Positions 1 through 64,000 of a DNA stretch of 64,000 nucleotides are shown piece after piece. The first letter of the stretch is position 1, and each line of letters begins with the position of its first letter. The position numbers were made by a program, and so were the translations under genes. Under the pieces are notes generated by a model that made no database searches, was not told the origin of the DNA, and saw nothing but the letters and a program-made list of their open reading frames with translations. Source of the stretch: Verrucomicrobiales bacterium (GTDB taxonomy: Bacteria > Verrucomicrobiota > Verrucomicrobiia > Limisphaerales > UBA9464); contig JAIYBC010000004.1 in assembly GCA_027488845.1 (NCBI GenBank), positions 106,603 through 170,602 of the forward strand, given 5' to 3'.

Positions 1-2
1 CC

Positions 3-362
3 ACCGCACCCGTCCCCGCCGCAGCAGCGGCCGCTGCCGCCGGAATCGGGCTCGCAGCCGGCCCCGAGGGCGACCTCCGCCGCGGACGACTCGAGTCGAA
101 CATCGCCGCCGCCCTCGCCCACGTACGGAGCGCCGGATTCGAACCCCGTTCGGAATCGCAGATACTCCCGCTGCTCGTCGGCGCGGAGTCCGCGGCGGTC
201 TCCCTCTCCCGCCGGCTCCTCGACGCCGGCATCCTCGCCCCGGCCATCCGCTATCCCACCGTCGCCCGCGGCCAGGCCCGCATCCGTCTCACGCTCTCCG
301 CCGCCCACACCCCCGACGACCTCCGCCACCTCGGTGAAGCCCTCGTGATTCGTGATTCGTGA
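3..362 (+). CDS. bioF: 8-amino-7-oxononanoate synthase, C-terminal part (5' truncated by window)
   Basis: Frame 3 reads ...ILPLLVGAESAAVSLSRRLLDAGILAPAIRYPTVARGQARIRLTLSAAHTPDDLRHLGEAL..., typical BioF C-terminus; directly upstream of bioA. Stop TGA lies within the GTGATTC array. Confidence 0.85.
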   Translation, partial: TAPVPAAAAAAAAGIGLAAGPEGDLRRGRLESNIAAALAHVRSAGFEPRSESQILPLLVGAESAAVSLSRRLLDAGILAPAIRYPTVARGQARIRLTLSAAHTPDDLRHLGEALVIRDS

Positions 363-409
363 TTCGTGATTCCAGATTCCAGATTCCCCGAAGCCCGACG
401 CCTGAAGCC
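345..409. repeat. Heptamer array (GTGATTC)x4-(CAGATTC)x2 followed by CCCGAAGCCCGACGCCTGAAGCCC
   Basis: Read directly; overlaps bioF stop, ends just before bioA start. Confidence 0.9.
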
Positions 410-421
410 CACGCCCCCTCG

Positions 422-1849
422 ATGCACCCCCTCGCCCGACTCGACCACCGCCACGTCTGGCATCCGTTCACCCAGATGCGCGACTGGCTGAAGTCCGAGC
501 CGATCGTGCTCGTGAAGGGCCGCGGCACGGTTCTCGAGGACGTCCATGGACGTCGTTTCCTCGACGCCAATTCCTCGATCTGGACCAACCTCCACGGCCA
601 TCGGAACCCCGCCATCGACCGGGCCCTTCGTCGGCAGCTTTCGCAGGTCGCCCACACCTCGTCCCTCGGCTTCGCCTCCGCACCGGCCTCGGAACTCGCC
701 TCTGAATTGATCCGCCGCGCCCGCGGACCGAAGGGCCAGCCGCGCCTGGAAAAGGTCTTTTTTTCCGACGACGGCTCAACCGCCATCGAGGCCGCCCTCA
801 AGCTCGCCTCCGAGCACTCCCGACGCGCCGGGATCACGAAGAAGCCGCGCTTCCTCTCCCTGCAGGGCGCCTACCACGGCGACACCGTGGGCGCGGTCAG
901 CGTCGGACACATAGACCTCTTCCACCGGACCTGGAAGCCGCTCCTGTTCCCCACCGACGCCGTGATGGCGCCGTATTGCTACCGGTGTCCGTTCAACCGG
1001 GCCAAGCCGGAGCGCGCCGACGCGCGGACCTGGCGGAAGTGCGGATGGGAATGCGTCTCCAAGGTCGAGGACCGCTTCGCCAAGGCGACCCGCGCCGGGA
1101 AGCCCTACACCGCCTTCATCGTGGAACCGGCCATCCAGGGTGCCGCCGGCATGGTCCCGCAGCCCGAAGGCTGGCTGCCCCGCGTCGCCGAGATCGCCCG
1201 CGCCCACCGGGCGCTGCTGATCGCCGACGAGGTCATGACCGGCTTCGGCCGCACCGGCACCGGGTTCCGGTCCGGACCGCGGTTCCACACCTTCGCCGCC
1301 CAGCGCCAAGGCGTGGTCCCCGACCTCGTGGCCGTGGCGAAGGGCCTGACCGGCGGGTACCTCCCGATGGCGGCGACCCTCGCCACGCAGGAGGTCTTCG
1401 ACTCCTTCCTCGGCGACTACACCGAGTTCCGGACCTTCTTCCACGGCCACAGCTACACCGGCAACCAACTCGGCGCCGCCGCCTCGCTCGCCAGCCTTGC
1501 CCTGCTCGCCGATCCCGCCGGCGTCGCCCGCCGACGCGCGCTCGAGGAGCGCCTCGCCCGCCGGCTCGAGCTCCTGTGGCGGCACCCGCAGGTCGGCGAC
1601 ATCCGACGCGAAGGCCTCGTGGTCGGCGTCGAACTGGTCCGCGACTGGCGCACCCGGGAGCCGATCCCCCTGGAGCAACGCGCCGGGATCCGGGTTTGCG
1701 AGGCCATGTCCCGCCGCGGCGTCCTCACCCGTCCCATCGGCAGCGTCGTCGTGCTGATGCCGCCCTACTGCACCACTCCGACCCAACTGGACCGAATGGT
1801 GTCCGCACTCGACGAGGCGGTCGCGGAGGTGTTTCCAAGAGGCGCATGA
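422..1849 (+). CDS. bioA: Adenosylmethionine-8-amino-7-oxononanoate aminotransferase
   Basis: MHPLARLDHRHVWHPFTQMRDW..., PLP class III aminotransferase motifs (LLIADEVMTGFGRTG, AVAKGLTGGYLPMAATL). Confidence 0.95.
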   Translation: MHPLARLDHRHVWHPFTQMRDWLKSEPIVLVKGRGTVLEDVHGRRFLDANSSIWTNLHGHRNPAIDRALRRQLSQVAHTSSLGFASAPASELASELIRRARGPKGQPRLEKVFFSDDGSTAIEAALKLASEHSRRAGITKKPRFLSLQGAYHGDTVGAVSVGHIDLFHRTWKPLLFPTDAVMAPYCYRCPFNRAKPERADARTWRKCGWECVSKVEDRFAKATRAGKPYTAFIVEPAIQGAAGMVPQPEGWLPRVAEIARAHRALLIADEVMTGFGRTGTGFRSGPRFHTFAAQRQGVVPDLVAVAKGLTGGYLPMAATLATQEVFDSFLGDYTEFRTFFHGHSYTGNQLGAAASLASLALLADPAGVARRRALEERLARRLELLWRHPQVGDIRREGLVVGVELVRDWRTREPIPLEQRAGIRVCEAMSRRGVLTRPIGSVVVLMPPYCTTPTQLDRMVSALDEAVAEVFPRGA

Positions 1850-2265
1850 AGCAGCAGCAGGAAACGCTTCGTCTCCGGTCCCGTGGACGCGGCCTCGCGG
1901 AGATCACCGAGGCCGTCGCGGCGGTGATCCGTGTCTCCGGAATCCGCACCGGCCTCGCCACGTTGCACCTGCGACACACCTCCGCCTCGCTGTTGATCCA
2001 GGAGAACGCCGACCCCGATGTGCGCCGCGACCTCGAGGCGTGGTTCTCACGGCTCGTCGTGGATGGGGACCGCCTCTTCGTCCACACGATGGAAGGTCCC
2101 GACGACATGTCGGCGCATGTCCGTACGGCGTTGACCACGGTCAACCTCTCGATCCCCGTCTCCGATGGCCGGATGGTCCTCGGCACCTGGCAGGGAATCT
2201 ACCTGTGGGAACACCGCACCCATCCCCACACCCGCGAGCTGGTCGTCCACGTGCTCGGTGAATGA
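1846..2265 (+). CDS. YjbQ/UPF0047 family protein (secondary thiamine-phosphate synthase-like)
   Basis: LATLHLRHTSASLLIQENADPDVRRDLEAW...GTWQGIYLWEHR; ATGA overlap with bioA. Confidence 0.9.
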   Translation: MKQQQETLRLRSRGRGLAEITEAVAAVIRVSGIRTGLATLHLRHTSASLLIQENADPDVRRDLEAWFSRLVVDGDRLFVHTMEGPDDMSAHVRTALTTVNLSIPVSDGRMVLGTWQGIYLWEHRTHPHTRELVVHVLGE

Positions 2266-2293
2266 GGCGGACCTTTTGAGCCACGGCGGACAC

Positions 2294-2330
2294 GACCTGT
2301 GGCCATGACCTGTGGCCATGACCTGTGGCC
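2294..2330. repeat. 13-bp tandem repeat GACCTGTGGCCAT, about 2.8 copies
   Basis: Read directly: gacctgtggccat gacctgtggccat gacctgtggcc. Confidence 0.9.
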
Positions 2331-2344
2331 GCGACCGCCGGGTC

Positions 2345-2396
2345 ATGGATTCGAAATTCACGATTTCCCGACTCCTGAAGCCCGACGCCCGACGCC
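2345..2396. repeat. Composite short-period repeat related to 345-409
   Basis: GGATTCGAAATTCACGATTTCCCGACTCCTGAAGCCCGACGCCCGACGCC shares the GATTC and CCTGAAGCCCGACGCC elements with 345-409. Confidence 0.65.
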
Positions 2397-3038
2397 TCGC
2401 GCTTCCATCTGCCGGTCCTGGAGACGCGAGAACACCACCAGGGCCGACACCGATCCGATCAGCGCGAGGAACATGTCCGACTGGGTGTCCCAGGGATCGC
2501 CCTGCGTCCCGAGGAACTCTTCCGCCCCTTGGCCCAGTGCCAATGCCGCGGCCCATTCGACCAGCTCGTACACCGCGCTGATCGCGAGGACGACGCAGAC
2601 CACCAGGAACACCAGCATCTTCCCACGACGGACGTGGCCGCCGCCGAGCAGGATCTCCCGCGCCACCAAGGCGGGCACGAGCCCCTGGAAGAAGTGGCCG
2701 ATCTTGTCGTAGGGATTGCGGTGCAGCCCGAACGCCTCGGCGATCCAGGTCCCGAGCGGCACCCGAGCGTAGGTGTAGGCGCCTCCGAGGATCAGGACGA
2801 GCGCATGAGCCGCGATCAGGCCGTACAGGATCGGCGTCAGCTCCTTCCGACGGCGCGTCGCCCACATCAACGGGAAAGCCACAAGGGCGGGCAGCACTTC
2901 GAGGAACCAGGTCAGCCGGTCGAACGGCGAGACACCCGACACGACCAGCGCCACCGCCACGATTCCGGTGCCGAAAAGCAGGGTCGTGTTCCGCACCAGC
3001 CGGTTTTCCCCGGAAGTTCCCTTGTCCACGTCGCGGAC
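2358..3038 (-). CDS. DUF2238/YjdF-like integral membrane protein (start uncertain)
   Basis: Hydrophobic ORF ...GTWIAEAFGLHRNPYDKIGHFFQGLVPALVAREIL...AISAVYELVEWAAAL.GQGAEEFLGTQGDPWDTQSDMFLALIG; annotated ORF N-terminus to 3137 is repeat-derived. Confidence 0.8.
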   Translation of the reverse strand, partial: VRDVDKGTSGENRLVRNTTLLFGTGIVAVALVVSGVSPFDRLTWFLEVLPALVAFPLMWATRRRKELTPILYGLIAAHALVLILGGAYTYARVPLGTWIAEAFGLHRNPYDKIGHFFQGLVPALVAREILLGGGHVRRGKMLVFLVVCVVLAISAVYELVEWAAALALGQGAEEFLGTQGDPWDTQSDMFLALIGSVSALVVFSRLQDRQMEARGVGRRASGVGKS

Positions 3039-3096
3039 CGTCGAAGACGTCCGTCCCGAAGTCGACGGCAAACGCGGACGGATCCGGGAGCCCTGA

Positions 3097-3294
3097 AGCC
3101 TGGCGCCATCCCCGACGGAATCCGACACGGATTCCACGGATGGACTCGGGCCGGACCTCGGCCGCCCCAGCTCCGGGCCCCCGGCTCATCCGCTCCCTGT
3201 CCTGGCGGAAGCCAATTCCAACGCCAGCTCCCGAAGTCCTACCGACTCCATGCCGTGACGGATCGGGTGCCGACCCGCGCCACCGTGGACCACC
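3097..3294. repeat. 198-bp direct repeat, copy 1
   Basis: Ungapped alignment to 3835-4032 (offset 738), about 9 mismatches counted by eye. Confidence 0.92.
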
Positions 3295-3347
3295 CGTCTC
3301 CAGTTCCGAACAAAGGCCACGACGGGCGTCGAGCAGAAGTGCAGCAA

Positions 3348-3818
3348 TCAAACCGAAGGGCCGTCGGGACTCGTTGCATCTCCCGCATTGGGCAGCTGAT
3401 TGAAGGTCCCACGGGCATATCGCAGTTCCATCCGGTTCCAGTGTGGCGGCTCCGGCATCTGGGGAAGGATCGCCGCGAACCATCTGTCCGTGAGGATCTC
3501 GATCTCCGCGTCGGGAAGCGGCACCGGGCCACGCCCGCGACCTCCGTCCCGGACACTGTTGCTTCGGACCAGACACCGGATCACAGCCCGCATGGCGCTT
3601 TCACGGGAAATGCCTCGCGACTCGACGACCAAACGGCCCTCGAGACGAGAGAAGGCCGCGATCCGTCGGGGTTGGGGCGACTTCGTGGCGTTCGACAACC
3701 GCACGATCTCGACCCCGTCCAAAAGCTCACCGGGAAGCACTCTCAGGAACGCGCGAAGCTCGCCCGGCGAGAACGCGTGCGGCGGATGGGCTTCAATCCT
3801 GTCGATGGTGATCTTCAT
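3348..3818 (-). CDS. Hypothetical protein (MKITIDRIEAHPPHAFSPGELRAFLR...)
   Basis: ORF 3348..3875 with likely internal ATG at 3818; lies between the two 198-bp repeats. Confidence 0.55.
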   Translation of the reverse strand: MKITIDRIEAHPPHAFSPGELRAFLRVLPGELLDGVEIVRLSNATKSPQPRRIAAFSRLEGRLVVESRGISRESAMRAVIRCLVRSNSVRDGGRGRGPVPLPDAEIEILTDRWFAAILPQMPEPPHWNRMELRYARGTFNQLPNAGDATSPDGPSV

Positions 3819-3834
3819 CGTTCCGACCGCCGTC

Positions 3835-4032
3835 AGCCTGGCACCATCCCCTACGGATTCCGACACGGATTCCACGGATGGACTCGGGCCGGACTTCGGC
3901 CGCCCCGGCTCCGGGCCCCTGGCTCATCCGCTCCCTGTCCTGGCGGAAGCCAATTCCAACGACAGCTCCCGAAGTCCTACCGACTCCATGCCGTGACGGA
4001 TCGGGTGCCGGCCCTCGCCACCGTGGACCACC
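3835..4032. repeat. 198-bp direct repeat, copy 2 (contains 3' end of the ATPase gene)
   Basis: See copy 1. Confidence 0.92.
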
Positions 4033-5141
4033 AGTCGCCGAGCCGGCTGAAGGTCCTCGCAGGCCTCGTGGAATCCCCGGGATGGCGAGGCACCTTCGCT
4101 GCGCTTCACCTCGACGGCCCAGCGCTCCCCTCCCGGGAGTTCCAGGACCAAGTCCACCTCGGCGCCACCCGAGGTCCGGTAGAAGCCCGGCACCGTCCCC
4201 GACGGCGCCACTCCGATCAACGTCTCGGCCACGAATCCTTCCCAACTGCCGCCGACGACCGGGTGTCCGAGCAACGGTTCGAGGCCTGGGATGTTGAGGA
4301 GCGCATGAACGAGGCCGCTGTCCCGGATGAAGACCTTGGGCGACTTCACCAACCGTTTACCGGCGTTGACGTGGTAGGGCTGAAGACGGCGAACGAGCAG
4401 CAGATCCACGAGTAGATCGGTGTAGCGAGCCACCGTCTGACCGCTGATCTCGAGGCCCGCGGCTAGGCGGGCCGCGTTGTGGACCCCTCCCTGTCCATGG
4501 GCCAGCATCGTCCAGAATCGACGTAGTGTCTCCGATGGGATCCGGGGCCCCAGTTGGGGGATCTCCTGCTCGAGGTAGGTCCGGATGAGATCGTCCCGCC
4601 ACGCAAGGCTGATGCGGTCGTCCGTCGCCAGGAAGCTATCCGGGAATCCGCCGCGCAACCAAAGTCTCTCCTGCTGGTCGAGCGGGGTCTCCAGGACGTT
4701 GAGGGAACCTAGTTCGATGAACGTGATTCGTCCCGCAAGGCTCTCCCCGCTCTGGCGCAGCAGCTCGAAGGAGGCCGATCCGAGGATCAGAAACCGTCCG
4801 TGCCGTAGGCCTTCGCGACGACCTTCGTCGATGACGCCTCGAAGGATCGGAAACAGGCCCGGAACGCGGTGGATCTCGTCGAGGATCACCAGTCGGTCCC
4901 GAAGCAACGCGAAGAACTCCGCCGGTTCCGACAGCTTGGCCACGTCGGCGGGTTTCTGAAGATCCAGATAGACCGCATCTCTCTCCTGGGCCAAGGCCAA
5001 CGCCAATGTCGTCTTGCCAATCTGCCTCGGCCCCAACAAAGCCACCGCCGCCTGCCGGGAAAGGGCTTCCTTCACCGTCAGCAATGCTCTCCGAGCCAAC
5101 ATCCTTGTAAATCTTCCACGCCATGGAAGATTTGCAAGCAT
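3924..5141 (-). CDS. AAA (AAA_14)/DUF4143 domain ATP-binding protein
   Basis: AVALLGPRQIGKTTLALALA Walker A, RLVILDEIHRVPGLFPILRGVID Walker B, C-terminal EVDLVLELPGGERWAVEVKRSE nuclease-like DUF4143 end. Second possible start at 5102. Confidence 0.9.
   Translation of the reverse strand: MLANLPWRGRFTRMLARRALLTVKEALSRQAAVALLGPRQIGKTTLALALAQERDAVYLDLQKPADVAKLSEPAEFFALLRDRLVILDEIHRVPGLFPILRGVIDEGRREGLRHGRFLILGSASFELLRQSGESLAGRITFIELGSLNVLETPLDQQERLWLRGGFPDSFLATDDRISLAWRDDLIRTYLEQEIPQLGPRIPSETLRRFWTMLAHGQGGVHNAARLAAGLEISGQTVARYTDLLVDLLLVRRLQPYHVNAGKRLVKSPKVFIRDSGLVHALLNIPGLEPLLGHPVVGGSWEGFVAETLIGVAPSGTVPGFYRTSGGAEVDLVLELPGGERWAVEVKRSEGASPSRGFHEACEDLQPARRLVVHGGEGRHPIRHGMESVGLRELSLELASARTGSG
5104..5138. 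promoter_or_regulatory. 15-bp-arm inverted repeat CTTGTAAATCTTCCA-cgcca-TGGAAGATTTGCAAG
   Basis: Read directly; one mismatch between arms; overlaps the proposed ATPase N-terminus. Confidence 0.6.
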
Positions 5142-5222
5142 CCACCATGCTCAGGCACTGCCTTTATCGGAAATGCTGAACGCCGCTCGACGCCGCTCTT
5201 TGCTCCCGGCTCCCTGCTTCCC

Positions 5223-5873
5223 TCACCCACTCCGCACATACACCGCCACCGCCTGGGAGCGGCGCTCCACACCGAGCTTGCGGAGGATCTGGGTCATCTG
5301 GTTCCGGACGGTCTTCTCGGAAAGGCCCACCAAGGCCGCGATCTCCTTGTTGGTCTGGCCGTCGGACACCAGATGCAGGATGCGGCGCTCCGCCTCGGTG
5401 AGATGCATCATCGTCCCCGCCACCGGAAGCGCCCCGCCACCCTGCCCCATCACCAGACGCAGGATCTGCGGATGCAGCACCTGCTCCCCATGCGCGATGG
5501 CCAGCAAGGCGGCCTTCAAGGCCTCCTCGTCGCTTTCCTTCAACAGGTAGCCGTCCACGCCGGCCTCCAGCGCCGCGAAGACCTCCTTGGCGTCCACGAA
5601 CGAGGTGAGGATGGTCACCCGACATCCCGGGGCCGCGGCCTTGATCTCGACGATCCGACCGGTGCCGGCCCCGTCGGGCAGACGGAGGTCGAGGACCACG
5701 AGGTCGGGGAGAAGGGCGCCGGACAAGGCCACGGCCTCCGCACCGGACCGGGCCGCTCCGACGACCTGCATCCGCGGATCGGCGGACAAGATCGACATCA
5801 GTCCGGCGCGGACAATCGGGTGGTCGTCGACCAGGAGAAGTCGGAGCGTTCGGACGGATTCTGTGGCGTTCAT
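5223..5873 (-). CDS. NarL/FixJ-type response regulator
   Basis: MNATESVRTLRLLLVDDHPIVRAGLMSIL...LVVLDLRLPDG...LTEAERRILHLVSDGQTNKEIAALVGLSEKTVRNQMTQILRKLGV (LuxR HTH). Confidence 0.93.
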   Translation of the reverse strand: MNATESVRTLRLLLVDDHPIVRAGLMSILSADPRMQVVGAARSGAEAVALSGALLPDLVVLDLRLPDGAGTGRIVEIKAAAPGCRVTILTSFVDAKEVFAALEAGVDGYLLKESDEEALKAALLAIAHGEQVLHPQILRLVMGQGGGALPVAGTMMHLTEAERRILHLVSDGQTNKEIAALVGLSEKTVRNQMTQILRKLGVERRSQAVAVYVRSG

Positions 5874-7714
5874 GCCGATGTGGGCCGATGTGGAATCCAG
5901 GCGGAGAGGATCGTCGGACCGCCGGGCCGGGAGTCGATGGAGAACTTCCCTCCGCACTCCCGGGTACGGGCCCGGAGATTCGCCAATCCCTGGCCCTCGG
6001 ATGTCCCGGTCCTGTCGAATCCCTGGCCGTCGTCCTCGATCTCCATCCCAAGGCCGTCTTCCTTGCCGGCCAACCGCACGAGGCACCGTCGGGCCTTGCC
6101 ATGGCGACATGCGTTGCTCAGCCCCTCGCGGAGGACCTGGAGCAGGTGGGTCCCGTGTTCCGACGCCACGCCGTCCAGCACGCTCGGCAACAGGTCGAGG
6201 ACCACCTCCATGCGGGTCTGCCGTCGGTAGGCCACCGCGACACCGCGAAGAGCCGAGGCGAGCGCCTCGCCCGTGAGACCGGAATCCCGCGTGCCGGTGA
6301 GGAAGTCGCGGATCTCCTTCATCGCGGCGTCCAGCTCCGACGCCTGCGCCTCGACGTCCTCCAGGCGCGGCACCACGAGGCGACGCAGGTCGTTGGCGGT
6401 CCGACGCGCATGGAGCGCGGCCACGTAGATCCGCTGGAGGACGGCGTCATGGAGGTTTCGACGCAGCCGTTGCCGTTCCTCCTCGGCCACCCGCATGGCG
6501 TCCCGGGCACGCTCGACCTCCGAACGCTGGAACTCCGCTTCCTTCCTCCCCACGCGGTCCCGTTCGCGACCCTCCGCCCAGAGCCCGGCCGCCAGCGCCA
6601 GGACGGCGGTCAGCCCCGATCCCACACCCAAGGTGACCCACTTCCAATAGATGAGTGAGGACGACTCCCAGGCGGGCGTGGTCGTGAAGCGGAACAACCA
6701 GTCCCGACCCCAATAGCGTTCCACCCGTTCCGTCGCGAGGTAAGGCCGTTCCACGAGGCGACCCGCCATCCGGCGAAGATCCGGTCCGGACTTGCCGTCG
6801 TAGATGGCCACCGCCAGCGGCGGGGCATCGGAAGGAAACGAGGCCGCCAGAAGACGCTCCACGTCGAGCGTTCCGAAGAGGACGCCCTTCAGGTGCATAA
6901 AGCGGATTTCCCCATCGATCTGCCGCGTCAACTCGACTCCGGAAAATCGGGTCGTCCGGTTTGGCGTCGCCAGCCGGTTGGACTCCGAGGACCAATCCAC
7001 CTGATTGCGGCCCTCACCCATCACGGCGAGATAGAGCCGGACCCAACTGTTGCTGCCTTGGCCGTAGACCGAAGGCCCGGAAGCCGTCACACCGGGCCGC
7101 TCCGCCGGCCATGCATACTGGAGGAAGGAGTGCTCAGCGATGTCCTGGTTCACATCCAGTCCCCATTCCACAGGCCGCGCGTCCTCGGCGTGCACGTACT
7201 GGTGGAAGGTGATGGGAAACGAAATCCATTCGTTGCTGATGCCTCCGGGGAACCGGAGGTCGAAGGGCGCGTGTGCGTTGTTGCGGACGAACTCCCCATA
7301 ACCGGGACGTGCGTCAAGCGGCACCTTCCGGAGCAATCCGAAGTCGATGAACGCCGGATAGTTCACCGCCGGATAGACGCTGGCCACGTGGTTCGAGAAG
7401 AACCTCCAATCCGACTCGCCTCCGGTGCCGGAGAGCGCCATCCGGAAGTTCTCGAGTCCCTCCCGGTGCAGGTCGAACCGCTGCTCTACAAGGGCCGCAA
7501 GTAGACCGGCCTCCCGACGCAGCCGTTCCCGGTCGAGTTCCCGGGTCTTGTGGCTCACCCACGCCGACAGGACCAACGAGACCATGAGCCCGGCGGCGAC
7601 CACCGCCTGGAATTCCAGCAAACGGCCCAAACCCAGGAACCGCCGAAATCGGATGGCCCACGGCCCCTGAAGGTCCGCAGTCCGGGATTCGGGATTCTGG
7701 GGCGTGGAAGGCAC
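5870..7714 (-). CDS. Membrane sensor histidine kinase, CHASE-like sensor + HisKA_3/HATPase
   Basis: RQRLRRNLHDAVLQRIYVAALHARR H-box of HisKA_3; TM segments; overlaps downstream RR by 4 bp. Confidence 0.88.
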   Translation of the reverse strand: MPSTPQNPESRTADLQGPWAIRFRRFLGLGRLLEFQAVVAAGLMVSLVLSAWVSHKTRELDRERLRREAGLLAALVEQRFDLHREGLENFRMALSGTGGESDWRFFSNHVASVYPAVNYPAFIDFGLLRKVPLDARPGYGEFVRNNAHAPFDLRFPGGISNEWISFPITFHQYVHAEDARPVEWGLDVNQDIAEHSFLQYAWPAERPGVTASGPSVYGQGSNSWVRLYLAVMGEGRNQVDWSSESNRLATPNRTTRFSGVELTRQIDGEIRFMHLKGVLFGTLDVERLLAASFPSDAPPLAVAIYDGKSGPDLRRMAGRLVERPYLATERVERYWGRDWLFRFTTTPAWESSSLIYWKWVTLGVGSGLTAVLALAAGLWAEGRERDRVGRKEAEFQRSEVERARDAMRVAEEERQRLRRNLHDAVLQRIYVAALHARRTANDLRRLVVPRLEDVEAQASELDAAMKEIRDFLTGTRDSGLTGEALASALRGVAVAYRRQTRMEVVLDLLPSVLDGVASEHGTHLLQVLREGLSNACRHGKARRCLVRLAGKEDGLGMEIEDDGQGFDRTGTSEGQGLANLRARTRECGGKFSIDSRPGGPTILSAWIPHRPTSA

Positions 7715-7917
7715 GCTCGTTATTTATCCCTCGCTCCACGCGGAGGCGAGCCTCCCAGCGGATTCGGGACAACACGGCAGGATCGGGACGTTTGTCACCC
7801 GTGCGCCCGACTCGAAGCCGCTTCGCCGGCCCCGATCCCTGGCCCTCAACCGGCGGCGCCCTCTCCAAACATTCAGCGGAAACGATTCAGATGAAGCGAA
7901 GACCCACCTCGGACAGA

Positions 7918-8108
7918 AACGCAAAGACGCCAACAGGGGGCAGGAATCCGGTTCGGAGCCGCGGTCGCCATTCGGTGCGCGGTTCAGCGACCGGAATCCT
8001 TCGGCCTCCTCCCTTCCCTTGGCGGCTTTGCGGCTTTGCGTGCCAATCCCTTCTGCGTCGTTCCGGCCCGGTTCTGTTTCCCTCCGTGGCCTCCGTGTCT
8101 CTGTGGCC
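7918..8108. repeat. Degenerate intergenic repeat relic with inverted ends (AACGCAAAGACGCCAA ... TTGGCGGCTTTGCGGCTTTGCG / CCTCCGTGGCCTCCGTG)
   Basis: Read directly; short-period units GCGGCTTT x2 and CCTCCGTGG x2. Confidence 0.6.
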
Positions 8109-8135
8109 AATCGTCAGGACCCCACTTCTCCCAAA

Positions 8136-10721
8136 TCATTCGTCGTCGTCGTCCTCGGCGCCGGCGCGGACGAAGGCGGCGCGGACGGGCGCCGGCATCG
8201 GGGAATCGGCCCCCTTCACGCTGCGCCAGACGATCTCGTTCAACCGCAGGTCGTCCGCCGCGTCCTCCTCGGCCAGGTTCATCGCCTGCGATTCCGCGGC
8301 ACCCCAGGCGCCGGCGAGGTTCTTCTCCCAGCGGTCGAGCCGCACGGGCGAATGGACATAGGGCCGCAGGTCGCGTCGCGGCTGGAAACAGTGGTACATC
8401 GGCGCCGCGGTCGCATCGAACTGGCTCATCGGCCTCAGGCCCAGGATCAGTTCCATGGTGCGCAGCATCGAACTCGTGGAGTACATCGTGGAGTCCTTTG
8501 CGCCGCGCCGCGTGTAGGGGCTGATCACGTAGGCGATCGAACGGTGGGCGTCCACATGGTCGGGTCCGTTCTGCGCGTCGTCCTCCAGCACGAAGATGGC
8601 CGTGTCCTTCCAGAAGCGGGAGCGCGTGACCGCCTCGACGATGCGGCCGAAGGCGAGGTCGTTGTCCGCCATGAAGGCCCGGGGGGTGAGCTTGCCGGGG
8701 CTGGTGCCGGAGGTGTGGTCGTTGGGCAGCCGGAGGATCTGCAGACGGGGCATCTCGCCTTCCTTCTCGAAGCGGTGCAGTTCCGAGATGAACCGGTCCG
8801 CGCGGCTCATGTCGGGGTATTCCATGTCGAACGACCGGTAGCCCGGGTCGAAATGCCCCTCGAGCGCCGCCACGCGGGCGCGGGCGGGCTCGTTGGTCTT
8901 GGACCCGTTGGCCACGAACTCGCCGTAGCTGCGGAAGGAGACCCCGGCCTCCCTGGCTCGGTCCCAGATGTACCCGTTCACGCCGGCCGCCACGGGGAAC
9001 ACGCCCTCGCTCGGATACGGATACTTGCCCCGCGCGTTGTGCCCGTAGCTCAACGGCCAGGTCTTCTCCACGAAGTCCGTCGCATACCCGCCCATGCTCC
9101 ACTCGTGGCCGTCCGCGCTCACCTCGGCGTCGACGTAGAAGTTGTCGAGCAGGACGAACTCGCGGGCGAGCCGGTGGTGGTTCGGGGTGACCTCCTCCGG
9201 GAAGAGGCACAGCGACGGATCCCCGTTGCCGGCCGGGACATCCCCGAGCACCTGGTCGTAGGTCCGGTTCTCCTTCACGATGTAGATCACATGCCGGATC
9301 GGGCTGGATCCGCCGACCCGCTCGGGGACGGGATTCCGCCATCCGCGACGCGACGAAACCTCGGGCCGCGGCGCCGCCGGACTGCACTTCATGACGGCCT
9401 CGGTCCACTGGCGGAAACGGGCGTCGCGCTTCGTGGAATCCGCCGGCAGGTCGACCAGGCCGACCGTGCCCGGATGCAGGGCACCGATGTACTCCCGAAG
9501 GGTTCCCGGGACCTCGCGGCCGGGTTGGGGGCCGTGGCGGTTCGCCTTGGGCACTGCGCCCTTGCCGTTGGCCACCAGCAGGCGTCCGCCGTCGGGCGTG
9601 GTCCGGACCGAGGTCGGGTACCAGCCCGCCGGGATGAAGCCCATCGGACGGGACTTCCCGGGCTTCTCGGTCTCGAACACGGCCACGCAGTTGTTGCCGG
9701 CGTTGGCCACGTAGAGGAATTCGCCGTCGGGCGACAGGGCGAGGGAGTTCGGCGTGGCGCCGGGTTCGTCCTCGGGATGCAGGGCCGCCGAGAGCGTCTC
9801 CAGCGTACGGCCGGTCTCCGTGTCGAGCACCGAGACGGTGTTCCGGTTGGCGTTGGCGACGTACAAAACGCGTCCGCCGGAACCGAGCAGCATCTCGTTG
9901 GGATGCTCGCCGGTGGCCCAACGCGCCCGGACGGTCCGGGAAGCGAGGTCGATCACGGCCACCTCGGCCCGGCCCCACAGGCTCACGAAGAGACGTCCGT
10001 GTTCCTCGTCCGCCAGCACCGCATAGGGCCACGGCGCATCGGGCGCGATCCGTTCCTGGTCCGCGGCGAACCGCTTCTCGATCGCGGCGAGGTCGGAATC
10101 GGCGGAGACTTGGGTCCGGCTGAGATCGGTGGCCACGGACCCCGGGGCCAACGGCAGGGTCCAGCCGGGACGTCCCGTCTCGAGGTCGATCGCCGTGACC
10201 GACATCCCGAACAGCTCCGCGGCGTACAGCCAACGCCCGCCGGACCCGGCGGCAAGCCCGGCCACGACACCCCGCTCCGCCGAAGGACGCACCTTCAGCA
10301 CACGGCGGTCGGAGAACTGGCCGTCGGAGAAGGCGAAGGAATGGACGGTCTCGCTGCCGGCGCCGCTGGCGAACACTCGGTTGCCGTCCGCCGAGAACGC
10401 GAGGCCGTAGAAGGTCTCCTCCAAGGCCACCCGCTCGACGATCCGTCCGGACGGCAGGGCGAGGGAGACGACTTCATGGCGTCCGTGTCCGGAGTGGAGC
10501 ACCACCGCATGCTTGCCGGACGGATGGACGATCAGGTTCACGGGGAAGTCGCCGACGGGCACCTGGGTTCCAGCCGGTCGGAGGGACCACTGGTTGGGAA
10601 GCAGGATGGAACCGTCGGAACGGGCGCCCGGCAGACTCGGCACCTCGGTGACGGCGGCCCAGCCTGACACGGCGAACGCGAGCAACACGGGAAGCCGGCG
10701 AAGCGAGATCCATGAAGACAT
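8136..10721 (-). CDS. YncE-like beta-propeller / phosphoesterase (alkaline phosphatase superfamily) protein
   Basis: Signal peptide MSSWISLRRLPVLLAFAVSGWAA; YVTN-like repeats (RVLYVANANRNTVSVLDTETGR); VIYIVKENRTYDQVLGDVPAGNGD and NDHTSGTSPG phosphoesterase motifs. Confidence 0.9.
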   Translation of the reverse strand: MSSWISLRRLPVLLAFAVSGWAAVTEVPSLPGARSDGSILLPNQWSLRPAGTQVPVGDFPVNLIVHPSGKHAVVLHSGHGRHEVVSLALPSGRIVERVALEETFYGLAFSADGNRVFASGAGSETVHSFAFSDGQFSDRRVLKVRPSAERGVVAGLAAGSGGRWLYAAELFGMSVTAIDLETGRPGWTLPLAPGSVATDLSRTQVSADSDLAAIEKRFAADQERIAPDAPWPYAVLADEEHGRLFVSLWGRAEVAVIDLASRTVRARWATGEHPNEMLLGSGGRVLYVANANRNTVSVLDTETGRTLETLSAALHPEDEPGATPNSLALSPDGEFLYVANAGNNCVAVFETEKPGKSRPMGFIPAGWYPTSVRTTPDGGRLLVANGKGAVPKANRHGPQPGREVPGTLREYIGALHPGTVGLVDLPADSTKRDARFRQWTEAVMKCSPAAPRPEVSSRRGWRNPVPERVGGSSPIRHVIYIVKENRTYDQVLGDVPAGNGDPSLCLFPEEVTPNHHRLAREFVLLDNFYVDAEVSADGHEWSMGGYATDFVEKTWPLSYGHNARGKYPYPSEGVFPVAAGVNGYIWDRAREAGVSFRSYGEFVANGSKTNEPARARVAALEGHFDPGYRSFDMEYPDMSRADRFISELHRFEKEGEMPRLQILRLPNDHTSGTSPGKLTPRAFMADNDLAFGRIVEAVTRSRFWKDTAIFVLEDDAQNGPDHVDAHRSIAYVISPYTRRGAKDSTMYSTSSMLRTMELILGLRPMSQFDATAAPMYHCFQPRRDLRPYVHSPVRLDRWEKNLAGAWGAAESQAMNLAEEDAADDLRLNEIVWRSVKGADSPMPAPVRAAFVRAGAEDDDDE

Positions 10722-10960
10722 CCCCGATCCTCCTTCGCCGGGCCGTCTCTGGAAAAGCGACAATCCGGAGACGAGGGGGCGATTCGGGATTCCGGATTCC
10801 CGATCGGGGATTGTTGGGATCACTGCATGTCGTAGGAGACGAGGTCACGAGTCTCTGACTTCTCCCATGGCGCTCCCGGCAGCTTGGACCCAAGGGCGTC
10901 CGGGGCTTGACGGGCCCGGGGTTTTCCAACGGAGTCGGCCGGCCGTTTTCCATCCCCCGC

Positions 10961-12361
10961 ATGAACTTCGCCGACCCGCGCTTCTGGGAGGTGCTGATCG
11001 CCAGCCTGGTGCTGGCCCTCGGCTTCCGAAGGCTGTTCCGGTCCTCCGCCGTCGTCCGTGACGGCGGCTACGATCGCGCCTTCCTCCTCGTGCTCGGCCT
11101 GGTCCTGCTCGCGATGGTCAGCTGGCTCAGCTTCGTCATCCACCTGGGCGTCGCCGCGGTCACCCATGCGTTCGTCCGATGGGGCCTCGCCCGGCCCGCC
11201 TCCCAGGGACGTTGGCTCCTGGCGTTGATCGTCCCCGTCCAACTGGCGCCGCTGTTCTGGTACAAGTACTCGGGCTTCGTGCTCGACGGCATGCTCGGCG
11301 TCCACGGGGTCGCCTTCTCCGGGCTGGTCATCCCGGCCGGCATCTCGTTCTACACCTTCCAGCTCGTCGGCTTCGCTGTGGACACCCTCATTCGCCGCCA
11401 GCCGGTGCCGGGGTTGTTCGACTTCTTCAACTTCGCCGGATTCTTCCCCCAGATCGTCGCCGGTCCCATCGAGCGTCGCGACGACCTCCTGCCGCAGATC
11501 CAGTCGTTCCGGCTGCGTTGGTCGCCGCAGGACCTCGACGAGGGCGCCCGTTGGATCGCGCTCGGGGCCTTCTTCAAGTTCGCCCTCGCGGACAACCTCG
11601 CGGAGCAGTTCCACGGCGACCCGTCGCCGAACCCGTGGACGCTGTGGCTGGCCAACGTCCTTTTCGGACTGCGGATCTACTACGACTTCGCCGGATACAG
11701 CCTGGTGGCGCTGGGCATCGCCCGCTGCCTCGGGATCCGCCTCACGATGAACTTCCAGAGCCCCTACTGCGCCACCAGTCCCGGGGAGTTCTGGCGCCGA
11801 TGGCACATCACGCTGAGCCAATGGTTCCGCGACTACCTCTACGTCCCGCTCGGCGGCGGACGCGTCGCCTGGTGGGCGTTCAACATCGGACTCGTCTTCG
11901 TGGTCTCGGGCGTGTGGCACGGTGCGGGATGGAACTTCCTGCTGTGGGGCGCGATCCACGCGGCGTTGCTGGTCGGGTCCCGTCTCGCCGCGCAGTGGAA
12001 GGTCCCCCCGGCCGCGGGCTGGGCGGGCACGATGCTCGGCGTGGCCTTCAGCTGGCTGTTCTTCCTCGAGACCCACACGCCGTCCTTGAAGGCGAAGCTG
12101 CTGACGCTGATCCAAATCCGCGGCTACTCGGCGGCGAACCTCAAGGGGATGCTCGCCGTGTATGGCGGAGGGGACCTCGTCGCCCTGGCCGGCGTGCTGG
12201 CGCTCGCGGCCGCCACCCTCGCCGCCGAGGCCTGGTCCGTGCGGCGGCTCGACCGGCCCTATGCCGTCCTGACAACCCCGCGGGCCCTGACCGTGCTGGT
12301 CGTGCTCACCCTCCTGCTCGCACCCGGGAAGAACAATGGCTTCATCTACTTCGCCTTCTGA
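10961..12361 (+). CDS. MBOAT family O-acyltransferase
   Basis: Polytopic; FAGFFPQIVAGPIERRDDLLPQI, YYDFAGYSLVALGIARCLGIRL, FWRRWHITLSQWFRDYLYVPLGG, SGVWHGAGWNFLLWG. Confidence 0.95.
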   Translation: MNFADPRFWEVLIASLVLALGFRRLFRSSAVVRDGGYDRAFLLVLGLVLLAMVSWLSFVIHLGVAAVTHAFVRWGLARPASQGRWLLALIVPVQLAPLFWYKYSGFVLDGMLGVHGVAFSGLVIPAGISFYTFQLVGFAVDTLIRRQPVPGLFDFFNFAGFFPQIVAGPIERRDDLLPQIQSFRLRWSPQDLDEGARWIALGAFFKFALADNLAEQFHGDPSPNPWTLWLANVLFGLRIYYDFAGYSLVALGIARCLGIRLTMNFQSPYCATSPGEFWRRWHITLSQWFRDYLYVPLGGGRVAWWAFNIGLVFVVSGVWHGAGWNFLLWGAIHAALLVGSRLAAQWKVPPAAGWAGTMLGVAFSWLFFLETHTPSLKAKLLTLIQIRGYSAANLKGMLAVYGGGDLVALAGVLALAAATLAAEAWSVRRLDRPYAVLTTPRALTVLVVLTLLLAPGKNNGFIYFAF

Positions 12362-13295
12362 ACCGGCGTCCGGGACTCCCCGGCTCGCCCTGCGACTGCT
12401 CGCCACGGCCATGGTGACGTGGGCCGCCTGCGCATCCTACACGGTGCGCCTGAACCCCGAGGTGCGGTTCTTCCACGCGGTCCACCGGGCCAAGCTGGAA
12501 TGGGAACCGCAGGTCGGCCCGACGAACCGCGTTCTCTTCGTCGCCGGGTCCAGCTGCATGACCTCGCTCGACCCGGTGCACCTGGAGAAGGAACACGGGA
12601 TCCATGCATTGAACCTCGGTCTCGGTGCCGGGATGGGCCCCCGCTTCCTGGCCCGCTACGCCCTCGACCGCGCCCGGCCGGGCGACCGGATGCTCCTGTC
12701 GTTCGAGCAGGGCCTGCTCGCCGGCACGGTCGGATGGGACTCGTTGGGGGTGCAGTTCGCCGCGGCAATCGGGCGGCCGGACCTCCTGGGGGGTCCCGAC
12801 GGATACGGCTTCACCTCGACCCTCCTGTCGCTGCGCCCGGGCGGGTACCACGTGTTCACGCTGCTCGGGAAGCTGGCGTTGAGGCAGCCGCTCTACCGGT
12901 ACGGCGCCGCCGAGGTGCGTCCGGGTGGATGGCACGCCGTGGCCGCACGGAGACCGGTGGAATCCCCGGGCATCCTGCCGGACGCGTTGTCGCCGCAGGC
13001 CCGGGAATGGCTGCGGGAACTGAAGGCCGAATGCGACCGGAAAGGCATCGAGGTCGCGTACACCCCGCCGTGGCTGTACGGCTCGGGCCACGACGCCTCG
13101 GCGATGCGGGAGGCGAACCTGAGGTTCCTGGCCGATGTGGGAACGGTCCTGCCGGTGTTGCGGGACGAGGAGCTGGGGGTGCACACGGAGGTCGGGGACT
13201 ACGCGGACACGGTGGCGCATCCGACACCGGAGGGCGCCGCGGTGAACACGGACCGGTTGGCCCGGATGGTGGAAGGCTGGCTGGGCCGACGCTAG
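12336..13295 (+). CDS. Hypothetical SGNH/AlgX-like partner of MBOAT
   Basis: NRVLFVAGSSCMTSLDPVHLEKEHGIHALNLGLGAGMG; overlaps MBOAT gene by 26 bp. Confidence 0.7.
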   Translation: MASSTSPSEPASGTPRLALRLLATAMVTWAACASYTVRLNPEVRFFHAVHRAKLEWEPQVGPTNRVLFVAGSSCMTSLDPVHLEKEHGIHALNLGLGAGMGPRFLARYALDRARPGDRMLLSFEQGLLAGTVGWDSLGVQFAAAIGRPDLLGGPDGYGFTSTLLSLRPGGYHVFTLLGKLALRQPLYRYGAAEVRPGGWHAVAARRPVESPGILPDALSPQAREWLRELKAECDRKGIEVAYTPPWLYGSGHDASAMREANLRFLADVGTVLPVLRDEELGVHTEVGDYADTVAHPTPEGAAVNTDRLARMVEGWLGRR

Positions 13296-13461
13296 CCTCC
13301 GCGCGCAGCGCCTTGGAGTGCGCCAGTCCCTGGCGCTTTTCCACCCGTGGATGCCGGCGACGGTTGTTGCTGCATCCGTCCCAGAGCGCGCCTGCAGCCC
13401 GATCCGGGGGGCCTGAAATTCCTTCCCACTCCGCCACCGGTTCGCACACTCCGCGCCGCAC

Positions 13462-14574
13462 ATGAGTTCCAAGACCTATCGGATCGCCGCGTTGGCCGGC
13501 GACGGCATCGGACCCGAGGTGATGCGCGAGGCGTTGAACGTCCTCCGCGCCATCGGCACGCGGTTCTCGCTCTCCTTCGAAATCACCGAGGCCCCGGTCG
13601 GCTGGGCGGGAATCGACGCCGCCGGCAAGGCGCTTCCCGACGCCACCCTCGAGCTCTGCCGCAACAGCGACTCGATCCTCTTCGGTTCGGTGGGGCTTCC
13701 CGACCGCGACCCGACCATCCCCAAGGACCAGCGCCCGGAACGCGCCGCGCTGCTGCGCATCCGCAAGGAGTTCGGCCTGTTCGCCAACCTCCGTCCGGTC
13801 CAGCTGCCCAAGGCGCTCGCCCATGCCTGCCCGCTCCGTCCGGAGCGCCAGGGCGACGGCATCGACATCCTCGTCGTGCGTGAACTCACCGGCGGCATGT
13901 ACTTCGGCCAGCCGAAGAAGACCGAGGACCTCGGCAACGGCCAGCAACGCGCCATCGACACGATGGTGTACACGACGCCCGAGATCGAACGGATCGCCCA
14001 CGTCGGCTTCAAGGCCGCGCGCCTTCGCCGGAAGAAGCTCACCAGCATCGACAAGGCGAACGTGCTCGAGAACGGCGTCCTGTGGCGCGAGGTCGTCACC
14101 CGCGTCGGCAAGGAGTACCCGGATGTCGCCCTGGAACACATGTTCGTCGACAACGGCGCCATGCAGCTGATGTTGCGTCCCACCCAGTTCGACGTGGTGC
14201 TCTGCGAGAACATGTTCGGCGACATCCTCAGCGACGAGGCGGCCGCCCTGGCCGGTTCGCTGGGGATGCTTCCGAGCGCCAGCCTCGGCGCGACCAGCGC
14301 GGAGCAGACCTTCGGCTTCTACGAGCCCGCCGGCGGCACCGCCCCGGACATCGCCGGCAAGGACCTGGCGAACCCGATCGCACAGATCCTCTCCGTGGCG
14401 CTGATGCTCCGCTACAGCTTCGGCCTGAACGCCGCCGCGGACGCGGTGGACGCCGCGGTCGGGAAGGCCATCGCCCAAGGCCTGCGCACCGGTGACATCC
14501 ACTCCGCCACCGACGCCGCGGCCCGTCGCGTCGGCACCCGTGAGATGGGCGCCGCCATCGTCGCCGCGATCTGA
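13462..14574 (+). CDS. leuB: 3-isopropylmalate dehydrogenase
   Basis: ALAGDGIGPEVMREALNVL..., VVRELTGGMYFGQPK, ENMFGDILSDEAAALAGSLGMLPSASLG. Confidence 0.95.
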   Translation: MSSKTYRIAALAGDGIGPEVMREALNVLRAIGTRFSLSFEITEAPVGWAGIDAAGKALPDATLELCRNSDSILFGSVGLPDRDPTIPKDQRPERAALLRIRKEFGLFANLRPVQLPKALAHACPLRPERQGDGIDILVVRELTGGMYFGQPKKTEDLGNGQQRAIDTMVYTTPEIERIAHVGFKAARLRRKKLTSIDKANVLENGVLWREVVTRVGKEYPDVALEHMFVDNGAMQLMLRPTQFDVVLCENMFGDILSDEAAALAGSLGMLPSASLGATSAEQTFGFYEPAGGTAPDIAGKDLANPIAQILSVALMLRYSFGLNAAADAVDAAVGKAIAQGLRTGDIHSATDAAARRVGTREMGAAIVAAI

Positions 14575-14582
14575 CCGACACG

Positions 14583-15560
14583 ATGAGGATCGCCGTCGTC
14601 GGATGCGGGGCGTTGGGGAGCTACTATGGCGCGCGTCTCGCCAAGGCGGGACGCGACGTCACGTTCCTGCTGCGCTCGGACTTCGAGACGGTGCGTGAAC
14701 ACGGCGTGCGGGTGCAGAGCGCGGACGGCGACTTCCACATCCATCCGCGCTGCGCCCGGACGCCCGGGGAGATCGGTCCGGTGGACCTGGTCCTGATCGG
14801 GCTCAAGACGACGGCGAACGGCACGTTCGCGGAACTGCTTCCGCCGTTGGTCGGCCCCTCCACGGCGCTGCTGACGCTGCAGAACGGGCTCGGCAACGAG
14901 GAGGCGTTGGCGGCGCTGTTCCCGGTGCGTCAGGTGATGGGGGGACTCTGCTTCGTCAGCATCAACCGCCTTGAGCCCGGCGTGATCCGTCACATCGACA
15001 ACGGCCGCATCGTGCTCGGCGAGTTCCGGCGCTGGCCGGAGCCGCGGACCCACGGCGTCGCCGCGATGTTCCGCGAGGCCGGCGTCCCCAGCGACGTTTC
15101 CGCCGACATCATCGGGACGCACTGGCAGAAGCTGGTCTGGAACATCCCGTTCAACGGCCTCGGCGTCGCCGGCACCGCGGGAATCGGAGCCGTCCGGTCG
15201 GGGACCGTGGACCCGGGGCGCCCGTCCGATCCCGTGCTCTCCGCCGCGGCCCTGTTGCGCGATCCGGAATGGCGGGCGCTGCTGCGGGAACTCATGGCCG
15301 AGACCATCGCGGTCGCCAACGCCCTCGGACACAAGATCGATCCCGGCTACGCGGACAGCGAGCTGGAGCGCACCCAGGCCATGGGGGCCTACAAGGCCTC
15401 GACGCTGATCGACTTCGAACGCGGACGTCCGATGGAACTGGAGTCGATCTTCTTCTTCCCGCAGTCCGAGGCGCGCCGCGCGAAGGTTCCGACCCCGCGG
15501 ATGGACGCCATGTGCTCCGTGTTGCGGTCTCTCGGGTCTCGTCCGACGTCCGCACGCTGA
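14583..15560 (+). CDS. panE: 2-dehydropantoate 2-reductase
   Basis: MRIAVVGCGALGSYYGARLAKAGRDVTFLLR; ApbA/PanE C-terminal motifs (AYKASTLIDFERGRPMELESIF). Confidence 0.93.
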   Translation: MRIAVVGCGALGSYYGARLAKAGRDVTFLLRSDFETVREHGVRVQSADGDFHIHPRCARTPGEIGPVDLVLIGLKTTANGTFAELLPPLVGPSTALLTLQNGLGNEEALAALFPVRQVMGGLCFVSINRLEPGVIRHIDNGRIVLGEFRRWPEPRTHGVAAMFREAGVPSDVSADIIGTHWQKLVWNIPFNGLGVAGTAGIGAVRSGTVDPGRPSDPVLSAAALLRDPEWRALLRELMAETIAVANALGHKIDPGYADSELERTQAMGAYKASTLIDFERGRPMELESIFFFPQSEARRAKVPTPRMDAMCSVLRSLGSRPTSAR

Positions 15561-15596
15561 ACCCCGGGGAGCCGGAGCCACGGGCCGACGTCCACC

Positions 15597-17003
15597 TCAG
15601 CGGAGTCCGACCTCGCCGACGTCCATCCACCCGGCCGGATCCGCGTCGCTGCCACGGTTGGCGAAGCGGAGCGGACGGCCACCCGACATCGGATTCGGAA
15701 CCGCAATCCCCACCCGGAGCGGGCCGACGGAACCGGAAGGAATCACGAAAGCGGTCTCCGCCGTGACGGTCTCCGCCGGCATGATCTTGGCGAGGGACAA
15801 TGGAAAGACCGCTTCCACGGGCTCGCCTCCCGATCGGATCACGCGGACCCGCACCGGCCAGTCCGCATGGAACGGAGCCACGCCCCGGTTGCTCAGGGTG
15901 ACCCGAACCGAAAGTCGACCCGGGGCGGATTCCAGGACGGCCTCCGTCACTTCGATCTCGTACCCAAGGCTGCGCGCCGCCGCGATCGCGCGCTCCCGTT
16001 CGGAAGGCGTCATCGGACGCGAGATGCTCGAGTCCATCAGCCACGAGACATGGGTCTCCGCGACGCACCGCGCGAAGTCCTGGGCCTTCTCGCACCCGCC
16101 CTCCTTCCACAGGCACGGCCAGAGTTCGGGGCGGATCTCCCCGCCGATCGGCGCGGTCCGCCAACGCTGCATCACGTCCGCCCCGGCCCGTCGCATCAGG
16201 GCCATGTAGAACCAGGAATCCTGACGTCGGCCGGTCTCCAAGGTCGCCCAGGCAAAGGAGTCGTCATGGTAGCCGAGGCGGCGTCCGACGTTGGACGCGT
16301 AGACCCCGTCGTCCGCGCCCGCCGGGTACCGCAGCAGCACGGGCGTCCGCCGGAACGCCGCCTCGTAGGCGTCCATCACCTCGGCCTGCACCGCCTTCGA
16401 GGCAAACCACTCGGCGTGGGGATGCGTGTGCCACTCGCCCCAACTGCCCAGGAGCCCCGCGGTGACGAACCCGATGCGGGGATCGCCGTCGTAGCGTCTG
16501 CCCAGGGCCGCGATGAAGCGCTTCAAGGCCGACCGCAGACGCGGATCCTCGTAGTCCGGCGTCCGGTCCGTCTCCGCCGCGCCGTCCCTCGCATCGGCCC
16601 CGCTCCAACCCCGGAGCTTCAGTCCGTCGGCGACCAGCCACGCCGGCACACCGGTGGGGCGCTTGGGATACTCCATCCAGATCCGGAAGACCGTCTGGCA
16701 GCCCCGCGACGCGACGTCGTCGAGCAAGCGTTCCATCGGCCCCCAGTCGAACTCCGACGGGCCGACCATCAGTTCCGACAGCGCGAGGTAGCCGAACTCG
16801 AGCGAGTGGGGGAAATCGCGGGCCTTGCCGGCGTAGGGGACGAATCCCTTGAGCGGATTGTCGGCAGGCCCGGGCGCGGGTGCCGGACGCACCACCACCG
16901 TCTCGGCCCGGAGCGTCGACGAAGGCAACGACGGCGTGAGAAGCCCGAGTCCCGCGCAAATCAGCAGGATCAGGTTCCGAAGACGACGGAGTTGGGAAGA
17001 CAT
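15597..17003 (-). CDS. DUF4832/DUF4874-type secreted protein
   Basis: NPLKGFVPYAGKARDFPHSLEFGYLALSELM...WGPMERLLDDVASRGCQTVFRIWMEYPKRPTGVPAWL; TIM-barrel-like. Confidence 0.75.
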   Translation of the reverse strand: MSSQLRRLRNLILLICAGLGLLTPSLPSSTLRAETVVVRPAPAPGPADNPLKGFVPYAGKARDFPHSLEFGYLALSELMVGPSEFDWGPMERLLDDVASRGCQTVFRIWMEYPKRPTGVPAWLVADGLKLRGWSGADARDGAAETDRTPDYEDPRLRSALKRFIAALGRRYDGDPRIGFVTAGLLGSWGEWHTHPHAEWFASKAVQAEVMDAYEAAFRRTPVLLRYPAGADDGVYASNVGRRLGYHDDSFAWATLETGRRQDSWFYMALMRRAGADVMQRWRTAPIGGEIRPELWPCLWKEGGCEKAQDFARCVAETHVSWLMDSSISRPMTPSERERAIAAARSLGYEIEVTEAVLESAPGRLSVRVTLSNRGVAPFHADWPVRVRVIRSGGEPVEAVFPLSLAKIMPAETVTAETAFVIPSGSVGPLRVGIAVPNPMSGGRPLRFANRGSDADPAGWMDVGEVGLR

Positions 17004-17144
17004 GGAAGGCAGGACTCCACGCTGGCCACACAGGTCCGGTCTGGCAACCGGTCGGGCAGGAAGAATCGGGATTTCCGAAGGGAGAGGCGACCACCGACCG
17101 GAGGCTTCGCGGCGTTGCTCGAGGGGTTCTTCCGCCTTGTCGGC

Positions 17145-17870
17145 TCAGGTGCAACCGCCCGGGCCGCGATGTCGGCTGAAATGGATCTCGGCCTCGAGGC
17201 CGCGGAGTCCGGGATCGCGTTCCACGATCCTGACCAACGTCCCAAACAGGTCGGTGACCCCATGCCGCTCGGACAGCGCATCGTGACGGTTCGAGTCCGA
17301 GAGGAGCAGGTGCACCATCTCGACGGAACGGACCTCCAGGCGGATCCGTTCGCGGCCGCGGAGCACCGTCCCGAATCCCTCCCAATCCGAAAGGTCCACG
17401 GTGTGGTCGTAGTCCGAGGCCTCAGGCCGGACCCGGACTCCCAGCGCGGCGAGGACCGGATCCAGCAGGATCTCGAAGTCGTAGACCAACCAGGGTGCCC
17501 CTTCGCGGCAAAGGCCGAGGAGGCCGCGCCGAAGCTCCGCGGACTTCGTGTAGAACAGCGATCCCGCGAAGGCGACCACGTCGAACGGAGAACCCGGCAG
17601 CGCGCCCGGCACGGCCCCGGTTCCGGAACGGTACACGACCCGCGGATGCGGCTCGGCGCGTTCCAGCATCGAGATGCTCGGGTCGATGCCCGTCACCGAT
17701 CGGCAATGACGGGCGAGGGCGACGGACGAGATCCCGGTGCCGCAGCCGACGTCGAGTCCGGACGCGAATTCCTCCGAGGGACCGACCAGCCGTTCGAGGA
17801 TCCGCGGGTGGAGCGGCGGACGGTACGCGGCATAGTGTTGCGCCGCGGTGCTGTCGTAGCGTTCGCCCAT
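17145..17870 (-). CDS. Class I SAM-dependent methyltransferase
   Basis: ASGLDVGCGTGISSVALARHCRSVTGIDPSISML. Confidence 0.9.
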   Translation of the reverse strand: MGERYDSTAAQHYAAYRPPLHPRILERLVGPSEEFASGLDVGCGTGISSVALARHCRSVTGIDPSISMLERAEPHPRVVYRSGTGAVPGALPGSPFDVVAFAGSLFYTKSAELRRGLLGLCREGAPWLVYDFEILLDPVLAALGVRVRPEASDYDHTVDLSDWEGFGTVLRGRERIRLEVRSVEMVHLLLSDSNRHDALSERHGVTDLFGTLVRIVERDPGLRGLEAEIHFSRHRGPGGCT

Positions 17871-17924
17871 GGTCGGCCCGCGGCGAATCGCCGGCGGAGG
17901 ATCGGAGAGCCGCTTCCCGAAGGC

Positions 17925-18479
17925 TCAGGCCTTCTGCGGGATCATGCCGGTCTGACGGGCGTAGTCGAAGATGCCACCGGCATCCACCACCGGCCGGACC
18001 TCGCCGAGCGGCTTGAGGCCATAGACCTTGCCGGTGCCCTCGTGGCGGATGGTGTTCGCGTCGATGTCGATCGTCGCGAGGTCGCCCGTCTTGAAGATCT
18101 CGCACAGGCGGTCCGCGGTCTCGATCGGGTACAGCTCGCCGGTGGCGACGCAGTTGCGGAAGAAGATGCGGGCGTAGCTCTCCGCCACCACGGCCTGGCA
18201 GTTGGCCGAGCCCATGGCGATCGGGGCGTGCTCACGCGAGCTGCCGCAGCCGAAGTTCCGGCCGGCGATGACGATCGGGTAGTCGGTGTCCAGCGCGCCC
18301 TCCTTCACGAAGCGCGTCGGATACAGCGCCTCCGGCAGTCCCCAAAGGGCGTAGGAACCCAGCTTCTCGTACTCCTCGGCGATCGTGGGGATCAGGTTGA
18401 GGAACTGGGCCGGGATGATCTGGTCGGTGTCGATGTTGTCCCGCACCACGAATACCGGTCCCGAAAAGGTCGATTGCAT
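17925..18479 (-). CDS. leuD: 3-isopropylmalate dehydratase small subunit
   Basis: VVRDNIDTDQIIPAQFL...IVIAGRNFGCGSSREHAPIAM. Confidence 0.95.
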   Translation of the reverse strand: MQSTFSGPVFVVRDNIDTDQIIPAQFLNLIPTIAEEYEKLGSYALWGLPEALYPTRFVKEGALDTDYPIVIAGRNFGCGSSREHAPIAMGSANCQAVVAESYARIFFRNCVATGELYPIETADRLCEIFKTGDLATIDIDANTIRHEGTGKVYGLKPLGEVRPVVDAGGIFDYARQTGMIPQKA

Positions 18480-18694
18480 CGCGCCCAATCTGGCGGAGCC
18501 CGCGCCGGTCCGGCAAACCGAAATTCCAGCGGCCGATCCCGGCCGGCCGGCATCCGATGCCATCGCTGCACACCAGCGGTTTGCGGCCGATTCCCAAGTC
18601 ATCCGGTCGTCTCTCGGAGTTTTCCGCGATTGATTCAGGACCGGCTCCGGCGATACTGGGAAGCCGTCCTTGCGACGCGATCAGAACCATTGAA

Positions 18695-20383
18695 ATGAGC
18701 ACCGCTGCCCCGACCGAGAAGAAGCCGTCCCGCAACGAGGAACTGAAGACCGCCATCCCCACGTTGGCGGGCAACATCGCCGCCACGCTGGCGGACAGCT
18801 CGGCCGCCTGTTTCTCGGCGGACGACGAGCAGTTCCTGAAGTTCCACGGCATCTACCAGCAGGACGACCGGGACCTGCGCAAGACCGGCAAGCTCTACAT
18901 CTGGATGATCCGCGGCCGCATCCCCGGCGGCGTGCTGTCGGCGAAGCAGTGGATCGCCATGGACGACCTCGCCACCCAGCGGGCGAACAACACGCTCCGG
19001 GTGACCACCCGCCAGAGCATCCAGTTCCACGGCGTGGTGAAGGACCGCCTCGGTCCCCTGATGAAGGAGATCAACCAGGCGATGGTCGACACCCTGGCCG
19101 CGTGCGGCGACGTGAACCGCAACGTCATGGCCTCGCCGGCCCCGGCGATCAGCGTGGCCCGCCAGCAGGTGTTCGAGGACTCCAAGCTCGTCTCCGAGAA
19201 GCTCCTGCCCCAGACCAAGGCCTACCACTCCATCTGGGTGGACGGCGTCCAGCTCAACCTGGACTCGGCCGAGAACAAGGACTTCGTCGACCCGCTCTAC
19301 GGCAAGACCTACCTGCCGCGGAAGTTCAAGACCGCCTTCGTCATCCCGCCGGTCAACGACGTCGACCTGTTCACCAACTGCCTCGGCTTCGTCGCCATCA
19401 TCGAGAACGACCAGGTCGTCGGCTACAACCTGACCGCCGGCGGCGGCATGGGCCGCAGCCACGGCAACACGATCACCTACCCGCGCCTCGCGGACGTGGT
19501 CGGCTACTTCCCGCGTCATCGCCTCGTCGACGTCGCCAAGGCGGTCCTCACCGTCCACCGCGACTTCGGCGACCGCACCGACCGCAAGCACGCCCGTCTC
19601 AAGTACGTCCTGCAGGAGAAGGGCGTGGAATGGTTCCGCGCCGAGGTCGAGGCCCGCATCGGCGCCAAGCTCGAGGATGCGAAGCCGGTCCGCTTCATCA
19701 CCACCAGCGACACCTACGGCTGGCAGAAGGGCATGGACGGGAAGTGGTTCCTGACGCTGTTCGTCTCCTCGGGCCGCATCAAGGACACGGAGACGGTCCT
19801 GCAGAAGACCGCGCTGCGCCGTGTGGCCGAGCGCTTCGACTCCGTCGAGTTCCGCCTGTCGGCGAACCAGAACGTCCTGCTCTGCAACGTCTCCGACGCC
19901 GAGAAGGACGGCATCACCGCCCTGCTCCACGAGCACGGCGTGAAGACCGAGAAGCAGGCGGGCATCCTGCACCTCGCCGCGATGTCCTGCCCGTCCATGC
20001 CGACCTGCGGACTCGGCCTCGCCGAATCCGAGCGTTTCCTCCCGTCGCTGCTCGACCGCATCCAGGCGCTCACCGCCGAGGTCGGCATCGGCGACCAGGA
20101 GATCATCATCCGCATGACCGGCTGCCCCAACGGCTGCGCCCGTCCGTACATGGCCGAGATCGGCTTCGTCGGGAAGGGCCCGGGCCGCTACCAGGTGTGG
20201 CTCGGCGGCAACGAGAACGGCACCCGCCTCAACAAGGTGTGGAAGGAGATGATGAAGGACACCGAGATCGAGACCGAGCTGCGCCCGTTGCTCCTCCGGT
20301 TCAAGTCCGAGCGCCTCGACGGCGAACGCTTCGGCGACTGGGTTGAGCGGGTGTTCTGGAAGGAGGCAGGCCCCCAGGCCTGA
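18695..20383 (+). CDS. cysI: Assimilatory sulfite reductase hemoprotein subunit
   Basis: TRQSIQFHGVVK, GGGMGRSHGNTITYPRLADVVGY, CPSMPTCGLGLAESERFLP, MTGCPNGCARPYMAEIGFVGKGPGRYQVWLGG. Confidence 0.95.
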   Translation: MSTAAPTEKKPSRNEELKTAIPTLAGNIAATLADSSAACFSADDEQFLKFHGIYQQDDRDLRKTGKLYIWMIRGRIPGGVLSAKQWIAMDDLATQRANNTLRVTTRQSIQFHGVVKDRLGPLMKEINQAMVDTLAACGDVNRNVMASPAPAISVARQQVFEDSKLVSEKLLPQTKAYHSIWVDGVQLNLDSAENKDFVDPLYGKTYLPRKFKTAFVIPPVNDVDLFTNCLGFVAIIENDQVVGYNLTAGGGMGRSHGNTITYPRLADVVGYFPRHRLVDVAKAVLTVHRDFGDRTDRKHARLKYVLQEKGVEWFRAEVEARIGAKLEDAKPVRFITTSDTYGWQKGMDGKWFLTLFVSSGRIKDTETVLQKTALRRVAERFDSVEFRLSANQNVLLCNVSDAEKDGITALLHEHGVKTEKQAGILHLAAMSCPSMPTCGLGLAESERFLPSLLDRIQALTAEVGIGDQEIIIRMTGCPNGCARPYMAEIGFVGKGPGRYQVWLGGNENGTRLNKVWKEMMKDTEIETELRPLLLRFKSERLDGERFGDWVERVFWKEAGPQA

Positions 20384-20418
20384 ATTGAATCCTCCGAGAC
20401 GGAACGCATCCTCGCACC

Positions 20419-20634
20419 ATGCAGGCCCCCAGGAAGCGGTTGATCCAGCCGACGGTCGCCTTCTCGGCCTCCTTCGAGGAGTCCGACCGCAAGGACAGGG
20501 AGTTCTGGCGGTCCCGGACCTCCCAGGAACGGCTGTGGCACCTCGAGTTCCTCCGCGAACTGAACTATGGACCCGAGACATCTACCCATCGACTTCCGAG
20601 AGTTCCTCGAGTGTCTCAACGGAAGTGGGGCTGA
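20419..20634 (+). CDS. Small protein upstream of and overlapping nucleotidyltransferase (putative antitoxin-like partner)
   Basis: MQAPRKRLIQPTVAFSASFEESDRKDREFWRSRTSQERLWHLEFLRELNYG...; 68-bp overlap with next ORF. Confidence 0.55.
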   Translation: MQAPRKRLIQPTVAFSASFEESDRKDREFWRSRTSQERLWHLEFLRELNYGPETSTHRLPRVPRVSQRKWG

Positions 20635-21019
20635 GTATCTCCTGGTCGGAGGCCATGCGGTCTGCTTCCACGGTTACGCCCGGATGACCTCGGACATGGA
20701 CGTCTGGTTCGGTGCGACCCCGGAGAATGCCGAACGGGTTCTCAAGGCGGTCCGAAGGTTCTTCGGGGATGAGATGGCGGGACTGACCGTGGAACAGCTT
20801 CTGGACCCCGGTCACGTCACCCACTTCGGGGCCCGGCCGTACCTGATCGAATTGCTGAACCGTGTCTCGGGAGGCGACTTCGAGAAGGCATGGAGGAATC
20901 GGGTCCAGGTCGTCCACGATGGGATCCCGATCAACTTCATCGGTCTCGAGGACCTGCTCCTGAACAAGCGTGCGAGCGGCCGGAGCAAGGACAGCGCCGA
21001 CATCGAGAACCTGACCTGA
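20567..21019 (+). CDS. Nucleotidyltransferase (AbiEii/DUF6036-like)
   Basis: GAEYLLVGGHAVCFHGYARMTSDMDVWFG; catalytic DxD-like motif. Confidence 0.8.
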   Translation: MDPRHLPIDFREFLECLNGSGAEYLLVGGHAVCFHGYARMTSDMDVWFGATPENAERVLKAVRRFFGDEMAGLTVEQLLDPGHVTHFGARPYLIELLNRVSGGDFEKAWRNRVQVVHDGIPINFIGLEDLLLNKRASGRSKDSADIENLT

Positions 21020-21025
21020 TTTCAA

Positions 21026-21691
21026 ATGACCACCGAACAGATCGCCCAGGCCAACGCCGAACTGCGTGGCCTTCCCGCCCTCGACGTCGTCCGTTGGGGC
21101 CTCGAGCAGGCCCGCGGCCGCGCCGTCGTCTCCACCAACTTCCGGCCCTACGAGGCCGTGATCCTGCACCTCGTCACCCGGATCCAACCCGACATCCGGG
21201 TCCTCTGGGTCGACCACGGCTACAACCGCGCGGCCACCTACCGCCATGCGGAGGACCTGAGGAAGCGGCTCGGGCTCAACATCCACGCCTACCTGCCCCG
21301 TCTGACCCCGGCCCACTACGACGCCGTCCATGGCGGCATGCCGGAGCCGACCCCGGAGAACGAGGAGCGGATCAAGGCGTTCAGCACCGTGATGAAGCTG
21401 GAGCCGTTCCAGCGCGGCATGCGCGAGATGGCGCCGACCGTCTGGATCACGGCGTTGCGCAAGGTGCAGAACCCGAACCGCGCCGGACTCGACATCGTCG
21501 GCGCCGACGGGAACTTCGGCGCCGAGATCAAGCTGAGCCCGGTGTTCCACTGGAGCGACGCCGAGATGGAGGCCTACCTGAAGGCGAACGACCTGCCGAA
21601 CGAGTGGGACTACTTCGATCCCGCCAAGGCCGACGAAAAGCGCGAATGCGGCCTCCACGCCGGCTGGGGAGGCAAGGCGGTCAAGGGTTGA
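21026..21691 (+). CDS. cysH: Phosphoadenylyl-sulfate reductase family
   Basis: VVSTNFRPYEAVILHLVTRIQPDIRVLWVDHGYN...ECGLHAGWGGKAVKG; stop TGA lies inside the first octamer repeat. Confidence 0.92.
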   Translation: MTTEQIAQANAELRGLPALDVVRWGLEQARGRAVVSTNFRPYEAVILHLVTRIQPDIRVLWVDHGYNRAATYRHAEDLRKRLGLNIHAYLPRLTPAHYDAVHGGMPEPTPENEERIKAFSTVMKLEPFQRGMREMAPTVWITALRKVQNPNRAGLDIVGADGNFGAEIKLSPVFHWSDAEMEAYLKANDLPNEWDYFDPAKADEKRECGLHAGWGGKAVKG

Positions 21692-21788
21692 AGGGTTGAA
21701 GGGTTGAAGGGTTGAAGGGTTCAACGGTTCAACGATTCAACGATTCAACGGTTCAACGGTTCAAGGGTTCAACGGTTCAACGGTTCAC
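21685..21788. repeat. Left octamer array: (GGGTTGAA)x4 then GGTTCAAC/GATTCAAC-type units
   Basis: Read directly. Confidence 0.95.
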
Positions 21789-21804
21789 ACAAAAGGGAAA
21801 CGAG

Positions 21805-22275
21805 ATGGCATCGATGGAAATCCAAGGGGAAGGAGGCTTCCGGACTTTCGAGGATTTGGAGGTCTACCGCTTCGCCAGGGAGTTCCGGAGGGAACTCTAC
21901 GCTGTGGCGCGCAAGCTCCCCGCGGAGGAGCGCTTTGCGCTGGGAGACCAGATCCGGCGGGCCGCCGTTTCCCTGACCAACAACATCGCCGAAGGCCATG
22001 GGCGTTACCATTTCCAGGAGCAGATCCGGTTTCTCCTGATCGCCCGAGGCTCCCTTGAGGAACTCATCGACGACCTGAATACCTGTCTCGATGAATCCTA
22101 CCTACCTGCGGAGGAAGTCGAACGGCTTCGAGTCTTGGGATGGCGGGTCCATCGGATCCTCGCGGGCTATCTCCGACACCTACGCCAACGCCGTGACGAC
22201 GACCAAGTCGGCTTGAAGGAACCCACGGTTCCCTACCGAACCTGCTGGAACGCCCCCGAAATCCCAGCCGACTAA
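21805..22275 (+). CDS. Four-helix-bundle protein (23S rRNA intervening-sequence protein / S23 family, Avd-like fold)
   Basis: FRTFEDLEVYRFAREFRRELYAVARKLPAEERFALGDQIRRAAVSLTNNIAEGHGRYHFQEQIRFLLIARGSLEELIDDL. Confidence 0.92.
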   Translation: MASMEIQGEGGFRTFEDLEVYRFAREFRRELYAVARKLPAEERFALGDQIRRAAVSLTNNIAEGHGRYHFQEQIRFLLIARGSLEELIDDLNTCLDESYLPAEEVERLRVLGWRVHRILAGYLRHLRQRRDDDQVGLKEPTVPYRTCWNAPEIPAD

Positions 22276-22339
22276 CCCTTCAACCCTTCAACCCTTCAAC
22301 CCTTCAACCCTTCAACCCTTCATCCCTTCATCCCTTCAT
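22276..22339. repeat. Right octamer array: (CCCTTCAA)x5 then (CCCTTCAT)x3
   Basis: Read directly; begins the base after the S23 TAA stop. Confidence 0.95.
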
Positions 22340-22366
22340 CCTTTCCCCCGCTCACCAGCATCCTTC

Positions 22367-23305
22367 ATGAGCAGCTACCATCTCGACCATCTCCAGCACC
22401 TTGAGACCGAGGCCATCCACATCCTGCGGGAGGTGGCCGCCGAGTTCGAACGCCCAGCGATCCTCTTCTCCGGGGGCAAGGACTCCATCTGCATCCTCCG
22501 CCTCGCCGAGAAGGCGTTCCGTCCGTCGGACATCCCGATGCCCTTCCTCAACGTCGAGACCGGCCACGAGTTCCCCGAACTCATCGAGTTCCGCGACCGC
22601 CGGGCGAAGGAGCTGGGGGCGAAGCTGATCGTCCGCACCGTGGACCAGGCCATCGCCAACGGCAGCGCCACCCCGGCACCCGGCGAGGTCAGCCGCAACC
22701 GGCTCCAGATCCCCGTGCTGCTCGGCGCCATCGAGGAGTTCCGCTTCGACTGCTGCATCGGCGGCGCCCGGCGCGACGAGGAGAAGGCCCGCGCCAAGGA
22801 ACGGTTCTTCAGCTTCCGCGACGCCTTCGGACAGTGGGACCCCAAGAACCAGCGTCCCGAGATCTGGAACCTCTACAACGCCCGCCTCAACGCCGCGGAG
22901 AACATGCGCGTGTTCCCGCTCTCCAACTGGACCGAGATGGACGTCTGGGAATACATCCAGCGCGAGAAGCTCGAGGTCCCGAACATCTACTTCAGCCACC
23001 ACCGCGAGTGCTTCCGACGCGGCGGACAGTGGCTGCCCGTGCCGCCGGAACACACCGACGCCACCCGGCCCGATCCCTACGCCGGCGCCCGCCCGCGTCC
23101 GAACGAGACGGTGAAGTCCATGGTCGTCCGCGTCCGCACCATCGCCGACATGATCAGCACCGGCATGATCGAGAGCCCGGCGGAGTCGGTGTCCGACATC
23201 ATCACCGAGATCGCCGCGGCGCGGGTCACCGAACGGGGCACCCGCAACGACGACAAGGCGAGCGAGGCCGCCATGGAAGACCGCAAGAAGGCCGGCTACT
23301 TCTGA
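22367..23305 (+). CDS. cysD: Sulfate adenylyltransferase subunit 2
   Basis: HLDHLQHLETEAIHILREVAAEFERPAILFSGGKDSICILRLAEKAF. Confidence 0.96.
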   Translation: MSSYHLDHLQHLETEAIHILREVAAEFERPAILFSGGKDSICILRLAEKAFRPSDIPMPFLNVETGHEFPELIEFRDRRAKELGAKLIVRTVDQAIANGSATPAPGEVSRNRLQIPVLLGAIEEFRFDCCIGGARRDEEKARAKERFFSFRDAFGQWDPKNQRPEIWNLYNARLNAAENMRVFPLSNWTEMDVWEYIQREKLEVPNIYFSHHRECFRRGGQWLPVPPEHTDATRPDPYAGARPRPNETVKSMVVRVRTIADMISTGMIESPAESVSDIITEIAAARVTERGTRNDDKASEAAMEDRKKAGYF

Positions 23306-23359
23306 GCTGGCGGGCCGACCCGGATCCCCCCTCCGGATCCGGGTCGGCCCTGGTTCCGC

Positions 23360-25996
23360 TCATTCGAAGACGACCCGGACGAATCGCTGCGGCTTCGCGG
23401 CATCATCTCCCAGCTCGAACTCGTCGGCGCTGCCGGCAGGAACCGCTGGCAGCCGCAACCACGCCCGAAGGTCCTCCGACACCTCGAACGCAACGGGGCG
23501 CACCGGAGGTGTCCCCGCACGAGGCGCCCCGATTCGGACACGAAACCTGCCACCGTCGGGCCAGGCACCGCCAACGGGCGTCACAGGGGGCAATTGATCC
23601 AAGGGCAGCACCGTGAGCCGTGCCCACGCGCTGTCCCGGGCGCCGGACCCGTTGGAGACCCGGCACCGGTAATCCCCGGCCGACTCCATGCCGACTCCGG
23701 CGATCTCGAGCTGTGGCCCCGTGGCCAGGGGCAGGAGCCGTTCGCCATGCCACCATTCGAAGCGGAGGGATTCGCCCTCTGCGCGGACCCGGAACACGGC
23801 TCTTCCTCCGACGAAGACCGAGATCGGCGACGGATCCGACAGTATCGTCGGTGGCAGGTCGATGGACGGGGTGACGGTGACCCGGACCGGGATGGTTTCG
23901 AAGAATCCCGCGTCGTTGCCCACGAACACATGGTACTCTCCGGAGTCGAGGAGGGTCGCCGAATCGACCCGGAGATCGGCCAGTGTGTGCTCGGGAAGCC
24001 ACTCGAAGTTCCGGTACCAACGGATCCGGAAGGGGCCGGTGCCGAGGAATCCCACGGAGAGCTGGAACGGTTTCCCCACCAGCACGGTCAGCGGTTCCGG
24101 CGGCACGACCAACGTCGGCGCCACCATCCTGGGATCCACGACGAGCGTCGCCCAAGCCGTGTGGATCTCCGCACCCAGCCGGCGGATCCGGCACCGGTAC
24201 CTCCCGGCCTGCGCCGGCACGACGGAACCCAGCATCAGGACCGGTTCCGTCCGACCCGACAACACCCGGTCCTCTAGGAACCACTGGAACTCGCTGCCAT
24301 CCAGGGGATCGACGACGACTTCAAGACGTGCGGTGTCACCCTCGACGACACGGACATCCCGGGGTTCCGCCACGATGCGGGGTGCACCGGCATTGGTGAC
24401 GGTGAGGGTCGCCCGAGCGCTGCGGACGAGGCCGTTGGTATTCGAGACCTCGACCCAGTACTCGCCCGCGTCCTCCAACCGGACCGCAGACAGAGACAGC
24501 TCGCGGGAGCCCTGACCGACGACGTTCGTCTCTCCCCGGAACCACCGGTAGAGGAGCGTCGGGGTTCCAGCCGCCTGGACCGACAGGACCACGTCGGTGC
24601 CCGAGGCCACGACGCGGTCTCGGGGACCATCCAGGATATAGGGATCCGTCGGGATCCCCTGCCCGCCCGAGCGGAAGAGCCTGAAGGCATCGACACCGAC
24701 GAGTCCGCCGCTCGAGCGGTCGACGGCGATGTTGCCAACCTGGACGAACCGGGCCTCCCACCACAGGCCGTCCTGCGGGTCCGTGGGCAGTTCGCGAAAC
24801 TCCTGGCCGAACGGAGTCTCGATCACCTCGATGTTCCGGGGGCGTCCGCCGGCAAGTGTGGACACCTGGCCGCTGCCGAGGTCGATCAGCGCCAAACGTG
24901 TGCCGAGCCCGAGGACGAGGTGCTGGGAGCCGAGGTCGACGAGATGGCCACTTCCCAGATCGACGGGTGGCCCGACGAGGGCGACGTCGAGCGCGCCGTC
25001 GGCGAGACCGGAGGTGGGGACGTTCGTGGCGCCGACATCCCAGCCGAAGCGGGTTCGGATCGTCCCGTCTGGCGAGAGGTGGCGGAGTTTCCGGTGGTCC
25101 CAGAGCCAGACGCCACCCCGGAACGGCGAATCGCCAAAGGGATTCAGTGCGTCCGGCCTTGGGCCGCGACAGATGCCGGTGATCCGGAAGACAGCTCCGT
25201 TGGTCCCCGGACCGTCTGCCTGACGGTACGGCGGAAAGGGGTTCTGGCCCTCGTTCGCGAAGACCGTGACGATGCGTCCGCCGATCAGGCGCCGAACCAC
25301 CTGACCGAACTCCACCCACCACAGCTCACCCTCGTGGGTGACGGTCATGGCACCGACGGATCCGATGCCCGCCGGGTTGGCGGGCACCACCGGATCGCCG
25401 TCGGCGGCGAAGCGGATGTCGCCGTCACGGATGCCGGTGGCCGGCGCGATCGTGAACATGTTGCCCTCGGAATCCATCCGTCGAAGGCCCATTTCGTCCG
25501 CGAAGTAGACCAGACCGTCGGAGCCGACCGCCAGGGCGGTCACGTTCCTGAAGTGCGCGGTTCCGGGGCGTCCGTCCCGGAGCTCGTTGCCGGGACGTCC
25601 CTCGACCACGGTCCGGACCACGCCGGCCGAAGAGACCGCGCGGATGCGCGCCGGGAGGACGTCGAATCCACGGATCACCTCGTCATCGGCGACCCAAGCC
25701 GCACCGTCCGGCGCGACCGCCAGGGCCACCGGTCGGCGGAACCCGGCGTTCGTCCCGGCTCCGTCGGATTCCAGGCGGGCGTTGCCGACGAAAGTGGAGA
25801 ACCGGGTGCCGGGCCACGTGTAGCGGTACGACCTCAGCACCGGGGGATCCTCGGGCGGCACAGGAAACCGGTTGGACTCCGGGAAAAGCGTGGCGTGGGC
25901 CGCAACGGAGGAACCGGCCACGACAAGAAGAAAACGAAGCAGCAGCGTCGCTCCGGCGGCCCACTTTGAGAGCACAAGGCGGATGTGTCTTTTCAC
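23360..25996 (-). CDS. Secreted NHL-like beta-propeller protein with Ig-like domains (GTG start inferred)
   Basis: NHL-type segments (VALAVAPDGAAWVADDEVIRGFD), repeated Ig-like blocks (DAGEYWVEVSNTNGLVRSARATLTV; SAGDYRCRVSNGSGARDSAWARLTV). Confidence 0.8.
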   Translation of the reverse strand: MKRHIRLVLSKWAAGATLLLRFLLVVAGSSVAAHATLFPESNRFPVPPEDPPVLRSYRYTWPGTRFSTFVGNARLESDGAGTNAGFRRPVALAVAPDGAAWVADDEVIRGFDVLPARIRAVSSAGVVRTVVEGRPGNELRDGRPGTAHFRNVTALAVGSDGLVYFADEMGLRRMDSEGNMFTIAPATGIRDGDIRFAADGDPVVPANPAGIGSVGAMTVTHEGELWWVEFGQVVRRLIGGRIVTVFANEGQNPFPPYRQADGPGTNGAVFRITGICRGPRPDALNPFGDSPFRGGVWLWDHRKLRHLSPDGTIRTRFGWDVGATNVPTSGLADGALDVALVGPPVDLGSGHLVDLGSQHLVLGLGTRLALIDLGSGQVSTLAGGRPRNIEVIETPFGQEFRELPTDPQDGLWWEARFVQVGNIAVDRSSGGLVGVDAFRLFRSGGQGIPTDPYILDGPRDRVVASGTDVVLSVQAAGTPTLLYRWFRGETNVVGQGSRELSLSAVRLEDAGEYWVEVSNTNGLVRSARATLTVTNAGAPRIVAEPRDVRVVEGDTARLEVVVDPLDGSEFQWFLEDRVLSGRTEPVLMLGSVVPAQAGRYRCRIRRLGAEIHTAWATLVVDPRMVAPTLVVPPEPLTVLVGKPFQLSVGFLGTGPFRIRWYRNFEWLPEHTLADLRVDSATLLDSGEYHVFVGNDAGFFETIPVRVTVTPSIDLPPTILSDPSPISVFVGGRAVFRVRAEGESLRFEWWHGERLLPLATGPQLEIAGVGMESAGDYRCRVSNGSGARDSAWARLTVLPLDQLPPVTPVGGAWPDGGRFRVRIGAPRAGTPPVRPVAFEVSEDLRAWLRLPAVPAGSADEFELGDDAAKPQRFVRVVFE

Positions 25997-26073
25997 ATCC
26001 ACAAGATCGGCAATCCCGGTGCCATTTGGAGGACGCCCGCATCCGGGAAAACCCCGATGGGTGCGGTCGCCGT

Positions 26074-26703
26074 TCAGCAGGAGGGAAGCCACCCGGAACG
26101 GATTCCCTCAGCCACGGCGGCGGCGACATTCGGAACTCCCAGCTTGATGAAGAGATGGCTTCGATGGGTCTCGACAGTCTTCAACCCGATGCCAAGAAGG
26201 GCGGCTACTTCCGCCGTGGTCCGCCCTTCGGCAAGGTGGCGGAGCACCTCCAGTTCCCGAGGGGATGGCCCAAGGGAGACCATAGCCTCCCGCAGTCCGT
26301 CCTTCGGGATACCGCTGCTGATGAAGACCTCTCCCTCGGAGACCGCGGCCACGGCCGTGAGGAGATCGTCGACGGCGTCGCCCTTGAGGACCCATCCGGA
26401 GGCGCCAGCCCTCAAGGCTTCGGCCACCAGCGAAGGCGCCCCAAAACTGCTCAGAAGCACCAGAGCCGGCACCGTCCCGCCGGAGAAGCTCCGGACCAGG
26501 TCCAGTCCGGTGATTCCACCCATCTGATGGTCCAGGATGGCCACGTCGACGGGAGTCGATCGGAGTTGCTCCAGGGCCTCTCGGCCATCGGCACAGCTGG
26601 CGACCAGATGGAACCGCCCACCGCCCCGCGAGTCGAAGAGCGCCTCGAGGCCTGCGCGGAACAAGGCGTGGTCGTCTGCGATCAGGACACGGATGGGCGT
26701 CAT
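26074..26703 (-). CDS. NarL/FixJ-type response regulator
   Basis: MTPIRVLIADDHALFRAGLEALF...SPRELEVLRHLAEGRTTAEVAALLGIGLKTVETHRSHLFIKLGV. Confidence 0.93.
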   Translation of the reverse strand: MTPIRVLIADDHALFRAGLEALFDSRGGGRFHLVASCADGREALEQLRSTPVDVAILDHQMGGITGLDLVRSFSGGTVPALVLLSSFGAPSLVAEALRAGASGWVLKGDAVDDLLTAVAAVSEGEVFISSGIPKDGLREAMVSLGPSPRELEVLRHLAEGRTTAEVAALLGIGLKTVETHRSHLFIKLGVPNVAAAVAEGIRSGWLPSC

Positions 26704-28550
26704 CGGCTTTCCCCCTTCAGGTGTTCGGCGACAGGGAAGCGGACTTCGAGCCGGCAGCCGGCGCCGGGGCTGGATCGGATGCTGAACTGAGCTCCACACA
26801 GCAGGGCCCGGTCGCGCAGGTATCCCAATCCGAGTCGGCCCGAAGCCTTGGAAGGATCGAATCCACAGCCGTCGTCCTCGACGCGGAGTCGGATCCTGGT
26901 GTCTTCGGATTCCAGCGAAACGCGGATCCGGTCCGCACGGGCGTGGCGAATGGCATTGCGGACGGCTTCCTGGGTCATCCGATGGACTTGCTCGAGGGCG
27001 GCAATTTCCAACCGCTGGATGGAACCGGCCTCGACCTGGACCTCGACCACGGGCTTCCCGTCGGCGCGGGACATGGACCGGATTGCATGCTCGACCGCGG
27101 AGGTGTCGGAGCCGATCGGCTGCAGATCGGCGGAAAGCCGGCGAATCTCGGAGACGGCGCCGCCGAGGACTCCGGCGAGCTCGGAGGCCCACGGTGCGGC
27201 CGCCCCCTGGAGTCGCGTCTGGAGGCGCACCGCCTCCAGATCCTGGGCGATGCCGTCGTGGAGTTCGATGCCGATGCGGCGGCGCTCCTCGAGGTGCGCC
27301 TGCAACAGCCTCTCGCGCCAGGCGGATTCACGGATCTGCGCGAGGCGCTGCGCCCGAAGGGTCAGGCCGCCGAGAGAAAGGACCCAGGCCGGGGCGAGGA
27401 TGTCGGAGAACCAAAGGGGAAGTGCGGCGAAGGGAATCCCCCCGAACCAGGCCGGAAGCAGCTGCAACGCCGCGAGTACCAGCTGGACCGTCCAGGCCGC
27501 CATCAGGACCCGGGCGTCGGGGTCGCCGTCCCGGTGGGCGGAGAGGCCGAGCCCATAGACCGCCGTGGCGACGGCGGCGAGGACGCCCGCAAGTCCGGCA
27601 ACCGCCCAACCATGACCCAACGCCGACAGGCGTCCGAATCCGAGGACATAGGCACAAGTCACCCCGACCAAGGTCCAATCGATCCAGCGTCGGGCGGGCC
27701 GGAAGACGGAGCGGAAGTGTCCGTAGAAGCACAGTGGAAGGAGAAGGGTCAGCAAGCCTTCCACGAACCGCGGGACGCCGCCGGATCCGAGCCATTCCAC
27801 CAGCCAAGGCGAACGGAAGAGACCCAGGAGTCCGAGACACACGGTGGGAGCCGACGCCCCGAGCAGTTCGCGGGCACGCCAACCGGAGGCCCTGCCCGCC
27901 CAGAGGAGGACCGTCCAGATTCCGCAGAGGGCGACGGAGCCGCCCCGGAGCATGGAACGTCCGAGCTCGCGGACTCGTCGGTGGTGTTCCAGATCCTGTG
28001 GCAGGAAGATCCCGGCTGGGCCACCGACCATTCCGGCGGCACCGGCCGTGTTCACGAAGCGGATCTCAATGCGGTTCGAACTTCCGGGCCCGATCCGGAT
28101 GCGGTCCCGTTCCACCAAGCCCCAGAGCAGGGATCCGGGTGAGGGCGTCCCCGGTCGATCGAGCGATCCGGCCTGCGCTATTCGCTCCCCGTTCCAGAGC
28201 AGTTCCGCGGCGTTGCCGACATTGCCGACCGACACCGCAAACGGTCCCCTCGGCGAAAGTTCGGGGACCGTGACATCGGCGACGATCCGGCCGCGATGCC
28301 CCACGCCGGACCATCCCTGCCGCTGCAACGGAACGCCGAAACGGATCGGGATGCCGGAATCCGATGTGCCCCCGGAATCCGGGGCTCCCGCGTGGAAGCG
28401 GCAGTCGAGGAGGCTCCAAGCCTGCGGTGGATTCCCGACGTCTGGCACCAAGGAGCAACCCATCAACAGCCATGGCAGGAGCCACGGCAGGAAGGCGCGG
28501 CCTGCGGAGTTCACCGGCGAATCCGTACCTCCCCCCGCCGGTCCACACAA
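26700..28550 (-). CDS. 7TM-DISM-like sensor histidine kinase (HisKA_3)
   Basis: N-terminal sensory region, TMs, LEERRRIGIELHDGIAQDLEAVRLQTRL H-box, VEDDGCGFDPSKASGRLGLGYLRDRA ATPase. Confidence 0.88.
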   Translation of the reverse strand: MCGPAGGGTDSPVNSAGRAFLPWLLPWLLMGCSLVPDVGNPPQAWSLLDCRFHAGAPDSGGTSDSGIPIRFGVPLQRQGWSGVGHRGRIVADVTVPELSPRGPFAVSVGNVGNAAELLWNGERIAQAGSLDRPGTPSPGSLLWGLVERDRIRIGPGSSNRIEIRFVNTAGAAGMVGGPAGIFLPQDLEHHRRVRELGRSMLRGGSVALCGIWTVLLWAGRASGWRARELLGASAPTVCLGLLGLFRSPWLVEWLGSGGVPRFVEGLLTLLLPLCFYGHFRSVFRPARRWIDWTLVGVTCAYVLGFGRLSALGHGWAVAGLAGVLAAVATAVYGLGLSAHRDGDPDARVLMAAWTVQLVLAALQLLPAWFGGIPFAALPLWFSDILAPAWVLSLGGLTLRAQRLAQIRESAWRERLLQAHLEERRRIGIELHDGIAQDLEAVRLQTRLQGAAAPWASELAGVLGGAVSEIRRLSADLQPIGSDTSAVEHAIRSMSRADGKPVVEVQVEAGSIQRLEIAALEQVHRMTQEAVRNAIRHARADRIRVSLESEDTRIRLRVEDDGCGFDPSKASGRLGLGYLRDRALLCGAQFSIRSSPGAGCRLEVRFPVAEHLKGESR

Positions 28551-28584
28551 GGCGGACGGGCGGGATGGAGGAGGAGGAGGAAGC

Positions 28585-30423
<1,839 letters not shown>

Positions 30424-30613
30424 AAAAGCCGTGTCCCCTATAGGGCCGCGCAGAATGGCCAGCTCAGGGCAAACGTCAAGGTGGGTAACGGGAACCGCTG
30501 GGATTTGACAGGAAGGAAACAGATCCGGTTCGACCCCGTAACTCCACCCCGAAGCCGGGTTCCGGAAGCCGGCACGCGCCTTGCCCCAGCCGACATCCGC
30601 GGTAGGGTGCCCC

Positions 30614-31213
30614 ATGAATTCCCGGGCCAAGATCGGCCTTTCCGTCCTCGCCGCTTCCTCCCTCGTCCTCGCCGGGGGCTGCAGCCTGACGCGCGCCGGC
30701 TATCAGACCGCCCCTTACCAGGTCGTGCGCAAGACACCGGGATTCGAGATCCGGGACTACCCGGCGATCCGGGTCGCGGAGACGAAGGAGGCCGGGGGCG
30801 GCTTCATGCGGCTCTTCCGCTACATCGACCACGGGAACGCGGAATCCCAAGGCATCGCCATGACCACTCCCGTCTGGATGGACCGCACGGAGTCGCAGGG
30901 GACGATGTCGTTCGTGTTGCCGTCGGGGCTCGCCACGCCACCGGCCCCGAAGGATCCCGAGGTGCGGATCCGGGAGCTTCCCGCCGGGAGCTGGGCCGTC
31001 CGTCGGTTCAAGGGATCGGGCCGCGGTCCCGACGACGCGGCGGCCCGGGTGTTGGGAGAGGAACTCCGGAAGGCCGGCATACCGACCACCGGCACACCCC
31101 GTTTCGCCTACTTCGATCCCCCGTGGATCCCGGGATTCCTCCGGCGCAACGAGGTCATGCTCCAAGTGGTGCTCGGGGACGCGAAGGGCGGGATCTCCAG
31201 CCCCGCAAAATGA
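30614..31213 (+). CDS. SOUL family heme-binding protein
   Basis: YQVVRKTPGFEIRDYPAIRVAETKEAGGGFMRLFRYIDHGNAESQGIAMTTPVWM; lipoprotein signal. Confidence 0.9.
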   Translation: MNSRAKIGLSVLAASSLVLAGGCSLTRAGYQTAPYQVVRKTPGFEIRDYPAIRVAETKEAGGGFMRLFRYIDHGNAESQGIAMTTPVWMDRTESQGTMSFVLPSGLATPPAPKDPEVRIRELPAGSWAVRRFKGSGRGPDDAAARVLGEELRKAGIPTTGTPRFAYFDPPWIPGFLRRNEVMLQVVLGDAKGGISSPAK

Positions 31214-31216
31214 AAA

Positions 31217-31238
31217 CCCTCCGCCGAAAGGCGGAGGG
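31217..31238. terminator. Rho-independent hairpin CCCTCCGCC-gaaa-GGCGGAGGG (bidirectional, T-run on minus side)
   Basis: Perfect 9-bp stem with GAAA loop between SOUL gene stop and tRNA-Glu 3' end. Confidence 0.8.
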
Positions 31239-31247
31239 CGAGGAAAG

Positions 31248-31322
31248 TGGCGACCCCACGGGGAATCGAACCCCGGTTACTGCCGTGAAAGGGCGGTGTC
31301 CTAACCGCTAGACGATGGGGTC
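31248..31322 (-). tRNA. tRNA-Glu (TTC), CCA encoded
   Basis: Reverse complement GACCCCATCGTCTAGCGGTTAGGACACCGCCCTTTCACGGCAGTAACCGGGGTTCGAATCCCCGTGGGGTCGCCA. Confidence 0.96.
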
Positions 31323-31393
31323 GTCTGTGACCGACAGCGACTGCTTACGCGTTCTCCGGGCTGTCTGTCACGCCGGATCTGCGTCGGGTTCAG

Positions 31394-31468
31394 TGGTGGG
31401 TTGGCAGGGATTTGAACCCTGGACCAACGGCTTAAAAGGCCGCTGCTCTACCGCTGAGCTACCAACCC
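31394..31468 (-). tRNA. tRNA-Lys (TTT), CCA encoded
   Basis: Reverse complement GGGTTGGTAGCTCAGCGGTAGAGCAGCGGCCTTTTAAGCCGTTGGTCCAGGGTTCAAATCCCTGCCAACCCACCA. Confidence 0.96.
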
Positions 31469-31553
31469 CCCGCTCGAACCGGACGCGGAAACTATCGGCG
31501 TCCCGACGTGTCGCAAGTCCGTATTTCCGCGGATCCGAAGCTTCGCCGCCGGT

Positions 31554-32342
31554 TCAACCCACGGCCGCCAAACCGAGCAACACCACCCCGGCGACGATCC
31601 GGTACCAGCCGAACCAGGTGAAGTTGTTCGAGCGCACGTAGCCCAGCAGCCACTTCACGACGAGGAACGCCGTGACCGCCGCCACCACGCCGGCGAAGAG
31701 GATCTGCCCGATCGGTTCATGCGGGGTCTTCTCCTGCACCGCATCCAGGGTCTCCTTGGCTCCCGCGGCCAGCAACGTGGGGATGCCGAGCAGGAACGAG
31801 AACTCCGTGGCCGCGGTGCGCGAAAGCCCGAACGCCAACGCCAGCAGGATCGTGGTCCCCGACCGCGAGGCACCGGGATAGGCGGCGGCGATCAGCTGGC
31901 CGCCGGCGACCGCGAGGGCGACCGACCAGGTCACGTAGTCCCGGCCCGGGCGGTTCCTCAGCCACGCCTCGAGACCGACGAAGGCGACGCCGCCGACCAA
32001 TGTCGCCCAGGCCACCGGCGCCAAGGTCTTCGGCAGCTTCAGGCCCGCCTTCTTCATCGCCAGACCTCCGACCGCGGTGATCACGAAGGCCGCGCCGAGC
32101 TTCAGCAGGTAGTCCATCTGCGCGGGTTCCTTCCAGCGCGTCAGGAGCTCCTTCACCCGGCCCGCGAACACCGCCAACACCGCCAGCACCGCACCGGACT
32201 GGATCACGGTGTTGAACAGGTCGGAGACGTGTATCCCCAACAGCCTCTCGGCGATGAGCAGGTGGCCGGTGGAGGAGACGGGAAGGAATTCGGTGACGCC
32301 CTCGATGACCCCGAGCAGCGCCGCATACAGCCAAGCGGACAT
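31554..32342 (-). CDS. uppP: Undecaprenyl-diphosphatase
   Basis: LLGVIEGVTEFLPVSSTGHLLIAERLLG; YPGASRSGTTILLALAFGLSR. Confidence 0.95.
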   Translation of the reverse strand: MSAWLYAALLGVIEGVTEFLPVSSTGHLLIAERLLGIHVSDLFNTVIQSGAVLAVLAVFAGRVKELLTRWKEPAQMDYLLKLGAAFVITAVGGLAMKKAGLKLPKTLAPVAWATLVGGVAFVGLEAWLRNRPGRDYVTWSVALAVAGGQLIAAAYPGASRSGTTILLALAFGLSRTAATEFSFLLGIPTLLAAGAKETLDAVQEKTPHEPIGQILFAGVVAAVTAFLVVKWLLGYVRSNNFTWFGWYRIVAGVVLLGLAAVG

Positions 32343-32422
32343 TTCGCGGCGATCGAACCGCCTCGGGTCCGGTTTGGAAATGCGGAATCGGCGGAAGACG
32401 AGGAACGGTCCGTCGTCCGCCC

Positions 32423-33646
32423 TCAATCCCGGAACCGCAGGTACACCGCCTTCAGGTACCGGGCCTCGTCGAAGGTCGCGGGATGGTCCGGCGCATGCGC
32501 CGCCCGCTCGACGACCTCGTAACGCCGGTCGGTGCGGTCCACCGCCTCGATCACCGCCGCGTGGAACTCCTCCTCCAGCACGTGCGCCGAGCAGGAGGCG
32601 GCCAGGAGCAGTCCCCCGGGACGCACCTTCCCCGCCGCCGCATGGGCGAGACGACGGTATGCCTCGATCGCGCCGGCACGCTCGTGTTCCCGCTTCGCCA
32701 ACGAGGGCGGATCGCAGATCACCACGTCGAAGCGGCCCGGTCCGTTCTCCAGCCATTCGAAGGCGTCCGCCTGGACCGACTGGTGCCGCGCCCCGGAGAC
32801 CCTCGGATCCTCCCGGTTCAGCTCGAAGTTCCGACGGGCCGCGTCGAGCGCGTGTGGCGAGATGTCGAGGTCGGTCACCGAAACCGCCCCGCCCCTGGCG
32901 GCATGGAGCGAAAAGCCGCCGCTGAAGCTGAACGCGTTCAACACCTCCGCGCCGGCGCTCAGGGAACCGACACGCCGCCGGTTCTCACGCTGGTCCAGGA
33001 AGAACCCCGTCTTCTGGCCCTTCACGACGTCCGACCAGAACCGCAGGCCGTCCTCGTGGAACACCACCGAGTCCGCGGCGTCGGCCCCGAACAGGTTCTG
33101 TCCGTCCCGGTAGCCGGCCACCTCGAAGGCGGCCTGGGCGTTCCGGCTGAGCCGCAACACCACCCGGCCCACGGACGGTTCCGCGGCCCGGATCCAGCGC
33201 ACCAGGTCGTCCACCCGCTCCAGCCACACCGCCGAATACAGCTTCAGCACCAGCGCTCCGGCGTAGCGGTCCAGGATCAGCGCCGGCCAGCCGTCGGACT
33301 CCCCGTTGACCAAGCGGTAGCCGTCGGTGTCCGCGCCAAAGAGCCCGGCCCGCCGGGCGATCGCCGCGGCCATGCGCGCCTGCCACCACGCGTCGTCCAC
33401 CGGCACCGGCTTCCCCGTGTGCAACACCCGCAATCGGATGGGCGAGTCGGGATCGTACAGGCCGAGCGCGAGGAACCGGTCCTTCCGGTCGTACACCACC
33501 GCGACCTCGCCCGACCGGCCCTCGCGGTTGGACTCGCGGATGCGCTCGCCATAGACCCACGGATGCCCCGAACGCACCGCGCCCTCGGCCGCCGGGGTGA
33601 GGCGCAGACGCAGACGCGGCGGGCCCGTCCTTTCGATGTTGCTCAT
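32423..33646 (-). CDS. Class I SAM-dependent rRNA methyltransferase (RlmI-like, PUA N-terminus)
   Basis: [59 protein letters not shown]. Confidence 0.92.
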
Positions 33647-34389
33647 GACTGGAGGGAAGCCAGCACGGCCGGGTCGCGCACGTCCACCCAGCGTCCCTCG
33701 ATCTTCAGTCCCGCCAGGACGCGCCCGGTCGCGATCATCGCCGACAACGCGTCGGTCAGCTCGTACTCGCCCCGCGGCGACTTCTCCAGGCGCGCCGTGT
33801 ACTCGAAGAGCGACGGCCGGAAAAGGTAGATGCCGGCGTTGTACCACACCGGCTTGCCGGGCCGGATCCAACCGGTCGACCTCAGGACTTCCAGTTCCGC
33901 CGCGGAGGGCTTCTCCACCAGGCGCGTCAGGTGGAAGCGCTCGTCGTCGAAGAAGAAGAGCCCGCCCTTCGTGACATCCTCGCCCTCGGTGACCGTCAGC
34001 AGCCCGTCGAACGGTCCGGAATCCCAACGCTCCCGCATCCGGCGGTAGGTCTCGGGCCGCACCAGGATGTCGCCGTAGGTGAGGATGAAGTCGTCGGCCC
34101 CCACGAAGTCCTTCGCCAATTCGGGAGCCTTGCCGGTGCCGTCCTGGACGACCTGCCGGGAGTAGGAAACGCGGACGCCGAGGCGTGAACCGTCCCCGAA
34201 GTGGGACTCGATCACCTCGGCCCGCCACCCGGTGACGATGTGGAACTCCGAGATGCCGGCGTCGCGGAGGCCCTCGACGATGTGGTCGAGGATGGGACGC
34301 CCCTGCACCGGCAACATCGGCTTCGGGACCTCCTGGGTGAGATCGCCCATTCGGGTGCCCTTCCCGGCGGCGAGGATGACGGCCTTCAT
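33643..34389 (-). CDS. Sugar-phosphate nucleotidyltransferase
   Basis: [45 protein letters not shown]. Confidence 0.92.
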
Positions 34390-34495
34390 TGCTGCGCAGG
34401 ATGCCGGGTGGGCCGGGACAGGGGAAGGCGCGAACCTCGGCAGCGTCTCCGGCAGGCTTGTCGGAAGGACTCCCGGTGGACTAGGGTGAAAGGAC

Positions 34496-36505
34496 GTGCG
34501 TGCCCTCGCCGCCATCAAGTCCTGTCCCTGGAGTCTCTGGCTCGGTGTGGCGGTGTTGCAGTTCGCGCTGGCCCGCCTGTCGCACTCCATGATCTTCGGA
34601 GGGCACCTGACGCCAAGCATCTGGCTGCCGTCCGGGATCACGCTGGGACTCGGAATCCTCCGCGGCCCACAAGTGGTCCCGGGCATCATGATCGGCCAGG
34701 CGCTGCTCTACCTGGTGTCCGGAAGCCCTTGGCAACTGCTCATCGGCTCCAGCCTGGGCAACGCACTGGAGGTCTACCTTTCCAGCCATTGGCTCCGGCG
34801 ATGGCTCGATCTCCCGGGACGCCCCATCGAACCCCGTGACGTCTTCCCGTTGACCGCACTGCTCGCCTTTTCGGTCAACATCAGTGCCGTCGTCGGTGCC
34901 CTGAGCATGCTCCCGATCGGCGGCGCCTTCCTCCGCGACTGGTGGATGTGGTGGGCCGGGGACATGGTCGGCGTCCTGGCACTGACACCGGTGCTCCTGC
35001 TGCCGGAGCTGCATCCCTCGACCCAATGGCGTCCGAACCGGGTGGAGGAGCTCGCCTTCTGGATCCTGCTCGTGCTGCTGAACACGTTGCTGTTCATGAC
35101 ACCGGCGCCGATGTTCGCGAACTTCCGGCTGGAGTACCTTCCCTTCCTCTTCGTGGCCTGGGCGGCGCTCCGGTTGGGGGTGCGCAACGTCACGTTCGCC
35201 AACGGGGCCATCCTCCTGATCTCGGCGGTCGGGACCAGCCAGAAGCATGGACCGTTCGGCGCCGAGTCGCTGCTCGACAGCTACAACCGCTACTGGGCCT
35301 TCGCCGGCGTCGCCGGCGTCGCCGGAATCTGGCTCTCCACCCTCTCCGCCTCCCGCGACCGCGCCGTGAGCGAACTCCGGTCCACCAACCAAGCGCTCCG
35401 CATCGAGGTCGACGAACGGACCCGCGCCCAGGCCGGCCTCGAGGACCAGTCGGCCCGGCTCGCCGCCACCTTGGCCAGCATCCTCGACGGGGTCATCTCC
35501 ACCGACCGCGAGGGCCGCATCGAGCTCATGAACGCCGAGGCCTGCCGGATGACCGGCTGGAGCGCCGAACAGGCGGTCGGCCGCGACGCCCGCGAGATCC
35601 TCCGGCTGGAAGGGGGAGTCCTCGACACGGGCTCGCTCCTCGCCGCGGTGCTCGCCTCCGGCGAACCGGTCGGCGACCCGCAACGCATCGACGGAGCCCA
35701 GACCGTCCGATCCGCCACCGGTGCCGCCCACCCGGTCACCCTCGTCGCCGCCCCACGGCGCACCGGAGGCTCCGTCCAAGGCGTGGTCCTCGCCCTGCGC
35801 GACGTCTCGAAGGCCCGCGAACTGGATCGCATGAAGAGCGACTTCGTCGCGGCCGTGTCCCACGAGCTCCGCACGCCGTTGACCTCCATCCGGGGCTTCC
35901 TCGACACCGTGCTCGCCGACGCCGCGATGCCGGCCGAGGTCCGGACCGAGTTCCTCGGGATCGCCCGCGACCAGACCGCCCGCCTGATGTCGCTGGTGTC
36001 GGACATCCTCAAGTTCTCCCGCCTGCAGGGCGGGACCGACCGGCCGGTGCGCGAACGGGTGGACCTCGCGGCCCTGTGTGGCGGCGTGCTGCGCGACCTC
36101 GCCGCCACCGCCGCCGCCAAGGGACAGCAGCTGCGACTCGAGACCATCGGCGGGCCTGCCGAAGTCTGGGGCGATCCCGGCCAACTGCGGTCGCTTGTCG
36201 AGAACCTCGCCGGCAACGCCTGCAAGTTCACCCAGGAGGGCGGCCTCATCCAGATCCGCCTGCACCGCGAGGCGGGCACCTGGCGGTTCGCGGTGGCGGA
36301 CAACGGACCCGGCATTCCCCAGGAACATCTCGGGCGGATCTTCGACCGCTTCTACCGGTTCGAACGCCCGGGACAGATCCAGCCCGGCACCGGCCTCGGC
36401 CTGTCGATCGTGCGCGAGATCGCCCTCCGCCACGGCACCGAGGTCGTCGTGCAGTCCGAGAACGGCCGCGGCACCGAGTTCTCCGTCGCCTTCGAAGCCG
36501 CCTGA
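34496..36505 (+). CDS. MASE1-PAS sensor histidine kinase (GTG start)
   Basis: MASE1-like N-terminus (SIWLPSGITLGLGIL...), PAS, FVAAVSHELRTPLTSIRGFLDTVL H-box, HATPase. Confidence 0.9.
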   Translation: MRALAAIKSCPWSLWLGVAVLQFALARLSHSMIFGGHLTPSIWLPSGITLGLGILRGPQVVPGIMIGQALLYLVSGSPWQLLIGSSLGNALEVYLSSHWLRRWLDLPGRPIEPRDVFPLTALLAFSVNISAVVGALSMLPIGGAFLRDWWMWWAGDMVGVLALTPVLLLPELHPSTQWRPNRVEELAFWILLVLLNTLLFMTPAPMFANFRLEYLPFLFVAWAALRLGVRNVTFANGAILLISAVGTSQKHGPFGAESLLDSYNRYWAFAGVAGVAGIWLSTLSASRDRAVSELRSTNQALRIEVDERTRAQAGLEDQSARLAATLASILDGVISTDREGRIELMNAEACRMTGWSAEQAVGRDAREILRLEGGVLDTGSLLAAVLASGEPVGDPQRIDGAQTVRSATGAAHPVTLVAAPRRTGGSVQGVVLALRDVSKARELDRMKSDFVAAVSHELRTPLTSIRGFLDTVLADAAMPAEVRTEFLGIARDQTARLMSLVSDILKFSRLQGGTDRPVRERVDLAALCGGVLRDLAATAAAKGQQLRLETIGGPAEVWGDPGQLRSLVENLAGNACKFTQEGGLIQIRLHREAGTWRFAVADNGPGIPQEHLGRIFDRFYRFERPGQIQPGTGLGLSIVREIALRHGTEVVVQSENGRGTEFSVAFEAA

Positions 36506-36636
36506 AGCCCAGGCGGTTCACGGTCCACGTTCGGCCCCCGGATCGCCTGGCCCCTCGCAACCGGGGATCCGGGGCAAGGGGTGGGGCAGTTTGCCGAAGG
36601 CCACCCCCCGCCGGGGCGGTCGGAGTTGAAATCCGC

Positions 36637-36658
36637 GGGGAGGCCGAGACGCCTCCCC
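36637..36658. terminator. Hairpin GGGGAGGC-cgagac-GCCTCCCC between convergent genes
   Basis: Perfect 8-bp stem in the 36505-36674 convergent gap; no clear T-run. Confidence 0.4.
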
Positions 36659-36673
36659 ACGGAGAACCGCGCT

Positions 36674-37057
36674 TCAGGCGCGATGCGGGAGGGCCGGCGG
36701 CGCGTTGCGGTTCAGCAGGGCGCGACGACGGAAGCCCGTGAAGATCGCGATGTTCAGGAAGTGCATGCCCCCCAGGATCAACAGGATCATGCCCTCCTTC
36801 GTGCTCAGGGTCTCCAAGGCGGTCTGCAGGTTCGCCGCATCGACCCCGAACCGCAGCGCCAGCGCCACGAATCCGATGTTCACCAGGTAGAAGCCCACCA
36901 CCAGCAGCTGGTTCACCGCGTCGGCCAGCGCCTCGTTCCCATGGAAGCAGTCCACCAGGAAGATCCGCCCGTTCCGATGGAGCGTGCGGGCAACCCAGAC
37001 GGTCAGGGTCACGCTCAGGGCCAGATAGGTCAGATGGGTCGCAACGGTCAGGTTCAT
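36674..37057 (-). CDS. Small integral membrane protein
   Basis: MNLTVATHLTYLALSVTLTVWVARTLHRNGR...; several hydrophobic segments. Confidence 0.75.
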   Translation of the reverse strand: MNLTVATHLTYLALSVTLTVWVARTLHRNGRIFLVDCFHGNEALADAVNQLLVVGFYLVNIGFVALALRFGVDAANLQTALETLSTKEGMILLILGGMHFLNIAIFTGFRRRALLNRNAPPALPHRA

Positions 37058-37081
37058 ACGTTTCCTTTCTGTTTATCGGTT

Positions 37082-37101
37082 ATTTCTGTCGATACAGAAA
37101 T
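37082..37101. promoter_or_regulatory. Perfect inverted repeat ATTTCTGT-cgat-ACAGAAAT, putative operator
   Basis: In an AT-rich island immediately upstream of 36674..37057(-) and near the divergent 37207(+) gene. Confidence 0.55.
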
Positions 37102-37206
37102 TAGTGTATACGATGGCTTCCTGGCAAGCGGAACCTGGATTTCCGGCCTGCGGGCTTGATCCCTCCGTGCTCCGCCGGATCGGATGCGTCCATGCTTCCC
37201 GGCCCC

Positions 37207-38439
37207 ATGCTGTCGTCGTTCCCGCGCCGTCGCCTCGTCGTTGCGCTGGCAGCGGCAGCCATGGCGGGTGCCGCGGGTTGCCGGCATCGGATCACCGGAT
37301 CCCAACCCCGGATGTTCTTCACCTCCGACGGCCGTACGGGGCTGGTCCATGCGGACGGTTCCGGCCTGCGCTGGCTCGATTTCGACGTGCCTGGACAGGC
37401 CACCTGGCAACCGGGCCCCTTCCTTTCCGACGGACGACGCGTGGTCTTCCTGAGCATGGAACCCCGGCGTGACGGACCCGGACGTCCCTTCGAGGAGTAC
37501 TACACGCAGACACCGACCCACCTTTGGATCCATGACCTGGACTCCGGGACCCTGCAGGAGATCGCCGCCCGGGACCGACTCGCCGTGTTCTACACCCCGG
37601 CGCTGCTGCTTTCGGATGCGAGGATCCTCGTGCAGGTCGTGCGGAACCGGGTGGGACAGCTGTTCAGCATGAACCTGGACGGTTCGGACGCCCGGGAGTT
37701 CACCAAGCCGGACGAGGGACTTCCCTATGGATTGAGCCTCAGTCCCGACGGCCGCCGCGTCGCCTTCCACCTCGCCAGTCCGCGCGGCTACGAGATCTGG
37801 ACGTGCGACACGGAAGGACGGGACCGGATCCGCGTGGCGGGCCATCCCGGACATCTCTACTTCGGCACCAGCTGGTCGCCGGACGGCCGCTGGATCCTCT
37901 TCCAGGATTGCCTCCATCGACAGGACCCGGGCCACGACTGGTCGGACCTGTGCGTGGGACGTCCGGACGGCTCGGGACACGAGGTCCTCACCCGGGGACA
38001 GTCCCTGTGGTTCGCCGCCACCTACGGGGGACCGGCAGGCCGCGGCGGCGGTTCCAACATGCCGATGTGGACGCCGGACGGCTCGGTCCTCTGCTGTCCG
38101 CGATCGCCCGAGGCCCGGGTGCCCTGGGAATTCCAGGACTCCCGGCCGGACATCGACCACTTCAACCGGGACTTCCTCCCCGAACGCGCGCGGGGCGGAA
38201 CAGGCATCTCGCGGATCAATCCCGCCACCGGTGTCTCCACACCGATCCTCGAGCCGCGCGAAGGCGTCTGGCTCTGCAGGGCCACGGCCTCTTCCGACGG
38301 ACGCCACCTCGCCTATTGTCGGGCGGAGACCGGCGAAATGCCCTCCCTGTGGGTGTCGGACATGGATGGACGGAATGCGCGGATGCTGACGGCGGGCCAC
38401 ATGGGCCGCGGTGCCGACCATCACCGTTGGTTGCCGTAG
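37207..38439 (+). CDS. Oligogalacturonate-lyase/TolB-type PD40 beta-propeller lipoprotein (start uncertain)
   Basis: Lipobox-like AAAAMAGAAGC; LSLSPDGRRVAFHL, TSWSPDGRWILFQD repeats. Confidence 0.75.
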   Translation: MLSSFPRRRLVVALAAAAMAGAAGCRHRITGSQPRMFFTSDGRTGLVHADGSGLRWLDFDVPGQATWQPGPFLSDGRRVVFLSMEPRRDGPGRPFEEYYTQTPTHLWIHDLDSGTLQEIAARDRLAVFYTPALLLSDARILVQVVRNRVGQLFSMNLDGSDAREFTKPDEGLPYGLSLSPDGRRVAFHLASPRGYEIWTCDTEGRDRIRVAGHPGHLYFGTSWSPDGRWILFQDCLHRQDPGHDWSDLCVGRPDGSGHEVLTRGQSLWFAATYGGPAGRGGGSNMPMWTPDGSVLCCPRSPEARVPWEFQDSRPDIDHFNRDFLPERARGGTGISRINPATGVSTPILEPREGVWLCRATASSDGRHLAYCRAETGEMPSLWVSDMDGRNARMLTAGHMGRGADHHRWLP

Positions 38440-38632
38440 GGAAACCGGCTTCCTCGCCCGCAAACGGATGCCAGGCGGGACCACCGCCTCAGGGCGGGTT
38501 CGCTCCGCGATCCCGGAAGAACCGCGTCGTGCCGCAGTCCTTGGTCTGGCTTTCGACGCTCCGAAGTCCCGACAGCATCTCCTCGGAAACGGCCAGGATG
38601 AAACGGTCCCACGCCGCCCGTTCCCCTACCGG

Positions 38633-39292
38633 ATGCTGGCCATGATGAACCAGAACAAGGGCTTCACCGGCAGCACCATCGACCTCGACCTCGCACAGGT
38701 CGGCGACATCGTCGTGTTCGCCGGGATCGACGATCCCACCGATGATCACGCGGCGCTCTTCATCCGCACACGCTGGGCATCCGCGGTGACCTACCCCGCC
38801 GGCCTTCCGGACTCGGTCGAGGCCTTCGAGGGACTGACCTTCGTCGAGGTCGAGATCCTCGACAGCACCGGCGGCAGCCTCCATTCGGACGACTCCCGCC
38901 TCGTCGAGTACCCTGCCTGGGTCTTCATCCAGACCCAGGGCGTCGGCACCGGCGTGATCGGAGTGCTGGTCGATGAGGACGGAATCATCCACGGCCATGC
39001 GTGGTCCCTTCCGTCCAACGGCGATCCGCTCAGCGGCGACGACGACGAGCGCAACGACTGGGTCCGGAACCTGAACGGCAGGCTCGAGCTTCAGACCGGC
39101 AACGGCGGCCGCGAACCTCGGATCGGGCGTCCCGCCCTTTGGTTCCTGGCAGAGAGGAGTCTCACGAAACGCACTTTGGGTCCTTGGATCCAGGGGGCGT
39201 TTCTTCCAATTGCCCGACATCCCGGAGCCGATAGTCTGCGCCCGTCCGCTCAGGACCCAGCAACCCGGAACCTTCCCCACCAAACCACATGA
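38633..39292 (+). CDS. Hypothetical protein (start uncertain)
   Basis: ORF MLAMMNQNKGFTGSTIDLDLAQVGDIVVFAGIDDPTDDHAALF...; ATGA overlap with next gene. Confidence 0.5.
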   Translation: MLAMMNQNKGFTGSTIDLDLAQVGDIVVFAGIDDPTDDHAALFIRTRWASAVTYPAGLPDSVEAFEGLTFVEVEILDSTGGSLHSDDSRLVEYPAWVFIQTQGVGTGVIGVLVDEDGIIHGHAWSLPSNGDPLSGDDDERNDWVRNLNGRLELQTGNGGREPRIGRPALWFLAERSLTKRTLGPWIQGAFLPIARHPGADSLRPSAQDPATRNLPHQTT

Positions 39293-39633
39293 ACTGGTAC
39301 CTCGCCGTCCTCAAGAACTACGCCCAATTCAACGGCCGCGCGCGCCGCAAGGAGTATTGGATGTTTGTCCTCTTCAGCTGCCTCATCTCGCTGGTGCTCG
39401 CCATCGTCGAGGGGGTGATCGGGCTTCCGGGGGTCCTCTCGGGTCTCTACAGCCTCGCCGTGCTCGTCCCTTCGATCGCCGTGCTCTTCCGCCGGCTGCA
39501 TGACACCGGCCGCAGCGGTTGGTGGGTTCTGCTCCTCTTCGTGCCGCTGCTGGGTGCCCTCGCCATCCTGTTCTTCACCGTGCAGGAAGGTGAATCCGGC
39601 GAGAACGCCTACGGCCCCAATCCGAAGGCCTGA
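39289..39633 (+). CDS. DUF805 family membrane protein
   Basis: MNWYLAVLKNYAQFNGRARRKEYWMFVLF...LFRRLHDTGRSGWWVLL. Confidence 0.93.
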   Translation: MNWYLAVLKNYAQFNGRARRKEYWMFVLFSCLISLVLAIVEGVIGLPGVLSGLYSLAVLVPSIAVLFRRLHDTGRSGWWVLLLFVPLLGALAILFFTVQEGESGENAYGPNPKA

Positions 39634-39641
39634 TTCGGAGC

Positions 39642-41501
39642 GTGGACTCCGCCTCACAACCCGGCGGAGTCCATCGCCACTCCGACCTCCGACGACGCCG
39701 GCGGCTCCGGCGTCTGGCGTGGCTCCTCCTCGGGTCCGCTACGCTGGTCCACTTCCTGTGGCTCCGTCCCTTCTGGGGGATTGGCACCAATTCAAGCCGC
39801 CATGGACGGGTTCCCCGGACCCCCGCCTGGGCCCTCGAATGCTGGCTCTGGGAGGACGATGCCAACACCGCGGCGGCTGTTCGCGAGCTGCTCGAAGGCT
39901 ACCGTGCGCACGACATCCCGGTTCGCACCGTGCTTCTCGATTCGCCGTGGAGCCGGCGCTACAACGACTTCGCCTTCGACACCAACCGCTACCCCGATCC
40001 GGCGGGATTCCTCGGCGGACTCCAGCGGGACGGCTACCGCGTCGTGCTCTGGATGACACCCAACGTCAACAGCCACAGCCGCGACACCGTGGACGGCGAT
40101 TCCGAAGGCTTCCACCGGGACGCCCAGGAACGCGGGTTCCTCGCCGGCGGCGGACGTGAGATCCGTTGGTGGAAGGGACGCGGCGGCTTCATCGACTACA
40201 CGAATCCCGCGGCGCGCGACTGGTGGCACGGACTCCAGCGACAGGTGCTCGAATGGGGAGTGGACGGTTGGAAGCTCGACGGGACCGACACGCTTTTTTC
40301 CAGTTTCGGATTCCTGCCCTACCAGCGGACCCACTCCGGCTGGATGTCCACGCGCGAGTACATGGACCTCTACAACCGCGAGGAGTACCGGCACGGGCTT
40401 TCCGTGAACCCCGAGTTCGTGGTGCTCACCCGCGGGATCGACGACCGCTACTTCCCGCTGAGCCATCCGGAGGGATTCGCCCCACTGGACGCCGCACCGG
40501 TCACCTGGGTCGGCGACAGGACCCACGAGTGGTCCTCGACGGCGCCCGGCGGCAGCGACGACACGGATGCCCTCCTGAAGACCACCTCCTGGCGCGACCG
40601 GGGATTCGAAGGCGCCATCCGCGACATCCTCGCGAGCGCCCGTCGCGGCTACGCGGTCGTGGGTGACGACGTCGCCGGCTACCACGGCAAGGAACCGATT
40701 CCGCCCCACCTGTACATCCGCTGGACCCAGTTCGCGGCCTTCACGCCTCTCTTCCTGAACGGAGGCCACGGGGAACGGCGACTGTGGAAACGCTCTCCCG
40801 AGGAACTGGAGCAGGTGCGTCGCTTCTCGTGGGTCCACACCGAACTCGTGCCGTACCTCCACACCCTGGTGGCGCAATGCCATGAAGGCGGACCGACGCC
40901 GATTCGGCCCACCGGCTCCGGGTACGACTTCACGCTGGGCGAATCCCTCTTCATCTCCCCGATCCACCGGGATTCGCCGAGCCACACCGCCCATCTGCCT
41001 CCCGGTCGTTGGCGGTACCTGCTCAAGGATGGCGAGCTGTTCGAGGGAGGCACCGACATCACGCGGGACTACGCCATGGACGAATATCCGGTCTTCGTGC
41101 GCGAAGGTTCCGCGCTGCCGCTCGACGTGCGGCGGGACTACAGCGGCTTCGGCGACAAGGACTCGGAAGGCCTGCTGACCTGGGCCGTCTGGCCGGGGGA
41201 CGACTTCAGCGCGGACGTCCGGCACACGGACGACACCGGCTCCTCAGGAATCCGAGTCTCGAGGACCTCCGCGCTCCAGGTGGAGCTCGAGGGCGTGCCG
41301 AAGCCCCACCGGCTGCGCATCCGGCTCGATGCGGCGGCAACCGAGGTCCGGCATGGCGGCCGTGTCCTGGAAGAGCGCCGGGACTGGACATGGTCCGCAT
41401 CCGGCGGACACCTCATCATCACCAGCCGTACCGCCCGAAACGGCCTCTACGAAATCCTCCAGTCCCGTTCGACACGAACCGGATCCGTCCCGAAGCCGTG
41501 A
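39642..41501 (+). CDS. Glycoside hydrolase family 31
   Basis: VDGWKLDGTDTLF; VVGDDVAGYHG; RWTQFAAFTPLFLNGGHGERRLWK. Confidence 0.9.
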   Translation: MDSASQPGGVHRHSDLRRRRRLRRLAWLLLGSATLVHFLWLRPFWGIGTNSSRHGRVPRTPAWALECWLWEDDANTAAAVRELLEGYRAHDIPVRTVLLDSPWSRRYNDFAFDTNRYPDPAGFLGGLQRDGYRVVLWMTPNVNSHSRDTVDGDSEGFHRDAQERGFLAGGGREIRWWKGRGGFIDYTNPAARDWWHGLQRQVLEWGVDGWKLDGTDTLFSSFGFLPYQRTHSGWMSTREYMDLYNREEYRHGLSVNPEFVVLTRGIDDRYFPLSHPEGFAPLDAAPVTWVGDRTHEWSSTAPGGSDDTDALLKTTSWRDRGFEGAIRDILASARRGYAVVGDDVAGYHGKEPIPPHLYIRWTQFAAFTPLFLNGGHGERRLWKRSPEELEQVRRFSWVHTELVPYLHTLVAQCHEGGPTPIRPTGSGYDFTLGESLFISPIHRDSPSHTAHLPPGRWRYLLKDGELFEGGTDITRDYAMDEYPVFVREGSALPLDVRRDYSGFGDKDSEGLLTWAVWPGDDFSADVRHTDDTGSSGIRVSRTSALQVELEGVPKPHRLRIRLDAAATEVRHGGRVLEERRDWTWSASGGHLIITSRTARNGLYEILQSRSTRTGSVPKP

Positions 41502-41658
41502 AACTCGGCACCCCCACTTCACGCACGTGTCGGAGACGACGTGAGGAGTCTCACACCTTTCCCAAGCCGACGGCTGCCCCGCACAGGAAATCGGAGTCCA
41601 ATCACGAGGTCGACGACGGCTCACACCCCGGGTACCGCTCGGACCGGAGGGAGGCTTC

Positions 41659-42108
41659 ATGAAACGGTTGCTGAACGCGCTCGAGAACCGGATCCGTGGC
41701 TGGACGGCGCTGATCCTCGCCCTCCTGGCCGCCGGCATCCTCGTCTGGTGGATTGGCGACGGCCTCGCTTGGCGGCGCTGGCCCGATGTCCTCGGCATCT
41801 TCCGGTCGTCCTGGCTCTACCTGCTCATCGCAGGTGCCGTATGCATGTCGGCCGCGCAGTCCGTCCTCCGCCGTGAATCCGGCCTCTCCGGAGCCGTGAC
41901 CTGCCTGGTCATCGGACTGTTCTGGGACCGCTTCCAGAAGCTCCTCTTCTCCGTTCCCATTCCCTTCGACATCCGATGGGTGCTCATCACCTACGGCCTC
42001 GCGGGTGTGTCTGCGACCTGCCTGCGCCGCGCCGGGGTGAGGCAACTGCTCTGGAAGCGGGAGATCATCGAAGTACCCCGCCCATCCGCGCCGCCGCCCG
42101 GTTCCTGA
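41659..42108 (+). CDS. Hypothetical membrane protein
   Basis: MKRLLNALENRIRGWTALILALLAAGILVWWIGDGLAWRRW.... Confidence 0.65.
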   Translation: MKRLLNALENRIRGWTALILALLAAGILVWWIGDGLAWRRWPDVLGIFRSSWLYLLIAGAVCMSAAQSVLRRESGLSGAVTCLVIGLFWDRFQKLLFSVPIPFDIRWVLITYGLAGVSATCLRRAGVRQLLWKREIIEVPRPSAPPPGS

Positions 42109-42529
42109 CGGTGCGTGTGACAGGGATCAAGGGACAGGGTGGGCGTGTCGGAGGATGTCACGCCGTCTGGCGACGGGGGCGGCCATGAACACGACACGGA
42201 TCCCGATCCCCATCGCCCCACCGCTGGAAACCCAAACGGGCCAGGCCCATCCGCCCGCCGGGCCGAGGGAGGCTTCGCCGGTGCCCGGAGCCGTTCGCTC
42301 TGCGAATGGCAATGCGGGGTCGACGGCGACCGGAGGCGGTTCCCGGGAAACACGGGACTGAAACTCCGCCCCTTTCGCCTTTCCCCTTGGGGAGCGGCCC
42401 CGGGTCAGGACGCCGGACACCGCGGTCCGGAGCATCGGGACGACCGGAGTGGGCTTCGGTCCGGGAGAATTGCTGCGACGTTTTCCTTGCCCGCGCCGGG
42501 TGGTTTTCAGCCTGATGGGGACGCACACC

Positions 42530-43519
42530 ATGGCCGAGCCCACCAAACAGGATGTGATCGTTGGCGTGGACCTGGGCGGGACCAAGATCCTCGCCGGTGT
42601 CTTCACTCCCCAACTGCGCCTGCTGCAGACCTCGAAGCTGAGCACCAAGTCGGTCCGCGGTTTCGAGTCGGTGGTCGAGCGGGTCGCCCGCTGTGTTCGG
42701 GATGCGGCCGACGAGGCGGACCTTTCCCCGAAGCAGATCAAGGCGGTCGGCATCGGTGCCCCCGGGGCCGTGGATCCGGCCAAGGGCGAGGTCATCTTCG
42801 CCCCCAACCTCCAGTGGAAGAACGCCCCGCTGCAGAAGGAGCTGGAGAAGCACCTCGGCATCCCGGTGTTCATCGAGAACGACTGCAACGCCTGCACCCT
42901 CGGCGTGCATGAGGTCGAGATGAAGGCGAAGCCCCGCAACCTGCTCGGCATCTTCCTCGGCACCGGCATCGGCGGCGGGCTCATCCTCGACGGCCGGCTC
43001 TTCTCCGGCTTCAACCACACCGCAGGCGAGATCGGGCACATGGTGCTCGAGGTGGGCGGACCCAAGTGCGGTTGCGGCAACCTCGGATGCTTCGAGGCCC
43101 TCGCCAGCCGCACCGCGATCTTCCGGGAGCTCGCCCGACGCGCCAAGGAGGGCGAGAAGACCGTGCTCACGGACTTCCTCCAGGGCGGCGAGACGATCAC
43201 GGACCTCAAGAGCGGCGACCTCCGCAAGGCCCTGCGACGCGGGGACAAGCTCACGGAGAAGGTCGTAGAGAGCGCCGCCGAATACACCGGCATCGCCATC
43301 GCCAACCTCGCCAACATCCTCGGGCCCGAGGTGATCGTGCTCGGCGGCGGCGTGCTCGACGCGCTCGAGGACGAGATGATGTCCATCATCGTCGAGACCG
43401 CCCGCGACTACGCCATGCCGGGCGCGCTCAAGGACGTCGAGATCGTCGCCAGCAAGCTCGGAGACGAGGCCGGCATCACCGGCGCCGCCGTCCTCGCCCG
43501 CCAGCAGCTGAAGGGTTGA
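42530..43519 (+). CDS. ROK family sugar kinase (glucokinase-like)
   Basis: DVIVGVDLGGTKILAGVF; CGCGNLGCFEALAS ROK zinc motif. Confidence 0.94.
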   Translation: MAEPTKQDVIVGVDLGGTKILAGVFTPQLRLLQTSKLSTKSVRGFESVVERVARCVRDAADEADLSPKQIKAVGIGAPGAVDPAKGEVIFAPNLQWKNAPLQKELEKHLGIPVFIENDCNACTLGVHEVEMKAKPRNLLGIFLGTGIGGGLILDGRLFSGFNHTAGEIGHMVLEVGGPKCGCGNLGCFEALASRTAIFRELARRAKEGEKTVLTDFLQGGETITDLKSGDLRKALRRGDKLTEKVVESAAEYTGIAIANLANILGPEVIVLGGGVLDALEDEMMSIIVETARDYAMPGALKDVEIVASKLGDEAGITGAAVLARQQLKG

Positions 43520-43565
43520 GGGGATTCCCTGAAAGACCGGAGCTTCCGTTGCGGAGGTCAGGAGG

Positions 43566-44204
43566 ATGGAGAACCCGGATGATTCCCTCGCCACGCGGGC
43601 CAGCCTGCTCGAGCGCCTGCGCGACTGGGACGACCAGGCCGGTTGGCGCGAGTTCTTCGACCGGTACTGGCGCCTGATCTACAACGTCGCCCGGAAGGCG
43701 GGCCTGCAGGACGCCGAGGCCCAGGACATCGTCCAGGACACCCTGCTCTCCGTGGCCCGCAAGCTTCCCGGCTTCCACTACGACCCCTCCCTCGGATCGT
43801 TCAAGGGCTGGCTCCTGCTCATCGTCCGGTCCCGCATCACGGACTTCCGTCGCCGACGTGCGGTGCGTCCCCCTCTCGACGCCACGCCGGAGAACGGAGA
43901 CGGGCGGGACACGGCCTTCATCGAACGGCTTCCGGCGGAAGACACCGCCGGGGTGGAGGCCGTCTGGCAGGAGGAATGGGAACGGAACCTCCTCGAGGGC
44001 GCCCTCGCGAAGGTGAAGGCCACGGTGGCCGCGCGGCAGTTCCTCGTGTTCCAGATGACCACCACCCAGGGGCTGCCGGTGTCCACCGTGGCCCGGACCC
44101 TCGGGATCAACGCGGCACAGGTCTACCTCGCCCGACACCGGGTCGCCCGGGCGATCCGGAACGAGGTGGATCGGCTGCGCCGCCTCCAGGAGAAGGGGCC
44201 CTGA
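43566..44204 (+). CDS. RNA polymerase sigma-70 family (ECF-like) factor
   Basis: WREFFDRYWRLIYNVARKAGLQDAEAQDIVQDTLLSVARKL. Confidence 0.9.
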   Translation: MENPDDSLATRASLLERLRDWDDQAGWREFFDRYWRLIYNVARKAGLQDAEAQDIVQDTLLSVARKLPGFHYDPSLGSFKGWLLLIVRSRITDFRRRRAVRPPLDATPENGDGRDTAFIERLPAEDTAGVEAVWQEEWERNLLEGALAKVKATVAARQFLVFQMTTTQGLPVSTVARTLGINAAQVYLARHRVARAIRNEVDRLRRLQEKGP

Positions 44205-44209
44205 AGGTC

Positions 44210-47152
44210 ATGGACCCGGAAGCCCAATCCGGAGGGTCGCCCCGTCGTCCGCCCCCCTTGGTGCCGGACCACCAGTTGCTGCGCCCGGTCGGCCGCGGCG
44301 CCTACGGGGAAGTGTGGTTGGCGAGGAACGTGATGGGAACGTTGCGGGCCGTGAAGGTGGTGCGACGCGACGCCTTCGAGGAGGGCCGTCCCTACGAACG
44401 GGAGTTCCGGGGAGTCCGCCACTACGAGCCCGTCTCGCGGGGATCCGAGGCGTTGGTGCACATCCTCCACGTCGGACGCGACGACGACGCCGGGCTCTTC
44501 TACTACGTGATGGAGCTGGCGGACGACGAGGATCCGACCGCCACGGTCCTTCTCCGTCGCGCTTCCGGTGCGGACGCCCCGGAAACCTACGTGCCAAGGA
44601 CGCTCCGCACGGAACTCCGCCGTCTGGGGAGGCTCCCGCTGGGGGACGTGATGGACCTGGCGACATCGCTGGCTTCCGGACTCGGGCACCTCCATCGCCA
44701 TGGGCTGGTGCACCGGGACATCAAGCCCGCGAACATCATCCGCGTGCACGGTGCGGCCAAGCTCGCCGATCCCGGCCTGGCCGGCCTCGCGGGCGAGTCG
44801 AGGACCTTCGTCGGGACCGAGGGATTCGTGCCCCCGGAAGGACCGGGCAGCGTCCGCGCCGACCTCTACGCCCTGGGCAAGGTCCTCTACGAAGCCAGCA
44901 CCGGCCTGGACCGGAACCGGTTTCCGGAGATCCCGTCGGATTGGGTCGGCGATCCGACCGCGGCCGACCACATCGAGTTCCACGAGGTCGTCCTGAGGGC
45001 CTGCGAAGGGGATCCCGCGCGGCGGTATCCGGATGCCGCCGCGCTGGCCGCGGACGTCGCGCTGTTGCGCAGCGGCCGGTCGGTCCGCGCCCTGAGACGG
45101 CTGGAGCGCCGCGCCGCTGCGGTGCGCCTTGTGGCGGTCGCGGCAGCGGTCCTCCTGTCGGTGGTCGGCACGGCCTGGTGGGCCGCCCGACGGGACGTGG
45201 CGCGTGAACGGGAACTGAGGGTCCGGATCGCCGCCGCGGAACGGGACGCCCGCCTGCGACTGCAGCAGTCGTGGGTCGCCCGGGCGCGTGCCGAGCGGCT
45301 TGCCGGCGGCTTCGGCGCCCGGACACGGGCCGTCGCCGCCTTGCACGAGGCGGCTTCCCTGGGTGACACGATCTGCAGCGAACCCTCCTGGCGACAGGAG
45401 TCCACGGCCGCCAGGGCGCTCTGGGAGGCGCGTTGGAGTCCGTTCCCGGAAACCGCTTCGGAGACGCCGACGGACCCGATGTGGGTCGCCACCGACCGGA
45501 CCCACACCTGGCTCGGAACCATCCAGGGCGACGGTGAGATCCGGCTGCGCAACCGCACCGACGGAACGGTCCGGACCCAATCCGCCCCGGGGTGGCTTCC
45601 GGACCAGCTCGTGGAGATCACGCCCTCCGGAACGGCCATCCGCGTCCGCAACGGTCCAGCGGACTGGATCGGACATCTTCCAACCGGCTCCTGGTTCCCG
45701 GCAAAGGGCGCGGCGACGCTGGCACCCGATGGCGCCTCGTTCGTCCACATGGATTCCCGGGGAAGGCCGGTCCGCATCCGGATTCCGGAGGCATCGGCCG
45801 GCCCTGCGTGGCAGGCGGATCCCGGAGGTGGAACCCGTTGGTCGCTCCTGTCGTTCTCGCCCAGTGGGCAGCGGATCGCGGCCGCGGAGGCCGGCCGGGC
45901 AAGGGTGGTTCTTTGGGATCCCGAGTCGGGTGCCGCCGTCGGCGAGATTGCCACGGCCTCCGAGGCGTCTTCCCTGGCCTGGTCGGCGGACGGACTCCGT
46001 CTCGCCGTCGGCACCCACGGCGGCGGCGTGCTCCTCTGCGCCCTGCCGGACACCGATCCCGTCTGGACTCTCGCGGTGCACGCGGGCTCCGTGCGCTGCC
46101 TCACCATGGATCCCCCCGGATGCCTTCTATTGTCCGGCGCCGACGACGAGACCGTCCACCTCATCGATGCGGGCCAGGGGATCGACCTGGGAAACGGAGC
46201 GCAGACCGCCTGGAACGCGCTGTTCTCACCCGACGGCCGCTCGGTGGGGCCGGTCGCCGAGAACGGGACCAACGGACTGCTCCGCATCGAGCCGCCGTCG
46301 GGGCTGGTCCGCGTCCGGACCCGCGGGCTGGGTGGTTCCGACGGGGCGCTCGCGTGGACTGCGGACGGAACCGGCCTCCTCGGCACCAGCGAAGGCGGAC
46401 TGCACCGATGGGATCCCCGGGGCACGTGGATCCGTTCGTGGACGATTCCAGGCATCGACCAGCTTTTCGTGCAGGGCACGCGGATCTGGTTCCGGAACGG
46501 AGCCGGGATCGGAAGCATCGATCCGCAGGCGGCAGGCGCCGAACCCTCCTGGCTCCGCCAAGGAGCCCGATGGAGCGCCTTGGCGTTCGACGGCGACGCG
46601 GCAAAACCGCTCGTTGCGGACGCCATCGAAGAGCGGATCCACATCGCCGCCGACAAGTGGTGCGAAGGACCCCTGGAACGTCCACGCCGGATCGCCGTGG
46701 GATCGTCCTTCATCGTGGGTGCCTCCGCGTCCGTTTCGAACCTCGTCGTGTGGAACCGAACCGACGGGCGCCGGCTCCGAAACCTCCCCTCGTCGCCCGG
46801 GGCGACACCCTCCTTCGACCCGTCGGGACGTTGGCTGGCGGTGGCCGACCGCGAGCCCCGGATCTGGGACACGCTGGACTGGACGTGGCGTGCGCTTGCA
46901 GGCGGTGGAGCCAGGGCCGCGGCCTCCTTCGATCCCAAGGGTCGATTCCTGGCCGTGGCGAGCGGCGGGAGGGAAGTCCGTCGGGTCCGGCTCCCGGACC
47001 TCCAACCCATGACCGTCCTCGAAGGTCCGGTCGGCATCCGCATCGTCGCGGTCACCGCCTCCCCGGATGGAAACCGCATCGCCGCCCAAGGCCGGCGCGG
47101 CGAGATCCTGATCTGGGACACCCGGGAGGCCGACGCCGACGCGCCGCCCTGA
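44210..47152 (+). CDS. Membrane serine/threonine protein kinase with C-terminal WD40-like repeats
   Basis: GRGAYGEVWLARN; GLVHRDIKPANIIRV; KLADPGLAGL; TM AVRLVAVAAAVLLSVVGTAWW; propeller repeats. Confidence 0.9.
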   Translation: MDPEAQSGGSPRRPPPLVPDHQLLRPVGRGAYGEVWLARNVMGTLRAVKVVRRDAFEEGRPYEREFRGVRHYEPVSRGSEALVHILHVGRDDDAGLFYYVMELADDEDPTATVLLRRASGADAPETYVPRTLRTELRRLGRLPLGDVMDLATSLASGLGHLHRHGLVHRDIKPANIIRVHGAAKLADPGLAGLAGESRTFVGTEGFVPPEGPGSVRADLYALGKVLYEASTGLDRNRFPEIPSDWVGDPTAADHIEFHEVVLRACEGDPARRYPDAAALAADVALLRSGRSVRALRRLERRAAAVRLVAVAAAVLLSVVGTAWWAARRDVARERELRVRIAAAERDARLRLQQSWVARARAERLAGGFGARTRAVAALHEAASLGDTICSEPSWRQESTAARALWEARWSPFPETASETPTDPMWVATDRTHTWLGTIQGDGEIRLRNRTDGTVRTQSAPGWLPDQLVEITPSGTAIRVRNGPADWIGHLPTGSWFPAKGAATLAPDGASFVHMDSRGRPVRIRIPEASAGPAWQADPGGGTRWSLLSFSPSGQRIAAAEAGRARVVLWDPESGAAVGEIATASEASSLAWSADGLRLAVGTHGGGVLLCALPDTDPVWTLAVHAGSVRCLTMDPPGCLLLSGADDETVHLIDAGQGIDLGNGAQTAWNALFSPDGRSVGPVAENGTNGLLRIEPPSGLVRVRTRGLGGSDGALAWTADGTGLLGTSEGGLHRWDPRGTWIRSWTIPGIDQLFVQGTRIWFRNGAGIGSIDPQAAGAEPSWLRQGARWSALAFDGDAAKPLVADAIEERIHIAADKWCEGPLERPRRIAVGSSFIVGASASVSNLVVWNRTDGRRLRNLPSSPGATPSFDPSGRWLAVADREPRIWDTLDWTWRALAGGGARAAASFDPKGRFLAVASGGREVRRVRLPDLQPMTVLEGPVGIRIVAVTASPDGNRIAAQGRRGEILIWDTREADADAPP

Positions 47153-47176
47153 CCGGCGTTCCATGAAACGCGCGGT

Positions 47177-50100
47177 TCAGGTCCAGTCCCCGATCGATTC
47201 CACGTGCGCGGCGGAACCGTCGCGAAGCCAGCCGTCGAGCTGGGCGGGATCCTTCAGCTGCTGGCCGCGACGACGCGGCACGACGACGAACCGCGAGTCG
47301 ATCTCGGGCAACGCCGTGAGGTCGCTCCAGAGCTTCTCGAACTGCGCCACCGGGAAGACGTCCTCCTGGCCGTGGCCCCAGCGCTTCTTGACGTCCTTGA
47401 TGGTGACGTAGGTCGGGAGCCTCGCGGCCAACCGGCGGATCGCCGCGGTGACGACGGCACCGTCGCCCTCGAGGATCTCCGCACGCCCCAGGCCGAACGC
47501 CGCCAGCAGGCGGTCGAGGTCGATCCAGGTGGTCATCGAGTTGTAGTAGCGCAGCCCGAACTCGTCCTCCTCACGGGCCATGGCGAGGCCCTCGACAAGC
47601 CGCGGACGTCCCTGCACCCGGGCGAGGCCGCCGCCGCGGTCCTCAAGCCGGCGTTGGATGACCTCGAAGGTCAGCGCGGCGCCGCTCGCGATGTGACGCC
47701 CAAGCAGGCGGGGATCCAGGTCCGCGCCCAGGGTGTCGATGTTGTGCAGAAGCAGGTACTTCAGGTTCGGGCGCTCCCGGAGGAGGGCAGCGAGTACGCC
47801 GTTGCGGAACAGGTTCGGCACCTCGAAGAAATGTCCGACCGGGTGCAGGCACTGGAGCGGGACATTGTCCGTGTAGTCCGTCGCCTCCCCGGCGGAACGG
47901 GCCCATCCGATGAGGGCGGCGCGCAGGCTGTCGCGGACCTTCTGCTGCTGCACGTCCAACACCTGCTGCGGCATCTCCTCCCACGCGAATCGCAGGTCCC
48001 GTTCCGTCGGGATGAAGCGCAGCCCGACGCTGCGTCCAGGGGAGAGGTGGAGCGGCCCCACATAGCCGTAGCGACCGACGTCCTCGAGGAACCGGGCGGT
48101 CGGTCCGTCGGTGAGGTAGCTGGTGGTGAAAAGGTGCGGGACCGGCGTCCCGGAAAGGCGCGAGGCGCGGCGGGATTTCGCGAGGTGGGTCTCGATGAAG
48201 GTACGATGGCGTCCCGCGAGACGGGCGAACGGATGCAACGCCTTGCAGGTGCCGGCGCCGCCGGTCCAACGGGAGCCGGCTCCGGCTGCGAGCGTCACGA
48301 CGGCGACTTCGCCGCGGCGCAGCGACTCCGATCCCCGATCCAGGTCCCCATCCCACGACGCACAGGGACCTTCAGGCAGCCTCTCCACGTCGGAATCGAG
48401 AACGTCCTCGACCTTGGCGTCGGCGCGGAGCCGGTTCTGGGCGAGGCCGATGCGTCCCTCGCGGAGGTCCGACCGCACCTGTTCGTGGAGCTCCGGATCG
48501 AAGCCGTTGCGGCGAAGCAGCTCGGGGAGCGAACCGTCGCCCGAGGCCTGGGAACGGCCGCGCGGAAGCAGGACGTCGAACAAGGTCTGCACCATGCCGG
48601 CCAGCTCGGGACGGGTGCGGCAGGCCGCGCCGAAGTTGTCGATCTCGGCCCGCCGGGCCGCCGGGAGTCCGCTGCGGTCCGAACGCAGGAGCCGCGGCAG
48701 GGTCAGCGCATAGTAGTTCGGCGGCATCAGGGCGTCCGCCCCGGTGACCAGCTCGGCGAAGGTCCCGTTCTCGTTGATCGCGTAGTCGAACACGACCGGA
48801 TCCATCGCGAACGGCAGCGCGGACGACAGCGACCGCTTGGTCTCCAGCAGGATCGTCCTCAGACGTTCCTGGGCCTCCGCCTTGCGGTGGGGCGCGAAGA
48901 TGAATCCCATGCCGCCGCCGGACATCCCGCCCAGCATCCAGAATCCCCAGAAATCCCGGCCGAAGTCGGCTTCGCAGCGTGCGATGACCTGCTCGGTGAA
49001 ATGGTTGGTGGCCCACGGGATGATGGCCTGCAGGGGCTGTCGGAAGTTGCGCGTCGTCGCCGCACCCAAAGCACGGATGTCGCCGCGCCGAAGCGCCGAA
49101 ATCACCTCGTCGAGCACCCCGAGGGCGTCCTGGCGCGCCCGCCATTCCGCCGGGGAACGCAGCAGGTACTTCTCGGTGACCATCTCCAGGATCGGACCGA
49201 CGTTCTGCGCCATGCCGCCGTGGACCACGACCAGCGAATCCATCAGGGCACGCCGCGCGGAATCCGGGATCTCGTCGCGCGAATAGACGTGGTGCACCGG
49301 CATCAGCCGGCCCCGGGAAACGCCCCATTCCGGATCGTCCTCGCCCGCCGGAACCCCGGTGATGAGCTTGATGCCCGGCCAGACGCCCCCGGAGTCCTGC
49401 CATCCGCCACCGGAGCCGCCGAGCCATTCGCCGAGGAGCGCCCGCGCCAGGACCAGCCGGCGTTCGGACTCCTCCAACGGGCCGGTCAACGAGGCCGCCT
49501 GGCCTGTGGCCCGCATGCATACGCTGATGAGGGAACCCAGCAGGTTGGTGCTGACCGCGAGACGCGAGCCCTTGGGGATGTCGTTGACGCACGAGCAGAT
49601 CTCCAACCCGAGGCCGGGGCCGACCACTCGGGCGAGCAGTTCCTCGAGGGATTGGCCGGAGCCCTCGATTCCGGGAGGGACGATGCCCGAGGCGATCACC
49701 GCGGCCTTCAGCAGGCCGAGGTAGTCGCGGGCGAAATCGAACACGTCGCCCAACGAGGTCAGGTCCGCCGTGGCACCCAGGTCGACGGAGGTCAGCCTCA
49801 GGACGGGCTCCTCGATCACCCGGAGCCAGGCCCCCACAGGAGGACGCGGCGCCGCATCACGGCCGTGCACACCGAGGTCGACCGAGATGTTCAGCACCTT
49901 CGCGCCCTCCGGGAAGTCCATCCCGAGGAAGAAGATGTCCGACCAGGCCGAATGGGTGAGGTCCATGCGGACCGGCGTGTGCTCGCGCAAGATGGGGAAG
50001 GTCCCGTCGGAGGACCGTACCCGGAGTTCCGGCCGGAGACGGAGCGGCTGGTCGGCCGGATGTCCCATGCGGAACATCCACTGGTTGCCTCGGACGGTCC

Positions 50101-50518
50101 GGACGCTCCGCCGGACCTGGTCGGCCAGCGTCTGGAAGCCAAGCCGGTGGTAGGAGGCCGCCAGCGCCGAACAGAGGCCGTCCGAAGGGCCGTTCGCCTC
50201 CTGAGCGGCGAGGAAGGTGTCGATCGCCTCCTCGAAACGGCGTCCAAGCAGATGCTCGAAGCCCTGGAACGGGATCAGCGTCCCGGAACCCGCAGGGGAC
50301 AGGCGGGTGGGCAGCTGGAAACGGTGGAGCGCCGCGAGGAAGAACAGGGCCCGCACCCGCTCGTAGAGGTTCTCGGCGCCGCGCCGGAAGGCATCCAAGG
50401 CACGGCCAGCCTCCAGCAACTCGGCCACCTCGCGACCTTCCGCCCAATCGTCGAGGGACCGGTTCCGGACCGCCGGATCCGGAGAGGTGATCTGGGCGAC
50501 GAGAGGGTGTTCGGTCAC
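47177..50518 (-). CDS. GHMP kinase domain fused to UDPGP-type nucleotidyltransferase
   Basis: N-term half CSCVNDIPKGSRLAVSTNLLGSLISV and MLGGMSGGGMGFIFAP (FKP-like kinase); C-term half TLAAGAGSRWTGGAGTCKALHPF, LLLHNIDTLGADLDPRLLGRHI (UDP-sugar pyrophosphorylase-like). Confidence 0.8.
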   Translation of the reverse strand: MTEHPLVAQITSPDPAVRNRSLDDWAEGREVAELLEAGRALDAFRRGAENLYERVRALFFLAALHRFQLPTRLSPAGSGTLIPFQGFEHLLGRRFEEAIDTFLAAQEANGPSDGLCSALAASYHRLGFQTLADQVRRSVRTVRGNQWMFRMGHPADQPLRLRPELRVRSSDGTFPILREHTPVRMDLTHSAWSDIFFLGMDFPEGAKVLNISVDLGVHGRDAAPRPPVGAWLRVIEEPVLRLTSVDLGATADLTSLGDVFDFARDYLGLLKAAVIASGIVPPGIEGSGQSLEELLARVVGPGLGLEICSCVNDIPKGSRLAVSTNLLGSLISVCMRATGQAASLTGPLEESERRLVLARALLGEWLGGSGGGWQDSGGVWPGIKLITGVPAGEDDPEWGVSRGRLMPVHHVYSRDEIPDSARRALMDSLVVVHGGMAQNVGPILEMVTEKYLLRSPAEWRARQDALGVLDEVISALRRGDIRALGAATTRNFRQPLQAIIPWATNHFTEQVIARCEADFGRDFWGFWMLGGMSGGGMGFIFAPHRKAEAQERLRTILLETKRSLSSALPFAMDPVVFDYAINENGTFAELVTGADALMPPNYYALTLPRLLRSDRSGLPAARRAEIDNFGAACRTRPELAGMVQTLFDVLLPRGRSQASGDGSLPELLRRNGFDPELHEQVRSDLREGRIGLAQNRLRADAKVEDVLDSDVERLPEGPCASWDGDLDRGSESLRRGEVAVVTLAAGAGSRWTGGAGTCKALHPFARLAGRHRTFIETHLAKSRRASRLSGTPVPHLFTTSYLTDGPTARFLEDVGRYGYVGPLHLSPGRSVGLRFIPTERDLRFAWEEMPQQVLDVQQQKVRDSLRAALIGWARSAGEATDYTDNVPLQCLHPVGHFFEVPNLFRNGVLAALLRERPNLKYLLLHNIDTLGADLDPRLLGRHIASGAALTFEVIQRRLEDRGGGLARVQGRPRLVEGLAMAREEDEFGLRYYNSMTTWIDLDRLLAAFGLGRAEILEGDGAVVTAAIRRLAARLPTYVTIKDVKKRWGHGQEDVFPVAQFEKLWSDLTALPEIDSRFVVVPRRRGQQLKDPAQLDGWLRDGSAAHVESIGDWT

Positions 50519-50616
50519 GCCGGGTTACCTTCTTCGAATCCAGTCTCCAAGGTCAACGGCCACGGAGTCCACCCCGGGACTCGCCTTCGTCGGTCCCGCC
50601 CCTTCAACCTCCACGC

Positions 50617-51102
50617 ATGGCCCATATCCACGAGAAGATCGATTTCACCGTGGCGCTTCTCATCGTCGAGGGACCACGGATCCTCGTGATCCACCACCGC
50701 AAGCTCGGCAAATGGCTTCCCGTCGGCGGGCACGTGGAATTGGACGAGGACCCGGAGCAGGCGGCGTTGAGGGAGGCGCGGGAGGAGACCGGCCTCGAGG
50801 TGGAGCTGGTGGGGGAACGTCCACCCACGACCGAGCCCGGCACCCGCGCCCTCATCGCGCCAAGGTTCCTCGACGTCCATCGCATCTCCGCCACCCACGA
50901 GCACATCGGCATGATCTACTTCGCGCGGCCGCGTTCGGGCTCGTTGACCCTGGCCGCGGCGGAACACCACGACATCCGCTGGTGCACCGCGGACGAACTC
51001 GACCGCCTGGAGCCGCCGATGAGTGGCGCGGTCCGGTGGTACTGCCTGAAGGCGTTGGAGGAGCTGTCGTCCGTGGGCAACGATTCCCGGCGGAACCCGT
51101 AA
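50617..51102 (+). CDS. NUDIX hydrolase
   Basis: GGHVELDEDPEQAALREAREETGLEVEL Nudix box. Confidence 0.95.
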   Translation: MAHIHEKIDFTVALLIVEGPRILVIHHRKLGKWLPVGGHVELDEDPEQAALREAREETGLEVELVGERPPTTEPGTRALIAPRFLDVHRISATHEHIGMIYFARPRSGSLTLAAAEHHDIRWCTADELDRLEPPMSGAVRWYCLKALEELSSVGNDSRRNP

Positions 51103-51161
51103 CCGCCTCGTATCCCTCGCTGTCTGCGACCGTCGAAGCTCAATCCAACACTCAGATCGAC

Positions 51162-51743
51162 ATGAAAGCCCTTCACACACTGCTCCATGGCGGCCGGATC
51201 TCCGGACTTTGCGCCATCCTCGCCGTCTCCACCGTCCTGAGCCCGGCCCAGGCCCAGAACGACAACCCGCGTCCCGACCGCCAGGGCGGAGGCCAAGGCG
51301 GCCCCGGCGGACCCGGCGGCCGTGGGAACTTCGATCCGGCCCAGATGCAGCAGCGCATGATGGAACGGCTCCGCGAGGAGCTCGGCTTCACCGACGAGAC
51401 CGAGTGGAAGGCGATCCAGCCGCTGGTCCAGAAGGTGTTTGAGAACCGCGTCTCCGGCGCGGCCGGCATGGGCCGCCTGATGGGACCGGGCCGTCGCGGC
51501 GGCAACGACCAGGGCGGCGGTGGCCGTCGTGGCGGCTTCGGCGGCTCCAGCCCCGAGGCCGAGGCCCTCCAGAAGACCATCGACGACAACGCCCCGGCGG
51601 CCCAGATCAAGGACGCCCTCGCCAAGTACAAGGCCTCGCAGAAGGCCAAGCAGGAGAAGCTGGAAGCGGCCCAGAACGACCTGCGCAAGGTCCTCACGGT
51701 GAAGCAGGAGGCGGCCGCCACCCTGCTCGGCCTGCTCAACTGA
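51162..51743 (+). CDS. Secreted Gly/Arg-rich hypothetical protein
   Basis: MKALHTLLHGGRISGLCAILAVSTVLSPAQAQ signal peptide; GGGQGGPGGPGGRG low complexity. Confidence 0.75.
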   Translation: MKALHTLLHGGRISGLCAILAVSTVLSPAQAQNDNPRPDRQGGGQGGPGGPGGRGNFDPAQMQQRMMERLREELGFTDETEWKAIQPLVQKVFENRVSGAAGMGRLMGPGRRGGNDQGGGGRRGGFGGSSPEAEALQKTIDDNAPAAQIKDALAKYKASQKAKQEKLEAAQNDLRKVLTVKQEAAATLLGLLN

Positions 51744-51783
51744 GCCGGACCCCGCCCCACGCCCATCCGCCCCGAGGAACCCG

Positions 51784-53538
51784 ATGCCCGTCGCCGCCAA
51801 TCCCGTCGCCGAAACCGCCTCCGACCTCCAGCCGCTGCTGGACGGGATGGTGACGGCGCGCCAGTTGTCCGTCGGCGACCGCGACGAGTTCCTCAGGTCG
51901 GGGAAGGCGGCCGCCGGCGAAGCTGAAGTCCTGAAGTGGCTGGCACCGGAATATGGGCTGGAGTACTCGTCCCTCGACGCCGTGGAACCGGGTCGGGAAC
52001 TGCTCGCGCAGTTCCCCGCCCGGGTCCTGATGCGGGAGGAACTCCTGCCCCTGCGCCGCAACGGAGGGACGGTCGAGGTGGCCACGAGCCGCCTGTTCAA
52101 CACCCAGGGGTTCGACGCCCTGAAGACGCTCACCGGCCTGCGACTGCATCCGGTGCTCGCGCCCACCGAGGCCATCCAGCGCGAACTCAAGAAGCACCTC
52201 GGCGTCGGCGCCGACACCATCGGCACCCTCGACGAGGAGAAGTCGATCCAGATCGTCGACGAGGGCGCCGAGGACAACAACCTCGACTCCGACGGCCAGG
52301 ACGAGGCGTCCATCATCCGCTTCGTCAACCAGGTGCTGAAGGATGCCATCGAGCTGCGCGCCTCGGACATCCACCTGGAACCGTTCGAGGACGAGTTCCG
52401 CATCCGGTACCGGATCGATGGCGACCTGCAGGAAATCCCCGTGCCGGCGCAGCTGAAGCAGTTCCAGCCGGCGATCGTCTCCCGCGTCAAGATCCTCAGC
52501 CACCTGAACATCGCGGAGAAGCGACTGCCACAGGACGGACGCATCAAGGTCCGCATCGACTCCGCCGACGTGGATATCCGCGTTTCGATCATCCCCATGC
52601 TCCACGGCGAGGCCGTGGTCATGCGCCTCCTGCGCCAGAACTCCTCCCTGCGCGGACTCGGCGACATCGGGATGGCGAAGCGGGACCTCGACTGCTTCCG
52701 TCGGGTGCTCGGACTTCCCCACGGCATCATCCTGGTCACAGGCCCGACCGGCAGCGGCAAGACGTCGACGCTCTACACGGCGCTCAACGAGATCAACGAC
52801 GCCGTCCGCAAGATCATCACCATCGAGGACCCCGTCGAATACCAGCTCAAGGGCGTCAACCAGATCCAGGTCTCGGAAAAGGCCGGCCTCTCGTTCGCCC
52901 GCGGTTTGCGCTCGATCCTGCGCCACGATCCCGACGTGGTCCTGATCGGCGAGATCCGCGACCAGGAGACCGCCCAGATCGCCGTGCAGGCCTCGCTGAC
53001 CGGCCACCTGGTCTTCTCCACGCTCCACACCAACGACGCCCCGGGTGCGCTGACGCGTCTGGTGGACATGGGTGTCGAACCCTATCTGGTGGCCTCCTCC
53101 CTGGAGGCGGTCCTCGCGCAACGCCTCGTCCGCGTGCTCTGCAAGAAGTGCAAGACACCCGACCTGAGCCCGACCGCCGCCGCCTTCAAGTCGCGGCTCG
53201 GCCTTCCCGCGGATGCCGTGCTCTACCAGGCCAACGGCTGCCGGGACTGCCGCGGGATCGGTTTCCTCGGACGCCATGCCATCTTCGAATGGATGGACAC
53301 CGACGAGAACATCCGCTCGATGATCCTCTCCCGCGCGTCGACCGACAGGGTCCGCGACGCGGCCCGCCGCGCCGGGATGCGGACCTTGGCCGAGGACGGC
53401 TGGCGGTTGGTCGCGCAGGGCATCACCACCGTGGAGGAGGTCCTCAGCGTCACCACGGCCAAGGAGACCGAACAGGCCACGCCCGCCGCGTCACCCGACG
53501 CCCCGTCGGCGGCCGAGATCGCGGTGAACCGGAAGTAG
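51784..53538 (+). CDS. gspE: Type II secretion/type IV pilus assembly ATPase
   Basis: GPTGSGKTSTLYTALNEIN; RSILRHDPDVVLIGEIRDQETAQIAVQASLTGHLVFSTLHTNDA; zinc CxxC motifs. Confidence 0.96.
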   Translation: MPVAANPVAETASDLQPLLDGMVTARQLSVGDRDEFLRSGKAAAGEAEVLKWLAPEYGLEYSSLDAVEPGRELLAQFPARVLMREELLPLRRNGGTVEVATSRLFNTQGFDALKTLTGLRLHPVLAPTEAIQRELKKHLGVGADTIGTLDEEKSIQIVDEGAEDNNLDSDGQDEASIIRFVNQVLKDAIELRASDIHLEPFEDEFRIRYRIDGDLQEIPVPAQLKQFQPAIVSRVKILSHLNIAEKRLPQDGRIKVRIDSADVDIRVSIIPMLHGEAVVMRLLRQNSSLRGLGDIGMAKRDLDCFRRVLGLPHGIILVTGPTGSGKTSTLYTALNEINDAVRKIITIEDPVEYQLKGVNQIQVSEKAGLSFARGLRSILRHDPDVVLIGEIRDQETAQIAVQASLTGHLVFSTLHTNDAPGALTRLVDMGVEPYLVASSLEAVLAQRLVRVLCKKCKTPDLSPTAAAFKSRLGLPADAVLYQANGCRDCRGIGFLGRHAIFEWMDTDENIRSMILSRASTDRVRDAARRAGMRTLAEDGWRLVAQGITTVEEVLSVTTAKETEQATPAASPDAPSAAEIAVNRK

Positions 53539-53545
53539 CCCCGGC

Positions 53546-54790
53546 ATGCCGACCTTCCAGTACAAGGCCCTCCGTGCCGACGGCGGGATCGCCGAGGGCG
53601 CCATCGACGCGGGCGGACGCCCGGACGCCCTGCGCCAGATCCAGTCGCTCGGGCTCAGGCCGCTGCGCCTCACCGAGAAGGCGGGCAAGGACGGCAAGCC
53701 GCGTCCCGCCGCATCCGGTGCCGCCAACGCCGCCACCGGCTTCGGTTCCGGCAAGGTCTCTTCGAAGGAGCTCGAGACCTTCACCCGGCTCCTCTCCAGC
53801 CTGCTCTCCGCCGGCGTCCCGCTGAGCCGGGCCCTGGTCATCCTGGGCAAGGAGGCCTCGTCCCCGGCCGCCGCCGCGAAGTGGCGGGAAGTCCACGACC
53901 TCGTCGTCGACGGCATGTCGCTCGCCGATGCCATGGCGCGTTCCCCGGAGACCTTCCCCAAGGTCTACACCGCCATGGTCCAGGCAGGCGAGGCGGGCGG
54001 CTTCCTCGACCTCGTCCTGGCCCAGATCGCCGACTTCCAGTCCCGGGAAAAGGACCTGAAGTCGAAGGTCGCCACCGCGATGATCTATCCGGCGGTGCTG
54101 TTGGTGCTCGCCCTGGTCGTGTTGGGCGTGCTGCTCGTCTTCTTCATCCCGAAGTTCCAGACGGTCTTCGCCAGCGTGAAGGGTTCCCTGCCGTTGATCA
54201 CACAGCTGATCATCGCCACGAGCCGCGGACTCCGGGAGTACGGCCTCGTCTTCGTGGTGGCCGGCCTGGGGGCGTTCTTCGGACTGCGGACCTGGTTCAC
54301 CTCCGAAAAGGGACGCCGTTCCTGGGAGGGCATGCTTCTGGATGCGCCGGTGGTCGGAAACCTCCTCGCCCAGTTCGCCATGGCCCGGTTCTGCCGCATG
54401 CTCGGCACCCTGCTCGGGGCCGGCGTGCCCCTCGTCCAAGGCCTCAACGTCGCCCGCAAGTCCATCGGCAACCAGATCCTCGTCGACGCCGTCGCCGAAT
54501 CGATCGAGAAGGTCCAACAGGGCGGCCGGCTCGGCCAGAGCCTCGCCGAATGCCGCACGCTCTTCCCCGGTTCCGTGATGGAGATGATCTCCGTCGCCGA
54601 GGAGAGCGGCCACCTCGACAAGGAGCTGGTCCGCATCGCCAACGTCACCGAGGGCGAACTCGACCGCCAGCTCAAGACCGCCGTCGCCCTCGCCGAACCC
54701 CTCATGCTCTTCATGATCGCCGGATTCATCGGCATCATCTTCATCGGCATGCTCCTGCCGGTGTTCTCGCTCCAGGACAACATCAAGTAA
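53546..54790 (+). CDS. gspF: Type II secretion inner membrane protein F
   Basis: MPTFQYKALRADGGIAEG..., LETFTRLLSSLLSAGVPLSRAL, duplicated GspF domains. Confidence 0.95.
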   Translation: MPTFQYKALRADGGIAEGAIDAGGRPDALRQIQSLGLRPLRLTEKAGKDGKPRPAASGAANAATGFGSGKVSSKELETFTRLLSSLLSAGVPLSRALVILGKEASSPAAAAKWREVHDLVVDGMSLADAMARSPETFPKVYTAMVQAGEAGGFLDLVLAQIADFQSREKDLKSKVATAMIYPAVLLVLALVVLGVLLVFFIPKFQTVFASVKGSLPLITQLIIATSRGLREYGLVFVVAGLGAFFGLRTWFTSEKGRRSWEGMLLDAPVVGNLLAQFAMARFCRMLGTLLGAGVPLVQGLNVARKSIGNQILVDAVAESIEKVQQGGRLGQSLAECRTLFPGSVMEMISVAEESGHLDKELVRIANVTEGELDRQLKTAVALAEPLMLFMIAGFIGIIFIGMLLPVFSLQDNIK

Positions 54791-54825
54791 GCCACCGACC
54801 CGACCCGAATCGTCCACACCTCCCC

Positions 54826-55263
54826 ATGAAGATCCCCGCCTCCACCAGCGCCCCGGAATCCCGTCGCCGACGCCACGGCTTCACCCTCGTCGAGATGCTG
54901 CTGGTGATCACCATCATCGGCATCCTCGCCGCCCTGGTGATCCCCAAGATGATGGGTCGCTCCGAGCAGGCCCGTCAGGCCGCCGTCCGCGCCGACATCG
55001 CCGCGGTCAAGACCGCCCTCGACGCCTTCGAGGTCGACAGCGGCTTCTACCCCAAGAACATCAACGACCTCCTCCAGGCGCCCCGCGACGCGAAGAACTG
55101 GCGCGGACCCTATCTGGACAAGATCCCGCAGGACCCGTGGGGCAACGCGTACACCTACGCCTACCCGGGACGCCACAACGCCAACTCCTTCGACATCTCC
55201 TCGTCCGGACCCGACGGGAAGACCGGCACCGACGATGACATCGGCAACTGGACGGCCAAGTGA
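54826..55263 (+). CDS. gspG: Major pseudopilin GspG
   Basis: HGFTLVEMLLVITIIGILAALVIPKMMG; PWGNAYTYAYPG; GPDGKTGTDDDIGNW. Confidence 0.95.
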   Translation: MKIPASTSAPESRRRRHGFTLVEMLLVITIIGILAALVIPKMMGRSEQARQAAVRADIAAVKTALDAFEVDSGFYPKNINDLLQAPRDAKNWRGPYLDKIPQDPWGNAYTYAYPGRHNANSFDISSSGPDGKTGTDDDIGNWTAK

Positions 55264-55756
55264 CCGGGGAGCGCGGGACGGGTTCACGCTCATCGAGCTG
55301 GTCCTCGTCCTCGCCCTCCTCGTGATCGCCGTCTCCATCGTGTCGCCGCGCATCTCCGGCTTCATCCGCGGCCGGGCGATCCATTCCGAGGCCCATCGTC
55401 TGTACTCGCTGCTCCGTGCCGGCCAGGCCCGGGCGATCTCGGACGGGATGCCCGCCATGGTCTGGCTCGACGCCGCCGCGGGACGCTACGGCATGGCCAC
55501 GGAGACCCCGGCTGGGAAGTCGGATCCTAAGGAACTCGAGTTCATCGCCGACGAAACCCTCCGCATTTCCGTAACCACGGGCACCGGCACCTCGGTCACT
55601 TTCCGCGACCGCCCCGCCGTCCGATGGCTTCCCGATGGAACCGCGGATGAGGGCAGTCCCGGCCGGGTCGAGCTGAGGGACGCGCTGGGCACGTCCCTGT
55701 GGCTGGTGGAAGCCGCCGACCGACGCGGATATGAGATCCAGAACGCAACCAACTAG
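55235..55756 (+). CDS. GspH-like pseudopilin
   Basis: DGFTLIELVLVLALLVIAVSIVSPRISGFIRGRAI. Confidence 0.85.
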   Translation: MTSATGRPSDRGARDGFTLIELVLVLALLVIAVSIVSPRISGFIRGRAIHSEAHRLYSLLRAGQARAISDGMPAMVWLDAAAGRYGMATETPAGKSDPKELEFIADETLRISVTTGTGTSVTFRDRPAVRWLPDGTADEGSPGRVELRDALGTSLWLVEAADRRGYEIQNATN

Positions 55757-56168
55757 ACATCGCCGCTCCGGCTTCACGCTGGCCGAGCTGCTGGCGTCGC
55801 TGCTGTTCCTGGCGATCGTCATCCCGGCCGCCGTGCAGGCGCTGCGCGTCGCCAGCCTCTCGGGCACCGTCGCCGCAAGGAAGGGGGCCGCCGCGCGGAT
55901 CGCCGACCGCGTCCTCAACGAGAGCCTCGTCCTCACCAACTGGTCCAACGCCTCCCAACGTGGAACCACCCGCGAGGGGAGCATCGAGTACCGCTGGTCG
56001 TTGAGCCGTTCCAACTGGAACCTCCCCGACCTCCAGGTGCTCACCGCCGAGGTCACCTTCGCCGCCCAGGGACGCGACTACGCCGTGCGGCTCTCCACCC
56101 TGGCCGATGTCGCCGACCTGAATCCCGGCGCCTCCTCCACCACCCTTTCCGCCACCTCCTCCCGTTGA
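55731..56168 (+). CDS. GspI-like pseudopilin
   Basis: SGFTLAELLASLLFLAIVIPAAVQALRVA. Confidence 0.82.
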   Translation: MRSRTQPTRHRRSGFTLAELLASLLFLAIVIPAAVQALRVASLSGTVAARKGAAARIADRVLNESLVLTNWSNASQRGTTREGSIEYRWSLSRSNWNLPDLQVLTAEVTFAAQGRDYAVRLSTLADVADLNPGASSTTLSATSSR

Positions 56169-56863
56169 ACGTCCGGAATTCCATCGGGACGACAGGTCTG
56201 GGCGAACGGGCCCGGCACGGGTTCACGCTCATCGAGCTGATCCTCGCGATCGGGCTCGCGGCGATCGTGCTGGTCGCCGTGAACGGCGCCTTCTTCGGCG
56301 CGGTGCGGCTCCGGAACAGGACCGCGGAGACCATCGACGCGGCCGCGCCGCTCGACCAGGCCGCGGAGATCCTGCGCCGCGACCTGTCCTGCGCCGTCGC
56401 CCCCAAGCCGGACGGCGTCATGTCGGGCGCCTTCCGGGCCGGCAACGTCTCCGCCCTCGGCCTCGGACAACCCGTCCAGCTCGAGTTCCACACCGCGACC
56501 GCCGTCATGGACCGCACCCAACCCTGGGGCGAGGTCCAACGCGTGGCCTACGGGCTCCGCGGCAACGGCAACTCCAGGGACCTGTACCGCTCCGTCACCC
56601 GCAACCTCCTCACCCTCGGCACACCCCAGACCGAGGACCAGCTCGTCCTCCGCGACGTCTCCCAGTTCCGCGTCCAGTGCTTCGACGGGGCGATGTGGAC
56701 CGAGACCTGGGACACGTCGGACACCGCCGCCCTGAGCACGAACCTCCCCTTGGCCGTCCGGCTCCAGATCCAGCGCGGCGCCAACTCCGACCCTTCCAAC
56801 CCGACGGAACTCCTCGTCCCGGTACGCGTGGTCGCCCGGAACATCTCCAACACCACCCTCTGA
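56165..56863 (+). CDS. GspJ-like pseudopilin
   Basis: HGFTLIELILAIGLAAIVLVAVNGAFF; TTG start in the ORF track. Confidence 0.82.
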   Translation: MNVRNSIGTTGLGERARHGFTLIELILAIGLAAIVLVAVNGAFFGAVRLRNRTAETIDAAAPLDQAAEILRRDLSCAVAPKPDGVMSGAFRAGNVSALGLGQPVQLEFHTATAVMDRTQPWGEVQRVAYGLRGNGNSRDLYRSVTRNLLTLGTPQTEDQLVLRDVSQFRVQCFDGAMWTETWDTSDTAALSTNLPLAVRLQIQRGANSDPSNPTELLVPVRVVARNISNTTL

Positions 56864-56867
56864 GCGG

Positions 56868-58220
56868 TTGAGGACCACGGCTCCATCAAGTCCCGAGAGC
56901 GCTCCCCGGAAGCGGGGGTCGGTGCTGATCCTCGTGCTCTGGATGTCCGTCGGCCTGGTGGCGTTGGCCCTGTACTTCGCGGACACCATGACCCTCGAGC
57001 TGCGGGCCTCGGCCAACCGGGCCGCGGGCCTCGCCGCCGAACAGGCCATCGAGGGAGCGTCCCGCTACGTGGCCTGGTCGATCCTCAACCTCTCCACCAA
57101 CGGGGTGATCCCGACCAACTCCCTCTTCCGCTGCGAATCCCTTCCCATCGGCGAGGCCAGGGTGTGGATCATCGGCCGCGACACGCCGCCGACGCTGAAC
57201 GTCACCGCCACCCAACCCGTCTTCGGGCTCGTGGACGAGGCCGGCAAGCTGAACATCAACCGGGCCGGCTCCAACATCCTCGTCTACCTGCCCGGGATGT
57301 TCGTCGACGTCGCCCAGGCCGTCGTCGACTGGCGGTCCACCAACAGCACCCTGACGCTGAACTACGGGGCCCTGGGCTACGAGGCCAAGCACGGCCAGTA
57401 CGAGAGCCTCGACGAACTGCGGCTGGTCCAGGGGATCACGCTCGCCGACCTCGAGGGCGACGACCGCAACCGCAACGGCGTCCAGGACGCCCAGGAGAAG
57501 GCGGCCTCCGGGGCCAAGCCCTTCCACCCGGGACTGCTCGACTACCTGACGGTCTACAGCCGCGAGCCGAACACCCATTCCGACGGCACGACGTTGACCA
57601 ACATCGGCAACCGCGCGCAGCTGCTCGGCCTGCTCGGCACCGCCTTCGGCCAGGCGCGCGCCCAGCAGGTGCTCAACCAGCTGGGATTCCGGGGCAACGC
57701 CACGCCGACCATCGCGAGCCCCCTCCAGTTCTACCTGAACAGCGGACTGGGCGAGGACGACTTCGCGCGCATCGCCGGCGAACTGGCCACGTCCACCAAC
57801 TCCTTCACCTACGGACGGGTCAACGTCAACACCGCCCCCGAGCCCGTGCTCACCGCGTTGTTCATGGGCTCCGGCGTGAACGAGCAGACCGCCACCGGCG
57901 CCGCGGAGACGCTCATCAACTACCGCCGCAGCAACCCCGACTCCCTCGGAAGCGTGGCCTGGATCGTCACCGCCCTCGGGCGGAACAGCCCCGTGGTCAC
58001 CGCCCTGGCCCAACGCGACCGCATCACGACCCGCAGCTTCCAGTACTCCGCCGACATCGCGGCCGTGGGTCCAGAGGGACGCGGCTACCGGCGGGTCCGC
58101 TTCGTCTTCGACCTCTCCGACGGCACCCCGAAGATCATCCACCGACAGGACCTCAGCCGGCTCGGCTGGGCCCTCGGCGACACGGTCCGGGAGAAGCTTC
58201 TGGCCGGAAACACCCCATGA
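56868..58220 (+). CDS. GspK-like minor pseudopilin
   Basis: RGSVLILVLWMSVGLVALALYFADTMTLELRASANRAAGLAAEQAIEGASRYV; GKLNINRAG...VNVNTAPEPVLTALF. Confidence 0.88.
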   Translation: MRTTAPSSPESAPRKRGSVLILVLWMSVGLVALALYFADTMTLELRASANRAAGLAAEQAIEGASRYVAWSILNLSTNGVIPTNSLFRCESLPIGEARVWIIGRDTPPTLNVTATQPVFGLVDEAGKLNINRAGSNILVYLPGMFVDVAQAVVDWRSTNSTLTLNYGALGYEAKHGQYESLDELRLVQGITLADLEGDDRNRNGVQDAQEKAASGAKPFHPGLLDYLTVYSREPNTHSDGTTLTNIGNRAQLLGLLGTAFGQARAQQVLNQLGFRGNATPTIASPLQFYLNSGLGEDDFARIAGELATSTNSFTYGRVNVNTAPEPVLTALFMGSGVNEQTATGAAETLINYRRSNPDSLGSVAWIVTALGRNSPVVTALAQRDRITTRSFQYSADIAAVGPEGRGYRRVRFVFDLSDGTPKIIHRQDLSRLGWALGDTVREKLLAGNTP

Positions 58221-59665
58221 ACTCAGCCGCCATCTCCGGATTCGGGCGACGAAAACGCCCCACCTCGATCGTCGGTCTCCGGCTCGGAGCCGGACGCCTC
58301 GAGGCCGCCCATCTCGTCCGCGCCAACGGATCGCTGCGGATCGTCGCCAGCGTGACCGTGCCGCTGGCTTCCGCGGTACCCTCGACCCCTCCCGAGGCGC
58401 TCGGCACCGAGATCCGGACCCACCTCGAGGCCGCGGGCATCCGCGAGCGCCATTGCGTGGTCGCCGTCCCGCCCCGCTGGATCCTCACCGGAAGGACCGA
58501 GATCCCCGAGCTCCCGGACGCCGACGCCGAGAGCCTCCTGCAACTGGAGGCCGAACGCTGCTTCTCCACCGACACCGCGGCGTTGCGCCAGGGTTCGTCC
58601 CGGTGCGGGCTTCCCGGCGGCAGCCACCACGTGACCCTGTTCGGCGTGGCCGACTCGCCGTTGTCGGGACTCGAGGCGGGCCTGACGAAGGCGGGACTCC
58701 GGCTGGAAGGACTCCCGCTGGGAACCCCAGCCCTGGTGCGTCCCCAGGAATTCCGCGACGGACTCCTGCTGATCTCCCTCGAGGACGAACAGGTGATCCT
58801 GCTGGTCATGGCCGGTGGCGGCGTCGCCGCGCATCGGACCCTGGAAGGCGATCCGGCCGAGGACGGCTCCCGCCTCGCCCCGCGGCCGGAGATCGTGGCC
58901 CGCGAGATCCGCATCACGCTTGGCCAGCTTCCCGACGCGCTCCGCCAACAGGTGACGCGCGCCCGGATCACCGGGCCGTCGGCACCGTCACAGGCCCTCG
59001 CCGATGCCCTCGGCGACCGCCTGCGCCAGTCCGGACTGGCAACCGAGGTCGCACCGAACTTCCCGGACGGCGAGCCCGGACCCGGAATCGCCTCCGGAAC
59101 GCCCGCTTCCATCGCCGTCGCGATCGCGGCCCGGTTCCTGGTGGGGATCCCGTCGCCCTGCGACCTGCTTCCCCCGCGGCCGACCCTGGTGGGACGACTC
59201 GTGGCCCGCTACTCGGCGGGCCGGCTCAAGACCGCCGGGGCCGTCGCCGGCGGCGTCTTCGCGCTGCTCGCCGCCCTGGTCCTCTACCAGCAGGTGCAGC
59301 TCTTCCTTCTGGGACGCCGCTGGTCGGCGATGTCGGCCAAGGTCTCCGAGCTGGACTCGATGCAGCAGCGCATCCGGCAGTACCGCCCGTGGTTCGACGA
59401 ATCCTTCCCGAACCTCGCGGTCCTCCGGCAGCTCAGCGCCGCGTTCCCCCAGGATGGCTCGGTGACCGCGACGAGCATCGAGATCCGCGAGGGCTCGAAC
59501 GTGACCTGCGCCGGAACCGCCCGGGACACCGCGGCGTTCCTGCGGATGCTGGAGACGCTCAACGCGGCGCCCGGCGTGACCCAACTGCACCGGGACCAGA
59601 TCCGCGGCACCAGTCCGATCCAGTTCACCTTCGGCTTCCAGTGGAACCCGGCAGCCACACCATGA
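58217..59665 (+). CDS. GspL/PilM-like type II secretion protein
   Basis: Actin-like N-terminus plus single TM and PilN-like C-terminus; position in operon. Confidence 0.75.
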   Translation: MNSAAISGFGRRKRPTSIVGLRLGAGRLEAAHLVRANGSLRIVASVTVPLASAVPSTPPEALGTEIRTHLEAAGIRERHCVVAVPPRWILTGRTEIPELPDADAESLLQLEAERCFSTDTAALRQGSSRCGLPGGSHHVTLFGVADSPLSGLEAGLTKAGLRLEGLPLGTPALVRPQEFRDGLLLISLEDEQVILLVMAGGGVAAHRTLEGDPAEDGSRLAPRPEIVAREIRITLGQLPDALRQQVTRARITGPSAPSQALADALGDRLRQSGLATEVAPNFPDGEPGPGIASGTPASIAVAIAARFLVGIPSPCDLLPPRPTLVGRLVARYSAGRLKTAGAVAGGVFALLAALVLYQQVQLFLLGRRWSAMSAKVSELDSMQQRIRQYRPWFDESFPNLAVLRQLSAAFPQDGSVTATSIEIREGSNVTCAGTARDTAAFLRMLETLNAAPGVTQLHRDQIRGTSPIQFTFGFQWNPAATP

Positions 59666-60198
59666 ACATCCGCAACCGACAACAGCTTCTCATGATCCTC
59701 GCGGCCGGGGCCGCGGCCCTCTACGCCGCGGACCTCCTGGTCATCGGCCCGGCCGGCGACTGGTGGACCGCACGCTCCAAGCGGATCGAATCCCTCCGCA
59801 AGCAGGTCGACGAAGGGGCCGCCCTGCTCCGGCGCGAGGCGGGAATCCGCGGACGCTGGGAATCGATGAGGACCAACACCCTTCCCGCGGATCCCTCGCT
59901 CGCCGAGCAGCGCCTGCTCAACGAGTTCAACACCTGGTCCCGCGCCGCCGGAGCCGAGGTGACGGACACCATCCCGCAATGGCGCAACGACTCGGAGGAG
60001 CATTCCACCCTCACCTGCCGCGTGGAGGCCTCGGGATCGCTCTCCCACCTCGGCGGTTTCCTCCAACGGATCGAAGACAGCCCCCTCGGCGTCCGGATCG
60101 CCTCGGTCCAGCTCGGAACCCGTGACAAGACCGGACAGAAGCTCACCCTCGGCCTCCAGGTGAGCGGCCTCACCCTCACCCCGGAATCCCGCCCATGA
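59662..60198 (+). CDS. GspM-like protein
   Basis: Single TM LLMILAAGAAALYAADLLVIGP, coiled region; operon position. Confidence 0.65.
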   Translation: MNIRNRQQLLMILAAGAAALYAADLLVIGPAGDWWTARSKRIESLRKQVDEGAALLRREAGIRGRWESMRTNTLPADPSLAEQRLLNEFNTWSRAAGAEVTDTIPQWRNDSEEHSTLTCRVEASGSLSHLGGFLQRIEDSPLGVRIASVQLGTRDKTGQKLTLGLQVSGLTLTPESRP

Positions 60199-60767
60199 AG
60201 CGCACCCGCATCCCCGCCGCCGTCGGCCTCGCGGTGACGCTGCTCGCCTTCCCGGCGCGCGCGGCCGAGGAGTCGACGACCAACGCCACCGCCGCCACCG
60301 CGGACCCGGCCTCGTTCGTCCGCTTCATCTCGGACCGGAACATCTTCGACCCGGACCGCCGTGCCCGCGGACCCGGCGAGTCGCGCCGACAGCCGGAGCG
60401 GCCGCGCAACACCGTGATCCCGACCCTCACCCTCGTGGGCGTCATGGACTACTCGCGCGGCCGGTTCGCCTTCTTCGACGGCCCCGCCTCCGAGTACAGG
60501 AAGACGATCGCCGCCAACGGGTCCATCGCCGGATTCACGGTCTCGGCAATCCGGCCGTCCTCGGTCATCCTGAAGCCCAAGGAGGGCGCGGAGATCGAAC
60601 TGGCGATCGGCAAGGCCCTGCGCCTGGACGGTGCCGAACCCGTGGAGGCCCCGGCGAAGGCCGATGCCACCGCGGCGGCCGACGCCGCCACACCGCCGGC
60701 CGCCTCCGGCGACGCCGCCGAAGTTCTCAGGAAGCTCATGCTGAAACGCCAACAGGAGTCGAAATGA
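60195..60767 (+). CDS. Hypothetical periplasmic T2SS-associated (GspC/P-like) protein
   Basis: Signal peptide; RNTVIPTLTLVGVMDYSRGRFAFFDG...; operon position. Confidence 0.6.
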   Translation: MKRTRIPAAVGLAVTLLAFPARAAEESTTNATAATADPASFVRFISDRNIFDPDRRARGPGESRRQPERPRNTVIPTLTLVGVMDYSRGRFAFFDGPASEYRKTIAANGSIAGFTVSAIRPSSVILKPKEGAEIELAIGKALRLDGAEPVEAPAKADATAAADAATPPAASGDAAEVLRKLMLKRQQESK

Positions 60768-62098
60768 ACACTGCCATCACCCGGATCATCTCCGCCGCCT
60801 GCGCCGCCGGCATGCTCGCCGCCGCCCGCGCCGAGGACGTCCCCAAGTCCGCCGACACCGCCACCGAAGCCAAAGCCACCGCCGCGGCGCCGGTGAAGGT
60901 GGAAGACTCCACACCCAAGCCCGCCGCCTCGGAGCCCCAGCCACTGGCCGAGACGACGCCGTCGTCGGGCCCCGACGCCATCCGCCTCAACTTCCGGAAC
61001 GCGCCGCTCGACCAGGTCCTCAGCCACCTCAGCGAGGCCGCCGGCTTCGTCGTGGTCATGGAGGCCACGGTGAAGGGCGAGGTCAGCGTGATCAGCAACC
61101 AGCCCCTCACCCGTGACGAGGCGGTGGACCTGCTCAATTCGGTCCTCGGCAAGAACGGCTACGCCGCGATCCGGGACGGCAGGACCCTCACCATCGTGGA
61201 CCGCAGCACCGCCAAGAGCCGCAACATCCCGGTCAAGGTGAGCAATGATCCGGCTCTGATCCCGGCCAACGACGAGGTCGTGACCCAGATCATCCCCATC
61301 CGCTACGTCGAGGCCGAGCAGTTGGCCAAGGACCTTTCCACGTTCGTCTCCGCGAACGCCACGTTCGTGGCGAATGCGGCCGGCAACTCGATCGTGATGA
61401 CCGACACCCAGTCGAACATCCGGCACCTGGTCGAGATCATCCGTGCGATCGACACCAGCGCCCAGTCCGAAACCGAGATCCGGGTCTTCAAGCTGAAGAA
61501 CGCCAATCCGGGTGAGGTGGCGACGCTGCTCACCGAGCTCTTCAACACCAGCTCCTCGAGCGGATCCGGCACGCAGTCCCCGATCCGCTTCGGTGGGGCC
61601 CCGGGCGCAGGCGGCTTCGGTGGGTTCGGGGGATTCGGCGGCTTCGGGGGTGGCGGACGCGGCGGTGGCGGTGGCGGCGCCGCCGCCACGGCCTCCGGCG
61701 CCAACGACCGCATCCGCAAGGCCTCACAGGTCGTCTCGGTGGCGGACGCCCGCACCTCCTCGGTCGTGGTCACCGCCTCCAAGGACCTGATGACCCAGAT
61801 CGCGGGCATGGTCCGCGAACTCGACGTGCCCTCCAACCGGGACCAGCGCGTGTATGTCTACCACATGGAGAACGGGGATCCGCAGCAGGCGGTCCAGGTG
61901 CTCCAGAACATGTTCCAGGGCAGCAATTCCGGCCGCGGGAACAGCGCCTCCTCCACGGCACAGCAGAACAGCGCGCTCATGCAGCGCCAGCAGAACAACG
62001 CCAGCAGCAGCAGCACCACGGTCAGCGGCGGGACGTCGTCGGCCTTCGGCGGCACCGGGACCCGTACCGGCGGTGGCGGTGGCGGAAACCTGTTCTGA
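60764..62098 (+). CDS. Secretin N-domain protein lacking the C-terminal secretin barrel
   Basis: N0-like IRLNFRNAPLDQVLSHLSEAAGFVVVMEATVKGEVSV; N1/N2-like IIPIRYVEAEQLAKDLSTFV... and EIRVFKLKNANPGEVATLLTELF; ends with Gly/Ser-rich tail. Confidence 0.85.
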   Translation: MNTAITRIISAACAAGMLAAARAEDVPKSADTATEAKATAAAPVKVEDSTPKPAASEPQPLAETTPSSGPDAIRLNFRNAPLDQVLSHLSEAAGFVVVMEATVKGEVSVISNQPLTRDEAVDLLNSVLGKNGYAAIRDGRTLTIVDRSTAKSRNIPVKVSNDPALIPANDEVVTQIIPIRYVEAEQLAKDLSTFVSANATFVANAAGNSIVMTDTQSNIRHLVEIIRAIDTSAQSETEIRVFKLKNANPGEVATLLTELFNTSSSSGSGTQSPIRFGGAPGAGGFGGFGGFGGFGGGGRGGGGGGAAATASGANDRIRKASQVVSVADARTSSVVVTASKDLMTQIAGMVRELDVPSNRDQRVYVYHMENGDPQQAVQVLQNMFQGSNSGRGNSASSTAQQNSALMQRQQNNASSSSTTVSGGTSSAFGGTGTRTGGGGGGNLF

Positions 62099-62124
62099 AC
62101 CCCACGGTCTTTCCCACAGATTCC

Positions 62125-63354
62125 ATGAACATTCCTTCCTTCCGGCGGTTCACCCGCCTCGCCGCGGCGGCCGCACTGGTCCTGGCGGCAACCCCGCTTC
62201 TCCACGCGCAGCAGCGCGGCGGCGGCGGTGGCGGGTTCGGTGGCTTCGGCGGATTCGGCGGCGGCGGCGGCAACAACGCCAACCGCGGCGGCTCCTCGAG
62301 CAGCTCCAGCCAGTACAACAACAACGGCAGCGTCGGCAGCGCCATCATCTCGGTCGATCCCCAGACCCACAACATCATCGTCATCGCCGACGCCGACACG
62401 AGCCTCCAGATCAGCAACGTCATCTCCAACCTCGACTCCCCGAAGCCGCAGGTGCTCATCAACGTGGTGTTCGTCGAGGTCCAGCTCAACAACTCCTCCG
62501 ACATCGGCGTCGAGGGCGGTTGGGCCAAGAACGTCGGCAACGGCATCACCACCGGCGGCGGATCCGTCCTCGGCCTCTCCGGCCTCAACTCCGTGGTGAC
62601 CAACGCCAGCGTCATCGGCGGCCCGATGTCCGGCGCCCTCACCCCGGGCGCGAACGGCGCCGGCGCCGGCGGCCTCTACCAGATCGCCGGGACCGACTTC
62701 CAGGCCACGCTCCGCGCCATCGCCAAGGCCGGGAAGGCCCAGGTGCTCTCCAAGCCCTCCATCATCGCCCGCGACGGCCAGCTCGCGAAGATCGTCGTCG
62801 GACAGCAGGTCCCCCTGCCCTCCGGCGTCTCCTTCGCCCAGGCCGGGAACAACACCATCCCCATCGTCAACGTCAGCTATACCGACGTCGGCATCATCCT
62901 CAACGTCACGCCGTTCATCGGCGCCAACGGCCAGGTGGAGATGATCGTCCAACCCCAGATCTCGTCGGTCTCGCCCACCGAACGCCAGTCGCTCTCCTCC
63001 GACGTCTCGGCCCCCTACATCAATGTCCGGTCCGCCGACACCGTGGTCGTCACGCCGCACTCGCAGACGGTGGTCATCGGCGGACTGATCTCCGACACCA
63101 AGTCCGACGCCGAGAGCAAGGTGCCGATCCTCGGCAGCATCCCGGGCCTTGGGAACCTCTTCAAATCGAGGCAGAAGAGCCGCTCCAAGACCGAGCTGCT
63201 GATCTTCCTGACGCCCTACATCGTGGATGCCCCGACCCAGCTGGCCTCCCTTTCCAGCTCGATGCGGGACCGCTCGCAGGTGATCACCAATGCCGCGACC
63301 GAGAAGGAACTGGACCGGTTCCTCGAGAAGCTGCCGACGAAGAAGCAGCCGTGA
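62125..63354 (+). CDS. gspD: Secretin C-domain protein (type II/III secretion secretin)
   Basis: Own signal peptide; N3-like NIIVIADADTSLQISNVISNLD; secretin VPLPSGVSFAQAGNNTIPIVNVSYTDVGIILNVTPFI; GGLISDTKSDAESKVPILGSIPGLGNLFKS. Confidence 0.9.
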   Translation: MNIPSFRRFTRLAAAAALVLAATPLLHAQQRGGGGGGFGGFGGFGGGGGNNANRGGSSSSSSQYNNNGSVGSAIISVDPQTHNIIVIADADTSLQISNVISNLDSPKPQVLINVVFVEVQLNNSSDIGVEGGWAKNVGNGITTGGGSVLGLSGLNSVVTNASVIGGPMSGALTPGANGAGAGGLYQIAGTDFQATLRAIAKAGKAQVLSKPSIIARDGQLAKIVVGQQVPLPSGVSFAQAGNNTIPIVNVSYTDVGIILNVTPFIGANGQVEMIVQPQISSVSPTERQSLSSDVSAPYINVRSADTVVVTPHSQTVVIGGLISDTKSDAESKVPILGSIPGLGNLFKSRQKSRSKTELLIFLTPYIVDAPTQLASLSSSMRDRSQVITNAATEKELDRFLEKLPTKKQP

Positions 63355-63402
63355 TCGCGGGGTGACCGCGGCATCGGCCCGGCAGGGGCCGGATGAAAAG
63401 AA

Positions 63403-63430
63403 ACGGGGCGGGCCGCAAGGCCCGCCCCGT
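63403..63430. terminator. Bidirectional hairpin ACGGGGCGGGCC-gcaa-GGCCCGCCCCGT
   Basis: Perfect 12-bp stem between convergent genes. Confidence 0.8.
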
Positions 63431-63452
63431 CTTCGTCGGCCCAACCGGGGCC

Positions 63453-64000
63453 TTACTCCACCACCACGCGGTAGAACGCGGCGGCGTCGGTGGTCAGGAG
63501 ACCGACCGTGGCCTCGGAACCGGTGCCCGGGACGGACGGTCCGGCGGCGGACCAGTCACCCGAGCCGAGGGCGGCGCGGGTCTGGACCGTGTAGGTGCGT
63601 CCGGAGACGGTCGCGAAGGCCAACCGGATCCCGGTCTCGGTGCGGGAGACACCCACCACCGGCGAGGGCGGAGGCGTGCTGCCGGCGGGACCGTCGTTGG
63701 CGATGGCCGTGGCCCGCAGGAAGCCGTCGGCATCCAGCGCGCTCCAGTCCTGCGCCCAGTTCTCCTGGTCGAAGGCACCGGCGTAGTTGACCGGGGTCCA
63801 ATAGCCATCCGCAGGGGTGGCACCGGCCACGGTGTAGACCGGGCTGCCCGGCAGGACCGTCGGATCCAGACCGCGGTCGGCGGTGCGGCTGATGCCGCGG
63901 AGCTGGGGATTGACGACCGGGTTCGAGGCGGCCGGGACGTAGGTCCCGCCGTGGTCGTCACCCGTGCCGCCGGCGAAGTCGAACCAGATGTTGTTCGCCA
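63453..64000 (-). CDS. Secreted hypothetical protein, C-terminal part (5' truncated by window)
   Basis: Frame stays open to window end: ...FDFAGGTGDDHGGTYVPAASNPVVNPQLRGISRTADRGLDPTVLPGSPVYTVAGATPADGYWTPVNYAGAFDQENWAQDWSALD.... Confidence 0.75.
   Translation of the reverse strand, partial: ANNIWFDFAGGTGDDHGGTYVPAASNPVVNPQLRGISRTADRGLDPTVLPGSPVYTVAGATPADGYWTPVNYAGAFDQENWAQDWSALDADGFLRATAIANDGPAGSTPPPSPVVGVSRTETGIRLAFATVSGRTYTVQTRAALGSGDWSAAGPSVPGTGSEATVGLLTTDAAAFYRVVVE

Follow-up and report, generated by a model that had tools for sequence, protein, structure and literature searches.

S23-family genes lie between mutually inverted short-period arrays in diverse bacteria and may form a class of exchangeable cassettes

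The S23 gene between cysH and cysD

Between the cysH-like and cysD genes of the window (by which we mean the whole 64-kb stretch of DNA that was analysed) lies a single small gene bounded on both sides by arrays of short tandem units (Table 1). The first-pass annotation had described a perfect inverted repeat of 37 bp around this gene, and we confirm the repeat at an actual length of 39 bp: positions 21683-21719 are exactly reverse-complementary to 22276-22312, and the match runs 2 bp further inward to pair 21683-21721 with 22274-22312, the two extra right-hand bases being part of the TAA stop codon of the S23 gene. Its statements that the left array covers the cysH stop codon and that the right array begins at the S23 stop are likewise seen in the sequence, the right-hand block C of TTCAACCC units running from 22276. 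What had been overlooked is a further array, block B, which directly adjoins block A and runs in the direction of C, opposite to that of A. Arm A is inverted relative to both B and C, and the S23 ORF stands between B and C. The copy number of block B varies among close relatives, the window having more copies than the related genome G012. No second perfect inverted 20-mer match within 3 kb was found elsewhere in the 64-kb window.

The S23 gene is the sole ORF inside the cassette. Its assignment to the S23 family rests on scores above the cut-off for both profiles, with 98.6 bits against PF05635 (E 3e-28; family cut-off 33.8) and 87.5 bits against TIGR02436 (E 6e-25; family cut-off 24), and there is a weak match to bAvd (PF22296). 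The element is also, as had been noted, outside any rRNA gene, for it sits between cysH and cysD and no rRNA match was found around this region. The predicted fold of the 666-nt cassette is more stable than those of shuffled versions (z -5.9), which counts for little, since every perfect inverted repeat will fold.

Two neighbouring features of the sulfur operon may be recorded here. A DUF6036 nucleotidyltransferase-like gene (window 20567-21019, + strand) stands as an accessory gene between a sulfite/nitrite-reductase-like ORF and cysH, with no arrays detected around it. Right after cysD (window 23309-23385, - strand), a match to Rfam Scr3920 falls below threshold (32.7 bits vs a gathering value of 88) and is most likely a terminator-like hairpin.

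Table 1. Positions of the window cassette, its host genes and related cassettes in other genomes. Positions without a locus prefix are those of the window.
Feature	Position	Strand	Remarks
cysH-like PAPS/APS reductase, left host gene	21026-21691	+	outside cassette; 3' end and stop overlapped by arm A
Left arm A	21683-21721	+	AA-(GGGTTGAA)x4-GGGTT, 39 bp; complements 22274-22312 perfectly; overlaps cysH stop codon
Block B	21720-21787	+	8-nt units, mostly TTCAACGG/TTCAACGA, one TTCAAGGG
S23 / 23S_rRNA_IVP gene (four-helix bundle)	21805-22275	+	156 aa; other possible ATG start at 21814
Right arm C	22274-22338	+	(TTCAACCC)x5, then TTCATCCC units; complements A perfectly over 39 bp
cysD, sulfate adenylyltransferase small subunit, right host gene	22367-23305	+	outside cassette
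GxxExxY (TIGR04256/PF13366, PD-(D/E)XK-like)	L079:1078-1452	-	own inverted arrays
GxxExxY (TIGR04256/PF13366, PD-(D/E)XK-like)	L084:2203-2577	+	own inverted arrays
HepT-MntA-like pair and VapBC-like pair	L041:6590-7726 and L041:9470-10290		G044 contig C174; within inverted TTTCAGCG arrays

Inverted arrays around S23 genes across bacteria

The genome from which the window comes (G000; 5.39 Mb in 69 contigs) contains 8 PF05635 matches, and at most of them (loci L001-L006) the gene is flanked left and right by inverted arrays of short period. The first-pass annotation had asked whether array units differ from locus to locus, and at the S23 loci of this genome each unit is indeed different (TTTCAAGTGTTCAG, GGCGTCA, GGGTTGAA, GTTGTC/GACAACT, CTTAACCTTAATCC and GATTCCC). 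S23 is antisense to the host genes at L002, L004 and L006; since cassettes also occur with other cargo or with no gene, as described below, the cassette is not specially an element of the cys mRNA. A gene-agnostic scan of 447 kb of the same genome found that inverted array pairs within 1.5 kb always involve an S23 locus, there being three such pairs, at two S23 loci, with two of the pairs sharing an arm.

Flanks were scored by the best local alignment of the 350-bp upstream flank with the reverse complement of the downstream flank, with flanks of other loci serving as the null. Across 80 S23 loci from the window's genome and its relatives in the same order, the locus's own pair ranked first in 34 and within the top 5% in 50, where ~1 and ~4 were expected. 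A second set of 78 S23 loci was drawn from many phyla (its named genomes being from Bacteroidota, Chloroflexi, Planctomycetes, Acidobacteria, Spirochaetes, Proteobacteria, Bacillota and Cyanobacteria, with one archaeal MAG). Here the score reached at least 30 in 36/78, as against 1/85 neighbouring genes used as controls, which are mechanical ORFs, and fell within the top 5% of mismatched pairs in 50/78 vs 5/85. Gammaproteobacterial S23 loci scored at least 30 in 20/27 and within the top 5% in 19/27; for PIN genes, a control made up of small accessory genes from the window's relatives, the corresponding counts were 0/25 and 2/25. Arrays therefore do flank S23 genes far more than control genes, which was the comparison proposed at first pass. 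A high-scoring pair is missing at about half of the loci in the 80- and 78-locus sets, some S23 loci lacking one because their arrays have decayed or been cut off by contig ends; the genomes are draft assemblies, in which tandem arrays are poorly resolved.

The typical cassette is 480 bp long and has an S23 ORF of ~120 aa, a stem of 29 bp and ~4 units per array, the arrays lying typically 24 nt upstream of the start codon and 11 nt downstream of the stop. Several genomes contain many such cassettes, and in a Pirellulales genome strong two-sided arrays are present at 6/7 of the S23 cassettes examined. Almost every locus of the cross-phylum set has an array period of 7, whereas periods of 6, 7 and 8 all occur in the window's order; the upstream array strand is purine-rich in 75/89 cases. 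A search for a heptamer consensus returned a weak, purine-rich and AG-cored motif (information 2.28 vs 1.98 for permuted units, max 2.04), which is too weak for a shared unit sequence to be relied on. An Rfam scan placed none of 57 S23 loci in rRNA, and no S23 match was found in phages. The general anatomy across bacteria is an S23 ORF between mutually inverted arrays of 6-8 nt units, with a different unit at each locus.

Tandem arrays also occur apart from S23 genes. Their frequency in the window's genome is ~1 per 10 kb, and those dispersed in the genome, as sampled from two contigs and the window, are mostly solo and in one orientation. Away from S23 genes, 23/42 solo arrays match arrays that bound S23 genes in the same genome, compared with 0-5/42 for the arrays of eight other genomes. 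Four dispersed families, GACGCCY, TTCAACCY, ACAACGG and GAATCNG, also serve as the boundary arrays of one S23 cassette apiece. Single-orientation solo arrays of the GACGCCY, TTCAACCY, ACAACGG and GCTCCCT families are seen at positions 93094-93264 of contig C65 and at ~40 other places, and no S23 partner for the GCTCCCT family was found in this genome. The window itself has a solo heptamer array at 343-410, with TCGTGAT followed by GATTCCA units, which probably belongs to the GAATC-type family bounding the S23 gene of L006.

Replacement of cassettes and evolution of S23

The S23 cassette is present between cysH and cysD in G000, G012 and G005. Among genomes whose flanking genes are 98-99% identical, this site may hold the cassette seen in the window, an S23 allele that has diverged from it, or a GxxExxY gene. 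One replacement is in G013, which matches the window's cysH and cysD at 99% DNA identity, yet has between them a GxxExxY gene with inverted arrays of the ACACGGATT type; G029 also has a GxxExxY gene at the site. Among more distant relatives, G037 has at this site a distant S23 flanked by AGACCCC arrays, G035 and G057 (L093 and L106) have a hairpin that is built of 7-8 nt units of the TTGGGAGAT type and encloses no gene, and others have nothing there. In both G035 and G057 an S23 gene lies ~1 kb beyond cysH on the same contig, and in G035 (L061) it has the same array type as the hairpin. The GGGTTGAA arrays are missing wherever that S23 is missing, which indicates that the gene and its arrays are gained and lost together.

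At a second site, L002, G012 and G013 are empty of S23 (60-78 bp vs 637), and at a third, L004, a GxxExxY gene with CACGGAG arrays replaces S23 in G005. Empty and swapped sites of the kind sought at first pass thus exist in very close relatives at cysH-cysD, L002 and L004, and these sites, the enrichment of arrays and the locus-specific units all favour the earlier proposal that the array-ORF-array unit may be a small mobile cassette. Cassettes swapped at one site carry different arrays, and so the arrays are not the shared homology there. No target-site duplication was seen, the empty sites being too diverged to show one, and neither a transposition event nor a precise boundary was seen in the site comparisons. 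S23 copies of high protein identity are mostly at orthologous sites, as judged by BLAST of the flanks, which implies that movement is rare or old and that much of the pattern is vertical.

The GxxExxY genes, which replace S23 at two sites, are a second, parallel cassette class. Those at cysH-cysD in G029 and G013 score 139.0 and 136.2 bits against TIGR04256 (cut-off 35). Across 27 loci with TIGR04256 genes the own flank pair ranks first in 17, the units being of 8-10 nt and CNCGRAT type; GxxExxY genes with their own inverted arrays of this type are seen at L079, L084 and L108-L137. Because S23 and GxxExxY are interchanged at two sites among very close relatives, the genomes concerned form ready-made before/after pairs from which the mechanism could be worked out. 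In 658 kb of fetched loci from the window's order we counted 56 inverted array pairs, with 36 enclosing S23, 5 enclosing GxxExxY, 10 spanning <200 bp and 5 enclosing other sequence, proportions that are biased because the loci were picked for S23, GxxExxY or cysH. Toxin-antitoxin modules are rarely cassette cargo, a HepT-MntA pair and a VapBC-like pair in G044 making up two of the five pairs that enclose other sequence; near the HepT-MntA-like and VapBC-like cassettes of G044 contig C174 there are three S23 genes.

At two sites shared by G000 and G012 the dS of S23 is 0.67 and 0.92, as against 0.05 and 0.10 for cysH and cysD. Over all pairs tested the dN/dS of S23 is 0.05-0.23, showing that the protein is constrained by purifying selection. 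Identity falls to 54-75% at either end of the cassette, climbs to 93-98% within the S23 core and lies at 92-100% outside, a mosaic that speaks for replacement or conversion between arrays and against clock-like descent.

The array period also follows S23. With pairs that have homologous flanks left out, an S23 gene and its nearest relative share their array period in 32/44 cases (shuffled mean 18, max 30 of 1000). In a quick S23 tree with few columns, five of six 6-nt loci are in one clade (support 100) and two 8-nt groups (support 100 and 95) stand together. The similarity of array letters correlates weakly with S23 identity (0.14 vs null max 0.13), and since it is the period that tracks the S23 clade, spacing is kept while letters drift. 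The suggestion made at first pass that the arrays may be a recognition sequence of S23 has indirect support: period tracks clade at non-homologous sites, and solo arrays match the S23 arrays of their own genome. The link of period and clade could nonetheless arise without recognition, from co-inheritance alone.

Comparison with known elements and interpretation

IVS elements with an S23p ORF lie in the 23S rRNA of Coxiella and Leptospira and measure ~430-760 bp, and that of Coxiella combines the S23 ORF with a 28-bp terminal stem and upstream tandem heptamers of strain-variable copy number (PMC4990558). The cassettes described here resemble the 23S rRNA IVS in the S23 ORF, in the complementary, stem-forming ends (the 39-bp repeat of the window) and in the tandem units beside the ORF. 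Unlike the IVS, they lie between protein genes, in either orientation, and not in an rRNA gene, and their dispersed array families and gene swapping are undescribed for IVS.

In REPIN-RAYT systems, pairs of protein and repeat are thought to spread or maintain their own repeats (PMC3116915). The likenesses are several: short inverted repeats are dispersed, and a genome has several of the protein genes, every one of them next to a repeat family of its own (PMC3116915); gene-less inverted doublets occur (the cysH-cysD hairpins of G035 and G057, and the 10 short pairs in the fetched loci); and dispersed repeats match gene-bounding ones, as 23/42 solo arrays do here. The S23 cassette is not classed as REPIN-RAYT because the partner is not a transposase, the enclosed protein being S23 in place of a Y1/IS200-like enzyme; the repeats differ too, being tandem arrays of 6-8 nt units, constant in period but free in sequence, and not palindromes of 16-20 nt.

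Dispersed heptamer arrays have been described in Xanthomonas (GGGAATC) and Nostoc (GGGGA(T/C)T) (PMC4692102) and in Beggiatoaceae (TAACTGA) (PMC4679880). These resemble the present arrays as intergenic 7-nt tandem units, typically ~4, with many inverted pairs in Xanthomonas; they were reported without a link to S23 and without association to known mobile elements, and those of Xanthomonas were left unexplained. The solved S23 structure comes from X. campestris, a species in which heptamer arrays were described (PMC4692102). Like MITEs and insertion sequences, the cassettes are small, have inverted ends and are present or absent at a site; unlike them they have no transposase and no conserved termini, the array letters differing per locus. 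With the Avd protein of DGRs, S23 shares the four-helix-bundle fold class, but the window's genome has no detected reverse transcriptase and no template/variable repeat organisation was seen at the cysH-cysD locus.

The reading we prefer, by analogy with these systems, is of an exchangeable, IVS-like cassette in a REPIN-RAYT-like relationship, with S23 as the putative repeat-reading partner, and we consider it about evenly poised between right and wrong. Direct support exists for the anatomy, the specificity for S23, the spread across phyla, the joint gain, loss and replacement, the purifying selection and the match of clade and period. The element would consist of a single small gene (S23, the nuclease-like GxxExxY or, rarely, a toxin-antitoxin module), or of none, between two inverted 6-8 nt arrays, at ~480 bp in all. 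A homopentameric S23 ring would bind the single-stranded array, as RNA or DNA, with each subunit reading one array unit, such that spacing and not exact sequence is recognised; one unit per subunit in a ring would explain fixed spacing with free letters. S23 would thereby aid the spread or upkeep of its array family, including dispersed solo arrays of the same genome, whilst cutting and joining would be done by host enzymes and the inverted arrays would pair to form a stem by which the insert loops out of the host transcript, in the manner of the 23S rRNA IVS. S23 binding, transposition chemistry and RNA processing are parts of this account that we infer. The one relative with a solved structure, 2gsc, is XCC0516 of X. 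campestris, and its form has been given as a homopentameric toroid (PMC4990558). A search aimed at the XCC0516 locus in 387 Gammaproteobacteria gave a best match of 55% identity and so fell short of that locus. We know of no catalytic site in S23.

Two rival explanations weigh most: passive recombination among dispersed slippage repeats, and a function of the stem at the RNA level. Under the first, which we regard as rather unlikely, the arrays would be slippage-prone dispersed repeats without a partner protein, host recombination would use them, present as they are at many places, as short stretches of homology and swap the small genes that they enclose, and S23 and GxxExxY would be cargo kept otherwise. 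Arrays are indeed dispersed in the genome and vary in copy number among close relatives, divergence is confined between the arrays with the mosaic identity that recombination would give, and HepT-MntA and VapBC-like modules are also within inverted pairs in G044. However, the dispersed arrays are mostly solo and of single orientation whereas S23 genes stand within inverted pairs, an arrangement that small accessory genes of other kinds do not show (0/25 PIN genes, 1/85 neighbours). Moreover, a period that follows the S23 clade at unrelated sites is unexpected of passive cargo, and the cassettes swapped at one site differ in the very arrays that would have to recombine.

That the arrays form a long transcript stem, which is excised by RNase III or insulates the neighbouring genes, and are kept for this, with S23 binding or protecting the excised RNA, appears unlikely, although the RNA-isolation idea put forward at first pass is still a serious rival. 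Such a stem alone explains neither the tandem period, nor the link to S23 clade, nor the solo arrays, and the scanned S23 loci are without exception outside rRNA. It would work in either orientation, as seen, and agrees with insertions between genes of operons; the Coxiella IVS, with the same anatomy of 28-bp terminal stem and tandem heptamers, is excised by RNase III (PMC4990558). The fold of the 666-nt cassette points the same way, but its stem energy is the trivial outcome of a perfect inverted repeat.

A DGR-like system, in which S23 would take the part of Avd and the arrays would be signals for retrohoming, is highly improbable, and for the window's genome is refuted, barring a reverse transcriptase outside PF00078 or in an assembly gap: the 5.39 Mb contain no RVT_1 (PF00078) match, and only 21/59 relatives have one. 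The common S23/Avd fold, the weak bAvd match, the frequency of PF05635 in DGR-linked sets (PMC10053308) and the fast evolution of S23 genes at shared sites would suit such a system, but the change is mostly synonymous (dN/dS 0.05-0.23), unlike targeted protein hypervariation. Chance or a low-complexity artefact, to which the abundance of tandem arrays in the genome might lend itself, has a negligible probability given the S23-specific enrichment in three locus sets over mismatched pairs and two gene controls.

The exchangeable-cassette reading can be extended to a broader and more tentative one, possible though on balance doubtful, in which S23 proteins would be the trans-acting partners of dispersed 6-8 nt tandem arrays, each copy driving its own family, the 23S rRNA IVS would be such cassettes landed in rRNA, and GxxExxY would form a second class. 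If true, this would be a mobile-repeat system without a transposase or reverse transcriptase in the element. To our knowledge S23 genes have so far had no known role, and we know of no accepted explanation for the over-abundance of heptamer repeats in bacteria; linking the two would give both a testable function. The comparison suggests that array-bounded cassettes may be a genome-wide class to which the 23S rRNA IVS belongs as one instance, so that the origin of the IVS can be tested; and the gene-plus-repeat packages swapped between close strains point to mobile or exchangeable DNA of a class so far overlooked. In the open-access literature we found no work joining non-rRNA S23 genes to flanking arrays, which is no proof of novelty.

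Other candidate explanations were set aside. A RAYT-driven system was rejected on the Y1_Tnp matches, of which there is one in the window's genome and none in G013; a CRISPR array, because the units are contiguous and have no unique spacers; and insertion of S23 into the middle of an array, because it would leave direct flanking arrays and those observed are inverted. A survey of CRISPR linkage includes '23S rRNA IVP' as a candidate (PMC10910872), and S23-adjacent arrays might there have been taken for CRISPR-like repeats. Several decaying S23 copies, with in-frame stops, were also seen in the genomes G039 and G063.
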